Below, piece by piece: positions 1-64,000 of a DNA stretch of 64,000 nt. Numbering within the stretch: the first letter of the stretch is position 1; each line of letters starts with the position of its first letter. The translations under genes and the position numbers were made by a program. This DNA comes from Haliotis asinina (Eukaryota > Mollusca > Gastropoda > Lepetellida > Haliotidae), in NCBI RefSeq assembly GCF_037392515.1, contig NC_090290.1, positions 33,253,753 to 33,317,752 of the forward strand, read 5' to 3'. The notes under the pieces were generated by a model. It worked only from the letters and a program-made list of their open reading frames with translations, had not been told where the DNA came from and did not search any database.

Positions 1-2251
1 GATAAGCTGTAAGTAACATGAATCTTAGATTTCCATGACATTTGTAGCAATCACGTACTTGCCTATATTCTTGGGCTAAACAGGAACATGTTCTCATTGA
101 TATGTATCTTTAACATGCTGACTGGAATTTGCACTTTTTGTCTTGTTTTCAAGCAAAACAGCCTTTCATTCAGGTCGGCAACTGAGTACTTAATCTCATA
201 CCTAAAATACACCTCTACATTTTGCCAGGCAGGTTGAGATGAACATTTAAAAATATTTTTAGATTACTTTATTCAGAATTGAAGGCCATCTGGCCAAGAA
301 TACAACAGGTAAAAATATGTTTGATATTGGGATATGACTGCGCAGTCTGTTTCAATCTTTTTCCAAGGTAGAATGTACAATATGGAATAACCCACCAGAA
401 CTATATATTGTGTAGCTCTTGCTTCTATAACTGAAATATCACTCGACTCTACAGTTAGACTGCATCCAATTTCAAAACACAGTAGGTTTATCTCCTTAAC
501 AGACCATAAAACTCTATGTCACATTCAAAGCCTTAGTTAACTGTCATTTACAAGTAGCTCTCAAGCTGCAAAGCTGTGCCAAGCAAAATCGTACATGTAT
601 TTTGTGATAATCTCAGCACAACAGTTTTGTTCATGTTTGAGAGTGATTTGCAACTTTTCAGGAAAGCACTTGCTTGTTTTGATTAGACATTTGATCTCTT
701 CAATTCACATATGAAACTCCCAAACATTTGAAAAATACTACAGGACTGGTTTGCTGTAAAACTTGCCAGCCCTGACCCAAACTTACCTGCCTACAAATAA
801 CTCATGTTTGACAAGCAACAGTTTATCATCCAGTTGGAAATAATCATTTATTTTTACGAGTGAATTTATAATGATTTATTATACTGAATCTGATGAATAT
901 CTTCATATACATGTCTAAAGTTTAACACAACCGTCAGGCAGGTGAATTTGATAATCTGACAGTCTATGTTAAAAATAACCCACCCCGACCAGTCAGGCAG
1001 GCAGGTATAACAAATGCTGCATATAAAGGTATTTCCTGGCAAAACTGTGCTGGACATCAACATCAAATATACGTGTTTGTGTACCCCTTATGAGCAGGAC
1101 AATAGATATTTTGTCATGCTAGTCATATCTCTGTACTACCTTGTTGATGGAAGGTGACAAAATGTGTTTTTGCAGTAAACTTTTATGTATGTTAGTTTCC
1201 CTTCACATGGAAACTTCCCAAATCTGATGCTCCTCAACGACTAACACACGGTCTGCCTCTGCTAGAGAGGGAAGGAATACTCGGGGCAAATCTTAGCCAA
1301 CTTCTAGCACTGTCATAAAGGGGGAAATAGGCTGAAATCAACTACTTGTGTTTTATGCATGTTTTGCTTCTTTGCCTTCTGTCTCCTACTGAAAAATCTA
1401 AAAAAATCCACAAAAAAATGGTGTTGTGTGAAGGTAATGTTACATATTTCAAAGTTCTGAAAAGTGAATGAAAAGAACAATTTTTGTAAATGTTTTGTTA
1501 ACATGAGAAATATGGTAATAAAGTAAACCAACTCAAGAATAATGCCCATTTTTTATTTAATGTTGTAGTGACAATAACAATGTAACAACTTATTTTTCAC
1601 AACACTTACTGATTGTAAAGTCATATAAAGGTGACAATACAGAATAATATTTCCACTCCCCTCCAAATGGATTTCTTTGTAGTGGATAAACCGTCTGGAA
1701 AGTGGGAGAAAGGTTTACACCAACACTGTCTAGCCCGCTCTCTGTTCAGGAGTATGGGGCTCCTCAGGGGTATAAGACGCCATGCAGGCCTCATTCCACT
1801 ACATGATCATACCTCTATGACTGTACTGAATCCCATACTAACATACACTTAAAGCAGTATTATCTCTAACATTGTTAGTCCCCAAACATCAAGTCTGTCT
1901 CCTTATCACTTGGCTTCAATATTTGTGAACTAGTTAAAGTAGGCTTGCCTATATTCACAGATGTAAGATTTCCAGTTGAAATTGACAAGCCTTCATGATG
2001 ACTGTTGTTGGCGTTAGTAGTGACTAGAGTTCTAGTTAGGTGGATTATGCTGAGTCGGGGCACAACCTGGATATACTGAACATTTCTGTTTATTTCATTT
2101 TATTATTATATAATTCAGTATGTATGTATCCTCATGGAAAAGGAATAAGGAAACATATGAAAGTACAAGTGTTCCATTATTATTTTCCAGATTTCTTCCC
2201 AAGGTATGTATTAATTACACTGTGGGTGAAATAACTAAAAGAACACTTAAA
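1..2251. other. No gene recognised
   Basis: AT-rich sequence without a convincing exon, RNA gene or complete transposon. The short open frames here have no recognisable motif and no flanking splice signals that join to anything. It may be intronic or intergenic. Confidence 0.5.
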
Positions 2252-2270
2252 CAGATAGATAGATAAATAA

Positions 2271-2306
<36 letters not shown>

Positions 2307-2643
2307 GATAGTTTTATAGCACACATATCCACGCACTAGTGCATGCTCAAGGCACTGGTATTTTCCCCTCGATCACTGGATGTCACTGCCATTTTTAGCT
2401 GCTAGGGGATTTTATGAGAACCGCGAAATATGGCCGTATTAGAACAGAGGTTTGTAGGAAGATATGACAAGTGCACAGGGTTGTGTACTGTACACTAGGG
2501 GTTGTGACAACACTGAAAGAGTCTGCACACAAAGTTGACTCCAAGGTTTTTACACCCGGTCACAGGTAGGCTCGATCCCGAAACCTCAACCTTGCTGGAT
2601 CACTAGCCTGGCGCCTTAGACAGCTCGCCCACCATGCCACTTG
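2252..2643 (-). mobile_element. tRNA-derived SINE with (TATC)n tail
   Basis: Read on the minus strand, the 5' head (about 2643 to 2570) looks like a tRNA: an A-box region with GGGCGAGCTGTCTAAGGCGC and a B-box-like GGTTTCGGGATCGAGCC. A roughly 260 bp body follows, then a microsatellite tail that reads (GATA)n on the plus strand at 2252-2308. Head, body and simple-repeat tail in this order are the usual plan of a SINE moved by a LINE. The body, with a TCCACGCACTAGTGCATGC stretch, is familiar to me from gastropod genomes. The tRNA head carries no intact cloverleaf, so it is not a functional tRNA gene. Confidence 0.75.
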
Positions 2644-5633
2644 TGTGGTCATGTGTTCCCTTATTTGTTTCCATGAATATATTTATATCTGGTCAAGTTG
2701 TATTGACCTGTGTGGAACTAACTTCTAGTACTTAGAACATGTAGAACTATTTCTATCTATAATATGCATCCATATTACATAAATATGGCATACATACAGT
2801 GTGTGAAATGACCACTGGCCCGCTAGCCCGTAGCTAGTAAAAACCCAGTTGGGCCAGTAAATATATGCGGTCTCTGCCCCAACTTGTTAGTGAATTTTCA
2901 TGGGGGGTTGCTGTGGCATGTTAAGTTATAATACACTTTTAAATCATGCCAGATTATGGCCTGATGAACATGTTAGCATGTTATCATATCAGCAGTCTGT
3001 TTCAGGTGTATCTCTATTATCTTTATTTGCACTTAAGAGGCCAAATACTGTTTGTATCATTATGAGGCAGTAGAGAGTACATTTCTTCTGTGTAGAAGGG
3101 CATGGTTAAAAAAAACTAGTGATAATTTTTACAGGGGTCCTTTGCTAGAATAGGTTAAAATTTATAAATATTGGGATGCACAATGTAATATTTCATAATA
3201 TACTTATCATTCAAAGGGTGATAGGCTGGACAGGCACAAAGAAAATGATATTCATCTTCAATTAGGTTCGAATCACTCATTTTACATATTCTATCATCTT
3301 TATTTCAATATATCTACCTGTTTTGATTAACAATTCATGGGAGGAGCAACAAAATTTTGTAAGCGTGATTCTGTATTTCCGAACATTCAGAGATGACAGA
3401 TAGGTTTCATTGTATGCAGACTGCTTAAACATTCTGTAGTAAAAACACTTGTTTGACACAGATAATTGGTCAAGCCTGGAGATATGTATCATGAGGAAAT
3501 TTTGTTGAGTGTAGTGGAGGACTGAGAATGTATGTAGTGAGATGACCACTCCTTGCTGTGCAATGCAGTATGTAGTGGGCGGATGGGAGGGATGTGCTGT
3601 TTTAGTCAGTAAAACTTGAGCTCAAGTGCTGCGGTTGCAATAGTGTGGCATTCAAAATTAGGTTGCTGTTAAAAATGCTTAAAAAATCTAATCAAAGAAC
3701 TATGTCTTTCTTTAAAGCTGTGTTGAGATGGAATTAGTCATTTGAGATCCCATCATGACAGGGACCTCAATATTAAGGTAACTTTTTCTCACAGATGTGT
3801 CATTTTCATATTTTCTTGACATGCTCATTTACTGTACGTAGAATGCATATGTCATGTTGACTTGTGATGGGTTTCGTGGCACACTTGTGTATTTGTATCT
3901 GGAGACTGTCCTAACATTCATGATGAACAATGGTGTTTCAGAAGCAACATGGAAAAATATAGATCTTTGAACTTTTTACGATATGAACATTTTGTGATTC
4001 AGTATGATGCTCCTTGTTTAACTTGTTAGCATTCGTGTTCAGCATTTGAAATTAATGATGGTCCCTAGGCCTGAAGCCAACTGAAAACAACTTGGACCCA
4101 CAGCTTTTGTTTTCTGCAGGTCATGATGGCTGAGAGCTTTTTATCCTTAATAACTAAGAGTATTATATTTCAGGAAGTATTCAGTACTTTCTAGTTTTTA
4201 TCTTGATCAGCATCTGTTGTCTGTAAGTGAAATGAATATCACTGTCAAGGAAGCAATTTAGATTACTAATGTATGGTTTTATAACCTCAAACAAGTTGCT
4301 GGAAATTACCTATTTTGTTGCTAAAATATAATGCCTACACATTCTGATCAAAACCCACAACGTTTAATGGTGATGGGTCCTTTGGGCCTCAACTTTTCAG
4401 GGTTAATGGCAAACAGTATTTGTGTAATGTCAAGCAATATGAGCAATCATTCCCCAGTAATGTTATAATCATCATGTCATGCTGATTAAAGTTTAATTCA
4501 ATTTAAACCACCAAAGGTACTCCCCACGTGAACTTCAACCATTCCTAGTAAGGTTTATAACTACCTTTTTGTCTTTGTCAGAGGTCTGTTACATAAGGTA
4601 AATATGATTTGTACAGTGTTCTTCAAGTGATATCCTTCTGAAGCCCATGGAAATGTCAAGGAAGATGTGGTTATCAATAGCTACAAGGTGCATGTGATAC
4701 CAGGATGAGGGTCACAGTGACCTACAGTTTGGGATGGAGGGCTGCAGGTATTACTGACCTCTTGACATCTGACTGACATTACCGGATCTGCTGAGAACAT
4801 GCAGGACATGCACTCATACCGCATTAGATTTAATAAATGCTCTGGTCACTTAAAATGGTGTTTTTAAAACTCTAATTAGTTTCCCTAGATCAAGTATTAA
4901 TGGACTTAATTTTAACATGAGGAATCTGAAATAGTATTTTCTACTGGGCAATAATACATCCTTTCAGCAAAATATTCATTAATATACACATGAAAGTATG
5001 GATGATCAGTTATTCATCTTAGCTTGGAGTATTCGTGAAGATTGCTTGAAGGTTGGTATAGTGGGCGCTTAATATGATGAATATGGTAAAGTTTCATGAT
5101 ACTTGTAAGGGCTGAATTGCAACAGATAAAGTTATTATAGTGACAGTGCTGCTCATATCTAACTTTACTGATCTCTAATTTCCTGTAATATGTCATGGTA
5201 AAGCTGATCATATAAGCTGTATGATATGGGGTTTAAGAGCTCAATTCTGTCATCTGTTTACTGTAATTGTTTTCTCAGTCACAGGTCACATCAAACAAGA
5301 TGCTCGATATTAAACACCTGATACAAGTGTTATTAGCTATCTGTAGTGTAGTGTGGTATCAGTGTGAACACATAACCGACATACTGAACAATATCTTTGA
5401 GGAATCATGAATAACTTTGGGGATAATTTTTACAGTTTATATAGTACCCAGTCCTCAATGCTAAAAACATCCCCAAGTAGGTGAATGATCCCTTTTTAGT
5501 TCAGTATATTTGAATATTACTCATGTATGCAGTCTGATAAATCGATAACAACTGTGACACTATATTTCCCCTCCACATTATGAACGATTTCAAAATCAAA
5601 GAATTTTGTCATGGTCCAAATGTAACAAAATCA
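2644..5633. other. No gene recognised
   Basis: No exon, RNA gene or bounded transposon could be supported in this 3 kb. The only local peculiarity is a short stretch near 2810-2880 built on alternating GCCCGCTAGCCCGTAGC-type words. Confidence 0.45.
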
Positions 5634-6893
5634 TTAAAGGTCACATGCAACCAAAAAATCAAACATAATTAAAACACATTTATCACTTATTCATGACATA
5701 TAATATACATTGCTGCTTTTAAAAAAACAAATAAACACAATTATAAGCGTACAATCGCGGTTCAAAAGTGCAATATTTTGTACTTGGGCTTACTTCCCCC
5801 GAAACGAAGCCCTCGGGAGACCGAACCCAGTCATAGCGGGTGGCTATGCATTCAAGTGTAACGACGGCTTCCGATTGGCTGGTTCATTTGCTGATATGCT
5901 GAGGGTTCATTGTGTGTACAGAAAGATGATCTGTTTGATGGGCATTTTAGAAGTATAGCCAGTCACACAAGAAAGTAAGATTCTTTATGGATAACAACTT
6001 CTTTTTGTGTACTTGATGCGTCGTTTCAGTATGGATTCATATACTGTTGTCAAACAAAATCATATACACGAAAAGAAGTCGTTATCCACGAAGAATGTAT
6101 ATAGAGATGTTGGGTTTGGAAAATACATGTTCTCTGAATTTGTGCTCGATCCAATAAAAAATCATCACTGTAGTGATGGTAAACTACTGCCTGGCTGGAA
6201 TCTGTCATTTGTCCAAGTACAAAGCAGGACTTGAAACTGACAAGAGTTTGCACCAGTTTCCGTCAAATCCAGTCATCCGAAAAAAATGAATGTAGTTTGT
6301 TTGCAACCTACAGACATAAAAACGTCATGTGTATCACACGTGCCTAATTACATAATGTGGCAGACACGGGACTCGGGTGCACGAGTCATAAATCAACTTA
6401 TTTTCTTTATGTCGTATAGACTGATAGGTGTTAAGTTCAAATTGCATGTTGTCTTTAGCAGACAGGCAGACAGACATATAGGTGTCAATAAACCAGACAT
6501 CGAGCTTTCTGTGACAGAGACTGCTTACCACAATCAACAAGTTGTTTTACGTAACGAGTAGATTAATTACTTGTTTGTGTACACAACCAAGAATAGACTA
6601 CTGCTCACGACCTCAGACGCTGGGCATGCATACTGTTTCATGATCCGCGAACCTATTCACTGCGCATGCGTTATGGACGCAGCGCAGCACAGCAGTTGAA
6701 ACCAGTTTTCCCCCCAGCGCTGGGGGGAATTTAGTGAAACGTTTGAACTCCGATTTCGCGGGCTTTTTTTTCATTGCGTTTTTTTTCAACTTTATAGGTT
6801 GAATTGGCATTTTTTATGATTTGTTTCGGTAAGTGCATACCGAAAAGTACCAGAATCTGCAAAGTTGTATTTTACGTTGCATGTGACCTTTAA
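5634..6893. mobile_element. Non-autonomous TTAA/TIR DNA transposon, copy 1 (Kolobok-like)
   Basis: The ends are perfect inverted repeats of 18 bp: TTAAAGGTCACATGCAAC at 5634-5651 and its complement at 6876-6893. TTAA is at both outer edges, which fits a TTAA target duplication. Between about 5988 and 6088 there is an internal imperfect palindrome (GGATAACAACTTCTTTTTGT facing ACGAAAAGAAGTCGTTATCC). No transposase is encoded, and the open frames inside show no known domain. TTAA duplications with TIRs starting AAAGG are known for Kolobok-type elements; piggyBac also uses TTAA. The superfamily is an inference; the element boundaries are seen directly. Confidence 0.8.
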
Positions 6894-6957
6894 GAAAGTC
6901 ATAAATATGAAAAAAGAAAACTCTTGTTCCAGTTTTATTTCTAAGGTTTTAGTCAAG

Positions 6958-7640
6958 TAAGATAATATTCTTGTGATTGGTGAGGTTGATCCTCACAGGC
7001 AGACCTTTAGCCATGATTAAGATAATGTTACTGTGTTTGGTATGGATGATCCTCACAGGTACACGTTTTGCTATGATTAGGTAAGATAATATTCCTGTGA
7101 TTGATGAGGTTGATCATCACAGGCATACCTTCTGACATGATTGAGATAATGTTACTGTGATTGGTATGGATGATCCTCACAGGCACACGTTTTGCTATGA
7201 TTAGGTAAGATAATATTCCTGTGATTGGTGTGGTTATCATCACAGGCATACCTTCTGACATGACTGAGATAATGTTACTGTGATTGGTATGGATGATCCT
7301 CACAGGTACATGTTTTGCTATGATTAGGTAAGATAATATTCCTGTGATTGGTGAGGTTATCATCACAGGCAGACCTTCTGACATGATTGAGATAATGTTA
7401 CAGTGATTGATATGGATGATCCTCACAGGTACATGTTTTGCTATGATTAGGTAAGATAATATTCCTGTGATTGGTGAGGTTGATCATCACAGGCATACCT
7501 TCTGACATGATTGAGATAATGTTACTGTGATTGGTATGGATGATCCTCACAGGTACATGTTTTGCTATGATTAGGTAAGATAATATTCCTGTGATTGGTG
7601 AGGTTGATCATCACAGGCATACCTTCTGACATGATTGAGT
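6958..7640. repeat. Tandem array, about 123-bp units made of two diverged 61-bp halves
   Basis: About 5.5 copies follow each other with a period of 123-124 bp (for example the word GAGATAATGTTACTGTG recurs near 7143, 7266, 7390 and 7513). Each unit has two similar halves, one with GATAATGTTACTGTGATTGG and one with GATAATATTCCTGTGATTGG, each followed by a CACAGG word about 20 bp on. A 61-bp ancestor therefore doubled before the dimer was amplified. The 132-residue open frame on the minus strand here is only the repeat read through. Confidence 0.9.
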
Positions 7641-9298
7641 AATCCAGAATATGGCCACTGCAGTCCTCTTCTGAAGAAGACAAAGTCTTACTGTGAAGAT
7701 AAAAATAGATTCTTAACTTTCTGCACTGGCAGACATCTTGCCAAACAATTTGACAAAAATATTGAGATTCACATGCAAAGATAATTCTATTATTATGTCA
7801 GCTCCTGCTTTTAAGTTAGGAACTGTCTGTTACGATACATATAATGTGTACTTTCAAGTAGGGTTAGTGTTAGCAAACATGATTCTGAATGATTCTTTGT
7901 TCCATTTTACATTCTCACATGTTCAGAATTCAGCGTTTATGAGTTTGAATCATATGTTTTGCCATTCTTATGATTTTTGGTCTGTCTGCACCAGGACCAT
8001 TTTTGCAGGTTTATGCTGAATGAGAAGTCTATAGGATCTGGATGATTTTATGTTTTATGAAATATTTTTGTGGAAAACAGGCTGCATGGTGCCTGGGGTG
8101 TAACTTTCGTTCCACAGGAAAAACATTACAGTAGACAAATAATTGCAGTGTTACTATGCAGTTTGTATTTATGATAAATTTCATGGCTCCTGTCATTATT
8201 CAACATTTATTTCAATATAGTGAATATCATTTGGGGTGAAATTGTTTTTAGTCTGATCTGCATGTCACAACTCATTATATACAGTACAAGAATTGCTGAT
8301 CAAAGTAACTTGAAACCCAGTACATTTCCAAGGTCACATATCCAGAATTCTCTTATTTAAGAGGAAAATGTTCTGTGTATTGTTAAAGATTATTGCCTGC
8401 TTGGTCATGGCACCAGTGAAGTTATATTTAGTCATTCACTCTGAGCATTATATTGTCTATTGTCTGCTGTATGTTCACTGACTGCTTCAGTTTTGCCATT
8501 GTGTTTTGCAGTAGAGCAGTAGGGGGAAACGTAATGTCTTGCAAACACATATAATGCCCAAAAATTGAAGATGTGACTTCATTCCCCCTTTCACAGAGCT
8601 GGGTTTTTTTTGTTTTTGTTTTTTTATTCATTTGCTTTTGAAGGAATGAGAATATGATTTTTGTTTTTGTGAAAAGTATACAAAATTTAGTGTGCTGTTG
8701 CAAGAGATTGTGTTGAGCTGTGTGTGTGAGTTGAGTTAGTCCATCATGACAATTGAGAATATGCTATAGGTATTTGAGAATTGTGCCATTTGGAGGAGAA
8801 ACTGAGGTCAGTGATTTGTTTGCATAGTGGGCAGTTAGCCAGCATCTCTGTGATTTAGGCACTTGATAATCAGGCTGAGGAGTTAACTGCTGAGAATAAT
8901 TGGACACTATAAACGTCAGTGGTGTACATTTCTGGTTATGTTGGCAGATTGCAGTGAAAACGACTGATGTACAGAAATATTCACATATTACCTGTTGGTA
9001 AAGACGGTATCTTTGAAGATTATTTTGTTTAATGTGAACTTGTTATTTAGATATTTACTTTGATGAGAAACAGTTGTTTTTGCAGACAGACTTGTGTTTT
9101 TCATCAGAGATCTGAAGCGTCTGTGACTCTTGTGATAAGGATTAGCTGTATAGTTTGTCTTCACATGGCACCATCACAAGCTTCAAGCTGCTGGAATCAG
9201 GACTATATATATAGTGACAAGAGAACTAGTAGCCTGGGGTTTTTATCTTTAAATGTGTGAGTTACTCACTCTTTGTTTCTGGATTACCTGCAGCAGAT
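7641..9298. other. No gene recognised
   Basis: AT-rich non-coding sequence. No exon with paired splice sites, no repeat array and no transposon end was identified. Confidence 0.45.
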
Positions 9299-10145
9299 GC
9301 ACTTTAGAGGGTACAGATAGTGACTATATCAGGTGGTCATTATTACTGCTGGACAGTATGGAGAGTACATGAGTGGAGGCACTTTAGAGGGTACAGATAG
9401 TGACTGTATCAGGTGGTCATTATTACTACTGGAGAGTATGGAGAATACATGAGTGGAGGCACTTTAGAGGGTACAGATAGTGACTGTATCAGGTGGTCAT
9501 TATTACTACTGGAGAGTATGGAGAATACATGAGTGGAGGCACTTTAGAGGGTACAGATAGTGACCGTATCAGGTGGTCATTATTACTGCTGGAGAGTATT
9601 GAGAGTACATGAGTGGAGGCACTTTAGAGGGTACAGATAGTGACTATATCAGGTGGTTATTATTACTGCTGGAGAGTATGGAGAATACATGAGTGGAGGC
9701 ACTTTAGAGGGTACAGATAGTGACTATATCAGGTGGTCATTATTACTGCTGGAGAGTATGGAGAATACATGAGTGGAGGCACTTTAGAGGGTACAGATAG
9801 TGACTATATCAGGTGGTCATTATTACTGCTGGAAAGTATTGAGAGTACATGAGTGGAGGCACTTTAGAGGGTACAGATAGTGACTGTATCAGGTGGTCAT
9901 TACTGGTGGAGAGTATTGAGAGTACATGACTGTAAGCACTTTAAAAGGTACAGATAGTGACTGTATCAGGTGGTTATTATTGCTGGAGAGTATTGAGAGT
10001 ACATGACTGGAAGCAGTTTAGAAGGTACAGATAGTGACTGTATCAGGTGGCCATTACTGGTGGAGAGTATTGAGAGTACATGACTGGAAGCACTTTAGAA
10101 GGTACAGATAGTGACTGTATCAGGTGATTATCATTGCTGGAGAGT
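9299..10145. repeat. Tandem array of 80-bp units
   Basis: Units start GCACTTTAGAGGGTACAGAT at 9299, 9379, 9459, 9539, 9619, 9699, 9779 and 9859 with an exact 80-bp period. About three shorter, more diverged units of 74-78 bp run to about 10145. The first eight differ by only a few bases, which points to recent amplification or gene conversion. The last units carry shared changes (CACTTTAGAAGG) and deletions, as expected at the edge of an array. Confidence 0.95.
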
Positions 10146-10359
10146 ATGGAGAGTATTGCTGAAGAAGCAGATTGTGTTGTTGAATGTGTTAGCAACTTCC
10201 TCCAGCAGGGTGGTGTTGCAAGGCATTTATCTACATCAGCAGATTCGCTGATCAAAGTTTCACATGCACACTTGTAGCTGTATCTGGAAATGTTTGAGGA
10301 CACTCAACATTTACACATGTGTAAATAGGAATATTCTTTTTGCATACCATTCAAGAATT

Positions 10360-10570
10360 GTAAGGGATTTGGGATTTACGTTACAAGATTGATAAAGTGC
10401 ATGACGATGAAGTCAAGGAGGACACAGATGATGAAGAGAAATTATGGGAAAATATGACAATTTATTCCATTCCTTTGAACATATTTCATCTGTATGGATA
10501 TATAACCTTTTCTCTTATGTATTTGCATTAGCTGGTATGCTGACAAAATGGAATATCTTCACCCTTTTTT
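10360..10570. repeat. Dispersed duplication, copy 1 (partner at 18600-18815)
   Basis: This stretch aligns by eye with 18600-18815 in the same orientation. Shared words include GATTTAC, ATGAAGTCAAGGAGGA, ACAGATG.TGAAGAGAAATTA and TTTCATCTGTATG, in the same order and spacing, with about 20-25 percent change. It may be an old transposon fragment or a segmental duplication. Reading it as protein gives an acidic K/D/E-rich peptide in both copies, but the second has stops. Confidence 0.6.
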
Positions 10571-10979
10571 TTTAATGGTATATATAGCTGACAGCATGGA
10601 TTTTGTAATACTACACTGTATAATCTGAAACACTTTCAGAAAGAATGTCCAGAAATATATCCAATACAATGAATCGTCTATAATATGATTTTGGTGGTAA
10701 CAAAATGTGAGAAGCCTTTCTGGTGACATGAAGTGGTGAGAGTAGTGAAACGGATACTTGGTGTCAAGGCTACATTGTGGGAGGAGCATGGTATAGTCAT
10801 GTGCTTTGGTACTTTGATTGGGGATGACTCACCCTCACCAACGTCAGACCATCACCACAGACCAGCTTGCGTCATAGCCAGTGCACAAGGAATTGCTAGC
10901 TAGCACTTCCTATTATTGATGGCAGTGCACAATTGTAAAGTGTAAGTGAAACCATGGTCATGTCCCTTCTCATGGCCTG

Positions 10980-11700
10980 GTGTGCATTGATACTTACATA
11001 AACCTTTCATTATCAGTTTTATATGAACCTATATGTTTATATGAACCTTTCATGATCAGTTTACGATACATCCTTGCATAAAGCTTTCATTACCAGTTTT
11101 AGATGTATTCTTATATAGACCTTTTATTATCATTTATGCATATATGCTTGTATAAACCTCTCATTATCAGTTTTAGATGTATGCTTGCATAAACCTTTCA
11201 TAATCAGCTGTGGATATATGCTTTCATAAACCTTTCATTGTCATTTGTGCATACATGCTTACATAAACCTTTCATCATTGATACATATATGCTTCTATAA
11301 ACCTTTCATTATCAGTTTTTGATATTATGCTTATGCAAACCCTTCATTGTTATTCATGCATATACGCTTGCATAAACCTTTCATTATCATTTATGCATAT
11401 ATGCTTGTATAAACCTTTTTTTATCTGTTCTATATCCTTCCGTACAACTTTACATAAGCCTTTTATGAGCTGTAATGCATCAGTGCCAATATACATGTAT
11501 ACCTTTCATGAACTGTTATGCACATATGCATCTATAAAAGCGTCATGGTCTGTTATGCATATAGATGCCTCTATAAATCTTCCATTACTATTGCATCAGT
11601 ACAAATATAAACCTTTCATGAACTGTTTGGATTGCTCTAATTTAAACCTGTGGTGTTCTGTTGTGCATATATGCCAATATAAACCTTTCATGAACTAGTT
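10980..11700. repeat. Degenerate tandem array, about 35-45 bp units
   Basis: The words ATAAACCTTTCAT and TATGCTT recur roughly every 35 to 45 bp, with much drift and small indels, through the whole interval. This is an old minisatellite. The 123-residue plus-strand open frame over it (M, H, C, Y rich) is a by-product. Confidence 0.8.
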
Positions 11701-12887
11701 TCATCTGTGCTAGTCCTCGCTGCCCTCTTTTGCGTACTCAATACATTTTCAGTGTGGACTTATGGTTTGATGATGAAATATGGCCTACTGATACATCCTG
11801 TGTCATATGTAGTGTTGGGAATTAGTTAAAATCTCATAATTGATGATTGGTACAATACAACCAATCAATCAATGAAAAAGATTTGTTTGCGTCATTTTCA
11901 GATTTTCCTATTCAGATCGTTGCATATAAATATCAAATGCTGCATCTTGCTACTTAAAAGTGATGACTCATATATCACAAACATAAACTTCCTGGAGTAT
12001 TCAAGAAATATTCAGTCATGACTTTCCAGTTCGTGAAGTTAGTATTTTAACAATCAAACATGTTTCCAGGCCCCAACAACTTCTACTAGGATATGTTCAT
12101 CGTCAATTGTTCCAAAGACTGAGCCAGTAGTTCCCAAATCATTTGTGTTCTATTATTAGACAATGACATCGATTACTTGGTTGCTTGGTTACTGCAACCA
12201 ATCTGCACTTATTTCAATTTATAAGAACACCACTAGTCATATGTTCCTACCTTGTATCATAAAAATTATATCTTATTATAGAGAAACATATTTCCAACAT
12301 TGTGACAAGTCATGGCGGGCCAAATTGGAAGAAAATGTCTTGTTCCAATTAGCAGCTTATATTTTCTGATTTTGGGAGGTACTTTAACTTTGCATTCAAT
12401 ACAGTAATGTCAAATTATGTGGGACTGCTACAGAATATGTTTGTCAATGTTTCTATTCATGGATCAATGGACTGAGGATAGTCTAGAGGGTGACTTGTCC
12501 TAACCCTAACACAACCATCTCTTAGGATCAAAGAGGCATGCCTGATCTAGTTTTATGATACCATCGGCATGCTTGGGTGGCAGACAGATCATATATCCTC
12601 TCCTGACTATATTTGCAAGAAACAGGAACTCTTCAGTTTCAATCTAACATTTTTTATTTACAATTGCTGTTTAATATCATCTTGTGCACTTGGTTTGATA
12701 GTTACCTGCAAACCTTCACAAGTATCTTTTTCTTTGGTCATTCCCTGATAGGTAATGGCCCATTGATATACAGTGTACCATACTGCTATGTTTCTATGGG
12801 AAATACACAATGAAAGTTGTTGTCTCTCTGCATCTATGAAAACTGACGATATCTGCTTAAATGTAACTACCTGTGTTGTGTTGGCAG
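11701..12887. other. Probable intron of the following gene
   Basis: No exon was found here. The segment ends with a good acceptor (TGTGTTGTGTTGGCAG, AG at 12886-12887) for the large exon that starts at 12888. At least its right part must be an intron of that gene. Confidence 0.5.
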
Positions 12888-14887
12888 AGTTTGGAGGAGA
12901 AGGAGCGACAGCTTCTGCACGAGTTGCAGCAGCTAAACATGGCCATGAGTGACGAGCATAAACAGGACGACAATGACAACAATCATCCTCATCCTCATCA
13001 ACATGATCTCACCCATCACCAGCAACAAGAACAACAGCTGCTCACACAGCAACGTCAACAATCTAGTAGTCGTCATCCAGACACCTCAGGTGTGTCTGAT
13101 GTCATCCACCATCTTCTTACACCATCATCCCGGCAACCTCAGATTCCTTACCAGCGTCTGCCTCACGGTGTGACTATATCTAACATTAGTACAACACTAA
13201 CACACAGCTCAGTGACTCAGGGATTACAACTGGATGTTCCGAGTGACATCAACTCCAATGTTACACAAGCGGCTCCAGGTCCTTGTCCACCTGCACCAGC
13301 AGAGAGTCAGTTGGGTGACATCCAGGTGACTCAGTCGCAAATCCAGCAGCAACTCCTGGCTGTTCAACAGAGCCAGCTGGAGCTACTGAGAGTGCAGCAG
13401 CAGCTGGAACAGAGGCTGAGGCAGAGTCAGATGTCTTGTGGAGCCCAACCTGACCAGTCTGAGCACAACAACAACACAGATCTCAAGTGCAATACACAGA
13501 GCATTCCTCCATGTGGCCCTGAACAGGGTCCATCACAGCCAGCCTGCAGGCAGGAGCAGACTCAGATAAAATCTGGGGACATTAATGAAAATTACCAGCC
13601 ATCCTCATCAGAAGGAGCTGCACCTCATCTTGTGACCGACTCATGTGACTCAGATGAAGAAGTCAAGTCTATGACAACCTCTTCGAGTGCTGTCCACGCA
13701 GGTCGTGGACTGCAGTCTACACAATCAGACTTTTCCTTGTCTTCCAGTAGTAAGCGTGAGTGCATGTCTAACATTGAACAAACTGTCCAATCCAAGTCTT
13801 ATGAATCCGGTGATGTGTCTAGTGATGGACAACAACTGTCCTCAACTTCTGAACAATTTTCACAAGGAAGCAGTGAAGGTGTGCAAGAACCTGTGACCCT
13901 TGATTCCAGTGCTCCTCTCAGCCCGAGGGCACCCTGCAAGCTACCTCTGTTGAGAGAAGAGCTGGAACTGACACCAGATGTTGCCAGTGGCACCAGAAAG
14001 ACCAACTCTCCTGTCCCTGTCACATCCATAGCCCTGGGTTTGTCTATGCCACAACCCAACCGACCATCTCAGGCAACCTTTGAGGAACACTCTCCTCCCA
14101 CAATCATGCCTCCAATATGGACACCTTTAGCTCTTAAAGTGGCAGCTAGTCAATCATCCCCAAAGGGAGACGACTCTAATGTTCCATCACTCAAACTGGA
14201 TGAGGAATCTGTGTGTTCTGATGACAGGGAAATTCCAGAAACTTCATGTGAACCTTCTGAAACCTGTAAACGTCAGTGTGTTGAAGTCTCAGAACAGTCA
14301 AGGTTCAGGAGTCTCCTGCAGGAAACAAAATCGTCTGCCTTTGATCAGGTAGTTCCTGCATCGGTGACCCTTGTGACTTCCAGTTTGACCTCTGTGACCC
14401 TAAGTGCAACCTCTCCCCTGCCAGCCAAGCAGGCGCGACATGTACCAAGTGACTCCGACATTTACCTTGATGCACTCTTGGATGATGAGTGTGCTTTGTT
14501 CACTTGTCGATTACAAACGTTCTTCAGGGATGTATCCGAACCAGAGCGTGGTGTGCAGGATCCTGTAGCTCGGACACTGATGGAGGGAGATGATATGGTA
14601 AGTTACACACATCAGAGACTGACTATTGAAAAGATGCTCATCATGTGAGGTTGATGAACAGTTGTGGTTTTAGTATTGTATAGTTCTGCAGTTATCAGCT
14701 GTGAGTCTTTGATTTTAGTAATAGTTACCATTCTGTTTAGAAACAGTAGGTCCTGACTTATTCCTCCTGGAACGAAATTCACTTGAACCAATTTCTTCCA
14801 TTCCAGCATTTTGTGCCGATCCATGATGACCTAGTGACAACTACTACACTTGAGGGTTCCGCTTTCTCAGCCTACTCCCCGGTCTGA
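12888..14887 (+). CDS. 3' part of a gene for an unnamed Q/S-rich, partly coiled-coil protein (last two exons)
   Basis: Two exons are joined in phase 0: 12888-14597 (570 codons, acceptor TTGGCAG, donor ATG|GTAAGT) and 14807-14887 (acceptor ATTCCAG, 26 codons, then TGA). The 596-residue piece starts with a heptad-like stretch (SLEEKERQLLHELQQLN). An H/Q/N-rich tract follows, then a second Q/L coiled-coil patch near residues 145-185 (QQQLLAVQQSQLELLRVQQQ). Next comes about 300 residues of S/T/P/E-rich, probably disordered chain. The tail, from about residue 530, is more ordered: DALLDDECALFTCRLQTFF, then EGDDMHFVPIHDD across the splice junction. There is no signal peptide or membrane segment in this part. 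No ATG opens the frame at its left end, so upstream exons must exist; I could not place them. I do not recognise the family. The composition resembles centrosomal or scaffold proteins, but that is only an impression. Confidence 0.85.
14598..14806 (+). other. Last intron of the unnamed plus-strand gene
   Basis: A 209-bp GT-AG intron (GTAAGTTACAC to CTTCCATTCCAG). The frame is kept across it in phase 0. The conserved-looking peptide EGDDM|HFVPIHDD is restored by the junction. Confidence 0.85.
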
Positions 14888-15200
14888 CTTGACATCAGTT
14901 GGCCCCAAATGATCTTGACTACAATGATCTTGACATTCTCCCGTTCACAATGATCTCATGTTGGCCCTCGCCACCAGCCATTGTTTTGTCAACGCCTCAG
15001 GCGCTATATAGATTTAGTTGATATATTGTTTATTATGTAATTTTGATATGGCATTTTGAATAATTCTGAAGTGTTTTTATTGTCCTGATTATGTTTTGCC
15101 ATGATTATGAAGCCACATTTTCCATTCATCTTCAGCTGGTGTGTAAGGGTTGAAAGGGTCCTTCAGAACTCATTTGATCTAGCAAACAGTCATCTTTGGT

Positions 15201-15206
15201 AATAAA
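15201..15206 (+). terminator. Probable polyadenylation signal of the plus-strand gene
   Basis: AATAAA lies 313 bp after the TGA at 14885-14887, in GGTAATAAAGATG. It is the first consensus signal seen after the stop codon, so the 3' UTR is likely about 330 bp. Confidence 0.6.
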
Positions 15207-16499
15207 GATGTATGATAATATTTGAAACATCAAAACAGGATGGGGAAAAATCCCAAGCACCCGTCTCTTACATGTCTGCTGAAAGAGCAGCTGGTCAGTA
15301 TACAAGCAATACAGGTGCTACAGCCTGCTTTCTGGTATGACTCCACTATCCACTATGACCACCTCCATCTGAGCCCACTCTATCATGGCACAGGGGCATT
15401 TATAGTATCACGAAACTGTCATTGGAGTTACTGATAGGTCATTTGTTTGGTCTATTTGAATTCAATTCAAAACTGTTCCATTTCTTACTGACAGTTTCTT
15501 AACATTTCTACAATTTAAAATTTTAGAGTTGAGAATTATTTGTAATTTTGTAAACTTTAACAGAGTCAAAACATTTTTTGGCATGAGAAAATTTTAACTA
15601 TCGATATTAATTACTGTCTAGTTAAGAATGGATAAGACATTGACATAATGAAACCTTGCAGGTACAACTCAGAAAGGTAATGGCCAATTCATACGTATCT
15701 AGATAATACTGCCACCAGTGTATGACTACCACCGTGGCACTAGAATACCTATATTATACCAAGAGGAATATCTCTGGATGCTGCAACATAGTGGTGCATA
15801 CTATAACTGTATCATCATTGTGTCCATGTGGAGACTACATCCACCAAATGAGGGACATAGAGTTGATCACCTTCTAAGTAGCAACAGATTATGCAGGTGT
15901 TTTACCCAGCAGGTTATTACAGGTGTGTTTAATAACCTGCATACACAGACTATGTCAAATACAGACAGGCAGATGATTACCTCAACATCTCTGCTCCACT
16001 GAGATTTGTTACTGTTATTTATGATCCCTGCCTATCTGAAGCTACAAGCAGGCCATTCTGTTGAAGCTGGTGTAATTTGATTCAGTTTCCCACCTCTCCT
16101 GCTGGAACTGCCAGGTTATACACCTCTCTGGCTGAACACACAAACATGGCTGTGCTCACGCGAATATTATTGCCTTACCCTTGGTGATACCAAGGACATG
16201 TTTACCTGTAACATTTGTGGAAAATAAACCACCACTTCTTCAGGAAATCTGATTGTGACATAATATAATAAGTCTGACATTTGTGAACTGGTTGCCTCCC
16301 TTTCACTGGTATTTGGAAGGGTGGGATGGAGGGTGCCTGAGGGAAAGGAGCCACCATTCAGTGTATCCTGAATAGTATAAACACCAGCACACTTGTGTAT
16401 GTTGCCTCATTCGCAGCTAGTCAGGTGGGAAATGTGGCTTTGGAGGAAAATAGGAATAACCCTCCTTGAAATATACCCCACTTCAGTCAGCAGTCAACT
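15207..16499. other. No gene recognised
   Basis: Intergenic-looking sequence. Open frames at 15222-15434 and 15718-16002 have no motif, no homologue I know and no consistent splice partners. Confidence 0.45.
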
Positions 16500-16665
16500 A
16501 TAACTGACAGTGTTAGAACAGATTTTCAGATAGTGTTAGAACAGATGTTTCCATCAGTGTTATAACAGATGTTTCAGACACTGATATAACATATGTTTTT
16601 GATGGTGTTATAACAGGTATTTCAGGCAGTGTTATAACAGATGTTTCAGTGTTGTCAGATGTATG
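16500..16665. repeat. Short tandem array, about 33-bp units
   Basis: The words GTGTTATAACAGATGTTTC and GTGTTAGAACAGAT recur at roughly 33-bp spacing, about five times. The array is diverged and makes a T/S/V/E-rich open frame on the minus strand with no meaning of its own. Confidence 0.75.
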
Positions 16666-16716
16666 AGACACTTCAGTAGCAGTTGTATCTGACAGTAACA
16701 CTGTCATCAGATACAA

Positions 16717-18369
16717 AATGCTCTAAATCAGGTTATTCCTCCACAGTTCTTAAAACAAGCAGTTCCATGTATCTGTGTCAACTAAACAGTCATGATAATA
16801 AACTCTCAGCTGCACTATCATGCTACTCCATTTAGAAAATAACAAATGAAAAATCTAACAATGCTTGGTCTGTGATTCTCATGAGTTAAACACCATACCT
16901 TAAGAAATTGTAAGCATCTGGGGCCACTCTGAGATCAAGGACTCGTTGATTGTTCTTCACGAATCGTCATGGGATGATCCTGGCTACACGAGTTGCAGTC
17001 CATGTTCACAACTGTGGTATATTGTGGGCTGCACCACTTCTAGAATACTTTATTGATTTGTGATCACATCCTGGCTGCTCATCCTCATGTCCAGCTTCAG
17101 TGTTTCCAAACAGAGCAATTAGCAGGATTATTGTTTGTTTTCTGAAACTGTGTGAGTAGACATATTGTTACATGGAGCTGGAGTAACTGCAGTGGGGCAT
17201 GTTGAGAGGATTCATAGAACATGCTCTCTTCAAACATCAATATAGTGTGACAAAGCAGAACACTTGGGACGTTTCGCTATATTCTCGCTGCTTGTTTTGC
17301 ATGACCCTACTGGGCTGGACAGAGCAACTGTAGTGAAAGTTGAATCAACTTTGTGTTGTTTTCCCATTGCTACATAATCTGCAGAGACAGCAAGTCCAGA
17401 CTGAGCTGTGGCCTTGTTGGATTACTCCTGATGTCCCTCCCGGTCATGTACATAGCGAGACGCATGCACAAAACATCTCCAACTGATTGTCACACTGTAT
17501 GCATGTACTTGATGTGGAAGGTCCTCGTGCTGCTCCTTGTACCTAACTTCAGGTCAGCAGCTTTGACAAAGCTGGGTGGTTGTTTCATGGGGTTCTCAAG
17601 CATTACCCTTTGTAAGTATTCAACAATGTAACTCTAGCGGATTTGTGACAATGTTCTTGAATTTGCACATCAGGAAAGTACTCCTTGACTGATCTCACAA
17701 TTTTACTACTGGTAGTCGCAAACATATTTCACTTTGTGTGTTTGAGTTGTTTTTTTAGAAATAAGGACAAATATGACCTGCCTACTCAAGTTTGAATACT
17801 ACCTTAGACTCCAAGATAATCCATGATTATCTTAATAAGAATGTTATGACATGTACCTAGAGTACCAAGTGGATACTTGCCAGTGATTATCTTGTGCTAT
17901 TATCCATGAAATAACCACCCAGTAATAATCTATTACTTGCTAGATGATCATCTCACATGTTTTTCATATTGTTTCTGTTTGATGTATTTAGATGATTCAG
18001 GACATTTGTGTCTGATGTGACAATGTGTTCCTTTTATGAAAATCTTCTGAGGTGACATGTAGCAGTTATTTCATTATTCAGTAGACATTTTGTGAAATGC
18101 ATCTTATTTTTGTGAATGAAACACTAATTTGGTGAACATTTTTATCTCCACGTATTCATGGCCAGGAGTTTTTTTAATCAGGGTTTGCACTAATGTGTGA
18201 TTGGTTTGTTTCTATTTCTGTTGATAAATGATGGTGCTGATTTTGTTTTCATGAATTACTATGTATGTGGAATTTGATTTGACCAACTATTGAGTGATGT
18301 TGGTGGCAGCCATGTGGCTGACTGCCACATTTGGTGTCATCACAATACCAGGGAGTACCACTACTACTA
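16717..18369. other. No gene recognised
   Basis: No exon, RNA gene or transposon boundary could be supported. Confidence 0.45.
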
Positions 18370-18392
18370 CAGCAGCAGCAGCAGCAGCAGCA
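18370..18392. repeat. (AGC)n trinucleotide microsatellite
   Basis: Seven perfect AGC units plus two bases after a CTACTACTAC run. It lies in non-coding sequence; the alanine and valine runs in overlapping open frames are artefacts of it. Confidence 0.9.
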
Positions 18393-18599
18393 TTCTGCAT
18401 GGTGATGTCACAAGCAGTTAGTGTTGATGTTGTACTGATAACTGATATAATGACATTATCCGTAAATACTGATGTTACACAAAGTGTGGATGGTGCTGAA
18501 TTTAGACATCTCTGAAGCTGGTACAATGCATCGTACAACTTGCATATACATATATCTGGAAAGTAATGAATCACAGCCTCCTGGTACCTACCACTAAAA

Positions 18600-18815
18600 A
18601 AAGTAGGGGATATTGGATTTACAGGATTGATATGATGCAAATAATGAAGTCAAGGAGGAAACAGATGCTGAAGAGAAATTAAGGTAAAATGTGAAAATTT
18701 ATTCCTATTTTTTTCATCTGTATGAATGTATATGACATTTTCTCATACACATTGGCATTGGGTATTGGTTTTCTTGCAAAATGTAATATCCCTTACTTTT
18801 TCCTGAGTGGTATGT
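18600..18815. repeat. Dispersed duplication, copy 2 (partner at 10360-10570)
   Basis: Same orientation and word order as 10360-10570, about 8.2 kb away. Small indels distinguish the copies. Confidence 0.6.
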
Positions 18816-20339
18816 TTCTGTACATAAACCTACTTAATCTTTCCATCATGTCTTATTGGTTTGACAGAACACAGACTATGTTTAACATGACGTGCTAGTA
18901 TTGAAATACAGACGCTGAAATCCATGATTTCATTATATATCTTTTATGATAATATTATTTGACTACCCCTCAGCACCTCCCCAGCTTTTTAGTATCCTTT
19001 GTTCAAGCCCTTTGCACCACCTGGAAATACAGTAATCTTGTTGCCATTCATTGTGTAATGATGATTCTTCAAGATTAATCAAACTGAAATCAATGTCTGT
19101 GGTGACATTCCAAAAGATCAACTGACAGATCAACTGGTTTTGTTGTATTATTGTGTTGCTATTAATTTGAAGTAATGATAATTTTAAGGAAATATTGTCT
19201 TGTGTTTGATGACAACAGAACCAGAATTTTGTCAGAAGTTTACCAGGTAAGACATGAAGTAAGCTAATGGATTTCTTAAATCAAGGAGGAATTTTTCAGA
19301 GGAAATTTTATGTTAAGGAGTCACTTACATGCATGACTTCTTTAAGTATTTATTAGCATAACTACTTGGCAGGAGCACAGCCAACCATCTTGATCCCAAA
19401 ACCAAAAGGTTTAGACGTGGAAGAGTACTTTTGAACATTTTCCAGTTAGTCTCGTCAGGGCCAGATGGCAATTGAGGTTGAGTGCTCCATATTTTGCTTT
19501 TATTTCCAAGTCAAGTCAGAATAAATTGTAGAACTTACTATTTCAAAGAAAATGTTTTATTTCCAATACAAACAAAGAGGCTTCTGGATATTAAGCAGGG
19601 TAAATTCTTCCAGCATTTTGTTGTGATTAGACAAATCATGCGGCTTTTTTGTGGAGGGTTCCAGCTTGCAGCTGAAGAAACTTGATTGATTTTTCTGTGG
19701 AGGCTTCAGCCTTGTGAGTGTAGAGCTTGATTCCTGTACCTTCTACGAGAGCTTCAGCTGAGTTCAGCACCATTCCTCACAGACTGTTGTATATAGTGTA
19801 AACCATTGTGAAATTCTGTGATGTGTTCTATCATATAGCAAACTGCAGTGCAGCCACACTGTTGGGACTTCTGGACATGTGATGGGCAACTGGTACCAAC
19901 AATATTGGGAATTCTTAGCAGTGATCCTGTCAAATCTTCTGGATACAAGTGTTTATATTTTAAGAAACACAGTACTTGGTATCAGATGCCTGGATTAAAC
20001 ATGGATATTTTCCCTCGGTTACAGGCAGTTTGGTTGTCTGTATGCTGCTATTCATTAGATATGCAAGCTCAGATATATACTTGTCAATCATCCAACATAC
20101 ACCATATAGGGAGTACAGTCACTTGTGATGTTATTATTATAAGTATGCATTGTTGAATTTGATCTAGACCATGTGTATATCATACCCACAAATTATTTTT
20201 TTATGCAACTGCAGTTACCATGGATATGAGTGATGCATTAGTTGCTCATTGTTAAGGAATGTTTACAGTAACTGACGATGCAAGCGATACGATTTATTCA
20301 CTCTCCACTGTCTCCATACACTGTCCCCTAGTTTTCTGT
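18816..20339. other. No gene recognised
   Basis: Non-coding sequence ahead of the CT-rich minisatellite. The two overlapping open frames near 19754-20156 lack motifs and splice context. Confidence 0.45.
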
Positions 20340-21670
20340 CTGTAGATTTGTCTCCCACCTGTCTCTGTCTCCACTATATCCAAACATCATCACCATCTTT
20401 CTCTGTTTCCAGACATCATTCCTCTTTGTCAGTCTCCCCTGTCTCTGTACATCGTCCCCATCTTTCTGTCTCCATACATTGTTCCCATCTTTCTCTGTAT
20501 CCCGTGTCTCCATACATCATCCCTGTCTCTCTGTCTCCATACATCGTCCCCATCTTTCTGTCTCCCATCTCCGTTCATCATCCCCATCTTTCTGTCTCCC
20601 CTGTCTCCGTTCATCATCCCCATCTTTCTGTCTCCCCTGTCTCCGTTCATCATCCCCATCTTTCTGTCTCCCCTGTCTCCGTACATCATCCCCATCTTTC
20701 TGTCTCCCCGGTCTCCATACTTCATCCCCCATCTTTCTGTCTCCATACATCGTCCCCATCTTTCTGTCTCCCATCTCCATTCATCATCCCCATCTTTCTG
20801 TCTCCCCTGTCTCCGTACATCATCCCCATCTTTCTGTCTCCCCTGTCTCCATACTTCATCCCCCATCTTTCTGTCTCCATACATCGTCCCCATCTTTCTG
20901 TCTCCCATCTCCGTTCATCATCCCCATCTTTCTGTCTCCCCTGTCTCCATACATCATCCCCATCTTTCTGTCTCCATACATCATTCCCATCTTTCTGTCT
21001 CCCCTGTCTCCATTCATCATCCCCATTTTTCTGTGTCTCCCGTCTCCGTTCATCATCCCCCATCTTTCTGTCTCCCCTGTCTCCATACATCATCCCCATC
21101 TTTCTGTTTCCGTACATCATCCCCATCTTTCTGTCTCCCCTGTCTCCGTACATCATCCCCATCTTTCTGTCTCCCCGGTCTCCATACTTCATCCCCCATC
21201 TTTCTGTCTCCATACATCGTCCCCATCTTTCTGTCTCCCATCTCCATTCATCATCCCCATCTTTCTGTCTCCGTACATCATCCCCATCTTTCTGTCTCCC
21301 CTGTCTCCATACTTCATCCCCCATCTTTCTGTCTCCATACATCGTCCCCATCTTTCTGTCTCCCATCTCCGTTCATCATCCCCATCTTTCTGTCTCCCCT
21401 GTCTCCATACATCATCCCCATCTTTCTGTCTCCATACATCATTCCCATCTTTCTGTCTCCCCTGTCTCCATTCATCATCCCCATTTTTCTGTGTCTCCCG
21501 TCTCCGTTCATCATCCCCCATCTTTCTGTCTCCCCTGTCTCCATACATCATCCCCATCTTTCTGTTTCCGTACATCATCCCCATCTTTCTGTTTCCCCTG
21601 CCTCCATACATCATCCCCATCTTTCTGTTTCCCCTGCCTCCATACATTGCCCTCATCTTTCTGTCCCTCT
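20340..21670. repeat. CT-rich minisatellite, about 36-bp units with a 458-bp higher-order duplication
   Basis: The unit is built from CATCATCCCCATCTTTCTGT and CTCCCCTGTCTCCGTA, about 36 bp, with shortened variants of about 21 bp that lack the CTCCCCTGT block. About 45 units and sub-units fill 1.3 kb. A block near 20856-21086 recurs almost base for base at 21314-21544, an offset of 458 bp, so a whole multi-unit block was duplicated on top of the simple array. The plus strand has almost no G and the minus strand almost no C. Because many units are multiples of three, several frames stay open (455 and 416 residues on +, up to 214 on -); none is a real gene. Confidence 0.95.
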
Positions 21671-21729
21671 CCATCTTTATTTACATTTGCTGTCTTTGTT
21701 GTGTTGATTCCTTAATGTGTCTGATATGA

Positions 21730-24700
21730 CGTTATCTTCCCTCATTTTGACTCCAGGACAAGTTAGGTCTGCAACAGGCACTACTGTGTAAGAAGTCTGT
21801 CTTTTAGTTAAAGTCTTTGGTTTGTAGATTTCACTGACTGGGTGAAAATCCACTATCAGAAATAATATTGACATTTTCTAGAAATCTTATGCAGGATTTG
21901 GAAAAGGAGAAAACACTTCAGCTTCAGAAAACAGTTATTGCTGTAACTATGACTCCTCTTGTAGTACTTAATTAGTGACCACATGCACTGAATAAGGATA
22001 TTCTCAGCAGTAAAAATACATAAATTTTACTGTTATGCTAAAAGATGGCACTACTGACTTAATGAACCATTTTACTGTGAAATGACATACAAATATATTA
22101 GTTCCACAAATGTATTTATTAGTTCCACAAATGTATTTATATAGGATTGAGCTGTTTGGTAAGAAAAATGTCCTTAAACTATAAGCTTAAAAGTGTGACA
22201 GACTAAAATGTTGGCACTTGGAAGACCAAATTCCAGCTTTGACCAGACTGATTTTTACCTAATTGAGTGAGTGTTGTGTTAAGCCACAATCAGGTCTGAA
22301 TATAACAAACTGTATTGTATGGACTAGAGCAGACCAAGTAGCAAAAAACCTTTTCACATGTTCACACATATCAAGAACCCTAACAAAATGTCTATAGGCA
22401 CACATTTTCATCAACCTTGTTAGATCGAGAATCCCCCTGTAAGTCCATTCCTAATTTGTGCTGTATCACAGCAGGTGTTATATGTTGCCTTAGCTTGTTA
22501 ACACATTATGAGCCTTAGAACATCTGGAGGTCTCAGTGAACTAACTATCTGGTAAATTCAGACAGTGATGAAACCCACAAGCTCACTGTAGTGTTATAAT
22601 TCTGATTCTAAGATTCAAAGTACACGACAACCGTAGTTAATCATGTTAACTCAAATGTTGATACATGCATCTCACAGATGAGACATCACTTTCCATGTAA
22701 AGGTCATAACAAACAGCAGAACAGTGCAGACAGTACATAAAGTAACCAATTTTACATTCTCTTAGGCTTATGTGCTCAAGGCAATCATAACACTCCTAAG
22801 TCTGAGGTCAAGGTTCAGTTGAGTATGATTGTCTTAAGGATGGATTCACAGCCCAGAAAAAGAGTAACTGATCTTGCACACTTAGTAAACCTATGTTGAA
22901 TGCATATTCCTGTAAGAGGTAATGTCTGCCTGCTTTTTAACATACACAGCATGTATTAGTTATAAATGATATTTACAAGTGGGATGAAATTAAAAACACA
23001 CCATCGAATCTTACACCTTGTCTTTGTAATGTAGATATAAAGTTTAAGACAGGCAAATGGTATTATATGAGAATCCCACTTGTAACTTTTTCACATTTTA
23101 TTAAGAAAATGTTTAATTGTTCAAATTGTACATATATATTATTAACCAGTCTCTTTCTGGGTTACTTATGATGTAAGTGCTGGTGATCGCTGCTGATACT
23201 TGGAAGCTAGTCTTGGACTCCAGCATGACTGTTCTAGGACAAGTGCCATAGACGGGCATTCTTGGAGGATTGCTTCCTACGCAAGTGCTGAATCAACAAA
23301 TCAAACATATTCATAAGTGTTGAATAAAACAGATCCATGCATCTTCAGACAATGAATTTACATGCCTGCAAACCTGTGAGCATCCAAGACTTTATCTTAA
23401 ATGAATGTTGTTGCCATAATTTTGCCCTTGGGACCCAAAAATGCTATCACCAAAATTTGCTTGTTGAAAAAGATAAACACCTAATCTGCACATGTATGTG
23501 TAGGGTTAGGTGATGCACATTCCATGCAGCTGGGTTTGAAATGATACAAAGTACGCAGGTAGCTTCCATCCATGTTTCAATAAGAATGTCAACTCTTGTG
23601 TTTGCATTGGGGTTGCTGTAAAAGGGTTATACTAATACAAACAGTTATACTAATTGGATGTTTTTAATGAAAATGAAACTAATGCATATTCATGAAAATG
23701 TTTCAAGTCCTTATGAATGGTTGTGAATTATTTTGTCCCTTTGTCACAAAGTCTACCAAATAATTAACACAGACTACACAACACTGGCAACAAGTTCTAT
23801 TAATGGTCCAACATTAAACAATGCATAGTAACTAGAACAAGTTATACAGACAGTCTAACATTTACGATAGCTTACCCAACCCTGGCTAGTTTAATTGTGT
23901 TGTAGTAACAACTCAAGTACCTGCTCTGTGTCTGCACTGATTACTTGATGCTGTAGATGTTGTGTATGGATGTATCTGTGACCCAGGGAGTCCCTTGTCT
24001 GTGATCCAGTGTGTGCTATGTGATCTGTATACACCAGGCCGGGAGTATCTATAGAATATATATCTACATGCCTGTCTCTAGGTATTATCACCTTTACTGT
24101 GCCGTGGTTGCCCATTTTACAACTCTATGTTAGATCTATGCACTGATCACACCAGGATTCCAGTCGGGCTTTCTGTCCAAAGTTTACTTGCATTATCTAT
24201 GATTTGGAGAGATCTGTTTATATTTTCTCTTTCCACTCTTAAATTAAGTGCAAATTTATGGACCTACTTTTTATGCATTTATTTAGTTGTGATGTGTTTC
24301 CATAAGTCTTGATTAAACATCAGTGGAAGAATGATGTGGGGGATCATATTAGCTGCTTAGTATTAGAAGAGGAAGAACTTGCCCCAGTGGTCTTTTACAC
24401 AGCTGCTGTCAATGTATGCAAATGGACTGAACACACCACACACATAAGTACCAAGGCTCAGGATGACTGGGTCACACTGATGATTATTACTGTATTTCTG
24501 CTCGCAGCTGTAATATTTCTGATTGCAGCAAAAAACCTTCCGCAAATATTCTGTCTGCTCATGACCAGCTTAGAACAACATCAAAATACATCTAACCAAA
24601 AGCATCTGTAGGTGTAAGACTTATTACAGGGCTTGTCAAAGCTATGTATATTTTGTATCAATGTCCTCACAGTGCTTATTCTAGATAAGAATTACCTATT

Positions 24701-26170
24701 GCTCAATTAACAATGAAGAAAACATTGTAAACTTTATTTCATGGACAGGGAAACAAATTACACAGCTGTGATGAGAGCTTGTGAATTAGAAGACCATAGT
24801 TTTTTTGTGGTTTTTTTTTTTTCAGATCAACGTTTACAGACAGTGAGGCTTGTGTCTTCCGATCACTGTGGTCAGTCCCTGGTTTGTTACCAAAGGTTGT
24901 GTGGAGACTGTTGGTTGAGCTCTGTTGATAGTCCTAGCACAATGTTGATTCCCCAAACACAGTAGTATCTAGTATATATCATGTTGATTATTGAAGTTTT
25001 ATCATGTATGTTTTACCCTTCATGTATTCTACCATTATACAGCATTTTCTCAGTGTTAGAAAATTTGATGGTCAATCAAATAGATATAGAGTGTATATAA
25101 CCTAGCTATTTATAACCATAGGTGGCTGGCTCAGAAATATGAATGCTGATTAGTATAGAAGCAAAAGTTGATAGAACTCTAAAGGTAATAATAAATCTCA
25201 TCAATTTGCCCCAATATTAGTAGTTCTGTAATCAGAAAGGTACATGAGCAGCTGGAATCGGTCATGGAGTGCCACTTACTGGTATTTTCTGAGCCACCAC
25301 CACCACAACCACCTATGTACCTGCCTTGGTGTCTATAACCCTCACCAGAATCCTGACTGAAAATGGCCCCTTCTGGTGCTTCTCCTTCAACTGTGACAAT
25401 GGCACTTGTCTATCATCCAGTGTTTATCCAGTCAGTAGATCAAGAGGATAAGGATCCGACCCATTCAGTCAGGACACAGGAGTGGTTTGTTAAATAGTTG
25501 TATGAACAAGTCATTATGTAAATTACACTTTATGCCATGACTGCAATATTTCAAAATGGACAAATATATTCAATAAATTCTCATTGAACATTTTTTTTCT
25601 CAGTTTGCTTTGAGATCCAGTAAATTCCTACTCCTCCAGCTTGAATGGGTGTGGTCGGGAGGTGATGCCAATGTTCACATGTTTAGGGACTGACTGGAAG
25701 CATGTTCAGACAACATCGTGAATAAATTGCAGAATGAATTAAACAAGTGTTTGTTATAAATTATGTATTATGTACACTGACATCATAATACATACAAGGA
25801 TTCTTTCAGTTTCAACAAATAGTTTCATCATGTTTTTGTTTTTTTACAATTGATAAACAGTATGTAATGAAACAACAATATACCCCATTTTTTTTTTTTG
25901 TAAGGGTATCGTTTCACAGAAGACACTGCAGTGTTCCTACAGCTATTATCCACATATTTACAAAACTGCTGACAAGACTGTCATATCACAGATATTTCAC
26001 CTCCTCTTCTTCACTTTCTCACAGTTCCTTCTGATCTGTAATAAAATATTAGAATGTATTTCTTTGTAGAATGTATAACTTTGCCAAATATCAATGACCC
26101 TAACAGCAGAAATATAAATCAAATTTTTGATCTCATTGAATTTTTCTGGACAACATTACCTGCAGTGAAA
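21730..26170. other. No gene recognised; includes the expected CFAP69 3' UTR at its right end
   Basis: A 4.4 kb stretch without a supported exon. There is a small direct duplication at about 22098-22140 (ATTAGTTCCACAAATGTATT twice), and T or A runs at about 24813 and 25888. The bases just left of 26171 should be the 3' UTR of CFAP69 (minus strand), but I found no AATAAA there in that orientation. Confidence 0.45.
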
Positions 26171-26296
26171 TCATACAGTGAGATGTTTCTGTATGAGAAT
26201 CTTGTTTGGAAGGTTGTTGGGGTCGTATGCTGTCAGAGAGGCCTCGGCCAGATTGACAGGGGTGCTCTCCACTACGATGTGTCGGCCACTGAATGT
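26171..26296 (-). CDS. CFAP69: CFAP69 coding exon 20 (stop codon)
   Basis: Encodes TFSGRHIVVESTPVNL and ends KHLTV, TGA at 26173-26171. The acceptor used is TTACCAG; the next AG, 7 nt downstream (ATTCAG), would break the frame. Confidence 0.9.
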   Translation of the reverse strand, partial: TFSGRHIVVESTPVNLAEASLTAYDPNNLPNKILIQKHLTV

Positions 26297-29200
26297 CTGG
26301 TAACAAACGATAATGCTGAACAATTGTGATAGCATGCAAACATAAAAGGTGCAAAGATACTGTTCTCAACACAAATGAAAAATGCAGTTCTAGGAATGTG
26401 TGCAAAGTCGTATCTGATGCAATAAATAACTAAAATCTTCAAGTTTACATTGCTTCAACAACCATGACCCCTAGCACTGGGTAAAGGGAGACAACTATGT
26501 ACTCACTGTAGTTTGAAGATTTTGCAGGTCTGTATTGTGGAATGTTTCCCTGAAAAAAAGTACAATGAAAGTTATACCACCAATAAATATATATCAACAA
26601 TGGATCTGCCATAATACTGAAATCTCTTAACACATAATGGAACAGCTTATGCCAAAAGCCATAGTCCAATAAGTTATTTTCTATACTCACGCATTCTTGT
26701 AGCCACCCTGTACCCTTGAAGCATCAATGGATATCTCCTGCCTCTCCTTGGCTGCCTGGAAACATACAAACAATATAATTAAAAGTAGGAATGACCGATC
26801 ACAATAATATTCCTTCAAAATGCAAGCTATGGCACTGAATGGCATGCAAACTGAATTGTAATCTATGATGCCCTTTTGATTCTTTGTGAAATATGTTTAT
26901 AGATCTGCTTACCTTCAGGAGGCTGTAATTGGATGTGCGGGCCACATAGTCTGAGAAGTCACTCAAAGCCTTCTCCTTTTGGCGGTGATTCTCTCGAATC
27001 TAAACATATCACAGTCATTATTGAACCATTTTTATCAAATCAGAATTATTCATGGAGTGGAAGGTGCATCAGTACAATCATACACTAATGGTTTGCTACT
27101 ATTCCCTCACCTTTTCAACAACATCTGCTGTTATACCCTCACCCCTCTAACAACACCTGCTACTACTCCCTCACCTCTCTAACAACACCTGCTACTATTC
27201 CCTCACCTCTCCTACAACACCTGCTATTATTCTCTCACTTCTCCAACACCACCTGCTATTATTCCCTCACCTCTCCTACAACACCTGCTATTATTCTCTC
27301 ACTTCTCTAACAACACCTGCTACTATTCCCTCACCTCTCCTACAACACCTGCTATTATTCTCTCACTTCTCCAACACCACCTGCTATTATTCTCTCACTT
27401 CTCCAACACCACCTGCTATTATTCTCTCACTTCTCCAACACCACCTGCTATTATTCCCTCACCTCCTCAACACTATCTGATATTCACTCACCTCAGCATA
27501 AAACTCCTGCTCATCCAGCATATCCTGGTTTTTCTGGGCCTCAAGCAGCTCAACCTGGGTGCTAGCCACAATTGCAGCTCGCTCTTCCACAGCTCGAGAT
27601 ATAGCCTCAATGGCCTCCATGTCAGGAGTAACAGGACGCATCCTCTCTGTCTCAAGCTCCGAGATGATCTCAGTCCATACCTCACCCTGCTTGAAGTCGA
27701 GATATTTCTCAATGATAGTGAGAGTCACATGGTCCTCCACACAGAGTCCTGGCAGGTCTGTGAAGCCAATCTTACAGAACACAGAATAGATCTTGGCTCG
27801 CATGTTCTCGTACACATCAACAATAGACTGGCTGGGACACTTGGCTGGTAGGGGAATGACTCCAAGCTCTGCTTGCATTTTTCCCATCAGAGGTCGCTTG
27901 ATATCTGCAGATATGCCACCATGTACTGTCACAGTATAATTGTCAAATATGGCAATGGCAATGGCACTGAGCTATAAACAATTTAGGTATGCTGAATGCC
28001 TTTAAGTTGCAGATAAAGGGTGTAAAACCCATGAGCACAGGTATATCACTATACAATTATGAAAAAAATCCGTGCAAAATCTGGATTTACACATATGTCA
28101 AACTATGGCTGAGAACAAATCTTGCACCTTACACAGTCAGATCACATGAGCCTAATTTGCATTATGTCCTCACATACACTAAAAATAATAGATTCCGTTA
28201 ATGGAAAGGCATCAACCTACAAAGAATGATCACTCAGACCTCAAAGACTATTGGCCAAGCTACAAAATGTGTAGAGCACCTGTGATGGCTCCATGAGTGT
28301 CTCTGCATGCCCCGATTTCCATCTCCTCTACCCTCCATATTTCACACAGGAGGTGAGCTGCTGTGGAATTGTTCTTGCCACGCCAGGTGAGCACATGATT
28401 CACTGTCTTGGGGTTCTCACATAGATCCAGCAGGCAGCCCAGGATCAGGTTGTGCATATTCTTTGGGCAGACCTCAAGAAGGTCCACTAGCAGGAACACA
28501 CCCTCTCTCTCCAGAAAGTAGTCTTCCGTGGAGTAGCAGCCCACTACAGCACACCTGCAACAGAAACACAATTTGACTCTGAGTACTATCTAGTTTGGTC
28601 TTTCCATTGATGAAATAGTAACTGATTTTGGTTTAAGTGGCTTTTACCAATATTACAGTATAATCACCTGAAGGGACACCAAAACTGGGCTTTACATAAT
28701 GTAACCAAGCGGGGAATCAGACCCAGGTGCTTGGTGTGAAGAGGGAACACTTTAACTGCTAGGCTACTCCACCCAACCTGTTGATGTAACAATCCAGTTT
28801 GCTGACTGATTAATCATAAAAACAGGAATATGCCTATGTAAAGTTTTGTTGTCTTTCACTAATTTATACAATCTGAAAAAAGTAGCATTGATTTCCTTTG
28901 TCAAATAAGCATATTCCTAACAGATATACAAAAGGGACCACCAACTCTGTGGATCTCTAAATACTGTATTGTTTAAAAAGGTCAATATCTAATCAGGTTT
29001 GTGAATGTGATTAACAATACATGGTTATAGTGAAAGAGTATAGTATTAACCCCTCTTTTAGCAATATTCCAGCAATATCACAGCAGGGGACACCACATGA
29101 ATCAAAGTAGTAGAGTCCAGTGTCCAATGAGATGGCAACAGGTGAAAGTGATTTCAGCTGAAAATCAGCTGGGAGTCTTGGGGCTGCAGGCCCCCAACAA

Positions 29201-32200
29201 GGTCCAGATCATTGACATAAACTTAAATCTGCGGATTTCAGCAGATTCGTGGAAAATTGCCACCCCTGGTCTATGAGTGTTGGTTGCCATGTAGCGCTGA
29301 CTCACCAGGCGCAGTCTACAGCTGCCAGGAGAAGTCTGTGATGTCCCAGTCCACTGTTGAGCAGCTTGGTATTGGTCTTGAGGTACTCAACAACAATGTC
29401 CACACCTTGGTTGCCAAACAACTCCTGCACACAAACAAAATAACAAAATTAAGGACAAAGGAAATACAGACACGGAATATACCTTCTCCCAGTGATCGTT
29501 ATCTACAGACATGCACACACACAGCTATATCACACAAAACATTGAATACATGAAGTATTAAAATTTTTCCGATGCCAGATGGTAGCTACCATTACAGTCA
29601 TCCCGCGCTTTGCGATACCGCGGATTCGGTTAAACCGCGGGGTAATCCATGGCTCCCATGAAAAGGCTGTGCTGCGATCACACCCCTTCACGAAATCGAA
29701 AATAGCTCATCAACAAATCCGCTCCTGCGCTGTTACGTAAACTAATGAAATTCAGTGCAGATGGCAACTGACAGTGTTTATCGTACATATCCCTTGTGTT
29801 TCACATGCTTAAAACATGCCGGGGTTTCTAAATAATAATCGTACCAACATCGTAGCAGTAACTTATGAAAGACAAGACACGCTATCAGTCGAGTTACGAC
29901 GAGCACTTACAATGTTTGCTGTGATGCAACACACCACGCTTTGGTGCGGTAAGATACAGTCATCCCAGGATGTATGGTGTCAGAAACCACATTTTATTTG
30001 ATTAAATTCAATCCCAATTTTATTTATTAAAACTGTTGACAGAAACAACGGAAACACCGTGAGAACATTACCTCATTCCATACCCATACAACTTCCACTT
30101 ACCCCATTCGTCTAATAACGCGGGGGGGTCATCCGTGGACCCCAAGACCCGCGTTATGGCGAGGGATGACTGTATTAGAAAAAGTCGAGCTTACACATGA
30201 TTGTTGCAAAAGGTTGGGCAAACCCTTAATACTATTTACATGTAGAGCTTTGCAACATATCTGGCTTATAAGAAAGAAATTGCCTTGCTACATACACAGA
30301 CTTGGTTTTGGTCCAACATTTGTTCAGGTGAGTATTTACCTTTCTGTGCATGTCCCCATCACACAATGTAGACAGAATGAACAAAATGTCAGACTGCATC
30401 TCAATACCAATCATATCATCCTGACCCTTTCCTGGGCCAAATGCAGCATTGAGGATACCTGAAGCAATCATACACATAATGGTATTCATCTTAATGTATA
30501 GGTGAGTTCTGGAATCAAGAAAACTTACACAATATGAATCACACTTCTATCTATCACGATATACAATTTAACCAAACCAATTACACATTCACATTCCCAG
30601 GTAAAACGCTGCCTGCCATATATAGTATATACAGTAGGGCTGAATAATCATATTCTTTGATGCTATGAGACATTCAGGATTGGCGACAGACTTGGTCCTT
30701 ATTATTTGAACCATATGCATCAAATGTGGTGATGTGATCATTTAGGGTTATCTCCCTTAGTAGCTGTTTGTGAAAGAGTGGCCATGAGAAGTTACTGTCG
30801 ACAGAGTTGCAGTTCCATTTATGCACCAATATCACTTATTATATACATGTAATGAAAAAAACACATTGTGCAACATTAAGTTAATTATATTTGTTGGACA
30901 GGCATCCATTTGCAAGCTGGCAGCTCTGAATAGGTTCACTCTACACACTGTTTCAGTAAGCCAAATATACCAGCCAGTTTGCTGATATCTGTGAGCAGAT
31001 GTGAACAGTATACTGAGTATCCCTGGTTTACCTATGAGCTGGTTTACTGCCCCCTGGTCAGCCATGTCCTGCAGGACCATCTCATTCTCTGTGGACACTA
31101 CACTCCTCATCAGGCGCAGACATTGGCGCAGCTGAGCCCTCTTGTTGCCGCGACCACCACTGCCGTGGAAACTGTTGCCATGACCAGAAAAGTCCTCTAG
31201 AAGGTAGTAAAGAGTGAGTGAGTGAGTGAGTGAGCGAGCGAAGTTTTATGCCGCTTTTAGTAATATTCCAGCAATATCACGGTGGGGGACACCAGAAAAT
31301 GGGCTTCACACATTGTACCCATGTGGGGAATCGAACCCGGGTCTTCGGCGTGACGAGCAAACGCCTTAACCACTACACTACACCCCCCCGCCCCCCCCCA
31401 AGGAATAGACAGTCTTGGTATGTTACTATGAAACCTTACGATCAAATTCCATTAACTCCACTGTACACATTCTACCTAATGCTACCAATGTTCTCAATTT
31501 GATTTTTGACACTTAAGAACATCCATTGCTTTCTCAATGAACGATTACAAAACATGTCACTAACTTATCAGAGACAATTTCATCTTCCACACAAACCATC
31601 ATCCAAGTGTTTACATTGCCTGAGATGCAACCCACCTCATCTCAGACTAAACACTCCATTCTGAAAACCCATGATGTCCCAAAACATTTTATCTTAAGAA
31701 ATATAATTAAACATGTTTCATGTAGAAGACTCATAGCATATCATGATGCATTTATGTTTTATCATGTGGAATAGTAGAAAGTTTCAGCAGGAAATATTTA
31801 TTTGTTCCGTGCTATGGAAGGTAACCAGAAGTACTGTTTGCCTGAAGTTATTTACCTGGTCCCACACACCATTCTAGTAGCAGGAGGAGTCTGGTACTGC
31901 CTTGACAGGTCATGTAGTCTTCCAGCATCAGCGGACACAGCGTACACAGACAACCCATAGCCAGCAGCTGCAGCTCCTCAAACTGAGCTGGGGTCCACTC
32001 ACGGGGGCCGCTCACCTTGTCATTGGCTCGCACAAAAGAGAACAATGCCAGTAGAAGATGGCCCTCAGATAAGATCTGTCAAACAAGATGCAAATCATTT
32101 ATCAAACATTTTATACCTCAAACCAAAGACTGATGATATTGATAACACACAGATGAAATAAAACATACATATTGTGTTTTTTGTAATTAACACCATCATG

Positions 32201-35200
32201 TATATTAATGGTAAGGCACAATAAACTATTGGTCTAGTTTCAGCAGTAGATATGACACATAAACAGAGGAAGTGAGTATATCTTTACACCACTTTCATCA
32301 ATGTAATGTAGCAATATCACAACTGGAACATCTGGAATAGGCTTCACACATTTGGCCTTCAATGTGATGAGCGAACGCTTTAACCATTAGGCTCCCCCCC
32401 CCGACCCCCAAAACATGGATGCTATGATGCTTTAGAACGAGTTTTGAAATTTAGCATTGGTGTTTAGTGTTTAGTGTTTAGTGTTTAGAAAATCTTCAAG
32501 GACATTCCTACATATTTCATGCAGAAAAGAGTTTGGACTCTCATCCAAGTTACATATGAGTCATTGTATGATATTACTGAGACATGCATGTTGTAGCACA
32601 AGATTTAAGCTGCTTTTGAGTACACTCCAATTCTGCATCAATAATCATGTGGGTCTAGTGGTGTACTCACAGGAATGACTGCTCCATCACGACTCAGCAT
32701 CACAAGAACATTAAACAAGGCTTTCTTCATTTCAAAATCTTCATGGTTCGTGGAGAACTTTAGGTGCTTCACCAGTGCATTGTGAGACTTGACTGTAAAG
32801 AAAAGGACTGACTGAAACTGCATTATCATAACCATTGCTAGAAAAAATTAAAACCATTGGAGTGATGTATCTAGACTAGGTCAGAAGTCTATATCTGGGT
32901 AAAAATCTAAAGCGAAAGACAAATTACAAACGTGATATTTCCTTAATTCTTCAGAACTGATGATAATTCTTCAGAAATATAAGGACCCATTCAGAACCTA
33001 TGGTTATAGTAATTTTAGAAGGGGTGGTGTGGCTTGGTGTTGGCGTGGTGTGGTGTGTGGTGGATGTGTGCGTGCGTGCGTGCATGCCCCATTTTGTTCT
33101 GGACAGGAAGGGGGGTGCCATCAATCTTGAGCATGTGCACCAGTAGATGGATCAGCTATTTGTACATGAGAGAGTATGTCATTCAGTGTTCACGATGGTG
33201 TTTCAAAGTAACAGGACATTGGGTCCTGTAAGTTTCAGATGTCTGTCTGACCCACTGAAAATTCACAGGACCCACAGAATTAAGTTAAACAAACATTTTA
33301 GATTTAACATTTCTTACAACTGACATTGAAATTTTTAACATTATATGATAAGAAAAATGAGATTTATAAACAGCAAACAAGTGTCACATGCCACAAATAA
33401 AAACTTCACACAAAGACATTGTGAAATATTCAGTCAGACACTGGGGTTGGCCGGTTGGTGATTTCTATCTGACCACTGGAGAATCTGCCAGATTTGTCAG
33501 AGGAACACTGTGTCATTCACTTTATACATGTTTTTTTCCAAGAAAATCATTATCAGCCCACTTGATATAAATTATGTACAGACCCGGAGAGCATTATAAC
33601 GTCTCAGTTTTTGAACAATTTTGCAAATTATCAAAACTCTTAATGAATCATTTTACTGATTCAGAGAGTTTTATATGTTGGTTTGTGATATATCACGTAT
33701 GATTGGAGGTTGTTATCAGACCTACCTTCCTGGAAGGTGGCAAACAAAGTGAGCTGTTTGCTGAAGCCTGTCTCTACAAATGGTGCCTCTGGACAATGTG
33801 AGGCAACCAACATTGTGATGATAAGGAGGTCATTGCGGAGCTGGCGGTCATAGTGACTGTATCCCTGGGTCAGCTCAAAGATGAAGGCATCCTGAAGCTG
33901 GCTGTAGACATTATGGTCAGAGATGATACAGATTTGATACAAAGAAGATGAAGCCTCACTATCAGACAGAGGAGTGAGTCATGGTTTACTGTTGCTGTCT
34001 TACTACATTGTGAAAGATCGTTTGTGTCAGCAAGGTGGCCATAAGTGTGCAGGTGACAAAACATGGAATGTAACTGCTGATCTCCATATTCAATCTATTA
34101 TGTTGTTTATTTGTAGTTCTATGCCACAGTCTGCAATATTCCAGCAATATCACACATAGTTTTAATCTTGTTTTGTATGATAGGCTGCACAGATCAATCT
34201 TGTAAAACTTTCCAGGCCATCACACAAGATATACTGTATAACATGTCTATACAGGTATTTACATAATAAGTTTGGAGTTCTGTTTGTTTTGTATGTTGTT
34301 AACATGCTTAATGTATCCCTACAACATGAAGGAAGGCTATAACTAATCCAAAACGGACCAGATAAAGACATGATATCAGTCTAGATTCACTTAAACCAAC
34401 CAGTAACTGTAATTTGATAAGACATTATTCTCACCTGATACAGGCCAGGTTGTTGAGCTGTTCAGCTATCATGGCATTGTCTCCATGCTCCAGTAGATTC
34501 CACAAGATGTCTACAGATCGGAACAGAGTCTGTCCAGATGGATCTGCATCCATGAGTCGAGAACACACCCGTCGGGCACCATCTGCTCTCAGCATCTGGT
34601 CACAGTTCTTGGCTACAACAAAATCAATTGAGCCATTAGGCCCCTGACAGATAATTTACCTGTGCCTTTCTGAAAATAAGTGTGCCCAGTTCCCTGGTAA
34701 ATGTAAAACATCACCATAATTATTTTTATCTTACCTCACACAAACGTTCTTTTCTGATTAACTAAGTGCTCTTCTATTATCTTAATGTACCCCACTTACA
34801 AGTGAGTAACATTTTCTAAGTATCACACTGGGAATGCCAAAATCATATAGTACTTTGTGGTTGTAATTCTTTATCTCCAATAACAATGAATCACATACAA
34901 TGTCCAGAAATTACCAGTGTTACCAAATGCAAATTCATCGAAGGGAGATAACTCTAAATCTGTTTTTCTGGTCATCTGCAAAATTTAGCGATGGCTAAAA
35001 AAAATTTGTACTAGTGTTTCAAATAATTAAAAAATGACATTGAGGTGTTTGGTAAGATAAATTCACTGTTCACTGGTCTCTCGGGACCCATGGGTTGATG
35101 CACCCTTCATGTTATGTTCCCTGATAAACAAACATTGAGAGTACATCAAACCATAGGCCCCGAGGGAGCAGTGAAGAAGTTATAATGTCCTTTCAGTTTT

Positions 35201-36365
35201 TGTTATGTGTATGAGTAAACATCATGCATGCATACTAGAGATCTGGATTTCTTGAACTTACCTTTATTGTAAAAATTGTTTGGTTCATTTTCTCCTGAAC
35301 CCAAAATTAATCCAGAAAACATATCAAAAACAGTATTTTAGGTTCAGGTGGAAGGTAAAATACGTGGTTGTCAAAGAGACTAGTGGTTTTGATGCCGCAG
35401 CTGACGATTGCAACTGACCTGAGTTTTTGGAGAAGCGCTGCAGGACTTCCAGCACCTCATGTCTGACAGCAAGGTCAGTCTCCAGGAGCGCCAGAGACTG
35501 CACAATAGATCAGATAAAGAATTACACCAAAGGCAGATACTTTACTACGGCTTTACCTTGAGTTCTGTATTTGAGGGTTACTGGGACATAATTTTCAGGG
35601 GTCCTTGCCTTTAAAATGGGGGTCCCAGACACTAGAATATTATTATTAATCTTATAATATAATATTATTGCAATTCAGTTATTGTATTGTGTATCATGAT
35701 GATCACAAATGATATCATACCCTGTCTAGTAGCAGACTCAGTGACCACATATTGTTACTTGAGCAACATTTCATAAAATAGCATTTGGACTTTTTCTGCA
35801 TCAAAGTGGACAAAATAATCTATTTTGCTGCGTCTGTGGTTTTATGTATTGTGCATATAGGACAAAGGAACCTGGATCCTGTAAATCCCTGTTTTACACA
35901 TTCTTGGCAGACCTTGCATAAATTTTTTAGACCTTTTACAGATTGTATACACTTTCCCTGCCTCTTGACAAAATATTTTGCAATAAGTCGTGGTTGAAAT
36001 CAAAATATTTCTAACATTACGTTGGTTTGAAGTTCCACAAGAGTTATTAGCTGGGAAAAATAATGGAGATATTATAAAATAATAAGGGAGAATAATAATT
36101 TAACACACTGTACAAATTTTACATTCTCAGGCTGATTCTATCATCATAAGAAGCACACAACAGAAAGTACTGCATTGATGATAAGAGAGATAGTCTTCTT
36201 CCTTACCTTGATCAGGGTCTCAGAGATGTCACTGTTCTCTACCATGCGCTGGTTATAGTCCACTGTTGAGGCCTTGTGCTCTGAAATGCAGATTCATCAG
36301 CATCTAAAATATCAGAAAATATATTGCTGTGCTTTTTATATTAGAAAAACTGCATCAAATGCTTG

Positions 36366-36404
<39 letters not shown>

Positions 36405-39400
36405 CACGCGAGTGTATGAGACAGAGTCTTCAAATGTCACAAAGAAAGAACATTAATATTGAAAATATTCCTATATTTAGTCAACTTTGTAGCATCAGAA
36501 GCTTGAGTGAGATAGACCTTCTTCTAATACCTGAAATGTGTAAAAATATGAGTGGAAGAGTACTGTCTGTGACCAGTAATATAATGTCTATCAACGCAGC
36601 CTGTCAGATTTTACCCATGAAGATTTGTTCTGTCCTACTGATCAACATTAGATAGCTACAAGCTGGACTGATTGGGATATATCTATCTGGATAATCCAAA
36701 AATGTCTGAACAATAAAAATGTGCCCACTTTACAGTCATGAAAAAAATAAAAGCATGAATATACAATGCCATTTGTGCTGGTGTTTAGGTACTTGACTCT
36801 GCAGGTGTGGGTTCCAGTTTGGATGTGTGGGTTCAAGTCACGGAACTCAACACAGTACAAAAGTACTTGAATTTGTACTTCACTGACATAGTGTAATCCA
36901 GAGTTTATCATGTGTTAAAGGACCACTAACTCAATTTTTCGGTACTCTTTTTATCACTGCATATGAAGGACTTTTGGTTAGTCATAAACGAAACACCATT
37001 TGTTTTTCAAAAACAGTTGTGGTTAATTAATACCAAGCGCTTAAAAGTTGCTAAAAAGCCGTCTGCTTCTCTCTTACCCGCAAACAAAACCGCAGACAGG
37101 TTACGTAAGGAACGATTGCCCGTTAAATGTATAGAAAATGTGTAGGAAGCTCATCATATTGCTGATTTCTCGACGTCAACAAATACATGCCGAATTGTTG
37201 TGGTGCCGTCAATTGTTCCTTTGGGTCAGGTGATGGCGTCACTATGCACAGATTTCCACCAGACTCCGTAGTTTGTGCTTAAATTGGTTGTTAGTGAGTG
37301 TGAAGGGAACTTTGTGGAAGCCTGTGGTATATACTAAATTGGATGGATCGCACCCTACCACACCTCCCTGATAGAAAATGGAGTTCAAGTTTCATCGAGT
37401 TTATAAAATCAAGACTGATTACTACACATTGCTGACCAAAAGGATTTTGCATGGATATAACGCTTTCTTCCTCGGAAACGAGGTTGTGGTTGAAGTGACA
37501 ATATTATCGTAAGTAATATTATATTGACTCTCTTATATTGACCGATTCCAAGAGTGAAATTGTTATGTTATAAGCAATGTCATGTAAAATCCTACAGTCC
37601 ATCAATAAAACACATATTTTACTACCAGTAGAAAGTAATTTTGATTCTGTAAATCGGTGAAAACAAACTTAAATCCATTTGAATTAATGAGATTATGTAT
37701 GGTTTGTTCTCATCAACTTAGAAAATCAAAACTACATAAATATGTATCTGAATGATTACCAAAAGGAGTTTGCATGACACAACCTGTAACATAACCTAAG
37801 CGAGGTCTAAGTGAAAATACTGTGCGATAAATTTCTTCACTTGCTATATTTACTTGGTTTGCAACGTTCACTCACCAGTATGTAGACACTTGTCACTATA
37901 CTTCTTTATGCTTGGTCTCATAATCCTAATGACTTTATAATCATACTTGTATGCATTTTGAAACTTAATAAAAAGAAGCGATCTGCGAATGTATAACAGG
38001 AATGTAATATGTAGACATTTCATAGTTTTCCTATATGAATCATAATTCGCACGCACACCCTAGTGTATGTCGTCTGCATCATTACACTTAACGACGAAAA
38101 CAATGATTCTGTTGAAAGCTACGACAACTTATTAAAAACTAAAATGCAAATATTAAAATTAAAGTTATAGGAGCATCGTCAGGCTATTACCTTCTTCGAG
38201 GAATGTATCCATCAATATCCACAAAAACGAGTGATATATAATTCATCTGCAGATTTCCCAAGTAATGTGTCTTTTAACAGTCTAATATACGAAAACGAGA
38301 TGTATCGTTTCAGGTTTTTCACACTGCTGTATAGTTTCATTGGTTACCCGAGATAGCACACCTGGCAACTAATTGTATAATGTGAATCATTCTTTTTAAA
38401 AAGTTATTTAGTTAGCCAATAATGAGCAATCAATCAATGTATTGGCAGTTAATCCTTTGAAAGAAGGGTGTTGTTTTACATAGACACAGACACGACAGAG
38501 TGTATTCAGTATAGATTGGTAAATGTACATACATAAACACTACCTTTTGACAAATCCCCCATTTAAATCCCCATAAAACTAATTAATCAATCAGCGTGTT
38601 GTCGGTTAATCCTTTGATCGATCCAGACAAAAGAAATGCCAAATGGGGGCCTTTGTCCGGTAATCTAAGTGGCGTTACCACTAATTATATCTGTTATAAA
38701 TTCATTAACTGAGCATCAAGTGTATAATGACAAATAACGTGTAGGTTTATACCACCTAACACGGATTACAACCTAGCGACATCAAGTGATTTTGATAGAA
38801 TCGTCTATGAAAACAAGGGTTGTAACTCAAAAACTAGGCAAAGCAGGAGACAAAACTAAATGATAGTAGATTGTGAGAACATATAGCTTTCATTTTTCTC
38901 AACAGCTTTCGCAATTTCAGGTTTGTACAAACCTGTAAACGAAATAGTTTAACCCCTGAAATGTAGATGAATACTGCACAGACCCTCATTTCTATACCCA
39001 CTATTATGTCACGGAGACACGCCGCTCTGACTGGTTGAAATTTCGTTTGCAGCTGAGAATTGTGCACTGTTGACAAAAAGGTCGATTTAAGGTAATTAAA
39101 GATCGAAATGAGAAGTTTTAATGGCGGGGTTTCATTTATAACGATGTCAGCAAGTGATTTTGCATTTGTACCCTATTAGAGTATACCAGTATGTGACCTT
39201 TAATATCCTTGCAAATTCATAAGAAGAAAGCCATCATAAGAATGCCTTGTTGAAAAAATAGAGATTTACTCGGCATGACACAGCTTAAGTCTATATTACT
39301 GAGCACACTGAATGCTTCTCCCAAATACATACTCTGTACTTCCTGGTGTTTGGAGGACTTGGAGTAGAAGCTGGCCAGTGTGACACAGATCTGCTGCCTC

Positions 39401-42400
39401 ACCTGAGTGCTTGGCACTCTCATCAAGTAACCTGTACAATAGGAACAGTCGTATAGACTTGCACCAAACAGGTACACATCTTTCAGTCCTTTGGAAATGA
39501 TGGTATAATTGTTAACAGGTAGACAGCATGGAAGAATTGTTATCTATGCCATTATAAATTCATACTGAATTCACAGAAACACAATCATCTACATTAATCC
39601 ACATTCTGGGGAGTGTGAACTGAGTCGTCAAGTGCGAGCTGCTGTCCAGCTGTAATAATTTTCAAACATCTACAAATAAAAATTGTAATTTGACAAGAAT
39701 GGAAGAAAGTTCTCACCAAGCTGAGAGACAGATTCAACCACTATCTGTTCATAGACCAGTTCATCAGATGACTTTTCCTTCAGGTATGGAAGGGAACAGA
39801 TCTTGAGTATGTCAATAATTGGCTGTTCATATAGAGGCTGCTTGTCAACACGATCGGCACACACATTGAGAATCTTGAAAACCTGAACTAGCTCCTTCAT
39901 TAACTGAATGTCATTAAGGATTATAACTGTTTCAGTTTGTGGATGATATTTTCCACATGGAAATGTCCCCTGTCCTCTTTAACAAAAGCTTATGTGTGGA
40001 TCACAATGTATGATGTTATTAGGACCGTGTCATAGAATACAGGAGCTCACAATCTTCATATTGGGGATTTACCACTGATTTCCGTAAATCAGTATGGCAT
40101 ACAACTACATGTTCATCTGGTGTGGTCCCCTGTATCGTCTGCTCGCCAGTCCTGTTGGCTCTGCACATGCCTAATAAGGGAGCATTAATTGAGGACCGAG
40201 TAATCATTGTTTCAATGTGATAATATGATAGATACTATGCCTGATAAACTGTCAACATATATCCAAGAGCTCAAATAGTTAACTTGGCTATTTAAAAGTA
40301 TTACAGTTTACCAAAACATGACTGAGCCGTACAATGGAGGGTGCTCATAATGAAGTGTAAGCAGGACCTGTACAAAGGATACAAAACCTTTCTGGTAGTG
40401 ACGAATCATCTTCTGAAGGGCATGAACATGACGATCATAAAGCATAACCTGAAAGAGTAACAGCAAGGATAGTACAGAAAAATAAAAACACTTATCAATG
40501 TTGAGACATTAGGAAGTGAGATCAGTGATATTGTCAAGTTTCAACCAAAACATCTGAGACTTCTAATCATTTGGATACACAATATCAGTAACTTTTTTCC
40601 GCTTTCTAAAAAGTGTGCTGTGCTGGATATTGGATGAAGTTACACAATATGTCACTTCAGAAAAATATACAGATGACTTTATAGTTGTTGGAGGATTACC
40701 CTTGATGAAGTAAGTTTTGATTTATGCAAGATGCAATGGTGGTAGGGGTCAAACTATTACTAGTTTCAAAATGTTCCAAAACTTACTGCAAAGATGAATA
40801 CTTTAATACTTCTTAAATGCACTCCAATGTAATAAATCACTTTTTTCAGTTAAAATGAATTTTGTTACACAATTTGCATATGAAAATTTTCATGTGCCAC
40901 AAAAATAGAGTCCCAGTATACATCAACCTTGGATGATTTTGAATATTTTGTCAGACAAAAGATCGATCGAGTGATTGAACTATCACTCAGAAATAAATAA
41001 TCAACCTTATAACTTGCAGAATACAAGGCTTATCTATGGTAATCTTTTCAGAACAAATGATGAAAGTTTGAGATCAAGAACCCTTATTATTCACAACTCT
41101 CACGTAACCATCACGCATAGCTCTAGTCTCACAGGAAGCTTTAATTACCCTGTAGTGTGTTCACACCCAATTTAAAGTGGTTCCATGGTGATTGAATCAA
41201 GCTGAAGTGCTTCATTTAGTACCACGGAGGGCACCGTCTCATGTACAAGACATGATAGTCTCATGCACATGCTTCATCTCTGACTGATCATCTTGCCATA
41301 ATACAAATTTGAACAGCCTGCAACTTAAGCCAATAGCCTTGGGCCTCCTTTCACAAAGCACTAAGGTGATCGTAAGTCACTAATGTAACCTTAGTACAAT
41401 GTTAAAGAATGGGAAATAAGATAAACTTTAATAGAGGTTGCTTCATGAAAGGAGCCCCTGGGCCTAGATTTTCAAACCTCTCTTAATGCTTAGAAAGGTG
41501 TAAGTTAATGTTTCATACTTAAGACTATTTTAGCACTAGAGAGCTTTGAAAATCCAGACCCAGAACTTGAGTCCAGTAAACTTTGTTTTGATGTATTCGG
41601 CTCAGCTCATACTTACCATTATGTGAACAGCAAAATAAACTGATAAGAACTCAGAAATGAAAAGTTCATGCTACTAAACTAAAAATTTAAAAGGTTGGGT
41701 AAGCACAGATTGCTAGAACATCACTACTAATAACACTTAAACTTCTCATACAGCATAAGCAAGTTACAGTTTACTCCATCTTGAACTGTTTCAGGTATAG
41801 CGCCATTATACTAAGCAGAAGGAAGACCAAAGGACTCACTTGTATAGAAAAACTTCATATATTACAGTTAATGTTTAGTGTATTGGTCAACAGCTACTAC
41901 TGATGTTCTGATGTCAGACATCATTACTACTAACTGTCATCCCAATAATGACTGTCAAGAAATACATAGATGCACTTACCGAGTGTGGATCTGTTAGCAG
42001 CTTGATGACTCTGTTAAGGTTGACAGGCTGCAGTTTAGAACCCTGGAATTATGCATGCATATTACTTAAAATATCAAAAAGACCAACTTGAATTCTAATG
42101 CAATTATAAGCTGGTCCAATTTCCTACCTCCATTAACTGAAACATTAAGCTCATATTCTTGCACACTTTTCAATAAACCTTTTCATAAGCCACCTGGTTC
42201 TACATTATGCTTGACAAAATGAACCCTTGATAGTACATGTGTCGAAATATGTACTTCTGTAGACTGATAATTTAGAAGCGCAATGATCTTCATCATCCTA
42301 ACACTTGCCCAGCTCTGTATTGACATTGCTTTAATGAATATCTGATACTCATGAAAACTCATGTTTTTCATGTACTCCTTAATTGCAAAAAAAAATAAGG

Positions 42401-45400
42401 AGTATGTACTCTTGCTGTTGAAAAATTATCTGTAAACATCATCTTACATCAACTGACTTCTAAAAACTTAATTGGTTGAATACACGCAACCACAGTCATC
42501 TGAGGTAACTCAATTTACATTTGTTCATAATGTTGCTGTTACACTGTGTGAGACCTTTCACTCATTGTTCATTCACACTCTATAATACTTAAACTTATAA
42601 ATGAAAGTTGGGAATGTAACACGAGTATTTCAAATGTAAACTGAATGAATATCAGAAACGATGAATACTGTATACCTAAAATAAATTAATGTTTGAAATG
42701 TAAAATGAATGAATATTTAAGAGTACAATGAATAATAATTGAATACAGTCGAACCCTGTTTATCCGGACGTTTTGGTTTCAATCGAAAATCGTCCGGATA
42801 GCGAGACATTTGGTTAACTTGATCAAAGAAGCAAAACGTGAAAAGTAAGTGAAAGCAAACGATTTTCATATACGTATATCAACAAATCAACAGTCAATAG
42901 TAACAACAGTGAATAATCATAACCAATAAGTGTACCAATAATACATGGAAGGCGGAATGCAGTTACCATTTGTCAGGTTGTCTTGGATGTAATCATGTAG
43001 CGTGTGGAGCTTCAGATGGTAAGTTAGATGAAAAGCATAAATTGATGACAAAAAAGTTTCTATTTTGCCAATTCCATATTCTTTTTTTTATTTTAAATGC
43101 CCTAAAAACATGACATTGTGTCGAACTTATGCTGTCGGCAGAAAGTAAACTTCTGGACGGGATCACATGACTTAGATCATATGGGAAGTTACTTTTAATT
43201 TGCATCGCGACAGATAGCAGGGGTCGATTTATAAGTGTTATATACAGTACAATTACACTGTAGTTTATCTTTATCCTACTTAACATGTGTTTTCGTTACT
43301 GATGAGATGTTCTCACTTGTGCTAAATCCTAATGAGTGACACTCATCACTAGTGTTTTGATGGCTAATTAATCAATTCACACCAAATGTCTTCCGATAGA
43401 TTAAGAATGAAATCTCAAAGTCGTGCAGTAAACGGTATTGACATGACACATACATATGCACATTGCACAGATCTCTCTGTCCGGATAACTGGATCATTTT
43501 TCAATGGAAATCTGTGGGAATGGGTTGAAAATTCACTATCCAGATCCGGAAGTGTGGGGTCCAGTAAAGTGAGTACAATTAATGAACGTAAGTTTTGTTT
43601 CACATAAAAACCGTCCGGAAGGCAGGGTTTCCGGATATGTGGGGTCCGAGTAAACGGGGTTCGACTGCACATTGCTTTCTTGTGTAGGTCAGAAATGTAC
43701 ATATGGTACATGTAAGTGTCGAAAACAGTGAAAGCTGTCTAAACCAGCACTCACTGGGACTTAAGAAATAATCCAGTTTAGACAGAGTGCCCAATTGTAC
43801 AGCTGACACTGTTCCCTTGACCTTTAAATTTAAAAGTTCAAGTTCACAAGTCATTAACTGTTTCATTCCAAATCAATCTACTGTAAATGAAACACTCAAA
43901 TGGTCACACAAAATACACTCATACAGTCCGTATCTTTCATTGTAGTGATACATATCTAAATACACACGCTATTGTCGACTACACGGATAAAATTAAACAC
44001 ATTAAATTGAATTGGGATCACGCATTTAAGAAAAAAATGTAAGAGTAAACAAATGTCATTAGGGTAATAGTTCCGCCCGTCAATCAAAAGCCAAATTTAC
44101 AAACTGACAAACATACCTCACCTTAAAGGGGCACTGATGCGGAGCGAATAATGCTTCACGCCAACGGTCTAATTACGAAAGCAGACCGCAAATTGGTCAG
44201 CGCCCACTCCTTCGACCGTGACGGACAAAGGAACTGGGCTCCTGTCCATATTAGCAGAATTTCTTCACCTAAACAGTCAGGAGGCCGGAGGCCCATCACA
44301 TGCCAATTGTTTAAAATATCCATGATATTCCTTGTCTGATCGTAACCATATATCCCAGCAGTGTAGTTCTTTTCGGATGCTTGGATGGTATACTTACTGA
44401 TCCAATTTGATCCTATGTCTGTGTTTTTAACCTCGATATTTAATCATGTTATGTGAAAATATGATGTCTACAGGCACATAGCAGCCATTTGTTTCAGTAC
44501 GGAAGATTGCAAAGCTTTATGTTTAGGTAGTTTTGAGTGTTGTTTGAGCTGTGATAGCAAATAGCATACGTAAATTTTGGTAGCTGTGGTAGCTACAATG
44601 GTTTATTATTTATGATAATAAAACACACAGTTGATTTATTTGAATTCGTAAACAAAAAAACGATGACTTTGCCTTTGGTAGAGAAATCTGAAAATTGTCT
44701 TACGTTAAAAAAACCCCTTCATTTCACCTATTTACCCAAGTACACAGCAAATGCCTGTGTGCATTCCTGATGTAACGAAATTCCGTTGGTATCCTCAAAA
44801 CAGTTTCGGCCCATAAATGTTTTCAGGCTGCATGCGACACAGAGATTACATCTTCCTTGCTGTAACTCGCGTTTGATGGTGTAAACCTACACGTGTTGTT
44901 TGTCATCATTCTCTTGATGGTCAATTCATGAATTTATAACAGGTATAATTAGTAGCAACACCACTTCAGTTACTCAACAAAGGTTCCCATTTGGCATTTC
45001 TCCTGTCTGGAGTAAATACTCAACATTATAAATTAAGGTCTGTGATGGCAAATGTATTGTATGTTATGTAATATGTGCAAGTAAGTGATGCAAGAGGGTT
45101 TATCAGCTGAGTTACAAAAACAAACATCGATCAAAGGATTAACCGATAACACACTGATTGATTAATTTCTTTTATCTTCTAGCGGATTTGTCAAAAGGCA
45201 GTGTGTGTGTAGATGACTACACCCTGTCGTAAAGTGTGAGTGCAAAAACAACATCCTCCCTTCAAAGAATTAACCACCCTTGCGTTGATTGATTGATTGC
45301 TCAATATTGGTTAACTAAATTACTTAGAATAGTGGACATCATACAGTTAGTTGCCAGGTGTGCTATCTTGGGAGACCAATGAGAGGTTTATCTAGTTTTC

Positions 45401-46398
45401 ACCAACGAAAGACGTGAAACGATGTGTTACTTTTTCGCAAATGAGACAGTTGTATGACACGCGACACAGAGCAGGATTATTTACCAGCTGCAGATGAATG
45501 GAATACGATTTCTTTTACGTGGATATTGATGGATACATTCCTGAACAAGGTAGTAGCCTGGCATTGTCGCTATCAAATTAGTCTGTTTTACATTCATTAT
45601 TTGTATTTTGTTTTAATTTATTTGTTGTAGTATTCAGCAGAATCTGTATGACAGAAAACACACACTAGATCTCGTATGTGTGTGAAATAGAATCCACATT
45701 GGCAATCTATACAATGTATAAATGTTACTGTTATGTTAGAAATTTACTATGAGTATAAGCAAATCGTGTGTTCTTTCATTAATTTTCAGAATTATACAAA
45801 TATGACAATAAACTAATTAGGGTTATGGCACAAAATATAGAGACGTACATTGGCTTCGTTATTTTTCCGTCCTAATAGTTTTTTACCATCTCTATCACTG
45901 GCAGATGATTAACCTTCAAAGTGTTTCATTTGTTTTCCTAATACATTTGTAATGAAGTACAAATGACTTCACCTCAGTTATCTGTCTATAATTAAACTAT
46001 CAATTGCGCTTACGGACTGCGCAGCAGAGGTCACTAACCAGTCACGAATTCTGGGATATCATCCGGGTACTCACGGGAGAAAAACAATAACAAAAGTTTA
46101 CACCAGTCCACGGAAATTGCTCCGCATCAGTGCCCCTTTAAATACACATTCCGAAAATCAATCAATGAACTTATTTCAGTGTTGGAATATTACACCGGGG
46201 AAGGTGGAAATATTCTATGTAAAAAGATGGGGGTTACGGGCGGAACTCTTTCCGTCATTAGCTGAAAAACCTCACCTGAAGCATGCCGATGTCATCGTCT
46301 GTGATGATATGTGCAACAATTGGTATCCTTGTCTTTTCTGGCGAAATCCCTGTCAATCCGGTGGCGATAGGTTGCGTTTGTGTTTGCATTGCGGCCAT
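26171..46398 (-). CDS. CFAP69: Cilia- and flagella-associated protein 69 (CFAP69), complete, 20 coding exons
   Basis: CFAP69 is an armadillo-like axonemal protein; the algal relative FAP69 sits in the C1b projection of the central apparatus, and the animal gene is needed for sperm flagella and acts in olfactory cilia. Coding exons, 5' to 3': 46398-46276, 42042-41980, 40448-40383, 39903-39717, 39431-39333, 36280-36207, 35497-35419, 34612-34435, 33901-33726, 32792-32671, 32075-31856, 31196-31032, 30458-30340, 29424-29306, 28554-28280, 27904-27492, 26999-26913, 26755-26691, 26549-26507, 26296-26171. All phases fit; the sum is 2799 bp, 932 aa. Telling blocks shared with vertebrate CFAP69 include LNRVIKLL, YDRQLRNDLL, LTLFATF, HGNSFHG.GGRGNK, EIQSDIL-like EMQSDIL, EDYFLERE, IPLPAKCPS and ARTSN. 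Recognition is from memory of the family. Only the exon 3 donor is uncertain. The gene looks functional, with no stop or frameshift. Confidence 0.96.
26507..26549 (-). CDS. CFAP69: CFAP69 coding exon 19
   Basis: A 43-bp exon encoding ETFHNTDLQNLQTT, aligned with the FHQTHIKGLNTT region of the vertebrate protein. Acceptor TTTTCAG, donor TACA|GTGAGT. Confidence 0.88.
26691..26755 (-). CDS. CFAP69: CFAP69 coding exon 18
   Basis: Encodes AAKERQEISIDASRVQGGYK. Acceptor TTTCCAG, donor ATGC|GTGAGT, ends in phase 2. Confidence 0.9.
26913..26999 (-). CDS. CFAP69: CFAP69 coding exon 17
   Basis: 29 codons, phase 0: ENHRQKEKALSDFSDYVART and SNYSLLK. Acceptor TGTTTAG, donor GAAG|GTAAGC. Confidence 0.93.
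27106..27490 (-). repeat. 32-bp minisatellite at the start of CFAP69 intron 16, each unit with a GTGAG motif
   Basis: On the minus strand twelve 32-bp units, such as GTGAGGGAATAATAGCAGGT followed by GTTGTAGGAG, run directly on from the exon 16 donor. The first unit is the splice site itself (GAG|GTGAGTGAATA). About half of the units keep AGGTGAG, the others AAGTGAGAG, so each contains a GT with good donor context. The array looks like an expansion of the exon-intron border. Confidence 0.9.
27492..27904 (-). CDS. CFAP69: CFAP69 coding exon 16 (largest)
   Basis: Encodes DIKRPLMGKMQAELGVIPLP, ENMRAKIYSVFCKIGF, DLPGLCVEDHVTL and the helical C-terminal part. Acceptor ATCTGCAG; an upstream AG exists but would shift the frame. 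Donor TGAG|GTGAGT opens straight into the 32-bp minisatellite. Confidence 0.95.
28280..28554 (-). CDS. CFAP69: CFAP69 coding exon 15
   Basis: Encodes GCYSTEDYFLEREGVFLLVD, NLILGCLLDLCENPKT and EIWRVEEMEIG. Acceptor GTTGCAG, donor CACAG|GTGCTC (weak after +3), ends in phase 1. Confidence 0.95.
28660..28790 (-). mobile_element. SINE fragment in CFAP69 intron 14
   Basis: On the plus strand it reads GGGACACC, GGGCTTTACA, GGGGAATCAGACCCAGG, CTTTAACTGCTAGGCTACTC: the same order as the SINE at 31200-31396 with drift, but without the 3' tail. Same strand as CFAP69. Confidence 0.75.
29045..29092 (-). mobile_element. SINE 3'-domain fragment in CFAP69 intron 14
   Basis: About 48 bp with TTAGCAATATTCCAGCAATA and CAGGGGACACC, the conserved 3' domain of the 31200-31396 SINE. 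It may be part of the same old insertion as 28660-28790. Confidence 0.7.
29306..29424 (-). CDS. CFAP69: CFAP69 coding exon 14
   Basis: Encodes ELFGNQGVDIVVEYLKTN and LLNSGLGHHRLLLAAVDC. Acceptor GTGCAG, donor CCTG|GTGAGT, ends in phase 2. Confidence 0.95.
29595..30172. mobile_element. pogo/Tigger-like MITE, 578 bp, in CFAP69 intron 13
   Basis: The left end is CAGTCATCCCGCGCTTTGCG; the right end, complemented, is CAGTCATCCCTCGCCATAAC. Both are flanked by TA. The subterminal CG-rich words (ACCGCGG, CCGCGTTAT) also mirror each other. No transposase is present. CAGT... termini with TA duplications and a gene-less body fit a non-autonomous pogo/Tigger element of the Tc1/mariner group. Confidence 0.82.
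30340..30458 (-). CDS. CFAP69: CFAP69 coding exon 13
   Basis: Encodes MIGIEMQSDILFILSTLCDG then DMHRK. Acceptor GCTTCAG, donor AAAG|GTAAAT. Confidence 0.95.
31032..31196 (-). CDS. CFAP69: CFAP69 coding exon 12
   Basis: Encodes GHGNSFHGSGGRGNKRAQLR and VNQLIG. Acceptor CTTCTAG lies only 15 nt from the (CTCA)n tail of a SINE; donor ATAG|GTAAAC. Confidence 0.95.
31200..31396 (-). mobile_element. tRNA-derived SINE with (CTCA)n tail, just upstream of CFAP69 exon 12
   Basis: On the minus strand it starts in a G-run, then shows A-box TAGTGGTTAAGGCG and B-box CCGGGTTCGATTCCCC. A 3' domain with GATATTGCTGGAATATTACT and GCGGCATAAAAC follows, then (CTCA)n with some CGCT variants. This is a full SINE in the same direction as CFAP69. 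Its tail ends about 15 nt before the exon 12 acceptor. Confidence 0.88.
31856..32075 (-). CDS. CFAP69: CFAP69 coding exon 11
   Basis: Encodes WTPAQFEELQLLAMGCLC and LEDYMTCQGSTRLLLLLEWC. Acceptor TTGACAG, donor CCAG|GTAAAT, ends in phase 1. Confidence 0.96.
32285..32402 (-). mobile_element. SINE fragment in CFAP69 intron 10
   Basis: Plus-strand words TAGCAATATCACAACTGG, GGCTTCACACATTTGG, GATGAGCGAACGCTTTAACC and the following C-run match the 31200-31396 SINE, with an internal deletion covering the B box. Same strand as the gene. Confidence 0.7.
32671..32792 (-). CDS. CFAP69: CFAP69 coding exon 10
   Basis: Encodes NHEDFEMKKALFNVLVML. Acceptor TTTACAG, donor TTCCT|GTGAGT, ends in phase 0. Confidence 0.95.
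33726..33901 (-). CDS. CFAP69: CFAP69 coding exon 9
   Basis: Carries GYSHYDRQLRNDLLIITM and KQLTLFATFQE, the most conserved block of the family. Acceptor CTACAG, donor GAAG|GTAGGT. Confidence 0.96.
34112..34157 (-). mobile_element. SINE 3'-domain fragment in CFAP69 intron 8
   Basis: Short piece with TTCTATGCCACAGTCTGCAA and ATTCCAGCAATATCAC, the shared 3' domain only. Same strand as the gene. Confidence 0.6.
34435..34612 (-). CDS. CFAP69: CFAP69 coding exon 8
   Basis: Carries the conserved DADPSGQTLFRSVDILWNLL. Acceptor TTGTAG, donor ATCAG|GTGAGA, ends in phase 2. Confidence 0.95.
35419..35497 (-). CDS. CFAP69: CFAP69 coding exon 7
   Basis: Encodes SLALLETDLAVRHEVLEVLQ and RFSKNS. Acceptor TGTGCAG, donor CTCAG|GTCAGT, ends in phase 1. 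Confidence 0.93.
36207..36280 (-). CDS. CFAP69: CFAP69 coding exon 6
   Basis: Encodes HKASTVDYNQRMVENSDISE then TLIK. Acceptor ATTTCAG, donor CAAG|GTAAGG. It follows a 3.05 kb intron filled by a TTAA-type element. Confidence 0.92.
36367..36396. repeat. (TG)n microsatellite in CFAP69 intron 5
   Basis: Fifteen TG units followed by a short (GA)n run. Confidence 0.9.
36915..39203. mobile_element. TTAA-type DNA transposon or composite, copy 3, in CFAP69 intron 5
   Basis: The left end TTAAAGGACCACTAACTC and the right end, complemented, TTAAAGGTCACATACTGG share only the first seven bases fully, so the boundaries are tentative. The body is clearly related to copy 2: 38170-38800 matches the reverse complement of 44880-45600 and also matches 46870-47216 directly (for example AATCTAAGTGGCGTTACCAC and GACAAATAACGTGTA). 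A THAP zinc-finger remnant lies at 37187-37282. It may hold more than one insertion. Confidence 0.6.
37187..37282 (+). pseudogene. THAP zinc-finger fragment
   Basis: A 31-codon frame reads MPNCCGAVNC...HRFPPDS, then stops. This is the start of a THAP domain: C-x4-C at the N-terminus, then His next to the RFPxD motif. The second half of the domain (W, C-x2-H, the C-terminal P) is not recovered. THAP domains are carried by P-element and Kolobok transposases and by host factors. Inside a TTAA-bounded repeat, a transposase remnant is the likelier source. Confidence 0.6.
39333..39431 (-). CDS. CFAP69: CFAP69 coding exon 5
   Basis: Encodes YLMRVPSTQVRQQICVTLAS and FYSKSSKHQEVQ. Acceptor GTACAG, donor CAGA|GTATGT, phase 1 to phase 1. 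Confidence 0.9.
39717..39903 (-). CDS. CFAP69: CFAP69 coding exon 4
   Basis: Encodes LMKELVQVFKILNVCADRVD and onward to SVSQL, the first armadillo-like region. Acceptor ATTCAG, donor CTTG|GTGAGA, ends in phase 1. Confidence 0.93.
40383..40448 (-). CDS. CFAP69: CFAP69 coding exon 3 (3' end ambiguous)
   Basis: Acceptor TTTCAG; encodes VMLYDRHVHALQKMIRHYQK. The donor chosen (TTTT|GTATCC) gives the family length. A donor 15 nt further (ACAG|GTCCTG) is also in frame and would add VSFVQ. Confidence 0.8.
41341..41457. mobile_element. Short hAT-like MITE in CFAP69 intron 2
   Basis: The ends are inverted: GGGCCTCCTTTCACAAAGC at left and, complemented, GGGCTCCTTTCATGAAGC at right. The element is 117 bp and gene-less. 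Assignment to hAT is by TIR style only. Confidence 0.7.
41460..41561. mobile_element. Second short MITE, 2 bp from the first
   Basis: The ends are inverted: GGGCCTAGATTTTCAAACCT at left and, complemented, GGGTCTGGATTTTCAAAGCT at right. The element is 102 bp. Its TIR is different from, but similar in style to, that of 41341-41457. Confidence 0.72.
41980..42042 (-). CDS. CFAP69: CFAP69 coding exon 2
   Basis: 21 codons, phase 0 at both ends, acceptor AATTCCAG, donor TCG|GTAAGT. Encodes VNLNRVIKLLTDPHS, the clearest N-terminal match. Confidence 0.92.
42746..43667. mobile_element. pogo/Tigger-like MITE, 922 bp, in CFAP69 intron 1
   Basis: The left end is CAGTCGAACCCTGTTTATCC; the right end, complemented, is CAGTCGAACCCCGTTTACTC. 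CCGGA words are subterminal on both sides. TA flanks the left end and CA the right, read here as a mutated TA. It encodes no transposase. It is distinct from the 29595-30172 element. Confidence 0.82.
43726..43811. mobile_element. Very short MITE, 86 bp, in CFAP69 intron 1
   Basis: Imperfect inverted ends: CAGTGAAAGCTGTCTAAACC and, complemented, CAGTGTCAGCTGTACAATTG. The core (GTCTAAACC ... GTTTAGAC) is itself palindromic. It probably belongs to the same broad pogo-like class, but the termini are weak. Confidence 0.55.
44123..46141. mobile_element. TTAA/TIR DNA transposon, copy 2, 2.0 kb, in CFAP69 intron 1
   Basis: The ends are perfect inverted repeats of 23 bp beginning TTAAAGGGGCACTGATGC, at 44123 and complemented at 46141, with TTAA at both edges. 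The body carries no transposase frame. Its middle (44880-45600) is the reverse complement of sequence at 38170-38800 and 46870-47216. The long perfect TIRs suggest a fairly young insertion. The right TIR lies only 135 bp from CFAP69 exon 1. Confidence 0.85.
46276..46398 (-). CDS. CFAP69: CFAP69 coding exon 1 (start codon)
   Basis: 41 codons from ATG at 46398-46396; donor CTTCAG|GTGAGG. A second ATG three codons later could also serve. The end of the exon (TRIPIVAHIITDDD) matches the N-terminal conserved patch before LNRVIKLL. Confidence 0.9.
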
Positions 46399-46512
46399 TA
46401 TTCCGCGCCAGACTTCACGTCCGACAGTATCGCGACCTACTTTGTGAACTTAATTATTTGACAGTATGCTGACAAGACTGGAAATGAGCCACATTCGCTT
46501 GATATCTGAGCA

Positions 46513-46701
46513 GTGTCAGCGTCACCAACTCGCACTGCCTTACGACTCCATATTGCATATACCGTCGTCAAGGAACAGACAGGTATTATGGGAAAACTAC
46601 ATTCGGCTCATTCCGGAGAGTTTCGGTAATGCTCGTCACCGATAGACTGGTTCACGTTCGTTGTTGTGGAGGACTGGGAATCCGGTTGCAATGTTCGCAA
46701 C
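46513..46701 (-). promoter_or_regulatory. Expected CFAP69 promoter region, with an X-box-like pair of half-sites
   Basis: The 300 bp upstream of the start codon at 46398 must hold the promoter. At 46685-46701 GTTGC and GCAAC face each other (GTTGCAATGTTCGCAAC). RFX X-boxes of cilia genes are GTNRCC/RGYAAC half-sites with 0-3 bp between; the spacing here is longer, so the match is weak. Confidence 0.3.
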
Positions 46702-46869
46702 TCAGGATGTCTCATGAAATGAAGTGTAATTAAAAAAAACAAAACCAAACCAAACCAAAGCGTCGTCAGGATTGTTAATCAATAAACATGGGGTGATCTT
46801 GTATGTACCAAAAGGCAAATATATTGCTTAGGTGGCATTTAAACAGGAATGAAATATCTAACCATTTTA

Positions 46870-47216
46870 TAGTTTTGCCTATCATTACAATTCACGACAA
46901 AAACAACGATTCTGTTGAAAACTACGACAACGTATTAAAAAACAAAACGAAAATATTAAAATTAGAACAAATTAAAGTTATAGGAGCAATGTCAGGCTAT
47001 TACCTTGTTAGATGAATGTATCCATCAATATCCACAAAAAAGAGTGATATATAATTAATCAATCAGCGTGTTATCGGTTAATCTTTTGATCGATCCAGAC
47101 ACAAGAAATGCCAAATGGGGACCTTTGTCAGCTAATCTAAGTGGCGTTACCACTAATTATACCTTATCAAGTGAATGATGACAAATAACGTGTACGTTTA
47201 TACGGGGTCTTCTCGT
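46870..47216. mobile_element. Partial copy of the TTAA-family internal sequence
   Basis: Matches 38080-38780 in order with gaps: GACAAAAACAACGATTCTGT, AAAGTTATAGGAGCAATGTC, GTATCCATCAATATCCAC, AATCAGCGTGTTATCGGTTA, AATCTAAGTGGCGTTACCAC. Neither terminus was found. It sits about 0.5 kb upstream of CFAP69. Confidence 0.7.
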
Positions 47217-47424
47217 TTATCCACCACCTATTGTTCTAGGAGGACAAGTCACTGAAGCGGAATAATCCTCAAGACAATAGATGTCCCTGAAATTTTGTTC
47301 CCTGTGAAATAAGATCCCCCCTAGAATGTAGTAGTAAAAAAGTAAGTCTTTCTACATTTTTTTTATATTTCAACAATACATACAATATCAAAATTAACAA
47401 TACATTCAATATCTATGACAATCC

Positions 47425-48250
47425 TCAATAGCCTGTTAAATGGGATACTGCATCCCAATATGCATATACATCCATATGGCCAGCCAAGAATTGCTGTTTG
47501 ATGTTACATAATCTGTTTGTTAACTTGACATATTTAACTTTCTTGCGAGGAGGTTTGGCACCTCCTCTTAATTGCATACATGATGCCTCTACGTAAGATT
47601 GTTCTTTTTTCAAGAATTCAATAATCTTGAAGATATTGGGATGGTTTTCGAAACAGGAAAGCTTCCTGTGCCAGCCCTCAACATGATTAGTAGTGCGGGG
47701 GCCTTCGGTGGCGAAGTGGTTCCACATGGTCCTGCCATGGTCACCCTCCACCCAGTACGATGTCATATAGTCTGTAAACTGTTCCACCCCAGGAAGTGCA
47801 TCTTCCAGGGCCAAGCCACCACACATCACTCACACAGTCCACTGGTACTAGGGGCAAAGCAATCGCTCGTCTTACAAGACGACCTATGTCCGGGTTGTCC
47901 GGCTTCTGAACTCTTCTCCAAACACTCTGGCTAAAGTGAAAGTAGCAACCCTTTAATATAGCATTTTGAAAAGTCATCTTGATGGCGTTTTGAGCAGCTG
48001 ACTCAAAATCAGTGAACACACTCACTGGATCCAATACAATGTTCTTAGAGGCCGCTACATTCTTCACATTTTCAAAGAAACGTTCATATGTCGACTGCGT
48101 TTTATCTGGGAGCAGACCATACACCAAAGGGCACATCTTATTTTGCACAAATGCATGAATGGTGTAAAGCTGGGTGAACACACCAGGGCACTTGTCAAAT
48201 GTTCCGTCACAGTAGTACACATCTGCTTCGGAGAGAAGTCGCACAAATAC
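47425..48250 (-). pseudogene. MULE (Mutator-like) transposase, broken
   Basis: The minus strand encodes a MULE-type DDE domain: YYCDGTFDKCP (first D), PLVYGLLPDKTQSTYERFF, then VFTDFESAAQNAI (second D), GCYFHFSQSVWRRVQ, and NHVEGWHRKLSC (catalytic E). A frameshift near 47830 splits the last part from the first. The frame begins abruptly at about 48245, where sequence of a Harbinger transposase on the opposite strand begins, so the N-terminal zinc-finger part is missing. No TIRs were identified. It is a dead copy, in a family known to be abundant in molluscs and other invertebrates. Confidence 0.85.
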
Positions 48251-48970
48251 GTAAAGTTTCCAAAAGGAAATGACGTCAAAGAAGTTATTCAAGGATATCA
48301 AGACGTCTTGGGCTTTCGAAACTGCGGTGGTGCCATTGACGGTTGTCATATTCCAATTATTGCACCAGAGGAAGCACACGGCGATTACTTGAATGGAAAA
48401 TAATTCTACACGTTAATTTTACAAGCTGTATGTGATCACAGATATATGTTTCGAGACATTAACATTGGCTGGCCAGGCAGAGTGCATGACGCACGCGTGT
48501 TTGGAAACTGAAATATATCACAAAGGTGAACATAAGCAACTCTTTCCCAAATGGAATGAGGGAATTGTGCTACCAACTAAAGAAGCAGCAATGCCAGTTA
48601 TGCTAGTGGCTGACCCTGCATATCCACTGAACAGTTGGTTAATGAAACCAACCATGGTCAGTTGACTCCTCAATAGCAAACATTCGCGTGCAAGGATGAC
48701 CATTGAGAACTCATTAAGGGACGATGGAGATGTATGCAAACACGCCTAGATGTGAAGGTCGACTTTGCATGCACCATGGTTGCAGCCTGTGTTGTTTTGC
48801 ACAACATATGTGAAATGCAGAATGAAGACCATGATCAGGAATGGAATGAAGACAGAGATGATGCTGATACGGATAGAAATGACGGTGATGGACATGATGA
48901 AGCAACTATGATGTGCGCAAGAACAATTCGAGAAGACATTGCCACTGCCCTGTTCTGCAACCTCATCTGA
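48234..48970 (+). pseudogene. PIF/Harbinger (HARBI1-like) transposase, 5' truncated, broken
   Basis: Plus-strand pieces give the DDE nuclease of Harbinger elements: GAIDGCHIPIIAP (first D), INIGWPGRVHDARVFGN (second D), MLVADPAYPLNSWLM, RARMTIENSLRDDG (E), then VAACVVLHNICE and an acidic tail. In-frame stops or shifts occur after HGDYLNGK, after VFGN, after KPTMVS and near 48740. The N-terminal part is lost at the junction with the MULE fragment. With the Myb-like frame at 49526-50246 it forms the usual two-gene Harbinger set, here convergent. Confidence 0.88.
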
Positions 48971-49296
48971 AGGTTAAGTTAAGATTGCACAAGTTCACGA
49001 ACCAATCAGAGGTTGATCTACTAGACGTTCTTTACAATCATGCTTCCGATACCATGCCATATAAATGATGACATTCAAGATGACTTACCCATTAATCTGT
49101 TCCAATTACTGCTTCCTACATTAAAATACTTTGATCGTGATCCTGTTTTTAAATGTATGCGAGATGACCTGAAAGAATGTTTTCAACAACAAAACAGTAA
49201 ACAAAAATGTTATCAAAGCTTCTCATTTACTTAAAAAAAGTACAAAAGTTGTGAAGCAATTTCAAACAAAATGTCACCATCGACAAAAACAAAACA

Positions 49297-49329
<33 letters not shown>

Positions 49330-49330
49330 A
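49297..49330. repeat. (CAA)n microsatellite
   Basis: About ten CAA/AAC units between the two Harbinger genes. Confidence 0.9.
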
Positions 49331-49525
49331 AAACCCAACACTTTAGGCAATTACTTCCCGTGTCTGAAAGTGAAATCTTCAAAGTTTCTCAATTTATTCT
49401 AATCGAAACATACAATACAAAAGTTTGAGCAATTGTCGCCTTGCAAAATTTCAAAGGAGATGTCATCTTCGACAAAGTGAAACTAGACCATAGATATGAA
49501 AATGAAAATCGCAGCCAAAACAGGT

Positions 49526-50246
49526 TCACGGTTGATGGCAGTAAACGGGTCTCAGTGGAATGAATATCGTCCGACGTTTACAAATTATAATAAGATCTCT
49601 TTGAATCAAGAGATTTGAATCTTCGCTTTCAATACGGTATTTCTCAACATCTAATCTTTTGCTTTCAGTCTGAAGTTTCTGCTGCTCAATATCAACATAT
49701 TTGTCCTCTGTCCTCTCACTTGCAGAATGAAAATTATCCATTACTGAACCAAGTGCCACTTCAAGACGACTTCTCTTTATCTTTTTTTGCTTGTTCACTA
49801 GCTTCGGAGTTTTTTCTACCTCCTCACTCGGTTTAAACGGTTTAAAAGCCGTATTCACTGAAGACGACTTGTCTTTGTCCTTGGAACTGTTGTTAGCACC
49901 CTCTTCGCCGGTCTCTTTTTTGTGAAACTCTCAATGACTTTGATAGGCGAAGATGCTGTCATCCATCATGTCGAAGTATTTGAATGTAACCCTTCCTGTT
50001 CCACTCTTCTTCAGTTTTCCTTTCGTCAGTCTGTAGGTACTCTTAGCGTATGCATTTTCACTTTGCACTGGTCCGATGTCTTCTCATAACCACCTTTTAT
50101 CATGTTTTCAGAAATATACTTATAAATGCCAGCATTGCTTATCTTAGGATCATCCAGTTGACATTCAATGTTATTTTCCTACCATAACTTATGCAAATAC
50201 ATTGTTTCCTCATCAGACCACGCTAAACCTCTTCGTCTGCCCGACA
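49526..50246 (-). pseudogene. Harbinger-type Myb/SANT-like DNA-binding protein, broken
   Basis: From ATG at 50246 the minus strand reads MSGRRRGLAWSDEETMYLHK and LW, a Myb/SANT-like helix start, then a stop. The frame continues with DDPKISNAGIYKYISENMIK and GGYEKTSDQCKVKM, typical of the trihelix/Myb-like protein of PIF/Harbinger elements. After further breaks, 49858-49526 gives the basic and coiled-coil C-terminus (KLVNKQKKIKRSRLEVALGS, EQQKLQTESKRLDVEKYRIE). This protein is known to help the Harbinger transposase enter the nucleus and bind its ends. The copy is inactive. Confidence 0.78.
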
Positions 50247-50634
50247 TTTTCGGCACGTGTGAGGTTTCAGACAAGCTTGCGTGCAATGAAAAGTACACTG
50301 TCTGGGCTGTACCAGACGTCTAGGACTAACACTAGATATCATGAAATGTTTTATTTGTATACACAGACAAAAGCCCACGAAACAATGGCCACCAGATAAA
50401 ATTTACACGTGAGATTAAATTTTCTATGCGTTTATATTGACAAATTTGCATGGTTAGTAAATAGAAATATATGCAAAAATACTTTTGCATCTGCCCAAAC
50501 CAAGTGCAAATTTACACCACATGCAAATTTACTTAGGTGCGCAATTGCGTTTACACGATTAAAATACTCCTGCGTGTATTTATTTGCACATATGCAGAAT
50601 TAACATAGGTGTGCAAATCGATCCATGTAGACGG

Positions 50635-50636
<2 letters not shown>

Positions 50637-50718
<82 letters not shown>
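50637..50718. repeat. (TA)n microsatellite
   Basis: About 40 uninterrupted TA units, followed by ATTATAATTATA. It directly follows the probable outer end of the Harbinger element (GTAGACGGGG), so the element may have inserted in, or seeded, an AT tract. Confidence 0.95.
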
Positions 50719-50722
<4 letters not shown>

Positions 50723-51210
50723 TAATTATATTAAGAGACACAAGAGCATAATCATGGTAAAGTTTTTAGTCTACATTACTGTAGCAGGGCTGCGCGTCAG
50801 TCACGCACAGGCAACAGACGCACTTTTGTTGTTCTTCAATGGCCGACGTCTTATTGGAGATGTGTATAGGTAAAACATCAACCCTGAAACAATCAGGTGT
50901 ACAATATAATAAATAGAGCAATGCACGCATATGCTATAACTTTATAAAATAGTTGCTTCAGTAACCAATTACAGTGTACAAAATGTCTTCCATTCGAGAT
51001 ACATTATACATAAACAATACATAAATCTACCAGGTATGTGGGCCTAGGTTGCTTTCACACCTGGGGACGCTGTTGTATCTGTATCAAATGCGTGTCTGTG
51101 GAGAAAATTATAATATGCAAAGACGTGGTAATAACAAACATATACAAAGAATCCTCAGCAATGATACAGTATTCAAACATACAAATTTGGCTGTAGCTGA
51201 ACAAGATATA

Positions 51211-52498
51211 CGAGGGGATGTAAATGAGTTTTGAGCCTTGCATAGAAAAACACAAAATATTGGTATGAACCACATTTATTTTTCAACATAGTCCCCTTGT
51301 GAGTCAAGAAACTTGTTCCATCTTTTCTGCCAGGCGCTGATGCCATCTCTGTAGAAGGCGCCATTTTGGTCCTCAAACCACGCCTCAGTAGCAGCAATAA
51401 GCTCATTATCATCCTAAAATCTACGACCACGCAAGTGTTTCTTGAGATTTGGGAACAGATGGTAATCACTTGGTGCCAGGTCTGGGGGGTAGGGGGGATG
51501 TGGCAAGATTTCGTACTCGCATTCCTGGACAGCAGAGGCTGCAACGCGAGAGGTGTGTACTGGAGCATTGTCTTGATGTAGAAGAATACCACGTCTGATC
51601 TTGCCCCGGCGCTTCTCCTTGATTGACTGTCGCACTTGCCTCAACAAGTTAGCATAATATTCCCCATTTATTGTTTTTCCTTTTGGTAACTTAAAAGTAA
51701 TCTATGTGGATGACGCCTTTGCCATCCCAGAAGACTGTCGCCATTACCTTCTGCACTGATCTGGAGGCTTTGAACGTTTTGGTCCTGGGAGAAGTGACAT
51801 GTTTCCATTCCATGGATTCTTGTTTGCTCTCAGGATCATAGTGGTGGATCCAGGTTTCATCACAGGTTACTAGCCTAAAGTGAAAATCTTCTGTATTCTC
51901 GTGGTATCTGTTGCTTATGGTGACCCTTGTTTGCTTCAATTCATCTGTAAGCATTCTTGGCACCCATCTTGCGCACACCTTAGATATGATGAGATGTTCA
52001 CGAAGAATGTCTCGATGGATCCGTGTGAAATGCCTGTGGTCTCCTCTAACTCGTGGAGTGTGATTCGACGATTTTCCAGCACAGGTCTATGCACTCTGTC
52101 AATGTTTTCCTGACTAGTGCTTGTTGTTGGGCGACCTGGACGGGGGTCATCTTCAAGACTCTCTCTACCATGCTTAAATTCGTTGACCCATCGTTTGATG
52201 GTAGCAGATGAAGGGGAAGACTTCCCATAAACTGCTGAAAGCCTTTCTTCAATGTTCTTCGCCGAGTTTCCTTTAAGACCTAAAACATAATTACTGCTCT
52301 ATACTCGATTGTATTCATTTTCACTGCCGTGAGGGGGATCTCTTTCTGTCAATGTGAGCTGTTCAATAACGTCTGAGAGTAGGATACCAAAACTTATATA
52401 TCACATCAGTTACATCCCAAGGTTCAATGTCGTACCATAGGCTGTGACACCTGGGTATGGAAAATGTTCAAGGCTCAAAACTTATTGACACCTCCTAG
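51211..52498 (-). mobile_element. mariner-type element, 1288 bp, both ends present
   Basis: Inverted ends CGAGGGGATGTAAATGAG (51211) and, complemented, CTAGGAGGTGTCAATAAG (52498) continue together through TTTTGAGCCTTG, about 30 bp with five mismatches. TA flanks both sides (51209-51210 and 52499-52500). Length and plan match canonical mariners of about 1.3 kb with one transposase gene. Confidence 0.92.
51276..52318 (-). pseudogene. mariner transposase, nearly full length, with two stops and one frameshift
   Basis: The frame runs from ATG at 52318 to TAA at 51276, about the family's usual 345 residues. The N-terminal paired HTH region includes SPSSATIKRWVNEFKHG and RPGRPTTS. WVPRMLTDELK precedes the catalytic part. 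The triad is CDETWIHHYDPESKQ (D), HQDNAPVHTS (D) and PPYPPDLAPSDYHLFPNLKK (D), a D34D mariner. Damage seen: an early stop near 52283, a one-base shift near 51690 and a stop near 51413. The few lesions suggest fairly recent inactivation. Confidence 0.92.
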
Positions 52499-53177
52499 TA
52501 AAACAATGAAAAATTAAGATCTCATTCATGCTTTTATTCATTCGTGCTCATTTTCATTCACCCATTGCTGATTAGAAAGTTATACTTGTGTTCATCACAC
52601 GGTTAACCTTGCTTTTTAGTAATAATGTTATTAATATTACATTATGATGAAAGCAAAGTGTTTATTGGGTCATTTATACCAATACGATCACCAAATTCAC
52701 AATACTATGCATTTGAGACTAACAAACACTAACAAACTGCCAAATATATCCAAATATGATATTGCATGAACGATAAGTAAATAAGATAGTCAAATTACCT
52801 CAGAATGAAAGACTTTAACCAAAGACATGTCCCAGAAAATCAACAAGGCATGTCAACACACTGACGATTGAATGTGGAGTGAGCACAAACCTTGTGATGT
52901 GTAAAATCAACTTCATTTTCAAGGCAAAAGGCTAATCGCGTCAAAGAAAGATTAGAAGTTACTGCGGTTTGGATGCTGGAACACTGCTGGCTGGAGTGAA
53001 TATGATAACGACAATAGCACTTTTAGGAGTGACATAATTCGGAAACCTGATTTTGATATATTTGGTGTTTGTGAAACTTTCCTTAAACCTACGTCAGCTT
53101 TATCGTTAAATAATTATTTATGGTATGGAAATAATAGAGGCAGCAGTAATCGACGAGCAAAACGAGGATCTGGAGGT

Positions 53178-54440
53178 GTGGGGGTGCTCATCAAACAATC
53201 AATATGTGATCTGTACGACATTGAAGTGATAGATCGGGAAGTGGAAGACATAATCTGGCTATCCCTATCATCACGCGTCTCTTCATCAGATAACATCGTC
53301 CTGTGTGTCTGTTACCTTCCCCCATCAGCCTCATCTCGCCCTAACGACGCAGAGCACTTCTTCGTTAACCTCTTGGAGAGGGTCTATATGTACCAAAACG
53401 AAGGTATGATGTTCATCTGTTGTGACCTCAACTCCAGAACTGGTGACACATGTGACACAATCCAAGTGGATATACTGCCCGAACGTGGGGTTATCGACTA
53501 TAAAGAGAACTCACATGGACGGGCGTTCGTGGATTTTCTAATTGGTGGAAGTATGTGCATTGTCAATGGACGAAAAGGTAAGCAGGACTTCACTTACGTC
53601 AAAAATGGCAGCTCAGTTGTGGACTATGTAATCACCACTCATGAAAACCTGTATAACGTGACTGACTTCAATGTTCTTCGTATTTCATCTCTAATTGATG
53701 GGAATAATGTTCCGCAACATATTCCAGATCAGTCCATCCTCTCCTGGGATATACAGGTCGGTAATGTTGCACCTAATGTAACTGATTCAAGGCTCCATAA
53801 TGACCTAGAATCTAAAAGGTTTAATAATAACATCATTGTCAACAACTTCCTGAAAGACGATGATTCTGTGGCTAAAATGAACAACCTCATTCAAAAGATT
53901 GAGATTGACACTCAACTCCAAACTGATGTGAATAAAATGTATGATGAATTTTTAACTGAAATGCATCAAGAGCTTGAAACCGTGGCTCCAGTGAAACATG
54001 CCATAAATATCAAGAAATCTAAATCATCTTACGAACCATATTGGTGTCAAAATCTGCAAAACATTTGGATAAAGGTTTATGAATCTGAAAAATGTTGGCT
54101 TTCCTGTAAATCGGGTCGCGGAACAATATTAAAACAACGGTTCTGTTCCTTGAGAAAAGACTTCGATAAGCTATTGCGTAAAACCAAACGTCAGTATCAG
54201 CGTAAGGAACAACAGCGCTTGCTCAGTGACCGCGACAAAAACTCTAAAAAATTGGAAAAATTGGAATTGCCAACAATCACCAAAAGAACATTCCAAGGGA
54301 AATTGTGTGGGATGGCGCTGTATATGATGATAAAAGTAATGTACTCAAAGGTTGGGAAGAAGCATACAGTTCGTTGTTTGGTGAAGCAGAATCTCCCCAA
54401 TACAACGAATCGCACTACAATCAATTCCGTGCTGACCTAG
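53178..54440 (+). pseudogene. LINE 1 ORF2, endonuclease and linker part
   Basis: A 420-codon open stretch carries the second half of an APE-type endonuclease: VLCVCYLPPSASSRPND, FICCDLNSRTGD, and the DFTYVKNGSSVVDYVI signature. A charged linker follows, with a basic run before the RT. The first 30 or so endonuclease residues are upstream in another frame, and the RT start is in the next frame from about 54305. Confidence 0.85.
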
Positions 54441-55793
54441 ATACTGTCAACACAAACTGTGACCCGGATGTGGACACTACTGACCTACATTCCCCTATCA
54501 CACGTGCTGAGGTTGAAAGAGCTGTCGCACGTGCTAAATGCGGCAAGGCGACGGGCCCCGACTTTATACCTGCTGAGGCTCTGAAGCATAGATATCTATA
54601 GACATTTTATATAAACGGTTTGCCTATTGTTTTGGTGTTCTAGTTTTATTTCTAACATAAGAAAAGCAGATGATGACGTTTGTGACGTCTTGGGGTACAG
54701 AGGTATAAGTCTGCTCTCCGTACCTTGTACGATATGCAAATATTTTGAATCTAAGGTTAAGTACTTGGCTTGAAACAAACAATATTTTGGCCGATGAGCA
54801 GAACGGCTTTCGTTCAAAACGTAGTACCAGTGAACATATGTATAGCCTTTTTTCGGTTATAGAAAACAGGAAAATACCAGACAATCTACCTTTGCTTGTT
54901 ATATTGATATTTTAAAGGCTTTTGATAAAATTAATCGCGACTGTCTTTGGTACAAACTTCACGCCTTAGGTATACATGGTACGTTTACGAGGGCTGTCCG
55001 ATCTATGTACAGTAAAACATCTTCATTAACTGACGAGTTCGACGTTCAGTCCGGAGAACGACAGGGATGCGTTTTACCCCCAACGTTGTTTTCTCTATAT
55101 ATAAATGATCTCGTGGATGAAATTAATGCTCTGAGACTCGGTGTCGAGATTGACGGCTCCATGTTGAGTTGTTTATTATATGCAGACGACATCGCTCTGA
55201 TATCCCCGAATGAGGAGAGTTTTCAGCGGCTACTAAACTGTGTATCAAGTTGGTGTTCGCGCTGGCGTCTTTCCGTTAACATTAAGAAAACCAAGGTAGT
55301 TCATTTTAGACCTAAAAGTTATCATAGATCTGAAAACGGCAATACGGTTGAATATAGCCCCGCATTTAAATATCTTGGCCTGTGGTTTCAGGAACATTTA
55401 TATCTACATTATACTGCATCGGAACTCGCGAAATCGGCTAGTCGTGCACTCGGTATCATCATTTGTAAGTTCAAGGCTGTTGGTGGACTAGCATATGATG
55501 TCTATAACACCCTATATGAAAACCTCGTTCAGCCGATTTTATCATACGGCGGCGCCATATGGGGCATTCGTGGGTTTTCCTGCATTAACGCTGTTCAAAA
55601 CCGGGCGTGTCGTTTTTATCTCTCGGTTGGTAGCAAAACCCCAAACCTAGCGGTAAGAGGCGAAATGGGCTGGTCATCGACGCTGACCAAACAACGAATA
55701 GAAATTCTAAGATTTTGGCGTAAACTCCAACTTGTTAACCAAGGCAGAATCAGTAATACTATCAATATTTGGTCGCAGCGCTTTAATAAATGA
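54305..55793 (+). pseudogene. LINE 1 ORF2, reverse transcriptase part
   Basis: 54305-54601 holds RT motif 0 (GKATGPDFIPAEAL). 54790-55005 holds NGFRSKRSTSEHM and an F-D catalytic block, with shifts. 55005-55793 is open and holds GERQGCVLPPTLFSLYIN, LLYADDIALIS (catalytic YADD, near 55178), LSVNIKKTKV and the thumb region. About 100 bp around 54600-54700 does not fit RT and may be a deletion or filler. Confidence 0.88.
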
Positions 55794-55813
55794 TGGTTCA
55801 ATAAAATTACACG

Positions 55814-56386
55814 TTGTATTCAAGCTTGGCAGTTGATTATATCGGACATGTTTTATATCTCGGATACAGATTTTCGGTCTATCTATTTTGTTTCGACCAT
55901 TTATTATTATTAGACCACAGTTACTGGTTAACCCAACTTTGGGACGATAAAGGACAGCAAAACTGCAATAAACTCCACACGTACCGTCTGATCAAACGTA
56001 CTCTTGAGGTTGAACCATATGTAAACAAATTTATAGACCGATATAATCGTAGCCATTTAAGTAAACTAAGATGTGGTACTCTTCCCTTGCAAGTTGAACT
56101 TGGTAGATTCGCCCGCCCCAAAGTTCCCCTTGAAGATAGAATCTGTCAATTTTGTAATTTAAACGTAGTTGAAGACGAAGTTCATTTTCTAACAACTTAC
56201 CCCTTGTATTCTGATTTGAGATATAAACTTTTGGTTACTATGATCTCCAAACACAATCGTTTCATCCAATCAACCCCAGCAGACCAGTTCATCACACTTA
56301 TGACCGATAAGGATATTTATAATCCGCTAAGTTGCCTAAATAAAAAAATGTTCAGACGTAGACACCAGCACTCCCCTTTGCGATAA
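55814..56386 (+). pseudogene. LINE 1 ORF2, C-terminal part with zinc motif
   Basis: KLRCGTLPLQVELGRF precedes CQFCNLNVVEDEVHFLTTYP, the C-x2-C...H-x4-[C/Y] motif found at the end of many CR1/L2-like ORF2 proteins; the final Cys is Tyr here. The frame shifts from the RT part between 55793 and 55814. Confidence 0.78.
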
Positions 56387-56800
56387 TCGCCCATTAATAT
56401 CGATCATTTTAACTTTACGTATTTTAATGTCCAGTTGGTGTCTCATAGTCCTACAAGGCCGGATGCTCTATTTTAATGGCTTATTTTATATGTTATACCC
56501 GTATTTTATGAGCATGTGACACTTAGATAAAATATTTCTTAATAAAATAATATGACTAAAACTATGCAATAAAATTTCAAGCATTAAATAAATTCTAATC
56601 AATACACAACATGTTACAGTATTCAAAATCTGTCGCTGCCACATACTATCCTCCTGTGGAAAATGACGTCCACGTCATGCTTGGGGTTCTCAATGAGAGA
56701 AATCAATCAATCAAGTGTATTTTGTAGCAAGGCCTTAGGCCAACGTACAATTCAGAATAAATAAGTGTAATTATAAGACAGTGGCAACTGACAGTCAGAT

Positions 56801-59800
56801 TCACATATATAAAGAACTCAGTGACAATGCTTCCTCAATGTAAGAAGAAGAATTAGTTGCTGTTAAGAAGTTAGTGCATGATAACGTGTTAAGAAAGTAT
56901 TGCTGATCTATGTTGTGCGGTAGTGCTTTAAAATACTTACAGCGCAAGTAATGATACATTTTACATTCAAATAAGAAGTGAAATTCATTTTCAACAAAGT
57001 TATCATTACAAATATTACAAAGTCTTTGGTGCCTCGGAACTCCGTCAAATCTACCGGTATTTTTGTATATTGGAAGTCCACCGATTCGTAACATTGTTAA
57101 TATATTCTACACCTCGCTTCTTTACATTTCAAAAACGTTTAATATGGCTCAGTGCGAAATACACAGGAATAAACATCAAGCGATGAGCACTGGTGCATTT
57201 CTGAAAATATGAATTGCTTTTGACAATCACTAACTCTTAGATAAAAATCTTTCCAAAACTGTTCCACGTTGCCTACTCCTTGAGCTTCCCACACAAAACC
57301 AAAACCATGATTGACCAAGGTATTCCGGACAAAATATACCCACGTTTTCCGACCAACATTATCTAATTTATGCAACATAATATAGCACTGCTTTGGATTT
57401 CTATCCTTTGATCAGTGTAAACGTTTGAACCAGTACTTCATAACACGTAATAAACTATGTACATAAATATAATTTCTACCAGATTCCGCCAAGACAGTCG
57501 CGTTAGAGCATTTATAGTTTACACCCAACACATACTTACAAAACCTAAAATGAAACTGTTCAATAACATGCCATTTCTGAAAAGCCCATACTTCCGAAGC
57601 ATACTATATTATCGGCTTTATCTGAACGTCAAAGATCTTGAACAGAATAGTTGGAGAAATATTTTTAAGTCTCCTACCAAAAAACTTAACTGAGGGCAAG
57701 GCATTATTCGCTTTATTTACCAGATTTTGATCTGATTTAGACCATGGAAGTCTATTTGAAAACAGTAAACCCAAATAATTATAATATGTAGAAACATTTA
57801 ACTTGTGATCACCAAAATACCATGATTCATATCTCCTTAATTTACCACCATTTCTAAAGACTAACACCTCTGTTTTGTAAAAATTTACGGATAAACCCCA
57901 TTTTTCACAAAACTCTCCTAAAACATTGATCTTCCTCTGAAGACTGACGACAGAATCTGCAAACAAACATAAATCATCTGCATACAGAAGTAAATACAAT
58001 TCCATAACCTTTGGATCAATAAATACACCCCTGTGACAACTAGTAATTATTTCCGTATACAACTGATTGACAAACAACGCAAATAAAAAAGGACTTAAAA
58101 TGCAGCCTTGTCGAACCCCACTCAAGGAATCAAAATACTCCGAAACATTTAAATTATTGAACTTAACACTAGTCTTTGTCTTTGAATACATGTCTCTAAT
58201 GATATTGAACATAGCCTCATGGACACTATTAGACAACAGAACAAACCACAAAAGATCTCTATTTACTGAATCGAACGCCTTAGGGAAATAAAAAAATAAA
58301 CAATAAAATCTACCTCCTGTTTTCGACAAATATTTCTGTCTAACACTTTGGGGTGTTATCAACCGTAGAATAGCCATTACGACAGACTTTGCCACAAATA
58401 TCCATAAGAGAGATACCACGATAGTTATTTACTTGGTGAATGCTTCCTTTTTTCTGCAATGGAAGTATAATACTAAGAGACCACTGATCAGGGAATGTAC
58501 CTGACCTAAAAATGCCATTAAACAAAGTACATAAATATGATTTCAAAACAATTGTAGTACCCTTAAACATCTCTGGTGAAATACCCTCTGGACCAGGACT
58601 TTTATTAGGCCGTAAACTACACAGAGCAAATTCCACCTCATCAATACTTATGTCCCTGTTCACAATATTATTTATATCACATCAGTACAGGTTTCACAGA
58701 CGGATTCATGCACGTCATGATTTACAATGAAATCCTTTGTAAAGGATAAAAAATATTCATCACTATAAATAACTTGAATAGTTAAAACGTCTTTAAAATA
58801 TTCAACCCATGACAGTCAATTGATGCAACCGATATACATGAAGCGCTACTAAAATGTCTCACATGACACCAAAATGATTTAGCCCGTTTACCACAAGAAA
58901 AATCTGCTAATACAGAATTGTTTATTGATATTGTATATTCCTCCTTCTTATGACGACAAAGTTCTCTGAATTGGATTCGAACTCTATGAAACCCTTGAAG
59001 GTAAGAGAAAAACCCAGACAAGCGAAATCTATCCAAAAGTTCATATTTATCATTTATTAAGTTTTCACAGTCTTGATCGAACCATTGCTGTTTGCGATTA
59101 TCACGTCTCCTCACCAAGTTCGAGTTCATTCCACAAGAGGATGCAGTTTCTTGGATAATGTCAGTCAGCATTTGGGCACCTAGAGATGGATTATCCAAGG
59201 TAATCTCATGAAGCACATCACGGGGTAGTGGGTCTAAGTTTGCTTTCAAGGCAGAGTAAATTTTTTTCTGCTTGGGAAGGTCTGCACTTATATTTCTTTA
59301 TCGGCATTGTTTTATAAAGCTCTGAATCGAGTGCACCCTGGAGGAAACACTTTAGCTGACAAACAATAGGCAAATGATTAGATTCTACTGCTGTAGACAC
59401 ACTAAAATCAGTAATTGAGTTAGATAGATGAGCAGAACACAATGCATAGTCAACGAGACTATGTCCTTCCTTAGCAATACATGTATATGCGCCATGTGGA
59501 TCAGTCTTTGATCTGCCATTGAAGATGTGTATTCCATAACTGCAACATAGATTAATAAGTTCCTTACCATAGTTATTTATTTAGGATTCTCTTGAAGATC
59601 GTGGGGTATCGAATGTGTCAATGATATCGTTAACATCATCTAACTCTGGAATAAGGTCTGTTTTATCAGGAATGATATAATCTGCCAGGCAACCTGTTCT
59701 GGCATTAAAGTCGCCACAGTGTTATTATAATGACAATTCAGATCTAAAATAGCGCTATCAAGGCATTCAACTCCATTCTTGTCTCTAGTATCAGTGACAA

Positions 59801-59865
59801 CAGAGGATGACATCTCTGTCCAGACAGGAAAATGTTGCATCCAAAATGAGAAAAATGCAGTCACT
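56801..59865 (-). pseudogene. LINE 2 ORF2 (APE endonuclease, RT, zinc motif), broken
   Basis: Pieces in order: DFNARTG-like NARTG and ADYIIPDKTDLIPELDD (about 59710-59590), then YGIHIFNGRSKTDPHG and ESNHLPIVCQL (endonuclease end). Next comes a linker 59249-58782, then RT motif 0 NKSPGPEGISPEMFK (about 58600), YRGISLMDICGKV, VRQGCILSPFLFALF and LLYADDLCLFADS (near 57980). It ends with CNICNDNFVENEFHFLFEC (about 57000). It is split by at least five frameshifts or stops. A segment near 58320-58400 that should hold the RT fingers is shortened. Confidence 0.85.
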
Positions 59866-60030
59866 GTATGTTGTTATAACCTTCTGGTCTTCATCACGAC
59901 GACTGCTCCCCTTCCTGGAGAACATCCTCCTGACTGTTCCAGCTCACAACCTCTTTGTCCACAAAGATTAGTTTATCGAATATATGTTTTGATCTTCGAC
60001 CCTTTCGTCTTTCGGAATCCATTATAGTTT

Positions 60031-60690
60031 TCAAATTTTTTTTCGTATGAGTTGAACTCTTAGTAGGGAAAAATCCTCTGAGATGTAAATACCTGTATCC
60101 TTTAGTGATCGTGCATTTCGCAGAATCTCACTTTTCATATTGTAATCCAGCAACTTAATGATAATGGATTTACCACGATTAACTCGGTGCGCTCTCTCAG
60201 TAGTGATGGAGGAGTCATCAATGTCCATCTTCTCATGTAGTACCTTCCGCACTGAATCTTCAGTCACTCCAGGTTTCTTTAGACTTAGACTTCGGGATAC
60301 CATGGATAAGGAGATTGTTTCTCCTGCTTTGGTTTTCCTGGTAACCTAACTCGTCTTCTTCATGTTTAGCAAATTTTGTAGATAAATCGTCCACTGACTT
60401 CTTAATTGTACCAACAGAATCTTCGCACAGTATCAACTTTGTTGTTTATCTTGTGCAGTTCCTCCATGACCCTCTCGAACTCGGACTTGCTACCGGGGTC
60501 ACTACCGCTTGTTTCTGCAAGTTTAAGTTGTTTCTGGCGCGTGTCTTGGCCTGGGTTGGGCTCACGTAACAATAGATCAGAAATCAAAGTTATCGGCACA
60601 GAGTACTCGAAGTCAGTGTTTTTGTTGTTATTGTTGATGATGATAGGTGTTGGCATTGTGCGAGCGCTTCTTCCGTACAAACCTGACGTG
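60031..60690 (-). pseudogene. LINE 2 ORF1 (L1-like RNA-binding protein), broken
   Basis: 60680-60402 encodes a charged N-terminus with the start of a coiled coil (FERVMEELHKINNKVDTV). Past a shift the helix runs into QENQSRRNNLLIHGIPK. 60303-60031 gives MDIDDSSITTERAHRVN, RGKSIIIKLLDYNMKSEILR and DTGIYISEDFS. This order (coiled coil, SRRNNL.I.GIPE-type motif, RAHR.G, R.II.F.....K..IL..AR, I.EDFS) is that of transposase_22/RRM-type ORF1 proteins. They bind the element RNA. Confidence 0.82.
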
Positions 60691-60700
60691 GCACACTGAC

Positions 60701-61137
60701 GAACTGGTTAACACAACAACTCATGATCATTTGTCAAATAATGTAGTTGCATGGGTGTATATCCACACTCTTTATGTTCAGTTAATACGTGATGGAATGC
60801 AATACATGAGTTTGCGAATAAGTTACTTAGAGTCCAGACCGTCGACAGAACCACGAATCACAATAACATTCTGTACGCCATACTTGTCATGGCGGTCCAT
60901 TTTGCGGGTTGTACGAACAGACCTTTTCGACTTGTTTCAAGCCTCTGGAGTGACCATGTCCTGAATCTCCACTGTTCTATGGTGTCTCCCATCTTCTTTG
61001 AACTGGTTTTCAACATATGGTGTTGTGTTTTGTCTGTTTTACACACAAAGTTGTCACACAGTTTACACTCGCGTTCATTGCTCACTGAGAGAAATGAGTA
61101 CTTTGGAAATGCCGTGGCTGATGTGGCCAATGACGCC
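60701..61137. other. Unassigned sequence between LINE 2 and the 45-bp repeat frame
   Basis: The minus strand near 60840-60920 can be read as KMDRHDKYGVQNVIVIRGSV, which looks protein-like, and 61090-61030 as ECKLCDNFVCKTDKTQHH with C-x2-C. The two are in different frames and neither matches a family I know. They may belong to the 5' part of LINE 2 or to another lost gene. Confidence 0.3.
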
Positions 61138-61173
61138 GGTAGCAACGGTAGCAACGGTAGCAACGGTAGCAAC
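61138..61173. repeat. (GGTAGCAAC)4 nonamer repeat
   Basis: Four perfect 9-bp units, directly followed by a TAA on the plus strand. Confidence 0.95.
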
Positions 61174-61213
61174 TAAATGTTGTATGCACCGATTCTTCTG
61201 ATGCCAATTTAGA

Positions 61214-62131
61214 TCAACAGCCTGGCACACCACATATTCCCCGGACGTCTGCTGTGTAGGTTTTTGGTCTGGCGTCCAGCGGTGTTGGTTCCGGAGGAGA
61301 TTCTCTTCCAAATGAGTCTTGCTCTGATGTGTCCTCAGGTCCTGCCCCTGTGCCGTCACCACCAGAAGCATTACCATCTGTCTCAACAGACACACAATCG
61401 TCACCACCAGAAGCATTACCATCTGTGTCAACAGACACATGGTCGTCACCACCAGAAGCATTACCATCTGTGTCAACAGACACATGGTCGTCACCACCAG
61501 AAGCATTACCATCTGTCTCAACAGACACACAATCGTCACCACCAGAGGCATTACCATCTGTGTCAACAGACACATGGTCGTCACCACCAGAAGCATTACC
61601 ATCTGTCTCAACAGACACATGGTCGTCACCACCAGAAGCATTACCATCTGTCTCAACAGACACATGGTCGTCACCACCAGAAGCATTACCATCTGTCTCA
61701 ACAGACACACAGTCGTCACCACCAGAAGCATTACCATCTGTCTCAACAGACACACAATCGTCACCACCAGAAGCATTACCATCTGTGTCAACAGACACAT
61801 GGTCGTCACCACCAGAAGCATTACCATCTGTCTCAACAGACACATGGTCGTCACCACCAGAAGCATTACCATCTGTCTCAACAGACACACAGTCGTCACC
61901 ACCAGAAGCATTACCATCTGTCTCAACAGACACATGGTCGTCACCACTTGTCTGTGAGATAGATGTATCCTTATCCACAGTTTCGTCACTGATGAAAGTG
62001 TCTTCATCAGGAACTGCTGGAATTATATCCAGAGCTTCCTCCTCTGACTCATTATCTGGGTGTCTTCTGATTCCAATGAGTTTGATGAATTGGTGACTGG
62101 CTTTGCAGGTTACAACAGTTTCTCTTTTCAT
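61214..62131 (-). CDS. Uncharacterised open frame with thirteen 15-residue acidic repeats (possible exon)
   Basis: 305 codons on the minus strand, from an ATG at 62131. The non-repeat N-terminus (KRETVVTCKASHQFIKLIGI then RRHPDNESEEEALDII) is varied and protein-like. Then follow 13 perfect-length repeats GDDHVSVETDGNASG, with H/C and E/D variants, and a P/E/D-rich C-terminus to a TAG or TGA near 61214. The repeats are acidic and would be disordered. The frame stays open upstream of the ATG for about 12 codons. Other frames of the array are also open because 45 is divisible by three, but only this one is open through both unique flanks. No splice sites or homologues were recognised; it could be an exon, a young gene or chance. 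Confidence 0.35.
   Translation of the reverse strand: MKRETVVTCKASHQFIKLIGIRRHPDNESEEEALDIIPAVPDEDTFISDETVDKDTSISQTSGDDHVSVETDGNASGGDDCVSVETDGNASGGDDHVSVETDGNASGGDDHVSVDTDGNASGGDDCVSVETDGNASGGDDCVSVETDGNASGGDDHVSVETDGNASGGDDHVSVETDGNASGGDDHVSVDTDGNASGGDDCVSVETDGNASGGDDHVSVDTDGNASGGDDHVSVDTDGNASGGDDCVSVETDGNASGGDGTGAGPEDTSEQDSFGRESPPEPTPLDARPKTYTADVRGICGVPGC
61356..61940. repeat. Tandem array, 13 units of exactly 45 bp
   Basis: Unit TCACCACCAGAAGCATTACC followed by ATCTGT[C/G]TCAACAGACACA[TG/CA][G/A/]TCG. 13 x 45 = 585 bp with no indel. Variants at three sites (GTCTC/GTGTC, ACATGG/ACACAA/ACACAG, one GAGGC) recur in blocks, so units were copied in groups. Confidence 0.97.
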
Positions 62132-62499
62132 TTCAGGACGGGTTGGTGGGGTAGCCTGGTGCTGAGTGTTTACTCATTACACCGAAAACCTGAGTCCCAT
62201 CCCCCAGGTGGATACAGTGTGTGAGGTCCGTTTCTGGAGTTATTTTAGCTCGTTGAGAAAAAACCCTTGGCAACACCAATGTCATCATTTTGGTGTATTA
62301 ATCGGTGAGCATGGGGAATCTGATCATAGCAATGTATACTGGTCATTTTATTTCAGTCGCTTGTTTGCAAAGGTTACCTCTGAAGTTAAACTTTCCTGTT
62401 TACAAAAAGTGTGATTCCATGTATCAAAACACTCGTCATTTACATGGTGATCATTGACATGGTGATCAGGTGAGCAAGCCCTACCCTATTGTCTTACAA

Positions 62500-62722
62500 G
62501 CACTGAAGACCCTTGAAGACCCGGGTTAGAATTGATCAGTAATTCATGCTTGTCGTGAGAGGCAAAACGATATCGGTTGGAGGGCTGGCTCATTTGGTTG
62601 ATTCGTCAATGTATCCCGATTGCGTAGATAGATGCTCATATTGTTGATTACTGGATTGTCTGATTCATACTTGATTACTTCAGACAGCCTCAGTGTAGCT
62701 GGCATATTGATGAGTGTGGCCA
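62500..62722 (+). mobile_element. SINE-like repeat B, copy 1 (diverged)
   Basis: Starts GACCCGGGTTAGAATTGATC and continues ATTCATGCTTGTCGTGAGAG, GATGCTCATATTGTTGATTA, CTGGATTGTCTGATTCA. Collinear with 63310-63556. It ends before the 3' domain is recognisable. Confidence 0.8.
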
Positions 62723-63307
62723 AAAGCTAAACAGTATCAGTGAACCACGTCATTCTGCCTTGTAAGAACCACAGAGGTCTATATAACTGTAAACACCGCC
62801 ACACACTGGCTTCTAACTTGAACTTCTTTTTATATCTAATAGTAGCTAATCATAAATGTACCTCAAAGGCTAACCGTTAGTCCTTTGGCACGGCCACATA
62901 GCCACGTCATCAGTTCATCTGAGCAACACAGAACTATGTGGCTCAAGTCAAAATAGGGAATAGCGTCAGACATTAGTTTTGTGTGATCAAAACTATAATG
63001 TAAGCAAGGCTCGTATGGCAGACTTTGAAATCTCGTGAATTTATTCAACTATTGTGGAACTCCTGAAAGAATACCTGTCACTGTTTGTATAAAGGGAACA
63101 AACGACCGCACGCCATGTTGACCTGACATGGTGGATCGACGCTCATACTATCAGTCACTGGTTTGCTTGGCACGTCCCACGTTTAGAGTCACTCAAGTGT
63201 CAGAGGGAGAAGTCGTTGAAATAGCCCACATTGTGTTGCCAAACCAACATGTTTCTTTAACCTGTTTTTTTTTCACTCAAGAGCAGCCAAATCTCTGGAC
63301 ATGTACA

Positions 63308-63556
63308 TAGGACCCGGGAAGATCAGGGTCAGAATTCATCGTCAGTAACCCATGCTTGTCGCAAGAGGCGACTAACGAGATCGGGTGGTCAGGCTCGCTG
63401 ACTCGGTAGGCATGCACATGTCATCGGTTTCCAACTGCGTATAGATCGATGCTCCTGCTGATCACTGGATTGTCTCGTTCAGACTCGAGTATTTACAGAC
63501 CGCCGCTATATAACTAGAATTTTGCTGAGTGCGACGTAAAGCAAAACTCACTCACA
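63308..63556 (+). mobile_element. SINE-like repeat B, copy 2 (complete)
   Basis: Begins GACCCGGGAAGATCAGGG, passes CCATGCTTGTCGCAAGAGGC and GATCACTGGATTGTCTCG. It ends ATTTTGCTGAGTGCGACGTA then AAGCAAAACTCACTCACAC. The end matches the 3' domain and (ACTC)n tail of the SINE at 31200-31396, although the heads differ. I know this sequence type as very common in abalone DNA. No clear pol III boxes were seen, so SINE-like is an inference from its tail. Confidence 0.82.
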
Positions 63557-63936
63557 CTCCCCTTTTCCTCACGAGCAGTGGTATCTCTGAACTTGTACAC
63601 CGAAGGCATAATTAAAAATTGGTTTCAACAAAATCACTAAATGCTCTATATTGTCACTGGATTTCCGTCCTATCACCTGTTTGGCTGTTTTTGACTTGTT
63701 TTCGCATGGCAGGTGTAACCAACACACATCTTTATGTAACCTGTATGTAGTGGGTGCTACTGGTGAAAACCCTGTTCATCCCTTCTCCTGAACACCGGGT
63801 GTCACGATGATATCCACCGATACCTTCATAAACTTTACTACTTCATTATCATAATGTTTTACAGATGAATATGAAAAATGCAGGAAGACATGTTCGGATG
63901 ATCCTTGAACAATCATTGTGTTAAGGCTCATCATCA

Positions 63937-64000
63937 GCTGACCCGTGAAGATCGGAGTTAGAATTGATCCTCAGTAACATATGCTTGTACATGAGGTGAC
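63937..64000 (+). mobile_element. SINE-like repeat B, copy 3 (cut by the window end)
   Basis: Starts GCTGACCCGTGAAGATCGGA and GTTAGAATTGATCCTCAGTA, aligned with the first 60 bp of the other two copies. The rest lies beyond the window. Confidence 0.8.

Follow-up and report, generated by a model that had tools for sequence, protein, structure and literature searches.

The exon 16 border of CFAP69 in Haliotis asinina opens a minisatellite of donor-like units that probably arose from it in place

The window analysed here is a stretch of 64,000 nucleotides of Haliotis asinina (C11:33253753-33317752) from a host genome of 1.14 Gb. It carries the gene CFAP69, which encodes a cilia protein, on its minus strand. 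Exons 16-18 align with PDB entry 9ijj (E 8.1e-48), without any gap across the junction of exons 16 and 17. Exon 16 alone aligns with the same entry with E 2.4e-35 and contains a match to Pfam PF21049 (CFA69_ARM_rpt, E 1.4e-38). The closest named protein to an approximate gene model of 753 amino acids is the CFAP69-like protein of Haliotis rufescens, with 86% identity. A tblastn search with that protein gave 19 ordered coding matches, and the name exon 16 follows this order, the 16th match being found at 27923-27483. Exon bounds were set by joint scoring of donors and acceptors, and the features around the exon 16 donor are collected in Table 1. Upstream of CFAP69 there is also a MULE transposase domain (PF10551, E 1.4e-12) at 47741-48412 on the minus strand.

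Table 1. Features at the border of exon 16 and intron 16 of CFAP69 (window positions)
Feature	Position	Strand	Evidence
CFAP69 coding exon 16, 413 nt	27492..27904	-	Pfam, PDB 9ijj, tblastn, donor/acceptor scoring
Exon tail, 20 nt, encoding ...EQEFYAE and similar to the exon-like stretch of the unit	27492..27511	-	Resemblance statistically only suggestive
Intron 16, 492 nt, 398 nt of which are array	27000..27491	-	Donor/acceptor scoring
Authentic donor GTGAGT and 29-nt border copy of the repeat	27463..27491	-	Motif positions, border comparison
Minisatellite with eleven complete units of 32 bp plus an incomplete final one, all starting with GTGAG; 12 decoy donors	27094..27462	-	Tandem Repeats Finder, motifs
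CFAP69 coding exon 17, in frame with exon 16 via the first donor	26913..26999	-	PDB 9ijj alignment, donor/acceptor scoring

The donor of exon 16 is GAG/GTGAGT, with the final exon base at 27492 and the G of the GT at 27491, and from here on most of the intron is repetitive. Tandem Repeats Finder reports an array at 27094-27472 with a period of 32, 11.8 copies and 87% matches. The motif GTGAG is found 13 times on the minus strand, at 27491 (the real donor), 27462 and 27430 and then in 32-nt steps down to 27110, the first downstream motif lying 29 nt past the true donor. The first repeat is accordingly 29 nt long and is followed by eleven full 32-mers, while the last repeat stops after about 17 nt. 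Including the first 29 nt, the array makes up 81% of the intron bases. An earlier note on this DNA had described about twelve 32-bp units right after the donor, every one with GTGAG and about half with AG/GTGAG. This agrees with the downstream sites counted here, which keep GTGAG in 12 of 12 cases and show it as AG/GTGAG in six, AA/GTGAG in five and GG/GTGAG in one. The array is also where the note had placed it, except that its lower end is not at 27106 but about 12 nt farther, at 27094.

Copies at the edges of the array diverge most, and a few variants alternate among those farther in, as is usual for an internally homogenised minisatellite. Divergence is greatest in the border copy, with 18 of 32 ungapped identities compared with 26-31 for the other copies. 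The array strand folds better than its shuffled versions (z -6.77, 0 of 100 shuffles as good), but this score was given no weight because shuffling destroys the repeat and because weak pairing, when multiplied, inflates the score. A second donor-like series is found in ten units at 27156-27444 on the minus strand, with CAG/GTGGTG in four units and CAG/GTGTTG in six and U1 energies of -6.7 to -9.1. The border copy does not have this series, which plays no part in the argument on origin.

Pairing with U1 was calculated for a human-type U1 5' end and not for the host's own, and the resulting energies are a crude measure of splice site strength. Eighteen CFAP69 donors were found, and 17 including that of exon 16 were scored after one at 40382 (TTT/GTATCC, U1 -1.3) was left out as a doubtful exon end; the acceptor partner of the donor at 26690 is uncertain. 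The donor of exon 15, which precedes exon 16, is weak (CAG/GTGCTC at 28279, minus strand, U1 -6.8). The donor of exon 16 ties for the strongest of the 17 and has the best energy of the 13 sites in and before the array (-11.6 kcal/mol). It is followed by six AG/GTGAGG decoys with -10.1 to -10.2 kcal/mol, one GG/GTGAGG decoy with -9.8 and five AA/GTGAGA decoys with -4.6. Among the 16 other CFAP69 donors, pairing is weaker than -10.2 in 12 and weaker than -9.8 in 11, and one has the same -11.6 as exon 16. Seven of the 12 decoys thus pair better than most other donors scored and are strong by this crude measure. None of the 12 equals the true donor. A T at +6 is found in the true donor only, and the complete 9-mer GAGGTGAGT is matched by 0 of 12 decoys even though they all have GTGAG.

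Use of the decoys had been expected to lengthen the exon in 32-nt steps, two of three shifting the frame. The reading frame does not bear this out. Decoy 1 lengthens the exon by 29 nt, a frameshift that leads to a stop at +63, and decoys 2-12 all have a TGA in frame at +30, regardless of how many units they add. For these reasons no decoy is predicted to give a full-length protein. Any use of a decoy would yield a truncated protein, and decay of the message is likely because exons 17-19 follow.

It could be argued that selection keeps the extra U1 sites, either to reinforce the definition of exon 16 or to divert part of the transcripts to the stop at +30, given that seven decoys are strong and that a premature stop follows from every one of them. 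However, few donors in the gene are as strong as the true one even without the array, and GTGAG is not more conserved than other parts of the unit. In the 11 units 19 of 32 columns are invariant, so that a constant GTGAG does not speak for selection, and selection on the motif within the array was rejected. We regard a functional array as very improbable. The same low probability is given to a length-dependent splicing rheostat, in which changes in the copy number of the border-derived decoys would set how many of the CFAP69 transcripts terminate at the poison stop at +30.

The repeat unit was compared with the border from about -21 to -4 in the exon and from +7 to about +29 in the intron. Positions -3 to +6 were omitted because any donor resembles a donor. 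The motif alone means little in a unit of this size, as GTGAG is present in 2,321 of 63,968 32-mers of the same strand. With the motif omitted the border scores 13 and ranks first of 118 GTGAG sites in the window (runner-up 4), first of 7,905 GT sites (runner-up 10) and first of the 17 CFAP69 donors, the other 16 of which score from -15 to -2. An unrelated minisatellite with GTGAG in its unit that merely expanded beside the donor, as the commonness of the motif and several further minisatellites in the window might suggest, is hardly credible when the flanks without the motif rank in this way and the phase of the array runs on from the donor apart from three missing bases.

The two halves of the border differ in strength. 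The score of the intron half is reached by 3 of 7,905 GT sites, the border among them, and is equalled at 89 of 127,100 window positions and in 118 of 20,000 shuffles. The score of the exon half is reached by 38 of 7,905 GT sites, again with the border among them, at 521 of 127,112 window positions and in 359 of 20,000 shuffles, a number that rises to 892 of 20,000 if any variant of the unit is allowed. The proposal that the array arose by duplication of the exon-intron border, with a likeness better than that of shuffled sequence, thus stands firmly on the intron side but is weak to suggestive on the exon side. Judged from these comparisons, a derivation of the unit from the intron side is well supported, and a derivation from the exon side as well is likely but statistically only suggestive.

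This imbalance is what would be seen if the array had grown from the first 29-32 nt or so of the intron, with no exon copied, a chance likeness to the exon tail and a working donor that is simply the edge of the array. The number of GT sites that reach the exon-half score fits such an origin, and so does the exon end at 31855, which outscores the end of exon 16 in the exon half (6 versus 5). An intron-only origin is less easily reconciled with the position of the best two of 397 17-mers of exon 16, which both sit at the exon end, or with the fit of 20 exon and 12 intron bases to a period of 32 nt, where 33-34 columns show 22-26 identities when the donor motif is counted. We consider an origin from the intron only to be unlikely, though it is the most serious of the alternatives.

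The exon tail encodes DEQEFYAE, which is kept in most molluscan rows of the protein comparison and is recognisable in vertebrates. Among the 120 homologues listed, of 792, the Y is found in 113 and the final E in 94. Predicted proteins of other species have no insertion or gap near the junction of exons 16 and 17 in the 117 of 120 listed rows that span it; the others are P0070 (no residues there), P0031 (without the exon-17 side) and P0068 (without the exon-16 side). Because the encoded peptide is so widely conserved, the exon tail is probably older than the array. A query of 431 bp with the border and the array had a single match in the 1.14-Gb genome, which was itself, in a search that skips simple and very common words. 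A dispersed satellite or a transposon-borne repeat was rejected on this account. The 13-mer AGGTGAGGGAATA is found at 23 places in the genome, five of them within the array, and no array was seen at the 8 inspected of the 18 places outside it. Amplification of the border in place is the simplest reading, because the exon tail is conserved, the query has a single genome match and the inspected AGGTGAGGGAATA places have no array.

The border of exon 16 and intron 16 was thus probably duplicated in tandem. The duplicated segment would have comprised some 20 nt of the exon and 12 nt of the intron, or the intron part at the very least, and would then have expanded where it stood into a minisatellite with about 12 copies. 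The first of these would have stayed the working 5' splice site, with a conserved exon tail under constraint and a better match to U1 through the T at +6. The downstream copies would be donor look-alikes and probably silent in normal splicing, with the exon-proximal and strongest U1 site being chosen and any use of the others leading to a premature stop. The present understanding of CFAP69 is not changed by the array. The locus does offer a natural test, in a mollusc, of how the spliceosome chooses among similar 5' splice sites, with 13 donor-like sites of graded strength in some 380 nt.

The source paper for the repeats in intron 7 of the human gene for coagulation factor VII (F7) is Borensztajn 2006. 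According to a review, several repeats of 37 bp follow one another in this intron and the first of them holds the donor that is used, so that the tandem array begins at the authentic 5' splice site, an arrangement connected with "oriented scanning" (PMC6627357). The array in CFAP69 likewise starts at the exon-intron border and its first unit holds the authentic donor. The earlier note had known of no described case exactly like this one, and that statement must be revised because F7 intron 7 shows the same arrangement in another gene and is a close precedent. The two differ in gene and phylum and in the unit, which is 37 bp in F7 and 32 bp in CFAP69. Furthermore, no decoy in CFAP69 equals the true 9-mer, and the choice of donor in CFAP69 is predicted from sequence. 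The F7 repeats are not mentioned in the portions consulted of PMC3778950 or PMC9311317.

Two other systems are similar in part. The dual-specific splice-site array of UBC also confronts splicing with a choice among tandem sites of the AGGT type, but its units, as described in PMC10809524, are coding, have a length that is a multiple of 3 and carry sites that double as 5' and 3' sites. The CFAP69 units are instead intronic, 32 nt long and provided with an in-frame TGA at +30, and do not belong to the UBC type. Intron gain by tandem duplication likewise involves duplicated splice-site sequence, according to PMC4974935, whereas in CFAP69 the copies share a single intron and there is no sign of a new one. 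No other such case outside vertebrates was found in the open-access literature, which is weak evidence of absence, and no paper found there treats Haliotis and CFAP69 together. The array in CFAP69 is a real and tidy structure and most likely a further example of the F7 type of arrangement. It points to exon-intron borders as possible seeds of minisatellites, in which case the arrangement in F7 need not be a human oddity.

Two of the further minisatellites in the window have open reading frames. A 45-bp minisatellite with 13.2 copies at 61354-61947 (ORF 61214-62173, minus strand) is in frame and would encode a repeat of 15 amino acids similar to SVETDGNASGGDDHV. The 1.1-kb CTGTCTCCATACATCATCCCCATC-type minisatellite at 20523-21665 has no stop in any of the three plus-strand frames over 453-479 codons, which is probably a by-product of its composition.
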